A stretch of 44,917 nucleotides of DNA, taken from assembly GCA_947453415.1 (NCBI GenBank), contig CANGGG010000017.1, forward strand, positions 1 to 44,917, given 5' to 3'. Position 1 is the stretch's first letter. Each line of letters begins with the position of its first letter. The notes below the pieces were generated by a model that searched no databases, was not told the DNA's origin, and was given only the letters and a program-made list of their open reading frames with translations. Both the position numbers and the translations under genes were made by a program. Below are positions 1-44,917 of the stretch, piece by piece. This DNA is from Bacteroidota bacterium (GTDB taxonomy: Bacteria > Bacteroidota > Bacteroidia > UKL13-3).

Positions 1-2087
1 ATTTAAACGGAACTACAGCTACTAGTCAAAGTCCAATGGTGCGTTTAACAAGTCCAGTTCCTTATACTATCAGATTAACAACAACCAATGCATTTGGAAT
101 TGACTCTGTTACCAAAGTAGCATTTATCAACGTAAACGCATATCAAACACCAGGAACAGGAACAGTATTCTCCACCATTGCAGATGCAACCATGGGAATA
201 AGAAGAGTAAGATTGGCTGGAATAGACAGTACATTTGCAAACGCAACAGCACCTTCATTCCAATACATTAATAACACTACTCAAGTAGGAACCATGTACC
301 GTGGTGGAAAATATGCTGTAGTATTAGATAGACCATCAGCAGGAACACCATTAGACCATAAAGCTTGGATTGATAAAAACTACAATGCAAACTTTGAAAC
401 GAGTGAGTTAGTGTTAAACAAAATAAACAATGGTGATGCGCAATTAACCGATACCATTATAATTCCAGCTAACCAAGCATATGGAAATACAAGATTGAGA
501 ATTGGAATAGATTTAGCAAATTCTACACAGTTTAACTCAGTATATTCAGTAATTGGAATGTTCAAAGATTTCAATGTTTCAATTAAACAAGATAATGTAA
601 AACCAGTAATTAATTTTATTTCAAATGGATCTGGGATTTTACCAGTTATAGTTAGAACAGAAATTAATAAGACTTTTGTTGATCCTTGGGTAATTGCAAA
701 TGATAATATAGAAGGTAATATCAGCAGCAGGGTTCAAACAATCTCAACATTAGATACTGCTAATATTGGCGTGTATAACATCAAATATTTTGTAACTGAT
801 TATTCGGGAAATACCTCTGATACATTATACAGAACAGTAATAGTAGAGTTAAACAGTACTGGCCCAGTTTTGGTGTTAACACCTCCTGTAATTTACACCG
901 TAGAAGTAGGAATTAACCCTACAGAACCTGGCTATACAGCATTAGATAATAATGGCAATAACATCAATTCAAACGTTATCACTACCACTAATTTGAACGT
1001 CAATAAAGTAGGTAATTACATTAAAACTTACAGCATTACTGATGCATTTAACTTTACTAAAACTGCAGTTCGTCAAATTAGAGTTAGAGATACTACAAAA
1101 CCAGTTTGGGTGAAGAAATTTATTGGTGCAACATACAAACACCAAATCAATACGGTATTTAATCCTTTGGCAATAATCAACGCAACGGATAATTACGATA
1201 AATCATTGAGCATTTTGTTTAGCAGCGGTGTAAATCCAAATATTAACGGAAAGTACTTTGTAGTTTATAACGTTACTGATTCATCTGGAAATGCAGCAAC
1301 AACCTTAACAATACCTGTTGAAGTTTCAGATTTTATTAAACCTACCATTACACTTATTGGTAACTTAACTACAGAAGTAGAGGTGTTCTCTAACTTTAGT
1401 ATTCCTGGCGTAACAGCTACAGACAACTATTGTGCTAGTAATACATTGGTAATTGTTAGAACTCCAAATACATTAAGAAATGATACATTAGGAATATTCC
1501 CTGTGAAGTTTGTAGTAACAGATTGTGTTGGAAATTCAGACAGTATTGTTCGCTTTATAAAAATATCGAAACGCAGTTTGCCAGTTATTACTTTATTAGG
1601 AGCAAATCCAATGAATTTACCACGTTTCAACACCTATCAAGAGCCAGGATTTATTGTACAAGATAATTATTATCCGAATTTAAAAGCACAAGTTATTTCT
1701 GATATTTCAAATTTACGAAATGATGTACCAGGAATTTATTCAGTTACTTATGTGGTAACTGATCCATCAGGAAATCGTTCGGCTTTAGTTACAAGAAAAG
1801 TAAATGTTACCAACACAACTGAAGGCGTAACAGAAAACTTATTTGAAAACTATTTCAGCATGTATCCTTCACCTAACAAAGGGGTATTAAACATTGACAT
1901 GAAAAGCGAAATTGAGTTTACTTCAATGGATATTTATAATGTTACAGGTCAGTTAGTAGCTAAGTTTGAAAATCAATTACAATCTAAAAATGTATTTGAT
2001 TTATCGAACCAAAGTAATGGCCTGTATTTTGTAAGAATAAACACAGCTAAAGGTGTATTCAGTAAATCATTTGTGATTAGTAAATAA
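1..2087 (+). CDS. T9SS type A sorting domain protein with GEVED-like and DUF5011/HYR-like Ig repeats (5' end outside window)
   Basis: The frame is open from base 3, so the first in-frame ATG at base 36 is probably internal and the true start lies upstream. The visible part begins with the end of a PKD-like strand pattern, then a GEVED-like region with an acidic D.N.N..FE segment (about residues 35-180 counted from that ATG). About five consecutive 75-80-residue Ig-like modules follow (about 185-600), each opening with KPxI and ending in a 'VTDxSGN' strand, as in DUF5011/HYR domains. The last 75-80 residues are a T9SS type A sorting domain: 'YPSPNKG', then 'DIYNVTGQLV' and 'NGLYFVRI'. By family knowledge it is exported by Sec, moved across the outer membrane by T9SS, and anchored or released at the surface. 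Adhesion or matrix roles are typical, but its ligand is unknown. No enzymatic motif is visible. Confidence 0.85.
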   Translation, partial: LNGTTATSQSPMVRLTSPVPYTIRLTTTNAFGIDSVTKVAFINVNAYQTPGTGTVFSTIADATMGIRRVRLAGIDSTFANATAPSFQYINNTTQVGTMYRGGKYAVVLDRPSAGTPLDHKAWIDKNYNANFETSELVLNKINNGDAQLTDTIIIPANQAYGNTRLRIGIDLANSTQFNSVYSVIGMFKDFNVSIKQDNVKPVINFISNGSGILPVIVRTEINKTFVDPWVIANDNIEGNISSRVQTISTLDTANIGVYNIKYFVTDYSGNTSDTLYRTVIVELNSTGPVLVLTPPVIYTVEVGINPTEPGYTALDNNGNNINSNVITTTNLNVNKVGNYIKTYSITDAFNFTKTAVRQIRVRDTTKPVWVKKFIGATYKHQINTVFNPLAIINATDNYDKSLSILFSSGVNPNINGKYFVVYNVTDSSGNAATTLTIPVEVSDFIKPTITLIGNLTTEVEVFSNFSIPGVTATDNYCASNTLVIVRTPNTLRNDTLGIFPVKFVVTDCVGNSDSIVRFIKISKRSLPVITLLGANPMNLPRFNTYQEPGFIVQDNYYPNLKAQVISDISNLRNDVPGIYSVTYVVTDPSGNRSALVTRKVNVTNTTEGVTENLFENYFSMYPSPNKGVLNIDMKSEIEFTSMDIYNVTGQLVAKFENQLQSKNVFDLSNQSNGLYFVRINTAKGVFSKSFVISK

Positions 2088-2095
2088 TTCACAAA

Positions 2096-2127
2096 AGTTC
2101 AGTCAAGGTTTCAACTTTGACTGAACT
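2096..2127 (+). repeat. Perfect 11-bp inverted repeat after the T9SS gene
   Basis: AGTTCAGTCAA (2096-2106) and TTGACTGAACT (2117-2127) are perfect complements around a 10-base loop, starting 8 bases after the stop codon. No T-run follows, so it is not a terminator alone. It precedes a real terminator and may form a tandem hairpin that protects the mRNA 3' end. Confidence 0.6.
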
Positions 2128-2137
2128 ATATAAACAT

Positions 2138-2174
2138 AAAAAAGCCGACTCAATAAATTTGAGTCGGCTTTTTT
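2138..2174. terminator. Bidirectional rho-independent terminator
   Basis: Left arm 2138-2153 (AAAAAAGCCGACTCAA) pairs perfectly with 2159-2174, with a 5-base loop. The GC-rich core is flanked by A6 and T6, so it can stop transcripts from both directions. It lies between the convergent T9SS gene and cold-shock gene. Confidence 0.9.
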
Positions 2175-2210
2175 ATTTAATAACTATATGGAATAAAAAA
2201 ATAAACTAAA

Positions 2211-2741
2211 CTAAACAGTTTTTTCTTCATCACCAACTATTATTGGTTGAACTTCTTCAACTACAACAACAGGTTTTACTTTCTCTACTACCTCAATTTT
2301 TACTTTAACGGCATTAGCACCTTTGTGAGTCATTTCAACTTCAAATGATACCTTATCGCCTTCCTTAACTTGATCTACTAAGCCATTAACGTGAACAAAA
2401 ACACTGTCTTGACTTTTCAAATCTTTTATAAAACCATAACCTTTTGATTCGTTAAAAAAGGTAATAACACCTTTACGAATTAAATCAGCTGGTTCTTGCG
2501 CTGCTTGTTTTACAACACCAATAACCATGTCTTCAGCTATAGCAACTCTGCGTTTTTTAGGATCAGGAGGAGTGTTTGTAATATTACCATTTTCGTCAAC
2601 ATAAGCCATCATGTCTTCTAAACTTTGGCCTTTAACAGCACTGGCTTTACGTTCCTCTCTCTTTTCTTCTTTTTCTTTTCTCTTCTTAAGTTTAAGCTTT
2701 TCTTTTTCTTTTTTACTGAATGTTTCTTGCGATTTAGCCAT
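2211..2741 (-). CDS. Cold-shock domain protein with lysine-rich N-terminal extension
   Basis: Residues about 90-150 form one cold-shock (OB-fold) domain with both nucleic-acid-binding patches visible: 'ESKGYGFIKD' (RNP1-like) and 'SVFVHV' (RNP2-like). The first 35 residues are almost entirely K, E and R and probably form a charged helix. A 'YVDENGNITNTPPDPKKR' linker and an acidic/valine-rich tail complete the 176 residues, against about 70 for CspA. This long layout is common in Bacteroidota. Likely role: binding single-stranded RNA and melting structure during translation. The leader of roughly 85 bases, if the assigned promoter is right, fits a cold-shock mRNA. Monocistronic, facing a terminator at its 3' end. 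Confidence 0.88.
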   Translation of the reverse strand: MAKSQETFSKKEKEKLKLKKRKEKEEKREERKASAVKGQSLEDMMAYVDENGNITNTPPDPKKRRVAIAEDMVIGVVKQAAQEPADLIRKGVITFFNESKGYGFIKDLKSQDSVFVHVNGLVDQVKEGDKVSFEVEMTHKGANAVKVKIEVVEKVKPVVVVEEVQPIIVGDEEKTV

Positions 2742-2833
2742 TATTTATTGTTTATTGTTTAAAGCCAAAATTGTTTTACAATAGCAAGGCTTAGAATAAA
2801 CACTTTTTGACTTTGTAAAAAAATATAGGTCGC

Positions 2834-2868
2834 CAAATGTATGCTTTAAAAATGTTTTTATTTGCAAA
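2834..2868 (-). promoter_or_regulatory. Candidate Bacteroidota promoter of the cold-shock gene
   Basis: Read on the minus strand, TACATTTG (2841-2834) matches the TAnnTTTG -7 box exactly. A TTTG at 2868-2865 could be the -33 box, but the 23-base spacing is longer than the usual 19. The implied leader is about 85 bases. No other strong match is seen in this gap. Confidence 0.45.
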
Positions 2869-2966
2869 TCAGACAAATATTTTATTTTTTAAGGTTTTTT
2901 CTCCTGTTTTTAAATTAATACGAGTCTGTTGCAAAGCAATATTAATTATTTGACCAGTAATCCAGC

Positions 2967-3818
2967 TTAATATTCATAAAAACCTTTTCCAGATTTTCGG
3001 CCATATAATCCAGCATCTACTTTTTGTTGTTGAATGCGGTTGGGCCTGAATTTAGCATCTTGGTTAAATAAATGATACATGGAAGTAGTAACCGATAAAT
3101 TGGTGTCAACCCCAATTAAATCCATTAACTTAAATGGCCCCATTTTAAATCCTGAACTTTCTAACAATGCGTCAATGTTTTCAAATGTGGCAACTCGTTC
3201 TTCTAATATTTTTAAACCTTCTACATAATAATGCCTAGCCACTCGGTTAACTATAAAACCAGGTGCATCGGCAGCCATTACACAGGTTTTGCCCATGTTT
3301 TCTATGAATGCTTTGCAATGCAATGCTACTTGTTTATTGCTTTGCGCACCAATAATTATTTCTACCAATTTCATAATAGGAGCAGGATTAAAAAAATGAA
3401 TGCCAATAACCCTTTCTGGATGAGGAATTTTTGCTGCTATTTGTGTAATAGGAATAGAGGAAGTATTGCTTGCCAAAATACAATCAGGCGAGTTAATAGC
3501 AGCTACTTTGTTAAAAAAATCGTGTTTAATATCCAAGCGTTCAATCACAGCTTCAATAATTAAATCGGCAATTACATCGTTAATATTTGTTGTAAAATGC
3601 AAAAGTGATAAAGTAGTTTCTTTCTTTTCGGCCGCTAGTTTTCCTTTTTCCACCAAAAACTGTAAACCTTTATCAATACTGGTTTTTGCTTTGTCTAAAA
3701 TCGATTGATTTATATCGAACAAAATGGTTTTAAAACCAGCATTGGCAGTAACTTGCGCTATTCCCGCACCCATGGTTCCTGCACCTGCTATGGCTATTGT
3801 TTTTATATCTTTCATCAA
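2967..3818 (-). CDS. hbd: 3-hydroxyacyl-CoA (3-hydroxybutyryl-CoA) dehydrogenase
   Basis: This 283-residue protein has the full short-form family layout. An N-terminal Rossmann fold carries GAGTMG at residues 12-17, an acidic residue ('LFDI') ends beta-2, and 'IHFFNPAPIMKLVEI' surrounds the catalytic histidine. 'DAPGFIVNR' leads into the C-terminal helical dimerisation domain. It oxidises (S)-3-hydroxyacyl-CoA to 3-oxoacyl-CoA with NAD+. It lies 8 bases downstream of the fused E1 gene and is surely cotranscribed with it. Branched-chain amino-acid breakdown or beta-oxidation is the simplest reading. Because phenylacetate genes lie about 10 kb away, it could also act as PaaH, and the sequence cannot separate these roles. 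Confidence 0.92.
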   Translation of the reverse strand: MMKDIKTIAIAGAGTMGAGIAQVTANAGFKTILFDINQSILDKAKTSIDKGLQFLVEKGKLAAEKKETTLSLLHFTTNINDVIADLIIEAVIERLDIKHDFFNKVAAINSPDCILASNTSSIPITQIAAKIPHPERVIGIHFFNPAPIMKLVEIIIGAQSNKQVALHCKAFIENMGKTCVMAADAPGFIVNRVARHYYVEGLKILEERVATFENIDALLESSGFKMGPFKLMDLIGVDTNLSVTTSMYHLFNQDAKFRPNRIQQQKVDAGLYGRKSGKGFYEY

Positions 3819-3826
3819 ATTATTTT

Positions 3827-5845
3827 CTAAAAATTTACCAAATTATCTAAGTCAGTTTTAAAGCGTTCTTTCGGTAAAAAGTTTTGCTCTAAATCTAAGT
3901 TAAACGGTACTGGACTATCCAAACTTGCTGTTCTTATTACAGGCGCATCTAAATATTGGAAACAATGTTGAGCTATATGCGCAGCTATTTCCGCACCTAC
4001 ACCACCAGTTAAAGTATCTTCGTGTAACACAATTACTTTTCCTGTTTTCTTAACACTTTGCTCCACCGCATTTTTATCCCAAGGTAAAAGCGTTCTTAAA
4101 TCTATAATATCTGCATCAATATTCTTTTCAGCACAATGTTTTAAAGCCCAATGAACGCCTGCACCATAAGTAATTATCGAAACTTCATTTCCAGCTCTTG
4201 CTATTCGAGCAGGACCAATTTCCAACATGTAATAATCGTCAAAAACATCTTCCTCTAATTCTACATTTCTGTATAAATTTTTATGTTCAAAATACAACAC
4301 CGGATTTGGATCATTGATGGCTGCTGTTAATAATCCTTTTGCATCGCTTGGCGTACTTGGATAAACAATTTTTAAACCTGGAACATGAAAAAACCAAGCT
4401 TCATTACTTTGCGAGTGAAAAGGCCCAGCGCCCATTCCCGCGCCAGTTGGCATGCGTACTACCACATCGGCTTGTTGACCCCAACGGTAAAAAGATTTAG
4501 CTAAATTATTGACTATTTGATTGAAACCAACACTTACAAAATCGGCAAATTGCATTTCTACCATTGCCTTCATTTTCTTTATTGATAAACCGTAACCAGC
4601 GCCCAAAATGGCACTTTCACATAAAGGAGTATTTCTTACCCTGCCTTTTCCAAATTGTTCTAAAAAGCCTTGCGTAATTTTAAAAACGCCACCATATTCA
4701 GCAATATCTTGGCCCATCAAAACCAGGTTATCGTGCTTTTCCATGCTTTGACGAAGTCCATCACTGATGGCATCCACTAAGCGTTTTTTTGAAGTTTTAT
4801 TAGTAGCAGGAGGGGTAATTACATGTTGCATGTTTCCATAAGAAACACTTTTAGGCAAATGAATAGTTTGATAAATATCGGCCAATTCAGTTTCAGTATT
4901 TGCTATTACATCTGGTTCTTCTAAAACTTCTTCTACACCTAAATCAATTTCTGTTTTAATAGCTGCTCTAAACTCATTGATCATGTCATATGTTAACACT
5001 TGTTGTTCTAACAAATATCGTTCATAGTTAACAACAGGATCTTTTTTACCCCAAATTTCAAATAGTTCTTGCGGAACATATTTTACGCCCGATGCTTCTT
5101 CATGTCCACGCATTCTAAAAGTGATACATTCTAATAAAACCGGACGAGGATTGTTTCTAATTGACTCTGCCAAACCTTTGATTGTATCAAATACTTCTAA
5201 AATATTATTTCCATCTATTCTATAAGCTTCTACGCCATAACCAACTCCTTTATCTACAAAACTTTTAAATTTAAATTGCTCATTACTTGGCGTTGAAAGA
5301 CCATAACCATTGTTTTCTACTAAAAAAATAACTGGTAATTGCCAAACGGCAGCAGTATTAATGGCTTCATGAAAATCGCCTTCGCTTGCGCCACCATCGC
5401 CACTAAAAACCACGGTAACTTTTTTCTCATGTTGTAATTTATTGGCTAGCGCAATGCCATCGGCCACACCAAGCATGGCACCCAATTGCGAAATCATTCC
5501 AACAATGTGATACTCGTTTGTTCCAAAGTGAAATGAGCGTTCGCGGCCTTTTGTAAATCCGTTTGGCTTACCTTGCCACTGACTAAATAGTTTGTTAAAA
5601 GGAATATTTCTTCCTGTAAAAACGCCCAAATTTCGGTGTAATGGTAAAATATATTCATCGTTATGAAGTGCTTTCACACAACCTACACTAATGGCTTCTT
5701 GTCCAATTCCACTGAACCATTTGCTTACTTTTCCCTGACGAAGTAGAATTAACATTTTCTCTTCTATCATTCTAGGTTTTAAAATGGTTTTATATAAATC
5801 AATTAGCAGCTCATTGCTGTAATTTTTTCTGTTAAATTGTAACAT
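3827..5845 (-). CDS. Fused alpha/beta E1 component of a 2-oxo acid dehydrogenase complex (branched-chain type)
   Basis: One 672-residue chain joins the E1 alpha subunit (about 1-330) and the E1 beta subunit (about 350-672). The alpha half has the thiamine-diphosphate motif starting at GDG (149-151) and ending in ENNGYG (177-182), plus the 'HRNLGVFTGRN' region. The beta half has 'LMGQDIAEYGGVF', 'EMQFADF' and 'MPTGAGMGAGPFHSQSNEAWF'. It decarboxylates a 2-oxo acid and passes the acyl group to lipoyl-E2. E2 and E3 are not in the window. Single-chain E1 of this kind is common in Bacteroidota and usually annotated as 2-oxoisovalerate dehydrogenase. Pyruvate as substrate is less likely but not excluded. 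First gene of an operon with the hydroxyacyl-CoA dehydrogenase, divergent from miaA across 95 bases. Confidence 0.9.
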   Translation of the reverse strand: MLQFNRKNYSNELLIDLYKTILKPRMIEEKMLILLRQGKVSKWFSGIGQEAISVGCVKALHNDEYILPLHRNLGVFTGRNIPFNKLFSQWQGKPNGFTKGRERSFHFGTNEYHIVGMISQLGAMLGVADGIALANKLQHEKKVTVVFSGDGGASEGDFHEAINTAAVWQLPVIFLVENNGYGLSTPSNEQFKFKSFVDKGVGYGVEAYRIDGNNILEVFDTIKGLAESIRNNPRPVLLECITFRMRGHEEASGVKYVPQELFEIWGKKDPVVNYERYLLEQQVLTYDMINEFRAAIKTEIDLGVEEVLEEPDVIANTETELADIYQTIHLPKSVSYGNMQHVITPPATNKTSKKRLVDAISDGLRQSMEKHDNLVLMGQDIAEYGGVFKITQGFLEQFGKGRVRNTPLCESAILGAGYGLSIKKMKAMVEMQFADFVSVGFNQIVNNLAKSFYRWGQQADVVVRMPTGAGMGAGPFHSQSNEAWFFHVPGLKIVYPSTPSDAKGLLTAAINDPNPVLYFEHKNLYRNVELEEDVFDDYYMLEIGPARIARAGNEVSIITYGAGVHWALKHCAEKNIDADIIDLRTLLPWDKNAVEQSVKKTGKVIVLHEDTLTGGVGAEIAAHIAQHCFQYLDAPVIRTASLDSPVPFNLDLEQNFLPKERFKTDLDNLVNF

Positions 5846-5940
5846 ATAATTTTGTTTACTAAAAAAGTGATTGCGAAAATAGTAATAATGTTTTTATTTG
5901 AAGCACTAAAGTTTATTAGTTTTAAATAAGTTAAAATACA

Positions 5941-6855
5941 TTGAGCCAATCCTACAATTCCATTATTATTACGGGTCCAACTGCAAGTGGCAAAACAGCT
6001 TTGGCTGCGCAATTGGCTTATGCGCTAAATGGAGAAATAATAAGTGCTGATTCAAGACAAGTTTATAAAAAACTGAATATTGGAACGGGCAAAGATTTAG
6101 CAGAATACAATGTAAATAATACACCCATCAACTACCATTTAATTGATGTAGCCGAGGTAGGAACCCACTTTCATTTGTATGATTTCATTACCCATTTTTA
6201 TGGTGCTTTTCAAGCAATAGAGAAACAAGGAAAATTGCCAATTATTTGTGGCGGAACGGGGTTATATTTAGATGCCATCATCAAAAAACATGAGTTAGCA
6301 GCCATTCCAAATAATTTTAAATTGCGATTGCAATTGGAAAATTTGAATTTGGAGCAATTAATTGCAAAGCTTTTAAGCTATAGTAAAAAACCTGAAAATG
6401 CTGATTTAACTACTAAAAAACGTTTGGTAAGAGCCATTGAAATTGCAGAATATTTAAACAAAAATGATTCACCCAATACAAATTTTATAGATTTAAAACC
6501 AATTATTTTTGCTTTAGATTTACCAAAAGAAGCACGCAGAAACAAAATCTCTATGCGATTAAAGCACAGATTGGAAAACGGAATGATTGACGAAGTAAAA
6601 GACTTAATAAATGAAGGAATTAGCCACGAACGATTGCAGTTTTTAGGACTAGAATATCAGTATGTTTCCAAATACTTGTCAAATGAAATGAGTTACGATG
6701 AAATGTTTTTAAAACTAGAAACCTCCATTCATCAATACGCCAAAAGGCAAATGACTTGGTTTAGAAAAATGGAACGCGAGGGCAACCAAATTCATTGGCT
6801 TGACGCCACCAAACCAATGGAGGAGAGTTTAATTGCCATCAAATTATTGATTTAA
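5941..6855 (+). CDS. miaA: tRNA dimethylallyltransferase MiaA
   Basis: The 304-residue protein carries the P-loop GPTASGKT (12-19), DSRQVY (37-42) and 'ICGGTGLYLDA', all diagnostic of MiaA. It transfers a dimethylallyl group to N6 of A37 in tRNAs that read codons starting with U. The start must be TTG at 5941, because an in-frame stop lies at 5932-5934 and the P-loop follows at once. After the substrate loop it reads GTGKDL rather than the more common GTAKP, a variant I associate with a second MiaA subfamily in Bacteroidota. No Shine-Dalgarno is visible. It is divergent from the E1 gene and 117 bases upstream of pgk. Confidence 0.93.
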   Translation: MSQSYNSIIITGPTASGKTALAAQLAYALNGEIISADSRQVYKKLNIGTGKDLAEYNVNNTPINYHLIDVAEVGTHFHLYDFITHFYGAFQAIEKQGKLPIICGGTGLYLDAIIKKHELAAIPNNFKLRLQLENLNLEQLIAKLLSYSKKPENADLTTKKRLVRAIEIAEYLNKNDSPNTNFIDLKPIIFALDLPKEARRNKISMRLKHRLENGMIDEVKDLINEGISHERLQFLGLEYQYVSKYLSNEMSYDEMFLKLETSIHQYAKRQMTWFRKMEREGNQIHWLDATKPMEESLIAIKLLI

Positions 6856-6972
6856 TTAAAAAATATCAACAGGTATTTTACTCAAACCTCACTCAATTTT
6901 CTGATTTTAGTTTTTATTTTTATTTGATAGATTGCATAATTTCGCAAGCAAATAAAATACCGCCTAAAAGAT

Positions 6973-8187
6973 ATGATAACAGTTGATTCAATTAATTTTA
7001 AAGGGAAAAAAGCACTTGTTCGTGTTGATTTCAATGTGCCATTAGATAAGCAAACACTTGCCGTTACCGATGATGCACGTATTCGCGCAACGGTACCAAC
7101 TATTAAAAAAATATTGGCCGATGGTGGCGCTTGTATTTTAATGAGTCATTTAGGTCGCCCGTTAAAAAAATTAAAAGATGATGGATCTGTTGATTTCGAA
7201 AAGCATTCATTAAAACATGCTTTGGCCACTGCTTCCGAATTATTTGGAGTAAATGTTCAATTTGCAAACGATTGCATTGGCCAAGAAGCCATTGATAAAG
7301 CAGCAAACTTAAAAGCAGGTGAAATTCTTTTATTGGAAAATTTACGCTTTTATAAAGAAGAAGAAAAAGGTGATGTAGGCTTTGCCGAAATGCTAAGTAA
7401 ATTAGGCGATGTATATGTGAACGATGCTTTTGGAACTGCGCACCGTGCACATGCAAGCACTGCTATTATTGCACAGTTTTTTCCTAACCATAAATGCTTT
7501 GGTTATGTAATGGCAAATGAAGTAGCCAATGCCGAAAAAGTAATGAAAAATGCAGCACGTCCGTTCACTGCCATAACCGGTGGTGCCAAGGTTTCCGACA
7601 AATTATTAATCATTGAAAACTTAATCAATACTGTTGACAATATTATTATTGGCGGAGGAATGGCTTATACCTTTTTAAAAGCTCAAGGTTATGAAATTGG
7701 TGCTTCGCTGTGCGAAGATGATAGATTAGATTTATGTCTAGACTTATTGAAAAAAGCAGATGCAAAAGGAGTAAAATTATTATTGCCAATTGATTCTATA
7801 GTTGCCGATAAATTTAGTAATGATGCCAATATTAAAAATTGCAGCAATCACCACATTGAAGCAGGTTGGATGGGACTAGATATTGGAACGGAAGCAAGCA
7901 AAACTTTTGCTGAAGTGGTTAAAAATTCTAAAACAATTTTATGGAACGGACCAATGGGAGTTTTTGAAATGAGTAATTTTGAAAACGGAACCAAATCTGT
8001 TGCTATTGCAGTAGTAGAAGCCACTAAAAACGGTGCATTTAGTTTAATTGGTGGTGGCGATAGTGCAGCCGCTGTAGCTAAGTTTGGCTTTAACGACCAA
8101 GTAAGTTATGTAAGCACTGGCGGTGGTGCTTTATTGGAATATTTTGAAGGGAAGGAATTACCAGGAATAGCAGCGATAAATAATTAA
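6973..8187 (+). CDS. pgk: Phosphoglycerate kinase
   Basis: At 404 residues this is normal length for a bacterial enzyme. RVDFNVPLD (17-25) is the family signature. 'SHLGRP' contributes to 3-phosphoglycerate binding, 'GGAKVSDK' and 'NGPMGVFE' line the nucleotide site, and 'GGGDSAAAV' is the C-terminal glycine-rich loop. It interconverts 1,3-bisphosphoglycerate + ADP and 3-phosphoglycerate + ATP in the cytoplasm. The ATG at 6973 gives the usual N-terminus. It is followed by fumC after a 113-base gap full of short repeats; gap, which is partner to no other glycolysis gene here, suggests separate regulation. Confidence 0.97.
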
Positions 8188-8193
8188 AAAAAT

Positions 8194-8286
8194 GCTTCTG
8201 GCTGCTAGCTTCTAGCCGCTAGCAAAAACGAATTAAATTTATAAAAACAGTCAAAAGCCAGCTGCCAGAAGCCAGTTGCCAGAGGC
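8194..8286. repeat. Imperfect inverted repeat of iterated CTGGC/CTAGC words
   Basis: Left block 8194-8223 iterates GCTTCTGGCTGCTAG-like words. Right block 8257-8286 (AGCCAGCTGCCAGAAGCC and so on) is roughly its reverse complement, about 22 of 30 positions by eye. The blocks are internally repetitive with a period near 7-8 bases and separated by an AT-rich loop. It sits just upstream of fumC. A related word, AGCCTCTGGCTATTGGC, recurs at 13238-13254. Confidence 0.55.
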
Positions 8287-8300
8287 TAAAAAATAAAAAT

Positions 8301-9695
8301 ATGACATATAGAATAGAACACGATACCATGGGCGAGGTACAAGTACCTGCCGAAAAATATTGGGGCGCACAAACTGAACGCAGTCGCAATAATTTTAAAA
8401 TAGGTCCTGAAGCAAGTATGCCTAAGGAAATTATTCATGCTTTTGCTTACCTTAAAAAAGCTGCTGCACATGCCAATACCGATTTAGGTGTTTTGCCTGC
8501 CGAAAAGCGTGATTTGATAAGCAAAGTTTGTGATGAAATATTAACAGGAATGCACGATGCGGAGTTTCCATTGGTAATTTGGCAAACTGGAAGTGGTACG
8601 CAAAGTAACATGAATGCAAACGAGGTAATTGCTAACCGTGCGCATGTAGTAAATGGTGGAAATTTGTTAGACGAAAATAAAGTGTTACATCCAAACGATG
8701 ATGTAAACAAATCGCAGTCGAGTAACGATACTTTTCCTACTGCCATGCACATTGCTTCTTATAAGCAAACAGTAGAAATTACTTTGCCTGGTTTAACTTT
8801 GCTTCGCAATACTTTAGACGCAAAAGCAAAAGAATTTAAAACCATTGTAAAAACAGGTAGAACCCATTTTATGGATGCTACTCCTTTAACTTTAGGACAA
8901 GAATTTAGCGGTTATGTACAACAAATTGATAACTCGATTAGATGCATAAAAGGTGCTTTGGTAATGATACAAGAATTAGCATTAGGCGGCACAGCTGTTG
9001 GAACTGGACTAAATGCACCAAAAGGTTATGACGTACTAGTGGCTCAAAAAATTGCTGATTTTACAGGATTTCCTTTTGTAACTGCTCCTAATAAATTTGA
9101 AGCATTGGCAGCACACGATGCCATGGTTGAATTAAGTGGTGCATTGAAACGCACCGCAGTTTCATTAATGAAAATTGCCAACGACATTCGCATGCTTTCA
9201 TCAGGTCCAAGAAGCGGAATTGGTGAAATTGTAATTCCTGACAACGAACCTGGTTCGTCAATTATGCCTGGCAAGGTAAACCCAACTCAGCCTGAAGCCA
9301 TGACCATGGTTTGTGCGCAAGTAATTGGCAACGATGTGGCCGTTACTGTTGGTGGCATGAACGGACATTTTGAACTGAATGTTTTTAAACCTGTAATGGC
9401 TGCAAACGTATTGCAAAGTGCACGTTTAATTGGCGATGCATGTGTTTCGTTTAACGATAAATGTGCAATTGGAATTACTGCAAATAACGAAATTATTCAA
9501 CGTCATTTAGAAAACTCATTGATGTTGGTAACGGCTTTAAATCCACATATTGGCTATGAAAAAGCAGCTAAAATTGCGAAGAAAGCTCACAAAGAAAACA
9601 AAACATTGCGCGAAGCAGCGGTTGAATTAGGTTACTTAACCAGTGAAGAATTTTCTGCTTGGGTTAAGCCTGAAAACATGGTTGGAAACTTATAA
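8301..9695 (+). CDS. fumC: Class II fumarate hydratase
   Basis: The 464-residue protein shows the fumarase/aspartase signature [10 protein letters not shown] at 318-327, on the catalytic serine loop. '[14 protein letters not shown]' (96-109) and '[10 protein letters not shown]' with His189 fit class II fumarase rather than aspartase or argininosuccinate lyase. '[11 protein letters not shown]' supports this. It reversibly hydrates fumarate to L-malate in the TCA cycle, and as the iron-independent class it needs no Fe-S cluster. ATG 8301 is the normal N-terminus. A strong terminator follows 23 bases after the stop. Confidence 0.97.
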
Positions 9696-9718
9696 TTTCA
9701 ATAAAAATACGAATCCCC

Positions 9719-9752
9719 AAAACGCCAAAATCATTCTTGATTTTGGCGTTTT
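9719..9752 (+). terminator. Rho-independent terminator of fumC
   Basis: Arms 9719-9733 and 9738-9752 are perfect 15-base complements (core AACGCCAAAATCA) with a 4-base loop, followed by more T residues to 9756. Confidence 0.9.
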
Positions 9753-9823
9753 TTTATTCCTGTAATATCATATTTCAAGTTCCGTTTTTTTAAACGTATT
9801 TTGCCCCAAAAATTCTAATTAAT

Positions 9824-10951
9824 TTGTCGGGCATTTATATCCATATTCCATTTTGTAAGCAACGTTGTTTTTATTGTAATTTTCATTTTTCAACGCAGTT
9901 AAAAAACACAGCTGAAATGGTGAATGCCATATGCAAAGAAATTGCCATGAGGCAAAATTATTTACAAGACAAAAACCTGCAAAGTATTTATTTTGGTGGT
10001 GGTACACCTAGTTTGTTAAGTCAAGAACAATTGCTTCAAATTTTTGAAACCATTAAAAAACATTTTAACATTCAGCCCAATGCAGAAATTACATTGGAAG
10101 CAAATCCTGACGATTTAAGCGAAGAAAAACTAACGGAATTAAAGCACACGCCCATTAACAGATTAAGCATTGGTGTTCAAAGTTTTTTTGACGATGATTT
10201 AAAATGGATGAACCGCGCGCACAATGCCAATGAAGCAGAAAATGCCATTGCCATGGCAAAGCAAAAAGGCTTTGAAAACATCACCATCGATTTGATATAT
10301 GGAACGCCAGGATTAAGCAATGAAAATTGGCAGCAAAACATTCAAAAAGCATTGGCTTTAGGTGTAAATCATATCAGCAGTTACGCGCTAACGGTGGAGC
10401 CAAAAACGGTTTTGGCTAACATGATAGAAAAAGGAAAATATGCCGACACCAATGAGGAGAAAGCTGCCGAACAATTTGATATTTTAGTAAATACTTTAAA
10501 AGTAAATGGATTTATACATTATGAAATAAGCAATTTTGCAAAACCTGAATTCTTTGCAAAGCATAACAGCAACTATTGGAAAGGCAAACATTACCTTGGA
10601 ATTGGACCTTCAGCACATTCGTTTAATACTGTTTCTAGGAGTTGGAATGTGGCAAATAATCAAAAATATTTAAATGTTTTAGCAATAAATGAGTTGGAAA
10701 TTACCGATGAAGTTCTAACAGTTAATAACCAAATAAACGAATACATCATGACTGGTTTGCGCACCATTTGGGGTTGCGATTTAAACTTTATTGCTTTGCA
10801 ATTTGGAGAAACAGAAAAACAAAGATTGATAAAAGAAGCTGCTAAGTTTATTGACCAAGATTTACTGGAAATAAACAACAATATTTTACTAACTACATCA
10901 AAAGGAAAGTTTTTGGCCGATGGTATTGCTGCTGATTTATTCTTGGTATAA
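9824..10951 (+). CDS. hemW: Radical SAM family heme chaperone HemW
   Basis: The N-terminus 'GIYIHIPFC' leads into the radical-SAM cluster motif CKQRCFYC (Cys11, 15, 18), followed by 'IYFGGGTPS' and 'EANPDD'. This set separates HemW from HemN, which has a longer N-terminus and different spacing. The 375 residues are family length. HemW binds heme and a [4Fe-4S] cluster and is thought to deliver heme to respiratory enzymes; older records call it oxygen-independent coproporphyrinogen oxidase. The start must be a non-ATG codon: TTG at 9824 places the motif correctly, and no in-frame ATG exists nearby upstream. Confidence 0.92.
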   Translation: MSGIYIHIPFCKQRCFYCNFHFSTQLKNTAEMVNAICKEIAMRQNYLQDKNLQSIYFGGGTPSLLSQEQLLQIFETIKKHFNIQPNAEITLEANPDDLSEEKLTELKHTPINRLSIGVQSFFDDDLKWMNRAHNANEAENAIAMAKQKGFENITIDLIYGTPGLSNENWQQNIQKALALGVNHISSYALTVEPKTVLANMIEKGKYADTNEEKAAEQFDILVNTLKVNGFIHYEISNFAKPEFFAKHNSNYWKGKHYLGIGPSAHSFNTVSRSWNVANNQKYLNVLAINELEITDEVLTVNNQINEYIMTGLRTIWGCDLNFIALQFGETEKQRLIKEAAKFIDQDLLEINNNILLTTSKGKFLADGIAADLFLV

Positions 10952-11002
10952 GCACCGTCAGACGATTTTGCAAAGCCAAAGCGAGGCAAGGTGCCAGACG
11001 GT
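10952..11002. repeat. Short inverted/direct repeat (ACCGTC...GACGGT) after hemW
   Basis: Starting at the base after the hemW stop, GCACCGTCAGACG (10952-10964) and GGTGCCAGACGGT (10990-11002) share inverted ACCGTC/GACGGT and GCACC/GGTGC pairs and a direct CAGACG. This is GC-rich against an AT-rich background, which suggests a repeat-element remnant. Confidence 0.4.
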
Positions 11003-11086
11003 TATTTAGAAGATTATTTTTACAATAACAACACCAATATTTCCAAAACAATTGCTAATATTGATGCTTAAAAATAGATAAGTAAA

Positions 11087-11548
11087 ATGAATGATTACTG
11101 GCAAATAATAAGTGTAACATTGGTGTGCACTATTAAATTTATTATTGGGCTAGGAATGGCATTGACATATAACTTTTCGCCAATTGTATTTTACCTAACC
11201 ACAGTTGGTGGTGGCATGTTAGGCGTGTTTATTTATTTGTATTTATGGGATTTTTTATTGCTTTTAAAAGCAAAATTTGTAAAGCCAAAGCCGCATATTA
11301 TTCATATAAAAATAAATAAAAACATCAGAAAAATGGTCCATTTTTCACGAACATGGGGCATTTATGGCATTGCATTGGTAACGCCAACCATTATTTCAAT
11401 GCCGGTAGGAACTTTAATTTGCAGAGCAATAGAAAAAAATAAATGGCATATAAAATTAGTGATGTTTATATCATTAAGTTTTTGGGCTTTACTAATTATT
11501 GCGTTGCAAAATTTGTTTAATATTGATGTACAATCATGGTTTAAATAA
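11087..11548 (+). CDS. Small integral membrane protein, function unknown
   Basis: I do not recognise this 153-residue protein with confidence. Hydropathy read by eye gives three to four membrane segments: about 7-27, 31-60 (glycine-rich 'TVGGGMLGVFIYLYLW'), 95-113 ('GIYGIALVTPTIISMPVGTL') and 125-145. A basic loop (about 62-88, rich in K and H) lies between segments 2 and 3, probably cytoplasmic. The 'ALVTPTIISMPVGTL' stretch resembles small multidrug-export or DedA-like loops only weakly. It is 8 bases upstream of a glycosyltransferase gene and likely cotranscribed, so a role in moving or assembling an envelope glycolipid or polysaccharide is an inference from context. Confidence 0.7.
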   Translation: MNDYWQIISVTLVCTIKFIIGLGMALTYNFSPIVFYLTTVGGGMLGVFIYLYLWDFLLLLKAKFVKPKPHIIHIKINKNIRKMVHFSRTWGIYGIALVTPTIISMPVGTLICRAIEKNKWHIKLVMFISLSFWALLIIALQNLFNIDVQSWFK

Positions 11549-11556
11549 CACAAAAA

Positions 11557-12546
11557 ATGAAAGTATTATACGCAATTCAAGGAACTGGAAATGGCCACAT
11601 AAGTAGGTCACGCGAGGTCATTCCTTTTTTAAAACAACAATGTGATTTAGATATTTTAATAAGTGGAACGCAATCGGATGTGCAATTACCTTATGAAATA
11701 AAATATAAACTGAAAGGTGTTGGTTTTACTTTTGGTAAAAGTGGCGGAATAGATTTTGGTGACAGTATAAAAAATTTACATCCCATCAAATTCATCAAAG
11801 ACATTTATCAAATACCAGTAAAAAACTACGATTTAGTCATCAACGATTATGAACCTGTAAGCGCTTGGGCTTGTAAAATTCACGATTTGAATTGTGTGGC
11901 TTTTAGTCATCAAGCTGCCTTTTTAAGTAAGCTAACTCCACGCATAAAAAATAAAGAAAAGTTTGGCGAAAGTGTTTTAAAAACCTATGCGCCATGTACT
12001 GATAAAGTGGCTTTTCATTTTGATACTTACGATGATTTTATTCACACACCAGTAATAAGAAGCGAAGTTAGAAAAATGGAAATTACCAATCAGCAGCATA
12101 TTTCGGTGTATCTTCCTGCTTATTCCGATGAAATATTGTTAAAGCATTTTTATAAAATTCCTGATATAAAATTTGAGGTTTTTAGCAAGCATAGCAAAAA
12201 AGCAATCACTAAAAAAAATGTGACCATTAAACCAGTTTTAAACCAAGATTTTATAGCTAGTCTAGCCAGTAGCAATGGATTAATTACTAACGGAGGATTT
12301 GAAAGTCCTGCTGAAGCAAGCTTTTTGGGTAAAAAAGTAATGTGTATTCCTATGGCTAACCAATATGAGCAAAAGTGCAATGCCAAAGCCTTTAAATTAT
12401 TGGGCGGAACAAGGGTAAAAAAAATAGAAGAAGACTTTTATAAAAAAACCCAATTATGGCTCGACAATGGAAAGCCAATAAATGTAAACTACAAAGACGA
12501 AACAGCCGAAATAGTTGAAAAGGTTTTGGCTAAATACAGAAAATAG
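11557..12546 (+). CDS. GT-B fold glycosyltransferase-like protein (MurG/GT28-related)
   Basis: The 329-residue protein starts 'MKVLYAIQGTGNGHISRSRE', the glycine-rich first loop with a GNGH motif found in MurG/MGDG-synthase-type and Glyco_trans_1_3 proteins. The C-terminal half has 'LITNGGFESPAEASFLGKKVMCIPMANQYEQ', the classic nucleotide-sugar and acceptor loop (NGGxxSxxE, PxxxQxEQ). A cytoplasmic GT-B enzyme using an activated sugar is therefore likely; donor and acceptor are unknown. It shares an operon with the preceding small membrane protein. No signal peptide or membrane helix is visible. Confidence 0.82.
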   Translation: MKVLYAIQGTGNGHISRSREVIPFLKQQCDLDILISGTQSDVQLPYEIKYKLKGVGFTFGKSGGIDFGDSIKNLHPIKFIKDIYQIPVKNYDLVINDYEPVSAWACKIHDLNCVAFSHQAAFLSKLTPRIKNKEKFGESVLKTYAPCTDKVAFHFDTYDDFIHTPVIRSEVRKMEITNQQHISVYLPAYSDEILLKHFYKIPDIKFEVFSKHSKKAITKKNVTIKPVLNQDFIASLASSNGLITNGGFESPAEASFLGKKVMCIPMANQYEQKCNAKAFKLLGGTRVKKIEEDFYKKTQLWLDNGKPINVNYKDETAEIVEKVLAKYRK

Positions 12547-12608
12547 TTGCTGTTTCACTATTGGTTTTTGTAAAAGTACCATGGTAAATTTAGCTAAAAC
12601 GCAAAAAA

Positions 12609-12639
12609 TTTGGATTATAAAACTAAATTTTTATATTTG
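12609..12639 (+). promoter_or_regulatory. Consensus Bacteroidota promoter of the TetR gene
   Basis: TTTG at 12609-12612, exactly 19 bases, then TATATTTG at 12632-12639. This is a perfect match to the -33/-7 consensus (TTTG-N19-TAnnTTTG) known for the Bacteroidota primary sigma factor. The start point should fall within the adjacent palindrome. Confidence 0.85.
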
Positions 12640-12655
12640 CCTAACAATTGTTAGG
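12640..12655. promoter_or_regulatory. Perfect 16-bp palindromic operator (CCTAACAATTGTTAGG)
   Basis: The 16 bases are identical to their reverse complement. They abut the -7 box, cover the expected transcription start and end 2 bases before the regulator's ATG. Length and symmetry suit a TetR-family dimer, so autorepression is the likely role. I found no second good copy in the window, including upstream of paaA and marR. Confidence 0.8.
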
Positions 12656-12657
12656 TT

Positions 12658-13239
12658 ATGGCTGAAACACTGATCATCAACAGAAAAGAACAAATTACAG
12701 AAACTGCTGCAAAATTATTCCGCAAAAAGGGATACATAGCTACCACCATGCGCGACTTGGCGGCAGAACTTGGAATAGAAGCCGCTAGCATTTACCACCA
12801 CGTAAAATCAAAAGAAGAATTATTGGAAACCATCTGTTTTGACATGGCCAATAAATTTATTATGAATGCAAAAGAAGTAAACGACATTTACTTTAATGCA
12901 GAAGAAAAATTGCGCTTAGCAATAAAATTACACATAGAAACTATTACGCTAAACCAAAACAAATCGGCAGTTTTTTTACAAGAATGGCGTAACTTAAGTG
13001 AACCCAATTTGAGTAAATTTAAAATGCTACGAGATCAATATGAAAACCAATTTACCATTATCATAATTGATGGAGAAAATGAAGATATTTTTGATTTTGT
13101 AGATAAGAAATTTGCGGTGTTAAGCATCCTTTCTACCATTAATTTTGTGAATGAATGGTATAATCCCGAAGGTAAAATGAATGCTGCTGAAATAGCTGAA
13201 AAACTAAGTAATTTTATTTTAGGAGGATTAAGAAAATAG
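12658..13239 (+). CDS. TetR/AcrR family regulator, probable phenylacetate-locus repressor
   Basis: The N-terminal DNA-binding domain (about 8-55) is textbook TetR: 'AAKLFRKKGYIATTMRDLAAELGIEAASIYHHVKSKEELL'. The remaining 135 residues are helical with no recognisable ligand signature. Length (193 aa) is normal. It begins 2 bases after a perfect palindrome and is followed 58 bases later by paaA, so it is probably an autorepressor that also controls paaABC by readthrough. Its effector may be phenylacetyl-CoA, since TetR-type PaaR proteins in other phyla bind it. That is an analogy and not shown by this sequence. Confidence 0.88.
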   Translation: MAETLIINRKEQITETAAKLFRKKGYIATTMRDLAAELGIEAASIYHHVKSKEELLETICFDMANKFIMNAKEVNDIYFNAEEKLRLAIKLHIETITLNQNKSAVFLQEWRNLSEPNLSKFKMLRDQYENQFTIIIIDGENEDIFDFVDKKFAVLSILSTINFVNEWYNPEGKMNAAEIAEKLSNFILGGLRK

Positions 13240-13293
13240 CCTCTGGCTATTGGCACAAAAAACTATCAACTGACAACTAACAACTAACAACTA
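13238..13293. repeat. Iterated-word spacer before paaA
   Basis: 13238-13254 (AGCCTCTGGCTATTGGC) matches the reverse complement of the pgk-fumC repeat at 14 of 17 positions. It starts within the TetR stop codon. 13262-13293 then iterates CAACTGACAACTAACAACTAACAAC with a period near 7. No promoter is evident, so paaA probably depends on the TetR promoter. Confidence 0.5.
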
Positions 13294-13297
13294 TATT

Positions 13298-14287
13298 ATG
13301 TACGGAAACGCTTACATTGATCCAAACGAAAAGCCATTATCAATTTTAGATGGCGAAGACCCAATTAAATTAGCTGAATTTGAAGCACGAATAGATCGTG
13401 GTGAAAAAATAGAACCTAAAGATTGGATGCCTAAAGAATACAGGAAACAATTAATTAGAATGATAGAACAACATGCGCATTCTGAAATTATTGGTGCATT
13501 GCCAGAAGGCACATGGATTACTCGCGCTCCAGGTTTTAAACGTAAGTTAGCTTTAATGGCTAAAGTACAAGACGAAGTAGGACACGCACAATTGCTTTAC
13601 AGTGCTGCCGAAACTTTGGGAAAAAGCCGTGAAGCCATGATCAACGATTTGATTACTGGTAAATCAAAATACTCAAATGTTTTTAATTATCCTGCTTTAA
13701 CTTGGGCCGATTCATGTGTAATAGCTTGGTTAATTGATGCGGGTGCAATTATTAATCAAGTGGCAAATGCCAAAGGTAGTTACGGTCCATACGGACGTGC
13801 TTTAGACAGAATTTGTACTGAAGAAAGTTTCCATTTAAAATATGGTCATCACAATGTGGTAACTTTAGCAACTGGAACACCTTTTCAACGCCAAATGGTA
13901 CAAGAAGCTTTAACCCGTTGGTGGCCGCCAATTATGCATTTTTTTGGCCCTAGCGATAAAATTTCGAACCATACAACTATATTGATGAAATGGAAAGTTA
14001 AAATGGCAACGAACGATGACATGCGTCAACAGTTTTTAAACATGTATGTTCCTAAAATTTGGGATTTAGGATTGGTACTTCCCGATGCCAATTTAAAGAA
14101 AAACGAAGAGACAAAATTATGGGAATATACCGAACCAGATTGGGACGAATTTAAACGTGTTATCAATGGTGGAGGTCCTTGTAATGCAGAACGTTTGGCA
14201 GTTCGCAGAATGGCAGAAGAAAAAGGAAGATGGGTTAGAGCTGCTTTATTGAATAAATCAGAAAAATATGTAACTCCTTTAGCCTAG
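13298..14287 (+). CDS. paaA: 1,2-phenylacetyl-CoA epoxidase, catalytic subunit PaaA
   Basis: PaaA is the diiron subunit that, with PaaC, forms the core epoxidising the ring of phenylacetyl-CoA. The ferritin-like diiron ligands are visible: Glu63, the first ExxH at Glu93-His96 ('QDEVGHAQ') and the second ExxH at Glu176-His179 ('TEESFH'). 'WITRAPGF' and '[13 protein letters not shown]' are family hallmarks. The 329 residues are normal. It is the first catalytic gene after the TetR regulator and is separated from paaB by an S23-type gene, which is unusual because paaA and paaB normally adjoin. Confidence 0.96.
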
Positions 14288-14295
14288 GGAATTGC

Positions 14296-14370
14296 AAAGA
14301 TTACAAAAATTACAATGTTGGAAAGATTGAAGAATTACTAGGAATCAATTTTTTAATTTTTGTAATCTTT
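14296..14370. repeat. Perfect 17-bp inverted repeat between paaA and the S23-type gene
   Basis: Bases 14296-14312 (AAAGATTACAAAAATTA) are the exact reverse complement of 14354-14370. The 41-base loop contains a further related word (GAAAGATTGAAG). The same vocabulary, TTGTAATCTTTCAA, recurs at about 14779-14815 on the other side of the S23-type gene and more loosely at 15203-15235 between paaB and paaC. A long hairpin could form in the paa mRNA here. Confidence 0.75.
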
Positions 14371-14392
14371 TCAACTTTGAAATATAAATAGA

Positions 14393-14770
14393 ATGGCAAA
14401 AATAGAGACTTTTGAAGACTTAGAAATTTGGAATGAGGCTATTGATTTATATGTAGAAGTTTATTCAAAATGTGAAAACAGTAGTCTTAAAAATGATTTT
14501 TCTGCAAAAGACCAATTGAAAAGAGCTACACTTTCGATTTCAAATAATATAGCTGAAGGTTTTGAGTATGAAAACAATCTTCAATTTATGCGATTTTTGA
14601 GATATTCAAAAGGATCGGCAGGAGAAGTTAGAAGCATGATTCATGCGTTTTACAGAACTAAACAAATAGATGAAGCAACACATAAAAAACTAATAGAAGA
14701 TGTAATTTTAATTTCCAAAAGCATAAAAAACTTTTTAAAATATTTAAGTAATCATAAACCTATAAAATAA
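14393..14770 (+). CDS. Four-helix-bundle protein, S23/23S rRNA intervening-sequence family
   Basis: The 125-residue protein has the family pattern 'LEIWNEAIDLYVEVY', 'RATLSISNNIAEGFE' and 'FLRYSKGSAGEVRSMI' (the SI.NIAEG and F...L..SKGSAGE boxes), and predicts as four helices. Members form pentameric bundles. They occur inside 23S rRNA intervening sequences, as free-standing genes, and as the Avd subunit of diversity-generating retroelements; the cellular role of free-standing ones is unknown. Here it interrupts paaA-paaB in the same orientation, with repeat-rich spacers on both sides, suggesting it arrived as a small cassette. No reverse transcriptase or template repeat is present. Base composition resembles its neighbours. 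Confidence 0.9.
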   Translation: MAKIETFEDLEIWNEAIDLYVEVYSKCENSSLKNDFSAKDQLKRATLSISNNIAEGFEYENNLQFMRFLRYSKGSAGEVRSMIHAFYRTKQIDEATHKKLIEDVILISKSIKNFLKYLSNHKPIK

Positions 14771-14778
14771 TTTTTCAA

Positions 14779-14818
14779 CCTTGTAATCTTTCAATTTTTC
14801 AAAACCTTGTAATAACAA
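14779..14818. repeat. TTGTAATCTTTCAA-word spacer before paaB
   Basis: The gap after the S23-type gene contains CCTTGTAATCTTTCAA and then CCTTGTAATAAC, the same words as the 17-bp inverted repeat on its other side, as a direct copy of the right arm. This supports paired flanking elements around the inserted gene. Confidence 0.5.
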
Positions 14819-14821
14819 CAA

Positions 14822-15196
14822 ATGATAAATTCACTAGACCCTCGCATAGCGAGAGAAAAAATAAATGAAGACAATACCATTGCTCCATTAACTGAAATGG
14901 ACAATTGGGAAACTTACGAAGTTTTTCACCAAAAAAAACGTGGCGAACAACATGAACATGTAGGAATAGTTCATGCTCCAAATAACGAAATGGCTTTACT
15001 TTTTGGTAAGGAACAATATGGCCGAAGAGGAATAAGCGTAAATATTTGGGTGGTAAAAACCAGCAATGTTTTTGCATCGGATTACGATGATGCCGATATT
15101 TTTGAAACAGTTCCAGACAAGCAATACCGTGAAGCAGGTGGCTATAAAGTAATGGAAATGATTAATAAATATAAGAAGGAAAACAAAGGATTATAA
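14822..15196 (+). CDS. paaB: 1,2-phenylacetyl-CoA epoxidase, subunit PaaB
   Basis: The core 'NWETYEVFHQKKRGEQHEHVGIVHAPNNEMALLFGKEQYGRRG' region (about 27-75) is the PaaB family pattern, including the FxQKKRGxxHxHVG motif. PaaB is a small structural subunit that bridges the PaaAC heterodimers into the larger complex. At 124 residues it is longer than the roughly 95 of proteobacterial PaaB, with an extra N-terminal stretch and a lysine-rich C-terminus. I believe this is typical of Bacteroidota. It is 50 bases upstream of paaC. Confidence 0.95.
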   Translation: MINSLDPRIAREKINEDNTIAPLTEMDNWETYEVFHQKKRGEQHEHVGIVHAPNNEMALLFGKEQYGRRGISVNIWVVKTSNVFASDYDDADIFETVPDKQYREAGGYKVMEMINKYKKENKGL

Positions 15197-15246
15197 GATT
15201 AGAAATTTTCAAATTTTGTAATTTTCAAATTAACAATACAAAAAAC

Positions 15247-16002
15247 ATGAACGTAACAGCAATTAAAGAATTATTATATAAAATGGCTGATGATTTATTA
15301 ATCATTGGTCATAGAAACAGTGAATGGACGGGTTTAGGTCCAATTTTAGAAGAGGACATTGCCTTTTCATCCATGGCGCAAGACAAGATAGGACAAGCAG
15401 GTGCATTGTTTGAAATTTTACACGAATTAGGCGAGGGTGAACCTGATACTGTAGCATTTATGCGCGATGCCAACAAAATGCATTGCTCTCAATTTGTAGA
15501 ATTACCAAATGGCGAATACGACTTTTCTATCTTGCGTCATTTTCTATTTGACCATGCCGACCAATTGCGATTTGAAATGCTTGCCAATTCTAGCTTTGAG
15601 CCATTGGCTCAAGTAGCAAAAAAAATAAAAGGAGAATTAAAATACCATGTTTTTCATGCCAATACTTGGTTGGTAAAATTAGGTAATGGATCGGAAGAAA
15701 GTAAAGCCAGAATGCAAACTGCATTGAACGAAAGTTGGAATTACGCTCTAGGAATGTTTGAAGCAGGTGATTTTGAAAAAGAGTTGCAAAGCGAAAATAT
15801 TTTTGAAGGTGAAGAAGCTTTGAAAACACGTTGGATGGCAAACATTACGCCTTTTATAGAAAAAGCAAATTTGAAAATTCCTGATACTAAATCTTGGGAA
15901 CCAATATTAGGTGGACGCAAAGGTTATCATACCGAATATTTACAACAATTAGTAGAAGAAATGGGTGAAGTATTTCGCCTAGATCCAACTGCGCAGTGGT
16001 AA
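15247..16002 (+). CDS. paaC: 1,2-phenylacetyl-CoA epoxidase, subunit PaaC
   Basis: The 251-residue protein matches PaaC: 'IIGHRNSEWTGLGPILEEDIAFSSMAQDKIGQAGALFEIL' at the N-terminus, 'RHFLFDHADQLRFEML' and 'KYHVFHANTWLVKLGNG'. PaaC has the same fold as PaaA but lacks a working diiron centre, and stabilises PaaA and its substrate site. It is the last paa gene before a strong terminator. paaD is not adjacent and lies 4.6 kb away beyond the efflux module, and paaE is not in the window. Confidence 0.95.
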   Translation: MNVTAIKELLYKMADDLLIIGHRNSEWTGLGPILEEDIAFSSMAQDKIGQAGALFEILHELGEGEPDTVAFMRDANKMHCSQFVELPNGEYDFSILRHFLFDHADQLRFEMLANSSFEPLAQVAKKIKGELKYHVFHANTWLVKLGNGSEESKARMQTALNESWNYALGMFEAGDFEKELQSENIFEGEEALKTRWMANITPFIEKANLKIPDTKSWEPILGGRKGYHTEYLQQLVEEMGEVFRLDPTAQW

Positions 16003-16014
16003 AAAATTCTAAAT

Positions 16015-16051
16015 AAAAAAACCATTGTTAAGTTTAACAATGGCTTTTTTT
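16015..16051. terminator. Bidirectional terminator between paaC and tolC
   Basis: CCATTGTTAA (16022-16031) pairs with TTAACAATGG (16034-16043), with A7 (16015-16021) on one side and T7 (16045-16051) on the other. It serves the convergent paaC and tolC-like genes and cuts paaABC off from anything downstream. Confidence 0.9.
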
Positions 16052-16062
16052 GTGTCTAAAAT

Positions 16063-17352
16063 TTACCAGTATTTTTCGCCACATAATTTGGCTAATTCAA
16101 TTTTTGCCATGCATAATTGATATTCAAATTGCAACTTATTTATGGCGGCTCTTTGTATACCATTTGCTGCATAAGTTATGTCTAAATAAGTAGCAACGCC
16201 ATTTTTAAAACGCGATTGTGTTAGGTTTAAAACTTCTTTTGCCGATTTTATTTGACTCTCGGTATTTTGTAACCTTTCTTTATTACTCTCTACATCAGTT
16301 ATGGCTTGTTTGATGTCTTTTCTATAAATATTGTTTAAACTTTGCATGCTATACTCTGTTTGCTTAAGCAATTGTTGTGCTACATTAATTTGCGATCTGT
16401 TTTTTCCTCCTGAATATATAGGAACATTTAAACTTATTCCTGCCAAATAATTAAATCTGTTTTCTAAAATATCTGGTTGATAACCATTTCTGAAACCAGC
16501 GCTAGCCGTTGCATTTAAAGTAGGTGTAAGTTGGCGTTTATTATATTTCACCTCTAATTGTGCCTGTGTAATGCGTGTTTTAACCAAAGCATATTCGCTA
16601 TTTTGACTTTCAACTAATTTTATATATTCTTCAACATTTCCATTCTTTATAGTAAAATCAAATTGACTTAATTGAACACTTTTTTTTCCAGTAGTAAACT
16701 CCAATAAATTGAATTGTTTTTGTAGTAAGTTTTGTAAATCAACTTTACGATTTTGTTCATAATCTATGCTCGCATCTATGTTGTATAAATCTACTTTTAA
16801 AGCATCACCATTGTTTAATTTACTTTGAATAATTTCTTTATTCTGTTTATAGTAATTTATTACACTATCCTGTATATTTACTGCAAGTTTTAAATAAACT
16901 ATATAATAATATATTCCAGCTACTTGCGATGCCAATAATTGTTTATTATACTCCGTATTTTGTTTACTAAATTTCAATTCTTCTTTCGATTTTTCAATAA
17001 CAGCTTTGAACCTTCCAAAATCAAGTAAAACATAATTTGCAGAAATATTTGCATTGAAATTATTATTGGGTTGGAACTGTAAGTTATTGGTAACCCCGGG
17101 TCCTGCAGGAAAAGCAACTTGACTAACTGGTGCTATGTAATTGTAATTAACTAAACCGCTAACGTTAGGCATGTAATTACTTTTTGTTACATTTATCCTT
17201 TCTTGGGCAATTTGCTCGTTCTGTTGAATCTCTCTCAACTTTGGGTTAAAAGTAAATGACTCATTAATTAAATTTTGCAATTCAGCATTTTGTTGAGCTC
17301 CAACATTCATTATGCTAGATAATAATGTAATAATAAATATATATTTTTTCAT
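16063..17352 (-). CDS. TolC-family outer membrane efflux protein
   Basis: A 429-residue exported protein with signal peptide 'MKKYIFIITLLSSIMNVGAQ'. Two outer-membrane-efflux repeats of long coiled-coil helices follow, with strand-like segments near 'ISANYVLLDFGRFKAVIEKSKEELKFSKQN' and 'AGISLNVPIYSGGKNRSQINVAQ'. This duplicated F..G....I..A pattern is diagnostic of the family. It forms the trimeric outer-membrane channel of a three-part pump. It is the last gene of the leftward hlyD-emrB-tolC operon, 11 bases after the permease gene, so it serves that pump. Confidence 0.93.
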   Translation of the reverse strand: MKKYIFIITLLSSIMNVGAQQNAELQNLINESFTFNPKLREIQQNEQIAQERINVTKSNYMPNVSGLVNYNYIAPVSQVAFPAGPGVTNNLQFQPNNNFNANISANYVLLDFGRFKAVIEKSKEELKFSKQNTEYNKQLLASQVAGIYYYIVYLKLAVNIQDSVINYYKQNKEIIQSKLNNGDALKVDLYNIDASIDYEQNRKVDLQNLLQKQFNLLEFTTGKKSVQLSQFDFTIKNGNVEEYIKLVESQNSEYALVKTRITQAQLEVKYNKRQLTPTLNATASAGFRNGYQPDILENRFNYLAGISLNVPIYSGGKNRSQINVAQQLLKQTEYSMQSLNNIYRKDIKQAITDVESNKERLQNTESQIKSAKEVLNLTQSRFKNGVATYLDITYAANGIQRAAINKLQFEYQLCMAKIELAKLCGEKYW

Positions 17353-17363
17353 TTTTTTATGGA

Positions 17364-18938
17364 TTAATGTGATTCTTCAGCAACTTTTGCAAGTGTTTCT
17401 TTATTGGTTTTTTGCGTACGCAGCATAAATAAAAATGGAATGGTAGCAATAAAAAATATGCTAATAAGTAAAAATGAATCAAGGTATGAAAGCAAATAAG
17501 CTTGCTTTGTAATGGCTCCATCTAAGCCTCTGTATGCAGCTTTCTGAGCATCTAACAAATTAAAACCCTTACTTAAAAATAATTGAATACTGTCTGTTAT
17601 TCTTTGTATCATTTCTGGATCGTTAGCTGCAGTATTTGTTAGCAAATCTGTTCTGTGAATAGCAAATCTCTGTGTTACAAAAGTATTCATCATTGCAATT
17701 CCAAATGCACCGCCTAATTGCCTAAGCATATTGGTAAGTGCAATTCCCGATGGCATGTCTTTTGGCGCCAATCCAACTACAGCTTGATTAATAAGTGGAA
17801 CGGTTAAGCATGCTGTGCCAACACCTCTAAATACTTGCGGAATAGCAAACCACATTTGGCCTGCTTCTATTGTAGCCAATGATGAGGTATAACCATGAAG
17901 AATAAAGGAAACAAATCCAATAATTACATATACAATTGGAGGAGTTCCTGAACCTAAGGTTTTACCTATTATAGGCATTAGAAACAATCCAATAATGGTG
18001 CCTGGAACAATTGAAAATCCAGCCTCAGTAGGTGTATACCCCATTATTCTTTGAACTAAAACCGGAAAAATAAAGATAGAACCAAAGAGCCCAAAACCAC
18101 AAACAAAAGTTAGCACATTGCTAGCCACTAAATTTCGGTTTTTAAGTACTTTTAAATTAATGATGGGCAACGCTACATTTAATTGTCGCCATATAAAAGC
18201 ACCTAAACCAATGATGGCGGTAAATGTTAAAATTCGAATGTTGGTATCTTCAAACCAATCTTCGGCTTGGCCTTTTTCTAAAACATATTGTAAAGAGCCA
18301 ATACCTAAAACAAGCATTGCAATGGCAAAATAATCAATTTTTATAGCACTTCTATTGATGTTTAACTCATCTTCTTTTCTATCAATAAAAGTAATTGTAA
18401 GAACAGCCGCCAAAATTCCAAAAGGTATATTGATATCAAAAATTAAAGGCCATGAATAATTATCTACGATTAAACCCCCTAAAGTAGGACCAATGGTTGG
18501 TCCGAGCACAATTCCCATTCCAAAAATACCAGAGGCCATGGCTCTTTTTTTAGGTTCAAAAGCATCAAATAAAATTCCTTGTGAGGTAGATAGTAATGCT
18601 CCACCTCCAATTCCTTGAATAAAGCGCCAAGTTACCAAAACCCAAAGATTATTAGCATTACCACACATATAAGAAGCAATTGTAAAAATAATAATTGAAG
18701 TTAAATAATAATTTTTTCTTCCAAAATAACGCTGCAAAAAACCTGTCATTGGAATAATAATTACATTGGCTATGGCATAAGCAGTAACCACCCAAGAAGT
18801 ATCTTCAATGGTGGCTCCTAAATTTCCACTAATTTGCGAAAGTGCTACGTTTACAATAGATGTGTCAATCAGCTCCATAATTGCAGCCGATATGGTTGTA
18901 AACACAATCATAGCACGAATAAGACCTGTTGGGTACAT
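17364..18938 (-). CDS. emrB: DHA2-family MFS drug efflux permease (EmrB/QacA type)
   Basis: The 524 residues and the many hydrophobic segments fit the 14-helix DHA2 family. 'ELIDTSIVNVALSQI' (motif D1) is at the N-terminus, 'GFLQRYFGRKNYYL' is motif A, 'RFIQGIGGGALL' motif B, and 'GPTIGPTLGGLI' the antiporter motif C. It exports small lipophilic or amphipathic compounds in exchange for protons. In the EmrAB-TolC arrangement it works with the membrane-fusion protein encoded 5 bases upstream and the outer-membrane channel 11 bases downstream. Substrate unknown; given the surrounding paa genes, an aromatic acid is a reasonable guess. Confidence 0.94.
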   Translation of the reverse strand: MYPTGLIRAMIVFTTISAAIMELIDTSIVNVALSQISGNLGATIEDTSWVVTAYAIANVIIIPMTGFLQRYFGRKNYYLTSIIIFTIASYMCGNANNLWVLVTWRFIQGIGGGALLSTSQGILFDAFEPKKRAMASGIFGMGIVLGPTIGPTLGGLIVDNYSWPLIFDINIPFGILAAVLTITFIDRKEDELNINRSAIKIDYFAIAMLVLGIGSLQYVLEKGQAEDWFEDTNIRILTFTAIIGLGAFIWRQLNVALPIINLKVLKNRNLVASNVLTFVCGFGLFGSIFIFPVLVQRIMGYTPTEAGFSIVPGTIIGLFLMPIIGKTLGSGTPPIVYVIIGFVSFILHGYTSSLATIEAGQMWFAIPQVFRGVGTACLTVPLINQAVVGLAPKDMPSGIALTNMLRQLGGAFGIAMMNTFVTQRFAIHRTDLLTNTAANDPEMIQRITDSIQLFLSKGFNLLDAQKAAYRGLDGAITKQAYLLSYLDSFLLISIFFIATIPFLFMLRTQKTNKETLAKVAEESH

Positions 18939-18943
18939 AAATG

Positions 18944-19984
18944 CTAGTTCGTTTTTATATCAACAGTAACGCTTAAACCAGCTTTTAAATATTGCTTTAC
19001 TTCTGCCAAATTTTCAATTGATAATCGAACGGGAACACGTTGTGTAACTTTAACAAAATTTCCTGTTGCATTATCAGGAGGCAACAGCGTAAAACGTGCG
19101 CCTGTAGCATCGCTTAAGCTTGCAATCTTAGCTTTAATTTTCACATTTTCATACCCATCTAATTTTACTTCAGCTTCCATGCCTTCATGCAATTTCTCAA
19201 TTTGAGTTTCTTTAAAATTAGCTGTAATCCAAAAAGTTTCATTATTTACTATCGTAAATAGCGATTGACCTGGTTGAACATATTGTCCAGGTTGTAAATT
19301 AGTTTTACCTAATTTACCATTAATTGGCGAGGTAATGATAGTATAACTTAAGCGTAAATTTGCGTTTTTTAATGCTGCTTTTTTAGCAATCATCAAAGCT
19401 TGTACTTTTTCAATTTGTGCATTATAGTTACTTATTTGTGATTCAGCAAAACTAATTTGATCTTGATTTGCATTTAATTGTTTTTGTGAAGTCTCAAAAT
19501 TTGCTTTACTATCTTCTAATTGTTTTCGTGTTATTGAATTATCAGCTAATAAATTTTGATCACGTTCATAATCAGCCTTAGCTTTATTTAACCTTACTTT
19601 TTGAACATTTAAATTAGCCACAGCCACTTTACAATTTGCATTAGCACTCATTAGTTGAGCATTTGCTGTTGAAAAATCAGCTTGTGCAGAAAGCAAATCA
19701 GCTTGTGCTTGTTCTACAGCTATTTCATACTCACGGCTGTCAATTTTAACCAAGGTGCTTCCAGCAGATACCGTTTGATAATCCGATACATTTACTGAAT
19801 CAATATAGCCAGCTAAGCGACTAACTATAGGAGTAGCATTAGTCTCTAGTTGTGCATTATCTGTACTTTCATGGGTAAATGAGAAATATAATTTAAATGA
19901 GCCATAAACTAGTAATGCTCCTACTATTACTCCAAAAATAATTAGAGGTGCTTTTTTCTTTTTTGGTTGTGTTGTATTTTCCAT
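18944..19984 (-). CDS. emrA: HlyD/EmrA-family membrane fusion protein
   Basis: The 346-residue protein has a basic N-terminus (KKKK), one membrane helix (about 11-32) and 'STDNAQLETNATPIVSRLAGYIDSVNVSDYQTV', which is the first half of the biotinyl-lipoyl domain. A long coiled-coil hairpin (about 85-200, rich in A, Q, N and K) follows. 'SPINGKLGKTNLQPGQYVQPGQSLFTIV' closes the lipoyl domain before the beta-barrel. This is the EmrA layout. It links the inner-membrane pump to TolC across the periplasm. First gene of the leftward operon, read from a promoter that overlaps the MarR operator region. Confidence 0.94.
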   Translation of the reverse strand: MENTTQPKKKKAPLIIFGVIVGALLVYGSFKLYFSFTHESTDNAQLETNATPIVSRLAGYIDSVNVSDYQTVSAGSTLVKIDSREYEIAVEQAQADLLSAQADFSTANAQLMSANANCKVAVANLNVQKVRLNKAKADYERDQNLLADNSITRKQLEDSKANFETSQKQLNANQDQISFAESQISNYNAQIEKVQALMIAKKAALKNANLRLSYTIITSPINGKLGKTNLQPGQYVQPGQSLFTIVNNETFWITANFKETQIEKLHEGMEAEVKLDGYENVKIKAKIASLSDATGARFTLLPPDNATGNFVKVTQRVPVRLSIENLAEVKQYLKAGLSVTVDIKTN

Positions 19985-19999
19985 AATATTTTATGGTTT

Positions 20000-20031
20000 C
20001 AAAGTAAACCAAGTTGACTATAAAAGTCAAA
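20000..20031 (-). promoter_or_regulatory. Candidate promoter of the efflux operon
   Basis: On the minus strand: TTTG at 20031-20028, 20-base spacer, TTACTTTG at 20007-20000, one mismatch to TAnnTTTG. The TTGACT/AGTCAA operator lies between and over these boxes, so a bound regulator would block RNA polymerase. Confidence 0.6.
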
Positions 20032-20045
20032 TTAGTTGACTAATT
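20012..20045. promoter_or_regulatory. Compound MarR operator in the divergent gap
   Basis: Two overlapping symmetric sites are visible. TTGACT (20014-20019) and AGTCAA (20025-20030) form a 6-bp inverted repeat with a 5-base spacer. AATTAG-TTGA-CTAATT (20030-20045) is a near-palindrome with perfect 6-bp arms. AGTTGACTA occurs twice in direct orientation, 23 bases apart. Size and AT-rich symmetry suit MarR dimers. The sites cover the -33 boxes of both divergent promoters, so one regulator could control the pump and its own marR-paaD transcript. Confidence 0.75.
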
Positions 20046-20067
20046 ATTTTTTAAAAAAGTATATTTG
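20035..20067 (+). promoter_or_regulatory. Promoter of marR-paaD
   Basis: TATATTTG at 20060-20067 matches the -7 consensus exactly. GTTG at 20035-20038, inside the palindrome, with a 21-base spacer is the likely -33 box. The leader would be about 15 bases. Confidence 0.65.
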
Positions 20068-20086
20068 TTTTTAAAATGGCAATAAA

Positions 20087-20578
20087 ATGATGATTATAAA
20101 AGAAAAGCCAGCTGAAATAGACTCAAAAAATATTGGAAAACTAATTAATACTTGGAAGCGTTTTTTTGATGATTGGGCTTATGAACAACTTAATTTTCAT
20201 GGGTATGATTATTTTAAAATGGGCTACATGCCATTTATAATGAACATTTCGAAAGATGGAAGTACCAATAACGATGTGGCCATGAAAGCCAAAGTTACCA
20301 AGCAGGCCATGAGTAAAGTAGTTAAAGAGCTTTTAGAACATAAATTGATAAAAATTGAAAAACACGAAACAGATGCCAGGGCATCACTTATTTTTTTAAC
20401 TGTAAAAGGAAAAAATTTAATTCACGACACCAAAAGATGTGTAAATACCCTCAGTGGAGAATATGCAGAATTAGTGGGTGATAAAAATTATCAAATAATG
20501 ATAGACTCAATGTTTAAAATTGTAAAGCATCACGAATCAAAAACACATAATAAAACTTTGCAATTTAAAAATATTTAA
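20087..20578 (+). CDS. MarR-family transcriptional regulator
   Basis: The 163-residue protein has the winged-helix pattern of MarR. 'VAMKAKVTKQAMSKVVKELLEHKLIKIEKHETDARASLIFLTVKGKNLI' contains the recognition helix and the DxRxxxxxLTxxG wing (D-A-R-A). Helices on each side would form the dimer interface. It is divergent from the efflux operon over a 102-base gap holding symmetric operators, the classic local-regulator layout, so it likely represses the pump until a small aromatic ligand binds. It is also only 3 bases upstream of paaD, so its own promoter must drive paaD. A second ATG follows the first; either could be used. Confidence 0.92.
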   Translation: MMIIKEKPAEIDSKNIGKLINTWKRFFDDWAYEQLNFHGYDYFKMGYMPFIMNISKDGSTNNDVAMKAKVTKQAMSKVVKELLEHKLIKIEKHETDARASLIFLTVKGKNLIHDTKRCVNTLSGEYAELVGDKNYQIMIDSMFKIVKHHESKTHNKTLQFKNI

Positions 20579-20581
20579 AAA

Positions 20582-21067
20582 ATGATTACCGAAAAAGAAA
20601 TATGGACTGCACTTGAAGTAGTTAAAGATCCTGAAATACCTACGTTAAGTATGGTAGATATGGGTATTATTACCAAAGTAGAAATTCGTGGCGAAAGCAA
20701 TGTATACGTAGAAATGACGCCAACTTTTACTGGTTGTCCAGCATTAAAAATGATGGAAAACATGGTAGCTGACAGATTGAAAGAATTAGGCATTGAAACC
20801 ATAGAAGTTAAAACCACTTTTGATACACCTTGGAACAGCAATAAACTAACTGAACGAGGTTTATTATGTTTGAAAAAACATGGTTTGGCTCCTCCTCCAA
20901 AACATGAAGGGGAAATTACAATGGAGCTTTTGGAACATTGTATTTGCCCGCATTGCGGTAGCATAAACACAGAAATGAAAACGCCTTTTGGTCCTACATT
21001 GTGCCGCAGCATGCATTACTGCCACGATTGTTTGCAAGCTTTTGAACAGTTTAAACCGGTGGTTTAA
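20582..21067 (+). CDS. paaD: Phenylacetyl-CoA epoxidase assembly protein PaaD
   Basis: Residues about 1-75 are a MIP18/DUF59 domain: 'VKDPEIPTLSMVDMGIITKVEI' and 'TPTFTGCPALKMMENMV', with the Cys of TGCP. A C-terminal zinc-ribbon-like stretch with CxxCG (about 120-150: 'ICPHCGS', 'LCRSMHYCHDC') is the PaaD-specific addition. PaaD is thought to help mature metal centres of the epoxidase system. At 161 residues it is family length. It is cotranscribed with marR and is separated from paaABC by the leftward efflux operon. No paaE follows; the next gene is a histidine kinase after a strong hairpin. Confidence 0.94.
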   Translation: MITEKEIWTALEVVKDPEIPTLSMVDMGIITKVEIRGESNVYVEMTPTFTGCPALKMMENMVADRLKELGIETIEVKTTFDTPWNSNKLTERGLLCLKKHGLAPPPKHEGEITMELLEHCICPHCGSINTEMKTPFGPTLCRSMHYCHDCLQAFEQFKPVV

Positions 21068-21133
21068 ACAACAAAATTTCCATAAAAAAAATCAAAACAA
21101 AATGACACTTTGTTTTTTTTAAAAGAAAAATTG

Positions 21134-21195
21134 AACCACATAGACACATAGAAAACATAGCTTATAAACTATTTAAACTATGTATCTATGTGGTT
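21134..21195. repeat. 18-bp inverted repeat of ACATAG words, terminator-like, after paaD
   Basis: AACCACATAGACACATAG (21134-21151) pairs with 21178-21195 with one mismatch in 18, around a 26-base loop. The loop contains another CATAG copy. A T-rich run follows the right arm, so the hairpin could terminate marR-paaD transcription. The internally iterated ACATAGA words mark it as a repeat element and not a plain terminator. Confidence 0.7.
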
Positions 21196-21253
21196 TTTAT
21201 TTTATTATTAATTACTACAATCCTAAAATTTTCCTATTTTCGTTTTTACATAT

Positions 21254-22408
21254 ATGCGTTTATACGAACAAAAAAAATGGTGGAAGCGTGCATTGGCAAT
21301 CATTGCACTTTGTATAGGAATATTTTCAATTTGGTACACCACTAAATTAGTAAAACAGCTTTCTATTGAAGAAGAAAAAAAGATAAAATTATGGGCCAAT
21401 GCTACGCAATCAATGGCAAAGGCAGAAGGTAATATTGATTTTATGTTGGATATAGTTACCGGAAATGAAACCATTCCAATTATTCTTACTGATGGAAATA
21501 ACAACATCATTAGTTACAGAAATCTTGATTCCATTCAAGCAAAAGACACCGCTTTTTTAAACGACCAATTATTGGAAATGAAAAGCGAACATGAACCCAT
21601 CAAAATAGTTTATGATGCCGAAAATGATTTTTACAATTTACTATACTATAAAAATTCTATTGTTCTTACCCAATTAAAGGCTTATCCTGCTATTCAATTA
21701 GCTTTAATTGGTTTCTTTGCCATTATGAGTTATTTGGCGCTAAGCAGCAGCCGCAGAGCCGAGCAAAACCAAGTTTGGGTGGGAATGAGCAAAGAAACAG
21801 CGCATCAATTAGGAACTCCTATTTCCTCATTAAATGAATGGATAAATTTGTTAAGAGAAACTCCAAAAGAAGAGCAAGGATATTTACTAGATGAACTTCA
21901 AAACGATACCAAAAGATTGGAGTTAATTACCGAACGATTTAGCAAAATAGGATCTGAGCCTATTTTAAAAGAAGAAAACATGGATTTGGTGGTTGAAAAA
22001 TCAATGCAATACATGAAAACACGTGTTTCAAGTTTGGTAAATATTCATATTAACATAGCCAAACCTGGTAATTGGGCTAAAATAAATGTTCCATTATTTG
22101 ATTGGGTATTAGAAAATTTAAGCAAAAATGCCATAGATGCGATGAACGGAAAAGGTGAGTTAAATATAAACATTAGCCACGATACTAAGTTTGTATATAT
22201 TGACATTCACGATACCGGAAAAGGCATTCCAAAATCAAAATTCAATACAGTTTTCAAACCAGGATTTACCACCAAAAAACGTGGATGGGGACTTGGATTA
22301 TCGCTGGTAAAACGAATAGTAGAAGGTTACCATAAAGGTAAAATATTTGTTAGAAACAGCGAAGCCGGAAAAGGAACTACCTTTAGAATTATGCTGCATG
22401 TAGCATAA
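21254..22408 (+). CDS. Membrane sensor histidine kinase (orphan)
   Basis: The 384-residue protein has a membrane helix at about 12-32, a roughly 110-residue extracytoplasmic sensor segment, and a second helix at about 142-164. The kinase core follows: His184 in 'SKETAHQLGTPISSLNEW', N box 'LSKNAIDAM', G1 'DTGKGIP', F box 'FKPGFTTKKRG' and G2 'WGLGLSLV'. No HAMP domain separates helix and H box. It phosphorylates a response regulator in response to an envelope signal, but no regulator gene adjoins it. The next gene is convergent and unrelated. Orphan kinases of this compact form occur in Bacteroidota. Confidence 0.92.
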   Translation: MRLYEQKKWWKRALAIIALCIGIFSIWYTTKLVKQLSIEEEKKIKLWANATQSMAKAEGNIDFMLDIVTGNETIPIILTDGNNNIISYRNLDSIQAKDTAFLNDQLLEMKSEHEPIKIVYDAENDFYNLLYYKNSIVLTQLKAYPAIQLALIGFFAIMSYLALSSSRRAEQNQVWVGMSKETAHQLGTPISSLNEWINLLRETPKEEQGYLLDELQNDTKRLELITERFSKIGSEPILKEENMDLVVEKSMQYMKTRVSSLVNIHINIAKPGNWAKINVPLFDWVLENLSKNAIDAMNGKGELNINISHDTKFVYIDIHDTGKGIPKSKFNTVFKPGFTTKKRGWGLGLSLVKRIVEGYHKGKIFVRNSEAGKGTTFRIMLHVA

Positions 22409-22409
22409 A

Positions 22410-22438
22410 AAAAGCACCACTGAAACAGTGATGCTTTT
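22410..22438 (+). terminator. Terminator of the histidine kinase gene
   Basis: GCACCACTG (22414-22422) pairs with CAGTGATGC (22426-22434), one C-A mismatch, followed by TTTT. It begins 2 bases after the stop codon. Confidence 0.65.
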
Positions 22439-22457
22439 AATTCTCAAACAAATATTT

Positions 22458-22482
22458 AAAAAGCGGTTTTGAGCCGCTTTTT
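22458..22482. terminator. Bidirectional terminator between convergent genes
   Basis: AAAAAGCGG (22458-22466) and CCGCTTTTT (22474-22482) are perfect complements with a 7-base loop. It serves the kinase on one strand and the large T9SS gene on the other. Confidence 0.85.
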
Positions 22483-22497
22483 ATGTTTTTATTATTC

Positions 22498-25400
22498 TTA
22501 TTTTATGATTACTAAACGTGTTGTTTTGCTTAACTCCGTTGTACTTACTTTCACAAAGTATATTCCTTGTGTAATATCAGCAGTGTTTAATGAAATTTCG
22601 TTCATTCCTGAACTAAATCTCATTGAGTTTGTAGCTCTAATTGTTTTACCAGTAATGTCAATTAAATCAATTTGAACATCGTTAGCATTTAATAAATCGA
22701 ATGAAACAGTTACGTTTTCATTAGCAGGATTTGGATAAATAGCTATTTGATTCAGTGCTATATTTACTTCTTTCACATCGGTAGCAGTTACAGTTACAGT
22801 TTTAGTAATTGTATCAGCTAAAAATGCATTGCTTGCAATTAAACGAACGGTGTAAGTTCCGTTTGCAGCATAAGTGAATACTGGGTTTTTGGCCGATGAA
22901 GTATCAACGGTAGAAGTAGTAACTCCAAAATCCCAAGCATAAGTAGTAGCAGCACCTTTTTCATCGGTTGTGTTTGTGAAAGTAAACTCACGTGAACCAG
23001 CAGCAGTTCCTTGAACATAAGTAAAGTTTGCAGCAGGTTTATCAGATACTGAAACCACTACAGTTTTATTTACAAATGATGAATCAAAAGCATTTCTAGC
23101 AGTTAATTTAACGATAAAACTACCGTTTGTTGTAAATGTAAATGAAGGATTAGCTTGTGTTGATGAACCTAAACCACCAAAATCCCAACTGTAAGTAGTA
23201 TTAATTCCTCTTGTGTTTGTTAAATTAGTAAAGTTATAAACTTTAGAATTTGGAACAGAAGGCGCATAAGTAAAATCTACTAAAGGTGATGAATTAAATG
23301 GAGTTTTACCTGTTGTAAAGTTAGAACCAGCATTAGCAACTGAAGCACTTGCAGGAGCATAGTTAGGGTTAGTATATAAATTAGGTCTAACTAAATTTAC
23401 TTCGTTTGAAGTAGTGAAAGTATCAGTAGCATTTGAAACAACCCAAGCAGCAACAGCTGAAGAAGTTGTAACGGCAATTGTATCACTTGAAGATGCAATT
23501 TTACCAGCCCAACCTGAAGGAATTCCACCAATAATATTGTTTTTGAAAACAGCAGTTCCATTTTGGAAATGTGAGTTTGTTAAACGAGAATCAATTAATA
23601 AACCAGCATCAGGATAACCAGTCATAATAGAATTTACAACTGTTAAAGCAGAGTTTCTACGAATATGAGCCGCACGTCTGAAATTACTATTGATACTAGC
23701 AGTTTGACCTGTAAAGTAAGGACCAACTAAAGTTACGTTTGAGAAAATAGCAGCTGTTCTTGGAGAGTTAGTTGAACCATTTGCATCGTTATCGCTTTCA
23801 AATCCATTAGAACCACTTTGATCAGCATTTGAAGGAATACGAGCGCCTATTGCAAATTGAATTTGACCTCTAAATCCATTGTCAGAATCAAAATCATCGT
23901 CAATACCAGCATAAGCTACTAAATGTTTAGCATTTACTGTACCCCCAAACCACTCGTATGAGTCATCACCTGAGTATGAAACTTGAACGTTGTCAACTAA
24001 AGTTTTGCGACCAACTGAATAAAAAGTAATACCATTAATTTCAGAGTTAGCAGCAGTTGATAAAGGAATACCGGCAAATTCTACACGTGTATAAGTTAAA
24101 ACACCAGAGCTATCTTCATCATCAGTTCCACCATGACGGCCATCAATTAAACCAGCACCTATAACAGGTTTCGCTATTCCGCCTTCAGCGGCAGCAGTAT
24201 CACCTTGAGGTAAATTATGAACAGCTTTTCCTGTAAATACTAAACCACCCCAATTTCCAGGAGCTCTTAAACCAGCACCATTATTTGAAGTAAATACAAT
24301 TGGCTCAGCCAAAGTACCACGAGCTATTAATTTTGCTCCACGAGCTATAATTAAAGTACCTTTACCTGTTCCTCTAATTACTGTTCCAGCTTCAATGGTT
24401 AAAGTAGCATTGTTAGTTACATATACATAACCATCGTTTAATAAATAAACTTTGTTTTTAGTCCAAGTTGTATTAGCAGTAATGTCACCACCATTTATAG
24501 TTACTGTTGGAGCAGGATAAACAGTATTATTAGGATCAAAATTAGTCCAACCTTTAGTCCAATCTTTAGTTGTATCAGCACTTAAAGCACCTCGGTAATT
24601 GGTATATTCAAAAAAGTTGTTTTGAGGAACTGTAATGGTAACACCTACTATTTTTGAAACGGAAATACTGTCGTATTGGTTTTTTGCTTTTAAAGTAACA
24701 GTATAAAAACCATTAGCTGGAAAAGTAAAACTAGCACTAGTTGAAGTTGAAGTATCTGTTGAAGATGAAGCAACACCAAAATCCCATGAATATGAAGTCG
24801 CAAAACCTTTTGTATTTGTTGTATTATTAAATATAAAATCTCTTGAAGCTGCATTTGCTTGAGCAAATGTAAAATCAGCCGTAGGTTTTACATTTACAAC
24901 TATTGATTTTGAAGTAGTTGTTGAATCAAATTGATTTGTTACTTTTAAAGTAACAGTATAAGAACCACCAGCCGAGTAAGTAAATACAGGATTTATTGCT
25001 GAAGAAGTATCAGTAGTTGATGAAGAAACACCAAAATCCCAAGCATATTTTGAATTAAACCCTTTTGTATTAACAGTACTTGTAAAAGTATAAGCTAATA
25101 ATACATTTGATGAAGTAAAATCAACAATAGGTTTTACATCATTTACATCATAAGGAGTTTTACCAGTATTGAAATTTGTACCTGCTTTTGCAACTGAATT
25201 GCTCATTGGAGCAAAATTAGGATTGGTATATATATTAGGTCTAACTAAATTTACTTCATTTGAAGTAGTGAAGGTATCAGTAGCATTTGCAACAACCCAA
25301 GCGGCAACAGCTGAAGAAGTTGTAACAGCAATTGTATCACTTGAAGATGCAATTTTACCAGCCCAACCTGAAGGAATTCCACCAATAATATTGTTTTTGA

Positions 25401-26535
25401 AAACAGCAGTTCCATTTTGAAAATGTGAGTTTGTTAAACGAGAATCAATTAATAAACCAGCATCAGGATAACCTGTCATGATAGAATTTACAACTGTTAA
25501 AGCCGAGTTTCTACGAATATGAGCAGCACGTCTGAAATTACTATTTATACTAGCAGTTTGTCCAACAAAATAAGGACCAACTAAAGTCATGTTTGAAAAT
25601 ACAGCACTTGTTCTAGGTATATTAGTTGAGCCATTTGCATCGTTATCGCTTTCAAATCCGTTAGAACCACTTTGATCTGCGTTTGAAGGAATACGTAAAC
25701 CAATTCCAAATTGTATTAATCCTTTAAATCCATTATCAGTGTCAAAATCATCATCAATACCAGCGTAAGCTACTAAATGCTTACAATTTACAGCACCACC
25801 AAACCATTCGTATGAATCATCGCCTGAGTATGAAACTTGAACGTTGTCAACTAAAGTTTTGCGACCAACTGAATAAAAAGTAATACCATTAATTTCAGAG
25901 TTAGCAGCAGTTGATAAAGGAATACCAGCAAATTCTACACGTACATAAGTTAAAACTCCAGAACTATCATTGTCATCAGTTCCACCATGACGCCCGTCAA
26001 CTAAACCAGAACCAGTAACAGGTTTTGCTATTCCACCTTCGGCAGCAGCAGTATCACCTTGTGGTAAATTATGAATTCCTTTTCCTGTTAATACTAATCC
26101 ACCCCAATTTCCTGGAGCTCTTAAACCAGCACCATTATTTGAAGTAAATACAATTGGCTCTGCCAAAGTACCACGAGCAATAATTTTAGCACCTCTACAA
26201 ATAATTAAAGTACCTTTTCCTTTTCCTCTAATTACGGTACCCGCTTCAATAGTTAATGTTGCATTGTTGGTTACATATACATAACCATCGTTTAATAAAT
26301 AAACTTTGTTTTTTGTCCAAGTAGTGTTACTTGTAATGTCTCCACCATTTATTGTATCAGTAGTTGCTGAATAAACAGTGTTGTTGGGATCCCAGTTGGT
26401 CCAACCTTTTGTCCAATCCTTTGTAGAATCAGAATCAATTGCTCCTCTGTAATTAGTAGGAGTAAAAAAGTTACTTTGAGAAAATGCTACTAGCGTAAAC
26501 ATTGTCAAAAAAACAGATGTAATTAATTTTTTCAT
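22498..26535 (-). CDS. Large T9SS-secreted protein: two near-identical beta-helix/PKD units
   Basis: The 1345-residue protein starts with a signal peptide ('MKKLITSVFLTMFTLVAFSQ') and ends with a T9SS type A sorting domain (about 1265-1345: 'IYPNPANENV', 'IDLIDITGKTI', 'GIYFVKV'). Between them are two copies of a 618-residue unit. Each unit has a parallel-beta-helix-like region of about 450 residues (22-470 and 640-1085; 'TLTIEAGTVIRGKGKGTLIICRGAKI' repeats) and two PKD domains with WDFG motifs (about 471-635 and 1087-1260). It is exported to the cell surface. The beta-helix part resembles pectate-lyase-like folds, but no catalytic site is recognisable, so binding or adhesion is as likely as hydrolysis. 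A TonB receptor gene lies upstream on the same strand, separated by a terminator. Confidence 0.9.
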   Translation of the reverse strand: MKKLITSVFLTMFTLVAFSQSNFFTPTNYRGAIDSDSTKDWTKGWTNWDPNNTVYSATTDTINGGDITSNTTWTKNKVYLLNDGYVYVTNNATLTIEAGTVIRGKGKGTLIICRGAKIIARGTLAEPIVFTSNNGAGLRAPGNWGGLVLTGKGIHNLPQGDTAAAEGGIAKPVTGSGLVDGRHGGTDDNDSSGVLTYVRVEFAGIPLSTAANSEINGITFYSVGRKTLVDNVQVSYSGDDSYEWFGGAVNCKHLVAYAGIDDDFDTDNGFKGLIQFGIGLRIPSNADQSGSNGFESDNDANGSTNIPRTSAVFSNMTLVGPYFVGQTASINSNFRRAAHIRRNSALTVVNSIMTGYPDAGLLIDSRLTNSHFQNGTAVFKNNIIGGIPSGWAGKIASSSDTIAVTTSSAVAAWVVANATDTFTTSNEVNLVRPNIYTNPNFAPMSNSVAKAGTNFNTGKTPYDVNDVKPIVDFTSSNVLLAYTFTSTVNTKGFNSKYAWDFGVSSSTTDTSSAINPVFTYSAGGSYTVTLKVTNQFDSTTTSKSIVVNVKPTADFTFAQANAASRDFIFNNTTNTKGFATSYSWDFGVASSSTDTSTSTSASFTFPANGFYTVTLKAKNQYDSISVSKIVGVTITVPQNNFFEYTNYRGALSADTTKDWTKGWTNFDPNNTVYPAPTVTINGGDITANTTWTKNKVYLLNDGYVYVTNNATLTIEAGTVIRGTGKGTLIIARGAKLIARGTLAEPIVFTSNNGAGLRAPGNWGGLVFTGKAVHNLPQGDTAAAEGGIAKPVIGAGLIDGRHGGTDDEDSSGVLTYTRVEFAGIPLSTAANSEINGITFYSVGRKTLVDNVQVSYSGDDSYEWFGGTVNAKHLVAYAGIDDDFDSDNGFRGQIQFAIGARIPSNADQSGSNGFESDNDANGSTNSPRTAAIFSNVTLVGPYFTGQTASINSNFRRAAHIRRNSALTVVNSIMTGYPDAGLLIDSRLTNSHFQNGTAVFKNNIIGGIPSGWAGKIASSSDTIAVTTSSAVAAWVVSNATDTFTTSNEVNLVRPNLYTNPNYAPASASVANAGSNFTTGKTPFNSSPLVDFTYAPSVPNSKVYNFTNLTNTRGINTTYSWDFGGLGSSTQANPSFTFTTNGSFIVKLTARNAFDSSFVNKTVVVSVSDKPAANFTYVQGTAAGSREFTFTNTTDEKGAATTYAWDFGVTTSTVDTSSAKNPVFTYAANGTYTVRLIASNAFLADTITKTVTVTATDVKEVNIALNQIAIYPNPANENVTVSFDLLNANDVQIDLIDITGKTIRATNSMRFSSGMNEISLNTADITQGIYFVKVSTTELSKTTRLVIIK
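23276..26480 (-). repeat. Internal 1854-bp tandem duplication
   Basis: Copy B (about 23276-24626) and copy A (about 25130-26480) are offset by exactly 1854 bases (618 codons) with no indel over the stretch I aligned. In 23461-23640 against 25315-25494 I count four mismatches in 180 bases, and the encoded residues are the same. The PKD tails have diverged much more. This indicates recent duplication or gene conversion confined to the beta-helix part. Confidence 0.9.
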
Positions 26536-26675
26536 TTTTCTTATTTGTTTGTTTTAAGATTCTACAAAGGAACTTATGCATTGTTATCAAATATTAAACT
26601 CAATGTTATGTTAAAGTGAACTTCGTGTTTTTTTATTGTTACCAAAACCTTATGATATCTGATTTCTAATAACAA

Positions 26676-26708
26676 AAAAAGTGTCTTGAAAACTTCAAGA
26701 CACTTTTT
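26676..26708 (-). terminator. Terminator of the TonB-dependent receptor gene
   Basis: AAAAAGTGTCTTGAA (26676-26690) pairs perfectly with 26694-26708, 3-base loop. On the minus strand a T7 run follows. It separates the receptor gene from the T9SS gene downstream. Confidence 0.9.
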
Positions 26709-26733
26709 GAAAAAGAATAATATTTTAGTTTTT

Positions 26734-29550
26734 TTAAAATTTATAACTTAAATTTATTGAGTAAGATGAACCCACTTTAAAGTTCCAAATATCTTTGTCT
26801 TTACTTGAATCGTAAGAAGTATTTGCATCACCATTTTGATAAAAAATAATGTTTTGAGCTAATAAATCTCTAATTCCTAATCTAACATCTAACTTTTTGT
26901 AAAATGTTTTATTGATTTGTAAATCAATTACTGATCTTGGATTTTCCCAATAGCTAGCATATTCTATGTTTCCAACGTTAACAATGCGCTCACCAACTCT
27001 GTTAAATGATGCAGAAACGCCATAAGCTTTTTTAGTATTTGTATATTGTAAACTTCCATTTATTATATAAGGTGATTGACCTTGTAGAGGTCTAACTTTA
27101 TCACCAGTAGCTAATACTTTGCTTACATCTACTTCTGATTTTATATAAGCCATATTACCTATAAAGTTTAAACCTTCTAAGAATTCATTTTTTGAATTAA
27201 ATAATTGTCCAAAGTTTAGTTTATAATCTATTTCTATTCCGTATGTAAATGCTGATGTAACATTAGAATACCCCATTGTTTTTGGGCTTCCACCTTGTGT
27301 TAACGATTTTTCTATTGGATTTTCAAATTGTTTGTAAAACACAGAACCAGAAACTATTTGAGCCGGTGTTGGGTAAAACTCATATCTTAAATCGTAGTTA
27401 TTAATTTTTGTTCTTTTTAATTGTTGGTTACCTTCTACTAATAAGTTGTCGTTAAAATCAAAAAACGAAAATGCTGCTAGTTCTCTAAACTCTGGACGTG
27501 AAACTGTTTGTGAATAAGATGCTCTTAAGTTTGATTTACTTGTTAATGCATAAACCAAATTCATAGATGGTAATATATCTATAACTGTAGTATCAATAAT
27601 AAATGCTTCAGTTTTTCCTGTTACAAATGTATTTAATTTTTGGTTGTATGATTCTAATCTAGCACCCCAAACTGCTCTTAATTTTTTAGTTAATTTACTG
27701 TCAAATCTTACATAGCCAGCATATAAATTACTTGATGCTGTATAGGCGTCAGATGGTGAGGTAAGCTCTTTTAAAATCAAACCATTCATGTCAATATTAT
27801 TACTCGAAAATATTTGATCTATCGGTAAACTTTTTAAACCAACTGGATTTTGGCCTGGAGCAAAAATATATCCTAATTGACGGGCGTTAAATATTCTATC
27901 TCTATATTGCGCATAGCCACCAAACTTTATTTCGTTTTTGAATTTTTTGATATTCAATGGTCTTGAAATATCTATACCAGCATTATAAATTTTATCATTT
28001 TGACTTGAGTAAAATCTTCCAGCTGCATCGGTTTGAGGAATTGAATTCAATGGTACTTCAAAAACTGCTAATTCATCACTTGCCGATTTTTGATATTTTA
28101 CTCTTCTAAAATCAGGTGTTTCCCTGTTTAATCCACTGTAACCTAAAGTCCAATTTATTTTTGATTCAAACTTTTTTACAAAATGTTCACCACTTACTTG
28201 GTGGCTATTTAAAATGTTCTGAGTGTACCACATAGCATACGATTTCGAAACCGTTCCACCCGCCAAATCTTGTCCATTTCTAATAACTGTTTGATCATTA
28301 GAATTGATGTTTAACAAGTTTTTGAATGATATTTTATTATTTTTATTTTTTAAGCTAATATTCCATAAAAAACCATTTAAAGTATTGATGGTGTTTTGTT
28401 CATCATTATAATCATAAATTTTGCCATTATCATCATAATCTTTTCTGCTAATTTGTTGTGTAGTTGGTGTGTTTTGCATCGACATAGAAAAAACGCTTCC
28501 TAATTCTGAAGTTTTGAATTTCTTTAATTGACCCATGCTAAACTGAAAACTATAAGCAGGACGCATAGAAGCATTTTCATTTACTTTAAAGTTATTGTTA
28601 AATGGCTTTGCAATATTTACCATTCTTTTTACATCATCCAAAGTTTGAATATTATTTTGATAGCTCAACATTGTTTTGTTATCAGGTAAACTTCCTGGTA
28701 ATTTTCTTGTTCCGTCATCTATTCCCAAAAAATCTGTTGAACCATTTACATTGGTATTAAATTTGTTAAAAGTTGTAAGGGTATTGATGCTTGTTCCAAA
28801 CGATAAATTATAAAAGTTTTGATCTGGAATGTCTTTGGTTTTTATTAGAATTAATCCACCGGCAAATTCCCCACTTAAATCAGGAGTGGCCGATTTTACA
28901 ATTACAATATTATCTAATAAGTTAGCAGGAAAAATATCAAAGGCAAATGCTTTTCTATCAGGTTCCGAACTTGGTAATGGCGAGCCATTAATAAAAGCGG
29001 CATTGTATCTATCTGGCAAGCCCCTAATAATTGCATATTTATTGTCTTGAATTGTAGCTCCGCTAACACGTTTTAATACATCACTTGTATTTCTATCTGG
29101 AGTTTTTCTAATGGTTTCTATCGATACGCCATCAGAAATTGTAGTTGCATTTTTTTGTTGAATTAACAATGCATTGGCGCTTTCTTTTTTTACTTCACCT
29201 CTAATTACAATATCGTCAAATCCCTTCGTAGATTCAATCATTGATATATTAATTGGAGTTACCTCTTTTGCTTTAACCTCTATTCCTGTTAAAACTTTTT
29301 TACTATAACCAATGTAACTTACTAGTAAATTATAGGTTCCTGGCTTTAAGTTCGACAAAGAGAATTTTCCTTCGTAGTCAGATGATGTAACAGTTACAGT
29401 TCCTTCAATGTTAACTTTAACACCAATCAAAACTTCACCAGATTTACTGTCAAACACTTTACCAGCAATTTTACCTGTTTGAGCAAAAGTAAAATTGGTA
29501 AAAATTGTAAATGTTAAGCAAAGTAAAAGAGACGCAATTATTTTTTTCAT
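26734..29550 (-). CDS. TonB-dependent outer membrane receptor with N-terminal carboxypeptidase-like domain
   Basis: The 938-residue protein has a signal peptide ('MKKIIASLLLCLTFTIFTNFTFA'), then a CarboxypepD_reg-like/CNA-B fold (about 25-115, 'GKIAGKVFDSKSGEVLIGVKVNIEG'). The plug follows (about 120-245: 'SVLKRVSG'-like 'DVLKRVSGATIQDNKYAIIRGLPDRY', 'FAGGLILIKTKD'), then a long 22-strand-type barrel ending in an aromatic residue ('SINLSYKF'). It imports a ligand across the outer membrane using TonB energy. No SusD partner follows, so it is not a typical glycan-uptake SusCD pair. The neighbouring large T9SS protein is on the same strand and the two may be functionally linked, but they are separated by a terminator. 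Ligand unknown. Confidence 0.93.
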   Translation of the reverse strand: MKKIIASLLLCLTFTIFTNFTFAQTGKIAGKVFDSKSGEVLIGVKVNIEGTVTVTSSDYEGKFSLSNLKPGTYNLLVSYIGYSKKVLTGIEVKAKEVTPINISMIESTKGFDDIVIRGEVKKESANALLIQQKNATTISDGVSIETIRKTPDRNTSDVLKRVSGATIQDNKYAIIRGLPDRYNAAFINGSPLPSSEPDRKAFAFDIFPANLLDNIVIVKSATPDLSGEFAGGLILIKTKDIPDQNFYNLSFGTSINTLTTFNKFNTNVNGSTDFLGIDDGTRKLPGSLPDNKTMLSYQNNIQTLDDVKRMVNIAKPFNNNFKVNENASMRPAYSFQFSMGQLKKFKTSELGSVFSMSMQNTPTTQQISRKDYDDNGKIYDYNDEQNTINTLNGFLWNISLKNKNNKISFKNLLNINSNDQTVIRNGQDLAGGTVSKSYAMWYTQNILNSHQVSGEHFVKKFESKINWTLGYSGLNRETPDFRRVKYQKSASDELAVFEVPLNSIPQTDAAGRFYSSQNDKIYNAGIDISRPLNIKKFKNEIKFGGYAQYRDRIFNARQLGYIFAPGQNPVGLKSLPIDQIFSSNNIDMNGLILKELTSPSDAYTASSNLYAGYVRFDSKLTKKLRAVWGARLESYNQKLNTFVTGKTEAFIIDTTVIDILPSMNLVYALTSKSNLRASYSQTVSRPEFRELAAFSFFDFNDNLLVEGNQQLKRTKINNYDLRYEFYPTPAQIVSGSVFYKQFENPIEKSLTQGGSPKTMGYSNVTSAFTYGIEIDYKLNFGQLFNSKNEFLEGLNFIGNMAYIKSEVDVSKVLATGDKVRPLQGQSPYIINGSLQYTNTKKAYGVSASFNRVGERIVNVGNIEYASYWENPRSVIDLQINKTFYKKLDVRLGIRDLLAQNIIFYQNGDANTSYDSSKDKDIWNFKVGSSYSINLSYKF

Positions 29551-29655
29551 TATCAGTTATTTATTGTGCTGCAAAGAAAATATTCTACTCTTATGCCAAT
29601 GTTAAGCATAAGTTATGTATAGGTTACTCAAATATTATGTAATTGTTAACAACAA

Positions 29656-29687
29656 AAAAGTCGGCTGATTTTCATCGGCCGACTTTT
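29656..29687 (-). terminator. Terminator of the FKBP operon
   Basis: AAAAGTCGGC and GCCGACTTTT (29656-29665 and 29678-29687) are perfect complements, extended by four more pairs including one G-U, around a TTTC loop. Minus-strand T6 follows. It sits 24 bases after the last FKBP stop. Confidence 0.9.
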
Positions 29688-29711
29688 AAAAAATTGTTAG
29701 GTAATTATTAT

Positions 29712-30599
29712 TTATTGCACTCCTACCAGTTCACAATCAAAAATTAGGGTGGCATTAGCCGGAATTGCTCCAGGAGCACCTTTTTCTCCATATGCTAATT
29801 CACTTGGAATGATAAAACGCATTTTATCGCCAACATGCATTAATTCTATTCCTTCTTCCCAACCTTTAATAACCATTCCTTTTCCTAATTGAAATTCTAT
29901 TGGTTCACCGCGTTCCACTGATGAATCGAATTTTTTTCCATCCATTAAATATCCGGTGTAATGTACCGAAACATATTTTCCCTGTTGTGCTTTTTCACCT
30001 GTTCCAGATTCTACTTTTAAAAATCTTAAACCGCTTTGCATTTTAATAGTATCTAATCCTGTTACATCATATGGAACAGCAGCTTTTGGTGCCGGACTAG
30101 CAACAGCGTCTAATACTTCTACATCAAAAAACAAGGTAGCATTTGGAGGAATAACTCCACCCGCTCCATTTGCGCCATAACCTAAGTTTGAAGGAATGGT
30201 AAATGTTGCTTTATCGCCTATACTTAATAATTGAAAACCTTCATCCCAACCTGAAATTACTTGTCCGGTTCCAACTTTAAAACTAAAAGGTTGGTTTCTA
30301 TCTTTTGAACTATCAAACTTTTTTCCATCTTCTAATGTACCAGTGTAATGAGCCGTTACTTTGTCGCCTTTAATTACTTGTTTGCCATTTCCTTTTTCAG
30401 TGATTTTTACTTTTAAACCACTGGCTGTTGTAAATTCATTATTTTCCATTTTTGTGTCTTCTCTTTTAACTTCTCCTACTACAGTTGATGTTTTTTTTGT
30501 AGGTTTAATTTTATTGGTAGTTTTTTTTGTTTTTGATTGCTGTGCAAACAATATGCTTACAGAACAAATTAAAACTAAGGTTATGCTATATTTTTTCAT
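29712..30599 (-). CDS. Exported tandem FKBP-type prolyl isomerase (two complete domains)
   Basis: This 295-residue protein has a signal peptide ending 'SILFAQ', a lysine/threonine-rich linker, and two full FKBP domains (about 60-165 and 180-295). Both retain the core pattern: 'VTAHYTGTLEDGKKFDSS', 'FSFKVGTGQVISGWDEG', 'IPPNATLFFDVE' in the first, and 'VSVHYTGYLMDGKKFDSS', 'GKGMVIKGWEEG', 'IPANATLIFDCE' in the second. Such enzymes speed cis-trans isomerisation at proline and assist folding of exported proteins in the periplasm. It is the last of four consecutive FKBP genes. Its two intact domains contrast with the other three, whose first halves are degenerate. Confidence 0.93.
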   Translation of the reverse strand: MKKYSITLVLICSVSILFAQQSKTKKTTNKIKPTKKTSTVVGEVKREDTKMENNEFTTASGLKVKITEKGNGKQVIKGDKVTAHYTGTLEDGKKFDSSKDRNQPFSFKVGTGQVISGWDEGFQLLSIGDKATFTIPSNLGYGANGAGGVIPPNATLFFDVEVLDAVASPAPKAAVPYDVTGLDTIKMQSGLRFLKVESGTGEKAQQGKYVSVHYTGYLMDGKKFDSSVERGEPIEFQLGKGMVIKGWEEGIELMHVGDKMRFIIPSELAYGEKGAPGAIPANATLIFDCELVGVQ

Positions 30600-30630
30600 A
30601 AAAATTGAGGGGTTTTAGGTTAAAAATATT

Positions 30631-31482
30631 TTATTTTATATCAATGAGTTCTACATCAAAAATAATGCTTGTAAAAGGTGGAATCGGTCCATTACCATGT
30701 GAGCCATAAGCCAAATACCATGGAATAATAAAACGGCATTTTTCTCCAGTTTTCATTTGCCTTAATCCTTCATCCCAGCCTTTAATTACTTGATTCATTC
30801 CTACTACAAATTTAAAAGGTTCTCCTTTAATATTTTCATCAAAAACATCGCCTTCTATTAGCCAACCTTTATATTTTACCGAAACCATTGAACCATTTTT
30901 AGTCATTATTCCGGTAGGATTTGGCTTCAATATTTTATATCTTAAACCATTTTTAAGTTTTTTTACACCTTTTAAATTATCACAGTATTTTTTTAAACGC
31001 AGTGAATCAACTTTTATTAATGGCGTATTTTGTTCTCTTGATTTTTGCTCAATTTCATTTTGAGTTAGGGCCTCCTGAACATGAAAAAACAAATTTACAA
31101 TAGATCCTTTTGCCACATAATCGGGCACAGGTGAACTGAAAGTTTTGTTGTAAAATGTATCAGCAATTATTTTAATTTCTATACTATCACCAGCATGTAA
31201 TTTATAAAATATATTTTGTAATCCTGGCTGTTCGGTAGGAATATAAAAAGGTTTATCGCTACTTACACTGTTAAAAATTACGGTGTCTTCTATTGGATTA
31301 TTTGCTTTTTTGGCTGTACCATATAAATCAGCTAATAAAATCATATTTGGGATTACTTTTGTCCCTTTTTCATTTTTACTAATAAATCTAAAAGCAGTGC
31401 CACCATCGGTTTTTATCCATGTTTGGGCATTGTTTGTTATTGAAATAATTAATAACGCAATGATGAAAGCTGATTTTTTCAT
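30631..31482 (-). CDS. Exported FKBP-type prolyl isomerase with degenerate N-terminal half
   Basis: The 283-residue protein has a signal peptide ('SAFIIALLIISITNNAQ'). A C-terminal FKBP domain (about 175-283) has 'VSVKYKGWLIEGDVFDEN', 'FVVGMNQVIKGWDEG' and 'IPPFTSIIFDVE'. Residues about 30-150 align with the degenerate halves of the next two genes: 'PFYIPTEQPGLQ..F.KLHAGDS.EI'. This lacks the YTG and GWDEG core residues but follows the FKBP strand order. This is the most divergent of the four, and the catalytic domain has changes (YKGWL for YTGxL). It overlaps the upstream gene by one base (stop/start TAATG). Extracytoplasmic folding helper; substrate unknown. Confidence 0.9.
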   Translation of the reverse strand: MKKSAFIIALLIISITNNAQTWIKTDGGTAFRFISKNEKGTKVIPNMILLADLYGTAKKANNPIEDTVIFNSVSSDKPFYIPTEQPGLQNIFYKLHAGDSIEIKIIADTFYNKTFSSPVPDYVAKGSIVNLFFHVQEALTQNEIEQKSREQNTPLIKVDSLRLKKYCDNLKGVKKLKNGLRYKILKPNPTGIMTKNGSMVSVKYKGWLIEGDVFDENIKGEPFKFVVGMNQVIKGWDEGLRQMKTGEKCRFIIPWYLAYGSHGNGPIPPFTSIIFDVELIDIK

Positions 31483-32417
31483 TATTTAGTATTGGGTTTA
31501 ATTTTCAATAATTTAACATCAAAAACCAAAGTTGTATTTGGTGGAATTGGTCCTGTTCCTTGCTCACCATAACCTAAGTCTGAAGGAATAATAAGTTTTG
31601 CTTCTTCACCTTCATGAAGCAACAAAATTCCTTCATCCCAACCAGCTATTACTTGACCTGTTCCTAATTTAAAACTAAACGGACTTTCTATATTTAAGTT
31701 TTCATCAAATTTTTTCCCGTCTAAAAACATTCCGGTATAATTCATTTGAACTTCATCACCTTTTTGAGGATAATTACCAGTAGTTGATTTAGTAATGATG
31801 TATTTTAAACCCGAAGCAGTTGTTTTAATGTCTTTATATTTGGCAAGCAGTGCATTTATTTCCGCTGAATCTTTACTAGCTCTTTTTATTTGCTCTGCTT
31901 GTTTAAGTATTTCTAATTCTTGTTGGTTGTATACATTTTCAACTTTTACTATAAAATGTATATAACTGTTTTGCTTTAAAAAAGGTGGTGCTGATTGTTT
32001 AAAACTATTTGTAAATAATGAATCAGCAAAAACATCCATTTCTAAACTATCATTTTTTCTTAGGGTTAAAAACACCTTACCTAATGTGGCCTCATCTGCA
32101 GGAATAAAATATGGATTGCCAGCGGCATAAGAACTGAATAAAATGGTATCTCTATTATCGGCTAATTTTCCTGTTCCAAACAAATGAATCATGAGTAATT
32201 CTCCTGATTTTACAGCTCTTTCTTGGCTATTTGTTTTTATAATTTTAAAGCTAATTGTTTTATTTGATACAGCACTTTTTTTAACAGGTTTTTTTCCTGT
32301 TTCAGGCTTCCCTTTTTGATTGGCACTGAATATTCCATTGCCAATCAGTTTATCAGTTTTAGCAATGGCCAAAACTGATAAACTTAAAAACAAGATGGTT
32401 AAAAACTTATATTTCAT
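31482..32417 (-). CDS. Exported FKBP-type prolyl isomerase with degenerate N-terminal half
   Basis: This 311-residue protein has a signal peptide ('FLTILFLSLSVLAIA'), a lysine-rich linker, a degenerate FKBP-like half (about 50-165: 'YFIPADEATLGKVF..LRKNDSLEM.VFADSLF') and a charged 'NVYNQQELEILKQAE' helix. A complete FKBP domain follows (about 200-305: 'MNYTGMFLDGKKFDEN', 'FKLGTGQVIAGWDEG', 'IPPNTTLVFDVKL'). One-base overlaps with both neighbours indicate tight translational coupling. It closely parallels the next gene upstream, so the array grew by tandem duplication. Confidence 0.93.
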   Translation of the reverse strand: MKYKFLTILFLSLSVLAIAKTDKLIGNGIFSANQKGKPETGKKPVKKSAVSNKTISFKIIKTNSQERAVKSGELLMIHLFGTGKLADNRDTILFSSYAAGNPYFIPADEATLGKVFLTLRKNDSLEMDVFADSLFTNSFKQSAPPFLKQNSYIHFIVKVENVYNQQELEILKQAEQIKRASKDSAEINALLAKYKDIKTTASGLKYIITKSTTGNYPQKGDEVQMNYTGMFLDGKKFDENLNIESPFSFKLGTGQVIAGWDEGILLLHEGEEAKLIIPSDLGYGEQGTGPIPPNTTLVFDVKLLKIKPNTK

Positions 32418-33310
32418 TATTTGTGATCAGCAGCCGCTGGTTTTGCAGGAGCTGGATTTATTTTCAATAATTTAACATCAAAAATAAGTGTTGAGTTAGG
32501 AGGAATTGGCCCGCCACCTTGCTCTCCATAAGCCAAACGAGCAGGAATAATAAACTTAGCTTCTTCGCCTTCATGTAATAACATCACTGCTTCGTCCCAA
32601 CCTGCTATTACTTGACGCATGCCAGCTGTAAATTTAAAAGGAGTTGCTGCATTTTGGTTTTCATCAAACTTAGTTCCATTTAATAAAAGTCCAGTATAAA
32701 GCATTTCTACTTCTTGTCCCAATTTAGGCATTTTACCTGAGCTTGGTTTTGTAATTACATATTTTAAACCAGAAGCGGTAGTTTGAACACCAGTTAAACT
32801 AGCCAAATAAGAAGTTGCAGCTAATGAATCGGCTAAAACTGCTTTTGCTTTTTCTTCGCTACGCATGGTTTCTAATTCACTTTGGTTATATACATTTTCT
32901 ACTTTTACGTAAAAATGAATGTTTCCACCTGGTTTTAAAAAACCTGGAGCAGGCTGACCAAAACTTTTTAAGAATAAGCTATCAGCACTTACAGTAAATT
33001 CAGCGCTATCGCCTTTATGTAACATCATAAACACATCTTTTAAAGTAGTTTCATCAGCAGGAATAAAATATGCTTTACCCATTTTATATGAATTAAACAC
33101 AGTGGTATCTTTTCCTCCTAATGAATCTGCAAGTGGACATAATCCAACCATTTGAATCATCATTAAATCACCTTTTGTAATTAAGCGTGCAGTGTCTGAA
33201 CTTTCTATAATTCTATATGACATTCCACCTTCAGTAGTTTGCATTTTTTTGCCACAGCTACTTACTCCAAACATGGCTAACGCAGCCGTAATCATTACTA
33301 ATTTTCTCAT
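32417..33310 (-). CDS. FKBP-type prolyl isomerase lipoprotein (GldI-like)
   Basis: The 297-residue protein begins 'MRKLVMITAALAMFGVSSCGKK'. The Cys after VSS is a lipobox, so this member is probably lipid-anchored while the other three have plain signal peptides. The degenerate half (about 28-150) shows 'YFIPADETTLKDVFMMLHKGDSAEF.VSADSLF'. The C-terminal FKBP (about 185-290) is complete: 'MLYTGLLLNGTKFDEN', 'FTAGMRQVIAGWDEA', 'IPPNSTLIFDVKL'. GldI, a gliding-motility protein of Flavobacterium, is also an FKBP lipoprotein, and I recall it lying beside a DHH phosphoesterase gene as here. Assignment as GldI is therefore plausible but not proven. First FKBP after nrnA, 25 bases downstream. Confidence 0.9.
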   Translation of the reverse strand: MRKLVMITAALAMFGVSSCGKKMQTTEGGMSYRIIESSDTARLITKGDLMMIQMVGLCPLADSLGGKDTTVFNSYKMGKAYFIPADETTLKDVFMMLHKGDSAEFTVSADSLFLKSFGQPAPGFLKPGGNIHFYVKVENVYNQSELETMRSEEKAKAVLADSLAATSYLASLTGVQTTASGLKYVITKPSSGKMPKLGQEVEMLYTGLLLNGTKFDENQNAATPFKFTAGMRQVIAGWDEAVMLLHEGEEAKFIIPARLAYGEQGGGPIPPNSTLIFDVKLLKINPAPAKPAAADHK

Positions 33311-33335
33311 TTTATTTTTATTTATTTATTTTCTT

Positions 33336-34346
33336 TTATTTTAAATATGCTGCGTATTCCTTGATCGCATCTTTCAATTTAATTTCTATGTTTTCTAAAG
33401 TATCTTTACTTTCACCACCGGCCGCACTAAAATGTCCGCCACCGTTAAAATATTTCCTTGCAAATTCATTAGCAGGGAAATTGCCTTTGGCTCTAAAACT
33501 CATTTTTCGTGCAGAGGTTCTATCCACTACTAATATTGAAAACTTAATTCCTTCTATTGATAAACCGTAGTTTACCAAACCTTCAGAATCACCAACAATA
33601 ATATTATATTTTTCTAAATCTTCTGCAGAAACTAAAATAATTACTGTTTTATACTCTCGTAATATTTGCATTCTTTCATTTAAACAGAAACCAATAAAAC
33701 GAGTTCTGTTCTCTGAATAATGGTCGTAAATATTTTCAAAAATTAAGTTGCTTTCAGCCCCTTTTTCTAATAATTCGGCTGCAACTCTGTGTGTAGTTGG
33801 GGTGGTACTTCCATGTTTAAATGAAGCGGTGTCGGTCATAATTCCAGCATATAAACACGATGCAATTTCTTTGTTCACCAAATGTTCAAATTGTAAAGTT
33901 TGAATGAACCAATAAATTAGTTCGCAAGTGCTACTGGCTTTGCTGGTCCATAATCTATAATCATCAAAATTTTCAGGTTCTAAATGATGGTCTATCATTA
34001 CTTTTTTAGCCAATGATTTTGCCACTAAATCGCCCAAAAGATTGATTCTTTTTAATGCGTTAAAATCTAAACAAAATATAAAATCGGCATCAGCAACCAT
34101 TTGAGTAGCTAATTCAGTTTCTTCTTCAAAATTGATAACCGTTTTTTCGCCTGGCATCCAATTTAAAAATACACCATAATCGGTTGGAGTAATTACTTGA
34201 GAGGTGATGTTCAGTTGCAACAAAAAATTATATAAACCTAAGCTAGAACCAAGCGCATCGGCATCGGGCTTATGGTGTGTAGTAATTACTATTTTAGGTT
34301 TTGTGTTGGCTAGTAATAAAGGTTTTAGCTCAGCTATATTATTCAT
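33336..34346 (-). CDS. nrnA: DHH-family phosphoesterase (NrnA-type oligoribonuclease/pAp phosphatase)
   Basis: At 336 residues the protein has the DHH/DHHA1 layout. Motif I is 'THHKPDADALGSSLGL' (D of DADA), motif II 'FCLDFN' region, motif III 'MIDHHLEPENF' (the DHH itself), and motif IV 'AGIMTDTASFKH'. C-terminal DHHA1 'GGGHFSAAGG' binds substrate. NrnA degrades very short RNA and dephosphorylates pAp in the cytoplasm. It is the first gene of the operon that continues into four FKBP genes, with a good promoter match just upstream. The functional link between a nanoRNase and periplasmic isomerases is unclear and may only be conserved synteny. Confidence 0.92.
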   Translation of the reverse strand: MNNIAELKPLLLANTKPKIVITTHHKPDADALGSSLGLYNFLLQLNITSQVITPTDYGVFLNWMPGEKTVINFEEETELATQMVADADFIFCLDFNALKRINLLGDLVAKSLAKKVMIDHHLEPENFDDYRLWTSKASSTCELIYWFIQTLQFEHLVNKEIASCLYAGIMTDTASFKHGSTTPTTHRVAAELLEKGAESNLIFENIYDHYSENRTRFIGFCLNERMQILREYKTVIILVSAEDLEKYNIIVGDSEGLVNYGLSIEGIKFSILVVDRTSARKMSFRAKGNFPANEFARKYFNGGGHFSAAGGESKDTLENIEIKLKDAIKEYAAYLK

Positions 34347-34367
34347 TCAATTTTTTGTAAAGCAGCG

Positions 34368-34398
34368 CAAATGTCGTTAAAAACCAATCAAAAACAAG
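34368..34398 (-). promoter_or_regulatory. Promoter of the nrnA-FKBP operon
   Basis: Minus strand: CTTG (34398-34395), exactly 19 bases, GACATTTG (34375-34368). One mismatch in each box to TTTG-N19-TAnnTTTG. The start codon is 21 bases downstream of the -7 box. Confidence 0.6.
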
Positions 34399-34555
34399 GT
34401 GATTTGTAACACTTATTCAATAATTATAAATGGAAGTCTATTTTTTAGTAGTTTTTAAGAACATAAACCTATAAAACCTTATATTTTCATATAATTGAAA
34501 ATAAAATTTAAAGCTTGTCAGCATTTTTATCCCAAACATTTTATAATATTGAAAT

Positions 34556-35308
34556 ATGAAAAAGTGTCAATTACTGTTTGTATTTGTTCTTTTGCTTTGC
34601 AATTTTTTTGCTCAAGCACAAAACATTATTTTGATTTCGAAAGATAAAAACGAAAACATAAAAAAGTGGATTTTGCAAAGTGACAGCGGTATAATTACCA
34701 AAGAGTTTTATTTTCTTTCTCCCGATTCGCAGCAATTTTTTTTAAAACATTGTAATGGAATTGTTATTGGTGGTGGTGAAGATATTAACCCAAATTTGTA
34801 CCAAGCAGCTGACCAAATGAACGATTGTGGTAAAATAGATAATTACCGCGATAGCATTGAATATGTTTTGATAAAGCATGCTTTAAAAAGAAAAATACCA
34901 ATACTTGGAATTTGCCGAGGGCAACAAATACTAAACGTAGCTACTGGTGGAAGTTTAATTGTAGATATTCCAAAAGCCATCAAATCGGATTTGAAACATG
35001 CTCAATTTGGAATTGATTCTGCACATTGGGTTTTTGTAAATGATGAATCGTGGTTAAAAACCACAATGAACTTGGATAGTTTAATGGTTAATAGTTCTCA
35101 CCATCAAGCGGTAAAAAAAGTTTCACCAAAATTTAAAATAACAGCTAAAAGCAGTGATGGGATTATAGAAGCCATTGAATGGAAAAATAATTCACATCCT
35201 TTTGCTGCTGCAATTCAGTGGCATCCTGAAAGATTATTTAACAAGGCATCCAATCAATTAAGTCAATCCTTTGTTAGGAAAGCAAAAACCAATTTGAGGT
35301 ATAAATAA
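34556..35308 (+). CDS. Exported class I glutamine amidotransferase-like hydrolase (peptidase C26 family)
   Basis: The 250-residue protein has the gamma-glutamyl hydrolase/PuuD layout. 'GIVIGGGEDINPNLY' binds substrate, Cys120 sits in the nucleophile elbow 'ILGICRGQQILNVATGGSL', and His223/Glu225 in 'IQWHPERL' complete the triad. Unusually for this family it starts with a clear signal peptide ('MKKCQLLFVFVLLLCNFFAQA', cleavage likely after AQA), so it should act outside the cytoplasm. Cys15 lies inside the hydrophobic core and does not form a proper lipobox. A periplasmic gamma-glutamyl-bond hydrolase is the best guess; PuuD itself is cytoplasmic. It stands alone, convergent with mreD. The 209 bases upstream hold only the nrnA promoter and AT-rich sequence. 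Confidence 0.87.
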   Translation: MKKCQLLFVFVLLLCNFFAQAQNIILISKDKNENIKKWILQSDSGIITKEFYFLSPDSQQFFLKHCNGIVIGGGEDINPNLYQAADQMNDCGKIDNYRDSIEYVLIKHALKRKIPILGICRGQQILNVATGGSLIVDIPKAIKSDLKHAQFGIDSAHWVFVNDESWLKTTMNLDSLMVNSSHHQAVKKVSPKFKITAKSSDGIIEAIEWKNNSHPFAAAIQWHPERLFNKASNQLSQSFVRKAKTNLRYK

Positions 35309-35320
35309 AAAATTGCTTAA

Positions 35321-35836
35321 TTATTTCTTTGCAATTTTATAAAACAGCAACTGACCTAATATAATTAATAATACGGTAAATAATGTGCTGAAGAAAATGC
35401 GTGCAAGTGTAGAAAAGAATTGGCTAAAAGAAAACGCTTCTAAGAAAAACAGCATAAAATGATGAATAAATACCAATACTAGCGCATAAATCAAAAATCC
35501 AATTGGTCCTTTTGTACTTACACTGGGTTTAATTGGTGCATTCTGATCGTCTTTATTGGTGCTAAACATAATATAAAATCTGCGCGAATAACCCATTAAA
35601 ACTGTTGCTGCAATATGTGGGCCAGGTAAACTGCTAAAAGAATCCATGGTCATACCTATTAATAAACTTAAAACCAACACTACCCAAGGTTTTGTATTAT
35701 AAGGTAAACTTAAAATAAAAGCTATATAAATATATGGATTAACATAGGTGCTTAAATCAATATTATTAATAATAGCAATTTGAAAAAACACCAACAATAC
35801 AAATCTTAACAAGTAATTAAGCGTATCTAATATCAT
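35321..35836 (-). CDS. mreD: Rod shape-determining protein MreD
   Basis: A 171-residue hydrophobic protein with about five membrane helices. It follows mreC with a 4-base ATGA overlap, the standard mreBCD position. 'NPYIYIAFILSLPYNTKPWVVLVLSLLIGMTMDSFSS' resembles Bacteroidota MreD, and the family motif around 'GLxxDxF' is visible as GMTMDSF. MreD is an inner-membrane partner of MreC in the elongasome. Last gene in the cluster: no mrdA (PBP2) or rodA follows, although these often do in related genomes. Confidence 0.9.
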   Translation of the reverse strand: MILDTLNYLLRFVLLVFFQIAIINNIDLSTYVNPYIYIAFILSLPYNTKPWVVLVLSLLIGMTMDSFSSLPGPHIAATVLMGYSRRFYIMFSTNKDDQNAPIKPSVSTKGPIGFLIYALVLVFIHHFMLFFLEAFSFSQFFSTLARIFFSTLFTVLLIILGQLLFYKIAKK

Positions 35837-36675
35837 TGTTTTGCCTCCTCTTCTAAAGCTTTAGTTTCGGCAGCATGCTGACTTTCTTTGAATAAATTTC
35901 TTACCACATACACATTTTTTAAACGGCTAAATGGAGTGTGAATTAATATAGTAATATCGTAGTCGTTTTTTTCAGGATTACGGTCTATCTTTACAATTTT
36001 ACCAATTGGAATTTCCTCAGGATAGGAAGCAGATTGAGCGGTAGAAACCACTTCATCGCCAACTGCCACGGGAACATATGTATTTACTTTACTCAACTGA
36101 GCAAACAAGGAATTACTTCCATCCCAAGTTATTGAACCAATATCACCTGTTTTTTTAATTTTTGCACCAGTGCTACTTTTGCTATTTAGCACCGATTGAA
36201 CCAAACTATAATAAGGAGTTACTTGCCATACAATTCCAACAACTCCGTCTGGACAAATTACTCCGTCAAAACGTTTAACGCCATGAAATGCGCCTTTGTC
36301 AATGGTAATAAAATTATTGCGTTTGCTTATTGAATTATTAACTACTTGAGCCGAAATGTAAACATACTGTTGCTTAAAAAGAGTGTCATTGATTTCGGTT
36401 TTGGTAATACCATTTTGATAAAATGATTGCAATGATTGCGTGCGCAATCGAGCATTTTCTAATTGTAAGCTGTCGTTTAAAGTTTTTAAATTAAAATAAC
36501 CAGTTGTACTATTCATGGTATTAAAAATAGCGGAACTGGTGCTAGAAGTATAATTTAAAAAGCTTGCTTGTTGGTAATTATTAAATCGAAATAATACAAT
36601 TAACGCAAAAAATTCAAATGCCAAAAACATAAAAAATACATAATACTTATATATAAAAAATACTAGGTTCTTCAT
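35833..36675 (-). CDS. mreC: Rod shape-determining protein MreC
   Basis: The 280-residue protein has one N-terminal membrane helix (about 9-30), a coiled coil ('LKTLNDSLQLENARLRTQSLQ', about 62-85), and the periplasmic beta-domains with 'NSISKRNNFITIDKGAFHGVKRFDGVICPDGVVGIV' and 'ARIKKTGDIGSITWDG'-type segments typical of MreC. It connects MreB filaments to peptidoglycan synthases. It ends 'EEEAKQ' and overlaps mreD by 4 bases. mreB lies 101 bases upstream. Confidence 0.92.
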   Translation of the reverse strand: MKNLVFFIYKYYVFFMFLAFEFFALIVLFRFNNYQQASFLNYTSSTSSAIFNTMNSTTGYFNLKTLNDSLQLENARLRTQSLQSFYQNGITKTEINDTLFKQQYVYISAQVVNNSISKRNNFITIDKGAFHGVKRFDGVICPDGVVGIVWQVTPYYSLVQSVLNSKSSTGAKIKKTGDIGSITWDGSNSLFAQLSKVNTYVPVAVGDEVVSTAQSASYPEEIPIGKIVKIDRNPEKNDYDITILIHTPFSRLKNVYVVRNLFKESQHAAETKALEEEAKQ

Positions 36676-36776
36676 GTTTTTTTCTTAGCCATTGATTCCT
36701 TTCAAAAGCTATTTTGTTTTTGGGTTTGTTATTTGTTTGAAATAATTTTTTTTAAATTAATGTTATTTGTTAAAAG

Positions 36777-37799
36777 CTAAGTCATTAAGAACTTATAGCT
36801 TTTCAAGTTTTTAAGTGCCATACCAGTTCCTCTAACTACTGCTCTTAAAGGATCTTCAGCTACATGCACAGGCAATTTAGTTTTAGCAGAAATTCTTTTA
36901 TCAAGCCCACGAAGCAAAGCCCCGCCACCAGTTAAATATAAACCAGTTGAATAAATATCGGCAGAAAGTTCAGGAGGGGTTAACTCCAAAGCACGCAGAA
37001 TAGCCTCTTCAATTTTTGAAATTGATTTATCTAAAGCTGCTGCAATTTCTGAATAACTTACACTAATTTGTTTTGGAATTCCTGTCATTAAATCGCGGCC
37101 ATTTACGGCATAATCTTGTGGAGGATTTTCCAATTCACTCAAAGCAGAACCCACTTCTATTTTTATTCTTTCAGCAGTTCTTTCACCAACTAATAAATTA
37201 TGTTGTCTGCGCATATAATCTAAAATATCGTCAGTAAATTCATCTCCAGCCACTCGAATTGATTGGTCACAAACAATACCAGCTAAAGCTATCACCGCAA
37301 TTTCTGTAGTTCCACCACCAATATCAATAATCATATTTCCCATTGGTTCAAAAACGTCAATTCCAATACCAATTGCAGCGGCCATAGGTTCATGGATTAA
37401 GTATACTTCTTTTGCACCAGCACGTTCAGCACTATCCTTTACCGCACGTTTTTCTACTTCTGTAATTCCTGAAGGAATACAAATAACCATGCGTTGTTGA
37501 GGTTTTACAAATTTATTGGTTTGAGGAATCATGCCAATTAATCCACGAATCATGTGTTCGGCTGCTTGAAAATCGGCAATTACACCGTCTTTTAATGGTC
37601 TAATTGTTTTTATATCTTCATGCACTTTACCATGCATTTGTTGGGCAGTACTTCCCACTGCTATCACATTTCCATTTCTTCTGTTGATGGCGATAATTGA
37701 TGGCTCATCAACTACAACTTGGTCTTTGTGAATGATTAAGGTATTTGCTGTTCCTAAATCAATAGCTAAATCTTGTGTTAAAAAACTTAATAGGCCCAT
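36777..37799 (-). CDS. mreB: Rod shape-determining protein MreB
   Basis: The actin-fold protein is 340 residues, family length. 'LAIDLGTANTLIIHKD' is phosphate-1, 'NMIIDIGGGTTEIAVIAL' phosphate-2, and 'GLYLTGGGALLRGLD' the adenosine motif. 'IPSGITEVEKRAVKDSAERAGA' is a hallmark of MreB over FtsA or DnaK. It forms membrane-associated filaments that direct side-wall growth. First gene of mreBCD. The 271 bases to the subtilase start hold a 9-bp inverted repeat and long A/T runs but no clear consensus promoter. Confidence 0.97.
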   Translation of the reverse strand: MGLLSFLTQDLAIDLGTANTLIIHKDQVVVDEPSIIAINRRNGNVIAVGSTAQQMHGKVHEDIKTIRPLKDGVIADFQAAEHMIRGLIGMIPQTNKFVKPQQRMVICIPSGITEVEKRAVKDSAERAGAKEVYLIHEPMAAAIGIGIDVFEPMGNMIIDIGGGTTEIAVIALAGIVCDQSIRVAGDEFTDDILDYMRRQHNLLVGERTAERIKIEVGSALSELENPPQDYAVNGRDLMTGIPKQISVSYSEIAAALDKSISKIEEAILRALELTPPELSADIYSTGLYLTGGGALLRGLDKRISAKTKLPVHVAEDPLRAVVRGTGMALKNLKSYKFLMT

Positions 37800-37868
37800 T
37801 TATGCTGTTTTTTTCTGTTATAAGTTGGAAGTATAATGATTTAAAAATTTTTTATTTTATTTAAAACG

Positions 37869-37890
37869 GTGCAATTTAACAAAATTGCAC
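37869..37890. repeat. 9-bp inverted repeat in the mreB-subtilase gap
   Basis: GTGCAATTT (37869-37877) and AAATTGCAC (37882-37890) are perfect complements with a 4-base loop. It lies 70 bases before mreB. On the minus strand CAATTTTG overlaps its edge as a possible -7 box with one mismatch. It may be an operator; no T-run suggests termination. Confidence 0.5.
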
Positions 37891-38070
37891 ACAAAATTTT
37901 TTATGTTTTTAAATTTTTTCAAATTTTTTTCACAACATCATTTCAACACTTTTATTTTATAATTAAGCTTTAGTTTTTACCACTCAACAATTTTATGGTC
38001 AATTTCAACATTTTTCAGGATGATAATCTTTCTTTTTTATGCTTTATTGCAACCCTTATTTACAAAAAGT

Positions 38071-39672
38071 ATGAATATTAAAAATATCAAAAAAGTTTAT
38101 TTAGTAGTTGCCTTAGGCTTTATTTTTTCAAATGTAAATGCACAGAAAAAAGCACCTGATAATTGGTTTAATTTAGATTACAAAAAAGACAAAGTTTATG
38201 GTGTAAGCACCGAAAAAACGTATACTGATTTATTGAAAAATAAAAAGTCGAAGACAGTTATTGTTGCTGTTATTGACGGTGGAACTGAAGTTACACATGA
38301 TGACTTAAAAAGTATTATTTGGACCAATACTAATGATGACAATATTAATGGGAAAGATGACGATAAAAATGGATATGTTGATGACAATAATGGATGGAAT
38401 TATATTGGCGGTTTGGACAGCAATGTAAAAGAAGATAATTTGGAAGTTACCCGCGTATATGCCATGTATTATGAAAAATTTAATGGCTTAAAAGCCAATG
38501 AAGTTGCATATAACGATAAAGAATCATTTGAATTATTTAAAAAAGCAGAAAAGATTTATTTGAAAAAATTTGATGAGGCTACCAAAATGTCTTTAATTTA
38601 TAGTCAAATAGAAGAAAGCATTATAAAATTGAAAGATTTTGTAAAATCAGACATGCCAACTGAAAAAGAATTAAAAGCATTTCCTGTTACTAATATGTTT
38701 GATGGTTTGGCAGTAAAAAACGTTTCAATGGCAGTAAAAAGAAAACAACCTATATCTAATTTGTTGGAGGGTTTAAAAGGAGCAAAGGAACATTTTAAAA
38801 CGCAATTAGCATTTCAACTAAACAAAGAATTTAACAGCAGAAAATATATTGGAGATAACTACAGCAATGTAACTGAAAAAAATTATGGCAACAACCGAGT
38901 GAGTAGTCCTGGTGGAGATCACGGAACACACGTAGCAGGAATTATAGCCGCTGTTAGAAACAATAATTTAGGAATAAAAGGTGTTTCAGACAACACTAAA
39001 ATAATGGTTTTACGCGTAGTTCCTGATGGGGATGAACGTGATAAAGACATTGCAAATTCAATCAGATATGCAGCCGATAACGGTGCCAAAATTATAAACA
39101 TGAGTTTTGGGAAAGCACTTTCGCCAAACAAAAAAGAGGTAGATGAAGCCGTAAAATATGCTATTAGTAAAGATGTTTTGTTAATTCATGCAGCTGGAAA
39201 TGATAATAACAATACCGATACCATTGAAAATTATCCAACGCCTAGGTATTTTAACAGCAAAGAAAAAGCTACAAGTTGGATAGAAGTTGGCGCAAGCACT
39301 TGGATGAAAAAGAAAAACTTAACAGCACCTTTTAGTAATTACGGCAAACAAACAGTAGATGTTTTTGCTCCTGGATTTGATATTTATTCCACTATTTCTG
39401 AAAATAAATATGCTTCATTTAGTGGTACAAGCATGGCAGCACCAGTAGTAGCTGGAGTTGCAGCGGTATTACGTTCATATTTTCCTGAAATAACAGCAGC
39501 CCAAACCAAGTCGTTAATTATAGAATCAGCTATCAAATATAACAAGAAAGTATTTATTCCTGGTACCAATACTAAAGCCATGCTTAGCGATATATCGGTA
39601 ACAGGTGGATTGGTTAATTTGTATCAAGCGGTGGAATTAGGAATTGCTAAAGGTTATAAAATGATTGATTAA
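38071..39672 (+). CDS. Exported S8 family (subtilisin-like) serine peptidase
   Basis: I place the start at 38071, not at the earlier in-frame ATG 38020, because it opens a normal signal peptide ('KVYLVVALGFIFSNVNAQ'). With this start the 533-residue protein has the catalytic triad Asp69 ('AVIDGG'), His284 ('GDHGTHVAG') and Ser454 ('SGTSMAAP'), with the oxyanion Asn in 'HAAGND'. About 200 residues separate Asp and His, beginning with an acidic calcium-like segment ('NDDNINGKDDDKNGYVDDN') and continuing as a helical insert, as in many Bacteroidota subtilases. No T9SS tail is present, so a periplasmic or Sec-only location is likely. Next gene is 75 bases on. Confidence 0.92.
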   Translation: MNIKNIKKVYLVVALGFIFSNVNAQKKAPDNWFNLDYKKDKVYGVSTEKTYTDLLKNKKSKTVIVAVIDGGTEVTHDDLKSIIWTNTNDDNINGKDDDKNGYVDDNNGWNYIGGLDSNVKEDNLEVTRVYAMYYEKFNGLKANEVAYNDKESFELFKKAEKIYLKKFDEATKMSLIYSQIEESIIKLKDFVKSDMPTEKELKAFPVTNMFDGLAVKNVSMAVKRKQPISNLLEGLKGAKEHFKTQLAFQLNKEFNSRKYIGDNYSNVTEKNYGNNRVSSPGGDHGTHVAGIIAAVRNNNLGIKGVSDNTKIMVLRVVPDGDERDKDIANSIRYAADNGAKIINMSFGKALSPNKKEVDEAVKYAISKDVLLIHAAGNDNNNTDTIENYPTPRYFNSKEKATSWIEVGASTWMKKKNLTAPFSNYGKQTVDVFAPGFDIYSTISENKYASFSGTSMAAPVVAGVAAVLRSYFPEITAAQTKSLIIESAIKYNKKVFIPGTNTKAMLSDISVTGGLVNLYQAVELGIAKGYKMID

Positions 39673-39747
39673 TAATTGGGTAAAACAATAATTGGAAAAT
39701 TAAATTAAAACGGGAATTACCAATAGATTATTAGTAATAAAATTAAC

Positions 39748-40842
39748 ATGAAAAACATTATTAGAACAATATTTTTTATAACATTAGGTATTTTGTTTGT
39801 GTACACCATTTATTATTTGTACAATAAAAATCAAGAAAAGCCAACGGTTTATAAAACCATACAAGCATTTGAAACCGATATAGTCAAAAAAACATTGGCA
39901 ACAGGAAGTATTGTTCCTCGCAGAGAAATAAATATTAAGCCTCAAGTTTCGGGAATTATTGAAAAAATATTTGTGATTGCGGGCACGCATGTTAGCAAAG
40001 GCGATATGATTGCACGCATTAAAATTATTCCAAACATGATTAATTTGGCCAACGCTGAAAGCAGAATTACCCGCGCTAAATTGGCTTTAGAAAATGCAAA
40101 AATTGATTTTGATAGGAATCAAAAAATGTTTGATCAAAAAATGATTTCATTGTCGGAATTTCAACCTTTTGCTTTGGCATATAAAAGTACAAAAGAAGAA
40201 CTAGATGCAGCTGAAAATAACATGGCTTTAATCAAAGAAGGAGTTAGTAAATTGGGAGGAAAAGTTACCAATACCATTGTGCGAAGCACCATTGATGGAA
40301 TGATTTTGGATATTCCTGTTAAAGAGGGCGGGAGTGTAATAGAAAGTAATAACTTTAATGAAGGTACAACCATTGCTTCCATTGCCGATATGGGTGAAAT
40401 GATTTTTGACGGGAAAGTAGATGAAAGTGAAGTGGGTAAAATTAAACCAGGAATGGATTTAATACTCACCATTGGCGCATTAGATACTGTAAAATTCAAT
40501 GCCAATTTAGAATATATAGCTCCAAAAGGAATCAAAGAAAATGGTGCCATTCAGTTTCAAATAAAGGCAAAAGTAAATTTACAAAAAGGCATGTTTTTGC
40601 GAGCTGGCTATAGCAGTACCGCTGATATTGTTTTGGCTAAAAAAGATAAAGTTTTAGCTTTACCAGAAGGTGTTTTGCAGTTTGAAAACGAAAAAACATT
40701 TGTGGATGTAGAAACTGCACCTCAAGTTTTTGAAAAACGATTTTTACAAACTGGATTAAGCGATGGAATTAACATTGAAATTTTAAGTGGTATTAACAAA
40801 ACTGATAAAATTAAAGACCCAAATGTAGAAACGGTAGAGTAA
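39748..40842 (+). CDS. HlyD/MacA-type periplasmic adaptor (orphan)
   Basis: The 364-residue protein has an N-terminal membrane helix (about 5-25), lipoyl half 'GSIVPRREINIKPQVSGIIEKIFVIAGTHVSKGDMIARI', a coiled-coil hairpin (about 90-165), closing lipoyl half 'IVRSTIDGMILDIPVKEGGSVI', and a beta-barrel ending in a membrane-proximal domain. The layout is MacA/RND-type. These adaptors normally precede ABC (macB) or RND pump genes, but none is here; downstream is a small lipoprotein. The pump partner must be elsewhere, or the adaptor is a leftover. It may be transcribed with the upstream subtilase. Confidence 0.88.
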   Translation: MKNIIRTIFFITLGILFVYTIYYLYNKNQEKPTVYKTIQAFETDIVKKTLATGSIVPRREINIKPQVSGIIEKIFVIAGTHVSKGDMIARIKIIPNMINLANAESRITRAKLALENAKIDFDRNQKMFDQKMISLSEFQPFALAYKSTKEELDAAENNMALIKEGVSKLGGKVTNTIVRSTIDGMILDIPVKEGGSVIESNNFNEGTTIASIADMGEMIFDGKVDESEVGKIKPGMDLILTIGALDTVKFNANLEYIAPKGIKENGAIQFQIKAKVNLQKGMFLRAGYSSTADIVLAKKDKVLALPEGVLQFENEKTFVDVETAPQVFEKRFLQTGLSDGINIEILSGINKTDKIKDPNVETVE

Positions 40843-40895
40843 TTTGTTATACAACCATTTTGCTCTTTATAATGTCTAATAGGAAAATAGATAAG

Positions 40896-41480
40896 ATGAA
40901 TAAATTCTCTGTGAAAATAGTGCTGTTTACATTATTAATTGTAACACATTCATGTACCAAAGACCACCAAGTTTGTAATGGAAATGTGGAAATAAAAGAC
41001 ACCAATCACTTAGTGGATATTAGTGTATTAAAAGAAGTTCCCGCTATGCTTGATACTTTAGCCAAATACCCAGAACTGAAAGTAACATCTATTATTAATG
41101 ACCAATACCAAACAGGAATGACCTGTAATTATTACTTTAAAGGATTAATATGTTTTGGTGCCAGTTATAGTTTGAATAGAAGTAAAAGAGAAAATTACTG
41201 GTTCTGTCAAGATAATAGACCAAAAGTAGTTATTTCAACTAATTTGGATAAAAAAATTGAATATCAAAAAGCGCTTGAAATTGCTAAAAAAGAAATAGAT
41301 TTTAAAAATAGTTGTTTGTCATACCAACTTGGTTTTTATTATGCTGACACAAGTGCAATAGAAACACCAACCAGTTATAAATTAGTTTGGAATGTAAAAA
41401 GTATAGGTGGCAGTGCATATGTTGTTTTAGATGCCAAAAGCGGATTTGTTTATTCCAAATTTGATGGTGTTTTCCAATAG
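40896..41480 (+). CDS. Small lipoprotein with PepSY-like C-terminus
   Basis: I choose ATG 40896 because it opens 'MNKFSVKIVLFTLLIVTHSC', a signal peptide with Cys in a relaxed lipobox (THSC). The earlier ATG at 40860 would put 12 charged residues before it. The mature 175 residues are not recognisable as a whole. The last 70 ('YQKALEIAKKEID...SYKLVWNVKSIGGSAYVVLDAKSGFVYSK') show the alpha-beta pattern of a PepSY domain: a helix followed by strands ending in 'VLDAKSG'. PepSY-type proteins often inhibit peptidases, and a secreted subtilase is two genes upstream. That link is an inference only. Confidence 0.72.
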   Translation: MNKFSVKIVLFTLLIVTHSCTKDHQVCNGNVEIKDTNHLVDISVLKEVPAMLDTLAKYPELKVTSIINDQYQTGMTCNYYFKGLICFGASYSLNRSKRENYWFCQDNRPKVVISTNLDKKIEYQKALEIAKKEIDFKNSCLSYQLGFYYADTSAIETPTSYKLVWNVKSIGGSAYVVLDAKSGFVYSKFDGVFQ

Positions 41481-41489
41481 ATTTTTTTA

Positions 41490-41846
41490 TCAAAACTTAG
41501 GAACAAACACCAAAGCAGCAATTATTACTGAAACAATAGAAGCAACTAAAACGCCTGCTGCTGCTAAGTCTTTTACTAATCCAGCTTTTTGGTGGTTTTG
41601 CGGATGCAGCAAATCAACCAATTTTTCAATGGAAGTATTTAATGCCTCAGCAGTAATTACCAAAGCAATTGCAAAGCATAAAAACAGCCATTCTTTTTGG
41701 TCTACTTTAAAATAAAATCCAGCAATAATTACCACAATGGTGGCTATTAAATGAACCTGTGCATTGGCTTCGTTTTTAAACAACCAAAATAAGCCTTTAA
41801 AAGCTGGAATAAAGGATAAAATTCGTTTTTTAATAAATTGGATCAT
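41490..41846 (-). CDS. dgkA: Diacylglycerol/undecaprenol kinase family membrane protein
   Basis: The 118-residue protein has three membrane helices and the family core: 'NEANAQVHLIATIVV' (E..N...H) and 'ITAEALNTSIEKLVDLLHP', with 'KDLAAAGVLVASI' in the third helix. It phosphorylates a lipid alcohol, diacylglycerol in proteobacteria or undecaprenol in Gram-positives; which applies here cannot be told. Its start overlaps the end of the LOG-family gene by 17 bases, so the two are translationally coupled. Confidence 0.9.
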   Translation of the reverse strand: MIQFIKKRILSFIPAFKGLFWLFKNEANAQVHLIATIVVIIAGFYFKVDQKEWLFLCFAIALVITAEALNTSIEKLVDLLHPQNHQKAGLVKDLAAAGVLVASIVSVIIAALVFVPKF

Positions 41847-42630
41847 TGTTTTCTTTCCTCTTTTTATGGTTCCAATTAATTATTTCGCCTAACCAAGCAA
41901 TAGGAGTTAAGCGCTTACGTTTTTTCAAACCAAATTTTTTGATGCTATATTTTTTGATGTGATCAATGCTATCATCTACGGAATCGGTTACTAATAAATG
42001 GCGCAAATCATCTTTTGAAACGGTTCCTTTTTCCACCATGTCATTGATTAATTCAATCAAATTTTTCCAATATTCAGTACCAAATATAATTACTGGAAAT
42101 TCGTTCATTTTTCCTGTTTGAATTAAAGTCAATGCTTCAAAAAGTTCGTCCATGGTTCCCCATCCACCAGGCATAATAACAAAAGCATAAGAGTACTTTA
42201 AAAGCAAAGTTTTTCGCACAAAAAAGTACCTGAACTCCACTGATTTTTGCACATAAGGATTTTCATGTTGTTCATGCGGTAAAACGATGTTACAACCAAC
42301 TGAACGCCCACCTGCTTCAAAAGCACCTTTGTTTGCAGCTTCCATAATTCCTGGTCCGCCACCGGTTAAAACTGTAAAACCTAATTTACTAATTTTGGCA
42401 CCCATTTCTACTGCTTGTTGGTAATAAAAATCTTCCGGTTTAAAACGAGCACTTCCAAAAACAGTAACACATGGACCCACAAAATGCAGAGACCTAAACC
42501 CTTTTAAAAATTCAAAAAGAACTTTTACAGAAAAAAGTAATTCCTTTCTTCTACTCCTTGGCCCTTCTAAAAACATACGTTCACTGTTTAAATAATGAGC
42601 ACGTAGTTCCGTTATACTTTTCTTTGCCAT
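41830..42630 (-). CDS. LOG-family nucleotide-sugar/cytokinin riboside phosphoribohydrolase-like protein (TIGR00730)
   Basis: The start is set at the ATG ending 42630 ('MAKKSITELRAHY'). A longer frame to 42672 reads into the palindromic repeat and gives no family similarity. The 266-residue protein has the Rossmann core with 'GPCVTVFGSARF', 'LTGGGPGIMEAANKGAFEAGG' and the diagnostic PGGWGTMDELFE loop. LOG proteins cleave nucleoside 5'-monophosphates to free base and ribose 5-phosphate; the bacterial role of this longer type is not settled. Same strand as hpd, 50 bases downstream. Confidence 0.9.
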   Translation of the reverse strand: MAKKSITELRAHYLNSERMFLEGPRSRRKELLFSVKVLFEFLKGFRSLHFVGPCVTVFGSARFKPEDFYYQQAVEMGAKISKLGFTVLTGGGPGIMEAANKGAFEAGGRSVGCNIVLPHEQHENPYVQKSVEFRYFFVRKTLLLKYSYAFVIMPGGWGTMDELFEALTLIQTGKMNEFPVIIFGTEYWKNLIELINDMVEKGTVSKDDLRHLLVTDSVDDSIDHIKKYSIKKFGLKKRKRLTPIAWLGEIINWNHKKRKENNDPIY

Positions 42631-42644
42631 GATTTTAATTAAAA

Positions 42645-42677
42645 AGACCATGGTCCATAGACTATGGACCATGGTCT
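42645..42677. repeat. Near-perfect 33-bp palindrome of GGTCCAT/ATAGTCC words
   Basis: Arms 42645-42660 (AGACCATGGTCCATAG) and 42662-42677 are perfect 16-base complements around one central A. The arms contain the nested palindrome GGACCATGGTCC. It lies 3 bases after the hpd stop and 14 bases before the LOG start. No T-run follows on either strand, so a simple terminator is unlikely. It would make a very stable hairpin or a symmetric protein site. Confidence 0.85.
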
Positions 42678-42680
42678 AGT

Positions 42681-43808
42681 TTATAAGTTTCCTCTATTTG
42701 CTTGTTCGCGTTCTATGGCTTCAAATAAGGCTTTAAAGTTCCCTTTACCAAAACTTTTTGCACCTTTACGTTGAATAATTTCATAAAACATGGTTGGTCT
42801 ATCTTCTACAGGTTTGGTAAATAATTGTAGTAAATAACCTTCATCATCTCTATCCACCAATATACCTAATTCTTTGAGTGGTTCTATGTCTTCTTCAATG
42901 GGTCCTACACGGTCTAATAAGTCATCGTAATAGCTATTTGGAACTTTTAAAAACTCTACACCACGCGCCATTAATTGCTTAACAGTTGAAACAATATCGA
43001 GCGTTGCAATGGCTACGTGTTGCACCCCTTCGCCTTCGTAAAATTCTAAATATTCTTCTACCTGGCTTTTCCTTTTTCCCTCGGCAGGCTCATTAATTGG
43101 AAACTTTACATAACCATTTCCGTTGCTCATTACCTTGCTCATTAAAGCAGAATATTCAGTGCTAATGTCATTGTCGTCAAATGAAAGAATGTTTTTGAAA
43201 CCCATTACATTTTCGTAAAACGAAACCCACGGATTCATTTGATTCCAATCAACATTTCCCACACAATGGTCTACATATAACAAACCAGTTGGCTCAGGAT
43301 TATAAACCGATTTCCACTCTACAAAACCAGGCATAAATACGCCATTATAATTTTTACGTTCAATGAACAAATGTTCTACCTCGCCATAAGTTTTTATTCC
43401 ACTCATGCGAACTTCGCCATTTGCATCGCTTAAAGTTTTTGGCGCTAAACACGAAACACCACCACGTTTGGTAGTTTGCTCGTGCGCATCGTATGCATCA
43501 TCAACCATTAAGGCCAATACTTTTACGCCATCACCGTGTTTTTTATGGTGCTCCGCAATGGGAGAATCAGAGTGCAAAGGAGTTGTAAGCATTAAGCGCA
43601 TTTTGTTTTGCACCAATACATAACTTACTCGGTCTTTTACACCCGTTTCAGGACCAGCATAAGCCAAGCTTTGGAACCCAAATGCAGTTTTATAATAATG
43701 TGCTGCTTGCTTTGCATTTCCCACGTATAACTCTACATAATCGGTTCCGTGTAAAGGTAAAAAATCACTAGTTTTGGGTAACATCTCGTTTGTTTGTTTA
43801 GTATTCAT
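42681..43808 (-). CDS. hpd: 4-hydroxyphenylpyruvate dioxygenase
   Basis: The 375-residue protein has the two-domain vicinal-oxygen-chelate fold. Iron ligands are visible: His in 'YVDHCVGNVDW', His in 'GVQHVAIATLD' and Glu in 'FYEIIQRKG'. 'HGTDYVELYVGNAKQAAHYY' is the N-terminal domain signature. It converts 4-hydroxyphenylpyruvate to homogentisate, the committed step of tyrosine breakdown. Homogentisate dioxygenase, often adjacent in Bacteroidota, is not in the window. First gene of a leftward group with the LOG and kinase genes. Confidence 0.96.
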   Translation of the reverse strand: MNTKQTNEMLPKTSDFLPLHGTDYVELYVGNAKQAAHYYKTAFGFQSLAYAGPETGVKDRVSYVLVQNKMRLMLTTPLHSDSPIAEHHKKHGDGVKVLALMVDDAYDAHEQTTKRGGVSCLAPKTLSDANGEVRMSGIKTYGEVEHLFIERKNYNGVFMPGFVEWKSVYNPEPTGLLYVDHCVGNVDWNQMNPWVSFYENVMGFKNILSFDDNDISTEYSALMSKVMSNGNGYVKFPINEPAEGKRKSQVEEYLEFYEGEGVQHVAIATLDIVSTVKQLMARGVEFLKVPNSYYDDLLDRVGPIEEDIEPLKELGILVDRDDEGYLLQLFTKPVEDRPTMFYEIIQRKGAKSFGKGNFKALFEAIEREQANRGNL

Positions 43809-43898
43809 TTGTTTATTTTATTCTTCTTTTAGATTAAATCTTTCCTAGTTTTATATAAACCAAAAGACTTGATTTAATTTTTTTATAATTGGTGGATT

Positions 43899-44186
43899 TT
43901 ATAAATTTATAGACATATACATTTCTTCATTTTTAAAATCAGAATTGCTTAAATCATTATTATATAGATCTAATAAAGGGAATATCATATCCCAATTTGC
44001 TCCCCATACTATATTTCCTTCTACTAATTTAAATTTCTTAAAGTTTTCTATCTTTTTATATTCAGGATAAGCAGGATAGTTGTTTACAAAGCTTTCAAAA
44101 TCAACTTTGTTTATTTTACCATCGGCAAAAACCAATTCAATCAAGAAATTGTTTAAATATTTTGCTTTTATAATTTGATAGCTCAT
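43899..44186 (-). CDS. DUF2442 domain protein
   Basis: The 95-residue protein follows the DUF2442 pattern: 'KAKYLNNFLIELVFADGKINKVDF' (strand-turn-strand) and 'FKKFKLVEGNIVWGANWDMIFPLLDLY', with the VW..G.D....L.DLY ending. Its function is not known. It lies 2 bases downstream of a frameshifted DUF4160 gene. DUF4160-DUF2442 pairs are frequent in bacterial genomes and the layout resembles a toxin-antitoxin pair, but I know of no firm proof. This gene itself is intact. Confidence 0.88.
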   Translation of the reverse strand: MSYQIIKAKYLNNFLIELVFADGKINKVDFESFVNNYPAYPEYKKIENFKKFKLVEGNIVWGANWDMIFPLLDLYNNDLSNSDFKNEEMYMSINL

Positions 44187-44188
44187 AT

Positions 44189-44496
44189 TTATATTTTTTT
44201 AGTAATTTTTTCAACATTTATTTTTTTACCCATTACAAAAAACTCCGTCCATTTTATACAGATATCGTGATGATGGATTTTTATTAAATTAACAGCATCA
44301 TTTATTTCACTATTTGCCAATACTTCTCTCCCAGAAATTTTCTTAACTTCTATTTTCACTAAAACACCCGCTTCATAAATCAAATCAAATCAAATTTCAT
44401 TTCACATTCAGCTTTGCTAACATGAACATGAATTGGTAAATGTTCGTTTGAATAAAAGAAAAAAATCAAACCGAAATACTCGTAAATTTTAGGCAT
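44189..44496 (-). pseudogene. DUF4160 gene broken by a 5-base repeat expansion
   Basis: Two fragments are visible. From the ATG ending at 44496, 38 codons read 'MPKIYEYFGLIFFFYSNEHL', then 'PIHVHVSKAECEMKFDLI', and stop at TGA 44382-44380. This is the DUF4160 N-terminus with its FFF.S.EH.PIHVHV motif. The rest ('IYEAGVLVKIEVKKISGREV' to '...KINVEKITKKI', 44383-44189) is in another frame. The junction holds three copies of TTTGA where two copies would give one continuous 100-residue protein. So one extra 5-base unit is the whole defect. It may be a dead gene or a switchable one. The second fragment has no good start of its own. It is 2 bases upstream of DUF2442. Confidence 0.85.
44377..44395. 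repeat. (AAATC)3 pentanucleotide repeat at the DUF4160 frameshift
   Basis: AAATC occurs three times in tandem plus a partial AAAT (44377-44395), inside the coding region. Loss of one unit restores the frame; gain of two units also would. Confidence 0.85.
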
Positions 44497-44522
44497 GTAA
44501 TGAATTTTTTATGAGTTCAAAT

Positions 44523-44917
44523 TTAATAATAAATAGTATTCAATTCAATTTTCTTATTGTTATGGTAAATACTATCTAAGCGAGTATAGCCTCCATTGCA
44601 TGGTTCACCATTTCCTGAAAAATATGTACTAAAAGGAATTAGCGTATCAAAATTATGAATAGAATCAAAACTAAACAGAATGGTATCTCCTCTAGAAAAG
44701 TTAAAGTTAATCGAAGAGTCTGAAGAATATTTGTATACTATAAACTTAATTGTTTTAACTGAATGAAGGTTTTTAAACTCAATGGAGTCATAAACCTGGC
44801 AAGCAGCTTTATTAGTTAATTGATCAATAATTTTTAAACTAAAATTGGGTATAATTGGTGATATGTTACAAGGTCCAACTTTTTCCTTGCAGCCCAATAC
44901 TGATAATAATAAGATTA
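44523..44917 (-). CDS. Lipoprotein, function unknown (5' end outside window)
   Basis: The frame stays open to the window edge. The first visible residues, 'ILLLSVLGCKEK', are the end of a signal peptide with a clear lipobox (VLGC), so the true start is outside and this is a lipid-anchored protein. The remaining 123 residues ('KVGPCNISPIIPNFSLKIID' onward) match no family I recognise. They look beta-rich, with 'FSFDSIHNFDTLIPFSTYFSG' suggesting a small Ig-like or beta-sandwich fold. It resembles the many short variable lipoproteins of Bacteroidota. The DUF4160 gene begins 26 bases downstream of its stop. Confidence 0.75.
   Translation of the reverse strand, partial: ILLLSVLGCKEKVGPCNISPIIPNFSLKIIDQLTNKAACQVYDSIEFKNLHSVKTIKFIVYKYSSDSSINFNFSRGDTILFSFDSIHNFDTLIPFSTYFSGNGEPCNGGYTRLDSIYHNNKKIELNTIYY

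What the first reader, a model, noticed from the sequence alone, without database searches (positions are those of the whole stretch)
14296..14818. S23-type four-helix-bundle gene inserted between paaA and paaB with repeat-word flanks
paaA and paaB normally adjoin. Here a 125-residue S23-family gene sits between them, with a perfect 17-bp inverted repeat on one side and matching TTGTAATCTTTCAA words on the other. This could be a small non-autonomous cassette. Free-standing members of this family have no known role, and flanking repeats would be a clue to how they spread.
Basis: partly seen in the sequence, partly recalled or inferred. Interest (0 to 1): 0.65.

Follow-up and report, generated by a model that had tools for sequence, protein, structure and literature searches.

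The report
Swappable four-helix-bundle cassettes in operons
A small four-helix-bundle gene wedged between two genes of an operon turns out to be part of an exchangeable DNA cassette: the gene sits between two mirror-image arrays of short repeated "words" that differ at every site, the whole cassette comes and goes between close relatives, and the same layout surrounds relatives of this gene in more than a dozen bacterial phyla, as in the long-known inserts in ribosomal RNA genes.

Summary
Confirmed and extended. A 125-aa S23/four-helix-bundle gene (14393-14770) fills a 534-nt gap between paaA and paaB; the gap is 1-20 nt in many relatives. The flanking words are the arms of an inverted repeat enclosing the ORF. 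Across 83 S23 loci the upstream and downstream flanks are reverse-complementary far beyond swapped pairs (mean 32.3 vs 17.2; 48/83 above the swapped 99th percentile), with words (mostly heptads) specific to each locus. The same holds for 75 loci from more than 12 phyla. S23 genes point with the operon (73 sense, 1 antisense between co-directional genes) and are under purifying selection (median dN/dS 0.09). Cassettes are exchanged with flanks intact: G002 and G003 are 93-100% identical beside the paaA-paaB junction, yet their S23 proteins there are 46% identical with different words. At the metH gap, close relatives carry three different cassettes, one with a GxxExxY gene built the same way. 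This matches the anatomy of the 23S rRNA intervening sequence (S23 ORF in a terminal stem, heptameric repeats), but in protein operons. Mismatches in the arms show no G.U excess, so lasting selection for RNA pairing is not supported. How the cassette moves is unknown.

The parts
14288..14821 (+). Whole cassette: everything between the paaA stop codon and the paaB start codon (534 nt)
   Evidence: The same gap is 3 nt in G001 (PaaA 99.7% identical), 1 nt in G018 and 7-20 nt in many relatives
14292..14342 (+). Outer left arm: word array AAAGATTACAAAAATTACAATGTTGGAAAGATTGAAGAATTAC
   Evidence: Reverse-complementary to the right arm (intergenic-only score 33; the same arms align over 34 columns in L024); closes the folded RNA
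14349..14379 (+).
   Evidence: the repeat finder I1, 29 nt, 86% complementary
14393..14770 (+). S23 / four helix bundle protein gene, 125 aa
   Evidence: PF05635 and TIGR02436 above cut-off; AlphaFold2 model pLDDT 92, four helices, best PDB matches 2gsc and 2rld (S23 family), then Avd 4dwl
14771..14814 (+). Right arm: TTTTTCAACCTTGTAATCTTTCAATTTTTCAAAACCTTGTAATA
   Evidence: Inverted complement of the outer left arm
13298..14287 (+). paaA, upstream host gene
   Evidence: TIGR02156 above cut-off
14822..15196 (+). paaB, downstream host gene
   Evidence: PF06243 above cut-off
13260..13297 (+). Solo heptad array CAACTGACAACTAACAACTAACAACTAT just before paaA, without an S23 gene (related material, not part of the cassette)
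   Evidence: lag-7 scan, 23/28 matches

Best explanation
The S23 gene and its two word arms form one exchangeable cassette, the counterpart in protein-coding operons of the S23-bearing intervening sequence (IVS) of 23S rRNA genes. SHOWN: the arms are inverted repeats with locus-specific, mostly 7-nt words; cassettes lie sense-wise between co-directional genes, from at or just inside the upstream gene's end to the next start codon; they are gained, lost and replaced while flanking genes stay nearly identical; the protein is under purifying selection and has the S23/Avd fold; GxxExxY genes occur in cassettes of the same build, sometimes at the same junction. INFERRED: arms and ORF move as a unit; the cassette is transcribed by the host operon; the arms fold into a hairpin in RNA or single-stranded DNA with the ORF in the loop; the S23 protein, probably a pentamer like 2gsc/2rld and Avd, binds that folded shape rather than a fixed sequence, which would let the words drift, and helps the cassette enter or persist at operon junctions. 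The enzyme that joins it into DNA is not identified; cassettes may also spread by recombination between strains through the shared host genes.
For: Own up/down flank complementarity 32.3 vs 17.2 for swaps (permutation mean 17.40, sd 0.48, maximum of 2000 = 19.9); 54/83 beat all 200 dinucleotide shuffles; control genes exceed score 32 in 2.5% vs 48/83. Broad set: 34.7 vs 17.2, 52/75 above the swapped 95th percentile. Lag-7/14/21 periodicity. Orientation 73:1. Exchange at paaA-paaB: G002 vs G003 flanks 93-98% and 98-100% identical next to the gap, S23 46%; the S23 of G002 is 69% identical to that of G017, whose flanks match only 57-77%. Exchange at metH: G000, G001 and G004 are 95-98% identical downstream and 95-97% upstream but hold S23-I, S23-II and GxxExxY; G003, G006 and G002 hold the same three. 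dN/dS median 0.09 over 22 pairs. Fold. rRNA IVS anatomy from PMC4990558. Word sharing between sites only for close S23 pairs: 4/9 vs 0.6%.
Against: No G.U excess in the arms (91 G.U vs 118 A.C over 101 loci), against long-term selection for an RNA stem. The RNA of the window element folds only modestly better than shuffles (z -1.62). No transposase, target duplication or consistent reverse transcriptase (RVT_1 absent from G000, G003, G006, G009 and G016). At conserved sites own arms are only moderately better than cross-ortholog arms (29.2 vs 22.6). About a quarter of S23 loci have weak or no arms. Most genomes here are metagenome assemblies. Arrays also occur without S23 in S23-rich genomes.
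Confidence: 0.6

Rival explanations
1. A true mRNA intervening sequence: the arms pair in the operon transcript, RNase III cuts the stem as in 23S rRNA, the S23 ORF is released and the operon message is split, which separates the expression of the flanking genes.
For: Same anatomy as the rRNA IVS, where RNase III cutting in the stem is published (PMC4990558). Strict sense orientation. Own arm duplex energy -31.0 vs -16.3 kcal/mol for swaps. The arms close the fold of the window element.
Against: No G.U excess over A.C in the arms; only 29/83 own duplex energies are below the 5th percentile of swaps. No transcript data.
Confidence: 0.25
2. Turnover at these gaps is allele replacement by homologous recombination between strains through the flanking host genes, acting on old cassettes; the cassette itself is not mobile now.
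For: S23 lineages are shared at the same site across genera. Two host clades each hold the same three cassettes at metH, and the cassette regions differ about as much as the flanking genes (81-88%), as expected for old alleles passed around.
Against: Replacement is sharp at the gap, with no donor-like tract in the flanks (G002 vs G003 against G017). Similar S23s at different sites sometimes share words, and one genome holds several S23 cassettes at unrelated operons.
Confidence: 0.3
3. An ordinary accessory operon gene in AT-rich, repeat-prone intergenic DNA; the words are slippage products unrelated to the gene.
For: Arrays also occur without S23 (10 of 242 gaps in the window and 400 kb of the same genome). 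S23 is under purifying selection like a host gene.
Against: The arms are inverted and locus-matched; control genes lack this. S23-poor relatives have 0/252 gaps with arrays vs 22/474 in S23-rich ones. Cassettes are replaced as units.
Confidence: 0.1
4. A MITE-like DNA transposon with terminal inverted repeats, moved in trans by a transposase, with S23 as passenger.
For: Inverted arms that decay symmetrically like DNA; ORF-less arm pairs at paaA-paaB (G005) and pntAB-pntB (G005, G006, G018).
Against: Terminal repeats differ at every locus, unlike known transposon ends; orientation 73:1; no target duplication seen at empty sites.
Confidence: 0.07

Closest known systems
23S rRNA intervening sequence with S23 ORF (Coxiella, Leptospira and others; PMC4990558)
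   Same: S23 ORF in sense orientation inside a terminal inverted repeat; tandem heptameric repeats beside the ORF (GACAGAT in Coxiella); patchy distribution
   Different: Here the host is a gap between protein genes rather than an rRNA helix; arms are word arrays with locus-specific vocabulary; several cassettes per genome; the protein is under purifying selection, whereas the Coxiella ORF is reported as decaying
Free-standing four helix bundle protein family TIGR02436 / PF05635 (solved: 2gsc, 2rld)
   Same: Same family and fold
   Different: No flanking structure or exchange had been described for these genes in the papers found
Avd of diversity-generating retroelements (4dwl, 8ub7)
   Same: Same four-helix fold (TM about 0.74 to 4dwl)
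   Different: No reverse transcriptase in the own genome or most S23-rich relatives; no variable and template repeat pair was seen
TAACTGA heptamer arrays (PMC4679880) and cyanobacterial short tandem repeats (the latter from own knowledge)
   Same: Intergenic 7-nt tandem repeats, often just before a start codon, also in some Bacteroidetes
   Different: One fixed word and direct arrays; no link to S23 or to inverted pairs around a gene was reported
MITEs and insertion sequences
   Same: Terminal inverted repeats, presence/absence polymorphism, ORF-less derivatives
   Different: Ends not conserved between copies, no target duplication or transposase seen, sense-only orientation

Membership tests
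S23 / four helix bundle protein (PF05635, TIGR02436) | Profile match above curated cut-off | tested here: met
   PF05635 91.7 bits (cut-off 33.8); TIGR02436 85.9 (24)
S23 / four helix bundle protein (PF05635, TIGR02436) | Four-helix fold of solved S23 proteins | tested here: met
   Model pLDDT 92; Foldseek TM 0.74-0.84 to 2gsc and 2rld
23S rRNA intervening sequence (IVS) | S23 ORF enclosed by complementary termini | tested here: met
23S rRNA intervening sequence (IVS) | Located in a helix of the 23S rRNA gene | tested here: not met
   Between paaA and paaB; other sites sufB-sufC, sufC-sufD, serC-serA, metH, pnt
23S rRNA intervening sequence (IVS) | Excised by RNase III from the transcript | not testable with these tools
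   No RNA data; G.U vs A.C test gives no sign of selected RNA pairing
23S rRNA intervening sequence (IVS) | Heptameric repeats next to the ORF (Coxiella) | tested here: met
   Family-wide lag-7 peak 0.41 vs 0.27 in far flanks; the window element itself is nearer to 9-nt words
MITE / insertion sequence | Terminal inverted repeats shared between copies | tested here: not met
   Words are locus-specific
MITE / insertion sequence | Target site duplication | tested here: inconclusive
   None evident against the empty G001 and G018 sites, but gaps are short and diverged
DGR accessory protein Avd | Avd-like fold | tested here: met
   4dwl TM about 0.74
DGR accessory protein Avd | Encoded next to a DGR reverse transcriptase | tested here: not met
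   No RVT_1 in the own genome

The most novel reading that the evidence does not exclude
A widespread, undescribed class of tiny exchangeable elements, 'word-arm cassettes': one small gene (S23, GxxExxY, perhaps others) between inverted arrays of short words that are private to each locus yet matched between the two arms, inserted in sense at operon junctions across many bacterial phyla. The rRNA IVS would be its special case in rRNA genes, and S23 a sequence-independent hairpin-binding factor that makes or maintains the matched arms.
Probability: 0.4. Interest if true: 0.9.

Novelty: new variant of a known kind. Interest (0 to 1): 0.8.

Why it matters
Free-standing S23 / four helix bundle genes are common, and the origin and function of the S23-bearing rRNA inserts are still described as unclear (PMC4990558). 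Showing that both share one anatomy, and that the operon versions are swapped between close relatives, makes two old questions testable: what S23 does, and how the inserts spread. The locus-private but arm-matched words are an unusual pattern that conserved-end transposition does not explain. It also means that intergenic heptad repeats and 'extra' small genes in housekeeping operons (suf, ser, met, pnt, paa) can be read as cassettes rather than noise.

Tried and rejected
Conserved transposon ends: rejected, ends are locus-private. RNA stem under lasting selection: G.U test negative. Reverse transcriptase in trans: RVT_1 absent in the own genome and most S23-rich relatives. Correlation of S23 sequence with words over all site pairs: none (Spearman -0.01, Mantel p 0.60); only close pairs share words. 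Defence gene: no PADLOC match for S23, weak Cas4-like nuclease similarity for GxxExxY. Phage cargo: only 11 S23 loci in 2.9 million viral contigs. First genome-contig query with the diverse alignment A2 found no usable pattern. ORF-less hairpin density did not differ between S23-rich and S23-poor genomes, unlike heptad arrays. No paper describing arms around free-standing S23 genes was found in the literature searches on the family, its arms and heptad repeats; subscription journals are not covered.

Full report
OBSERVATION. The window is contig C17 of a 2.9-Mb Bacteroidia genome. paaA (13298-14287) and paaB (14822-15196) are separated by 534 nt that hold a 125-aa S23 / four helix bundle gene (14393-14770). 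The perfect 17-bp inverted repeat (14296-14312 / 14354-14370) and the TTGTAATCTTTCAA word (14781-14794) are as described. Five family members occur in this genome.

THE FLANKS ARE MATCHED ARMS. Reading the own loci showed that S23 genes have word arrays on both sides, different at each locus but reverse-complementary to each other. I tested this on 83 distinct S23 loci from the same genus, family and class. The local alignment score of the reverse-complemented upstream 150 nt against the downstream 150 nt averages 32.3 for own pairs and 17.2 for pairs swapped between loci; 2000 permutations give a mean of 17.40 (sd 0.48) and never exceed 19.9; 65/83 loci are above the swapped 95th percentile and 48/83 above the 99th. 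54/83 beat all 200 dinucleotide shuffles of their own flank. Control genes with gaps on both sides in the own genome exceed the same score in 2.5% of cases. Restricting to intergenic sequence keeps the result (29.4 vs 14.6). Flank autocorrelation peaks at lags 7, 14 and 21: the arms are degenerate tandem arrays, typically of heptads (AACTAAG, GTCTATG, TTGCTTA), sometimes 8 or 9 nt as in the window. The 5' arm is G-rich (GC skew +0.32) and the 3' arm C-rich (-0.21).

BREADTH. A scan of named genomes gave 80 loci; in 75 testable ones own pairs score 34.7 vs 17.2 swapped, and 52/75 exceed the swapped 95th percentile. These include Bacteroidota, Ignavibacteria, Acidobacteria, Armatimonadetes, Verrucomicrobia, Planctomycetota, Patescibacteria, Bipolaricaulis, Caldithrix, Nitrospirae, Elusimicrobia, Chloroflexi (Anaerolineae), Neomarinimicrobiota and others. 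Because base composition differs between phyla, the within-locus shuffle test is the safer one there: 48/73 beat all 200 shuffles.

PLACE AND ORIENTATION. Of 82 loci with two callable neighbours, S23 is sense between co-directional genes in 73 and antisense in 1. Host junctions include paaA-paaB, sufB-sufC, sufC-sufD in Flavobacterium, serC-serA, metH-N/metH-C and the pnt operon (names other than paa from reading the sequences). At metH the arms begin inside the last host codons and supply the stop codon (for example YEPR-VIASGL-stop from GCTTCTGGCCTCTAG in G000).

GAIN, LOSS AND REPLACEMENT. At paaA-paaB the gap is 3 nt in G001 (PaaA 99.7% identical to the window) and 1 nt in G018; G005 has a 99-nt gap with both arms but no ORF. 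G002 and G003 are 93-97% identical in the last 120 nt of paaA and 98-100% in the first 120 nt of paaB, yet their S23 proteins are 46% identical and their words differ; the S23 of G002 is 69% identical to that of another genus (G017), whose flanks match G002 at only 57-77%. The contents were thus replaced sharply at the gap. At metH, G000, G001 and G004 (95-98% identical DNA downstream, 95-97% upstream) carry S23 type I with GCTAGAGGCC words, S23 type II with CTATGGTCC words, and a GxxExxY gene with CACAGAGAACAC words; the sister clade G003, G006, G002 carries the same three. The cassette regions differ between the clades about as much as the flanking genes, so exchange of old alleles between strains is a live alternative to fresh insertion.

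OTHER CARGO. GxxExxY genes (PF13366) in these genomes show the same anatomy: 34.4 vs 19.1, 17/29 beating all shuffles. At the pnt gap of G018 a nucleotidyltransferase-like ORF takes the place of S23.

ARRAYS WITHOUT THE GENE. In S23-rich genomes 22/474 intergenic gaps not next to an S23 gene contain an array; in S23-poor relatives 0/252 do (Fisher p 1e-4). Some are single arrays in operons (nuo), a few are inverted pairs. The regions were chosen by hand, and gaps of one genome are not independent, so the p-value is indicative.

THE PROTEIN. dN/dS between same-site orthologs has a median of 0.09 over 22 pairs, so the protein is functional. The model (pLDDT 92) matches the S23 structures 2gsc and 2rld, each with five chains in the entry, and then Avd, the RNA-associated helper of diversity-generating retroelements. 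No reverse transcriptase is present in the own genome.

MECHANISM. The closest described object is the 23S rRNA IVS: an S23 ORF in the loop of a 28-bp terminal stem that RNase III cuts, with heptameric repeats beside the ORF in Coxiella (PMC4990558). The operon cassettes share these sequence features except the rRNA location. I therefore read them as the same kind of element. Against a simple mRNA-IVS function, mismatches in the arms are not biased to G.U (91 vs 118 A.C), so the arms behave as DNA inverted repeats that are made or homogenised together, not as a stem held by RNA selection. My preferred account is that the folded arms act when the cassette is copied or moved, that S23 binds their shape rather than their words, and that expression from the host operon explains the sense-only placement. 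The moving enzyme is unknown, and this step is inference.

WHAT IS NOT SHOWN. No transcription, processing, binding or movement was observed; most genomes are metagenome assemblies; gene calls in the background scans are crude longest-ORF calls; about a quarter of the loci lack clear arms; a target duplication could not be resolved.

Noticed in passing
L324, L325, L328 and 26 further loci (L305-L334): GxxExxY (PF13366) genes are flanked by inverted word arrays too (CACAGAG, CGCAGATTT, CACATAG words), sometimes at the very junction that holds S23 in a sister genome.
   Followed up: partly
L275, L277, L280 vs L279, L278, L281 (metH gap): Two host clades each hold the same three alternative cassettes at one junction, with divergence like that of the flanking genes: this looks like a shared polymorphism or active exchange between species.
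   Followed up: partly
L275-L282, end of metH-N: The word array supplies the last codons and the stop codon of the upstream host gene, so the C-terminus of MetH-N differs with the cassette.
   Followed up: partly
window 13260-13297: A solo heptad array CAACTGACAACTAACAACTAACAACTAT sits just before paaA with no S23 gene beside it.
   Followed up: no
L250, L251, L254 (pntAB-pntB gap): ORF-less gaps of 89-118 nt with inverted words, possibly emptied cassettes.
   Followed up: no
L254, pntAA-pntAB gap in G018: A nucleotidyltransferase-like ORF (IFGSFARDEPNY) occupies the junction that holds S23 in relatives.
   Followed up: no
G000:C12:35038-35328 (L005): One of the five own S23 genes has an in-frame TGA but keeps its TTCGAA-word arms.
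   Followed up: no
PMC5524665, Table 5: In Flavobacterium columnare a four helix bundle gene lies between guanylate kinase and nadD and is listed there as a phage element; it may be another such cassette.
   Followed up: no
L164:17756-17868 and L373:15568-19618: Arrays and an inverted array pair without S23 lie in gaps of nuo (NADH dehydrogenase) operons.
   Followed up: no
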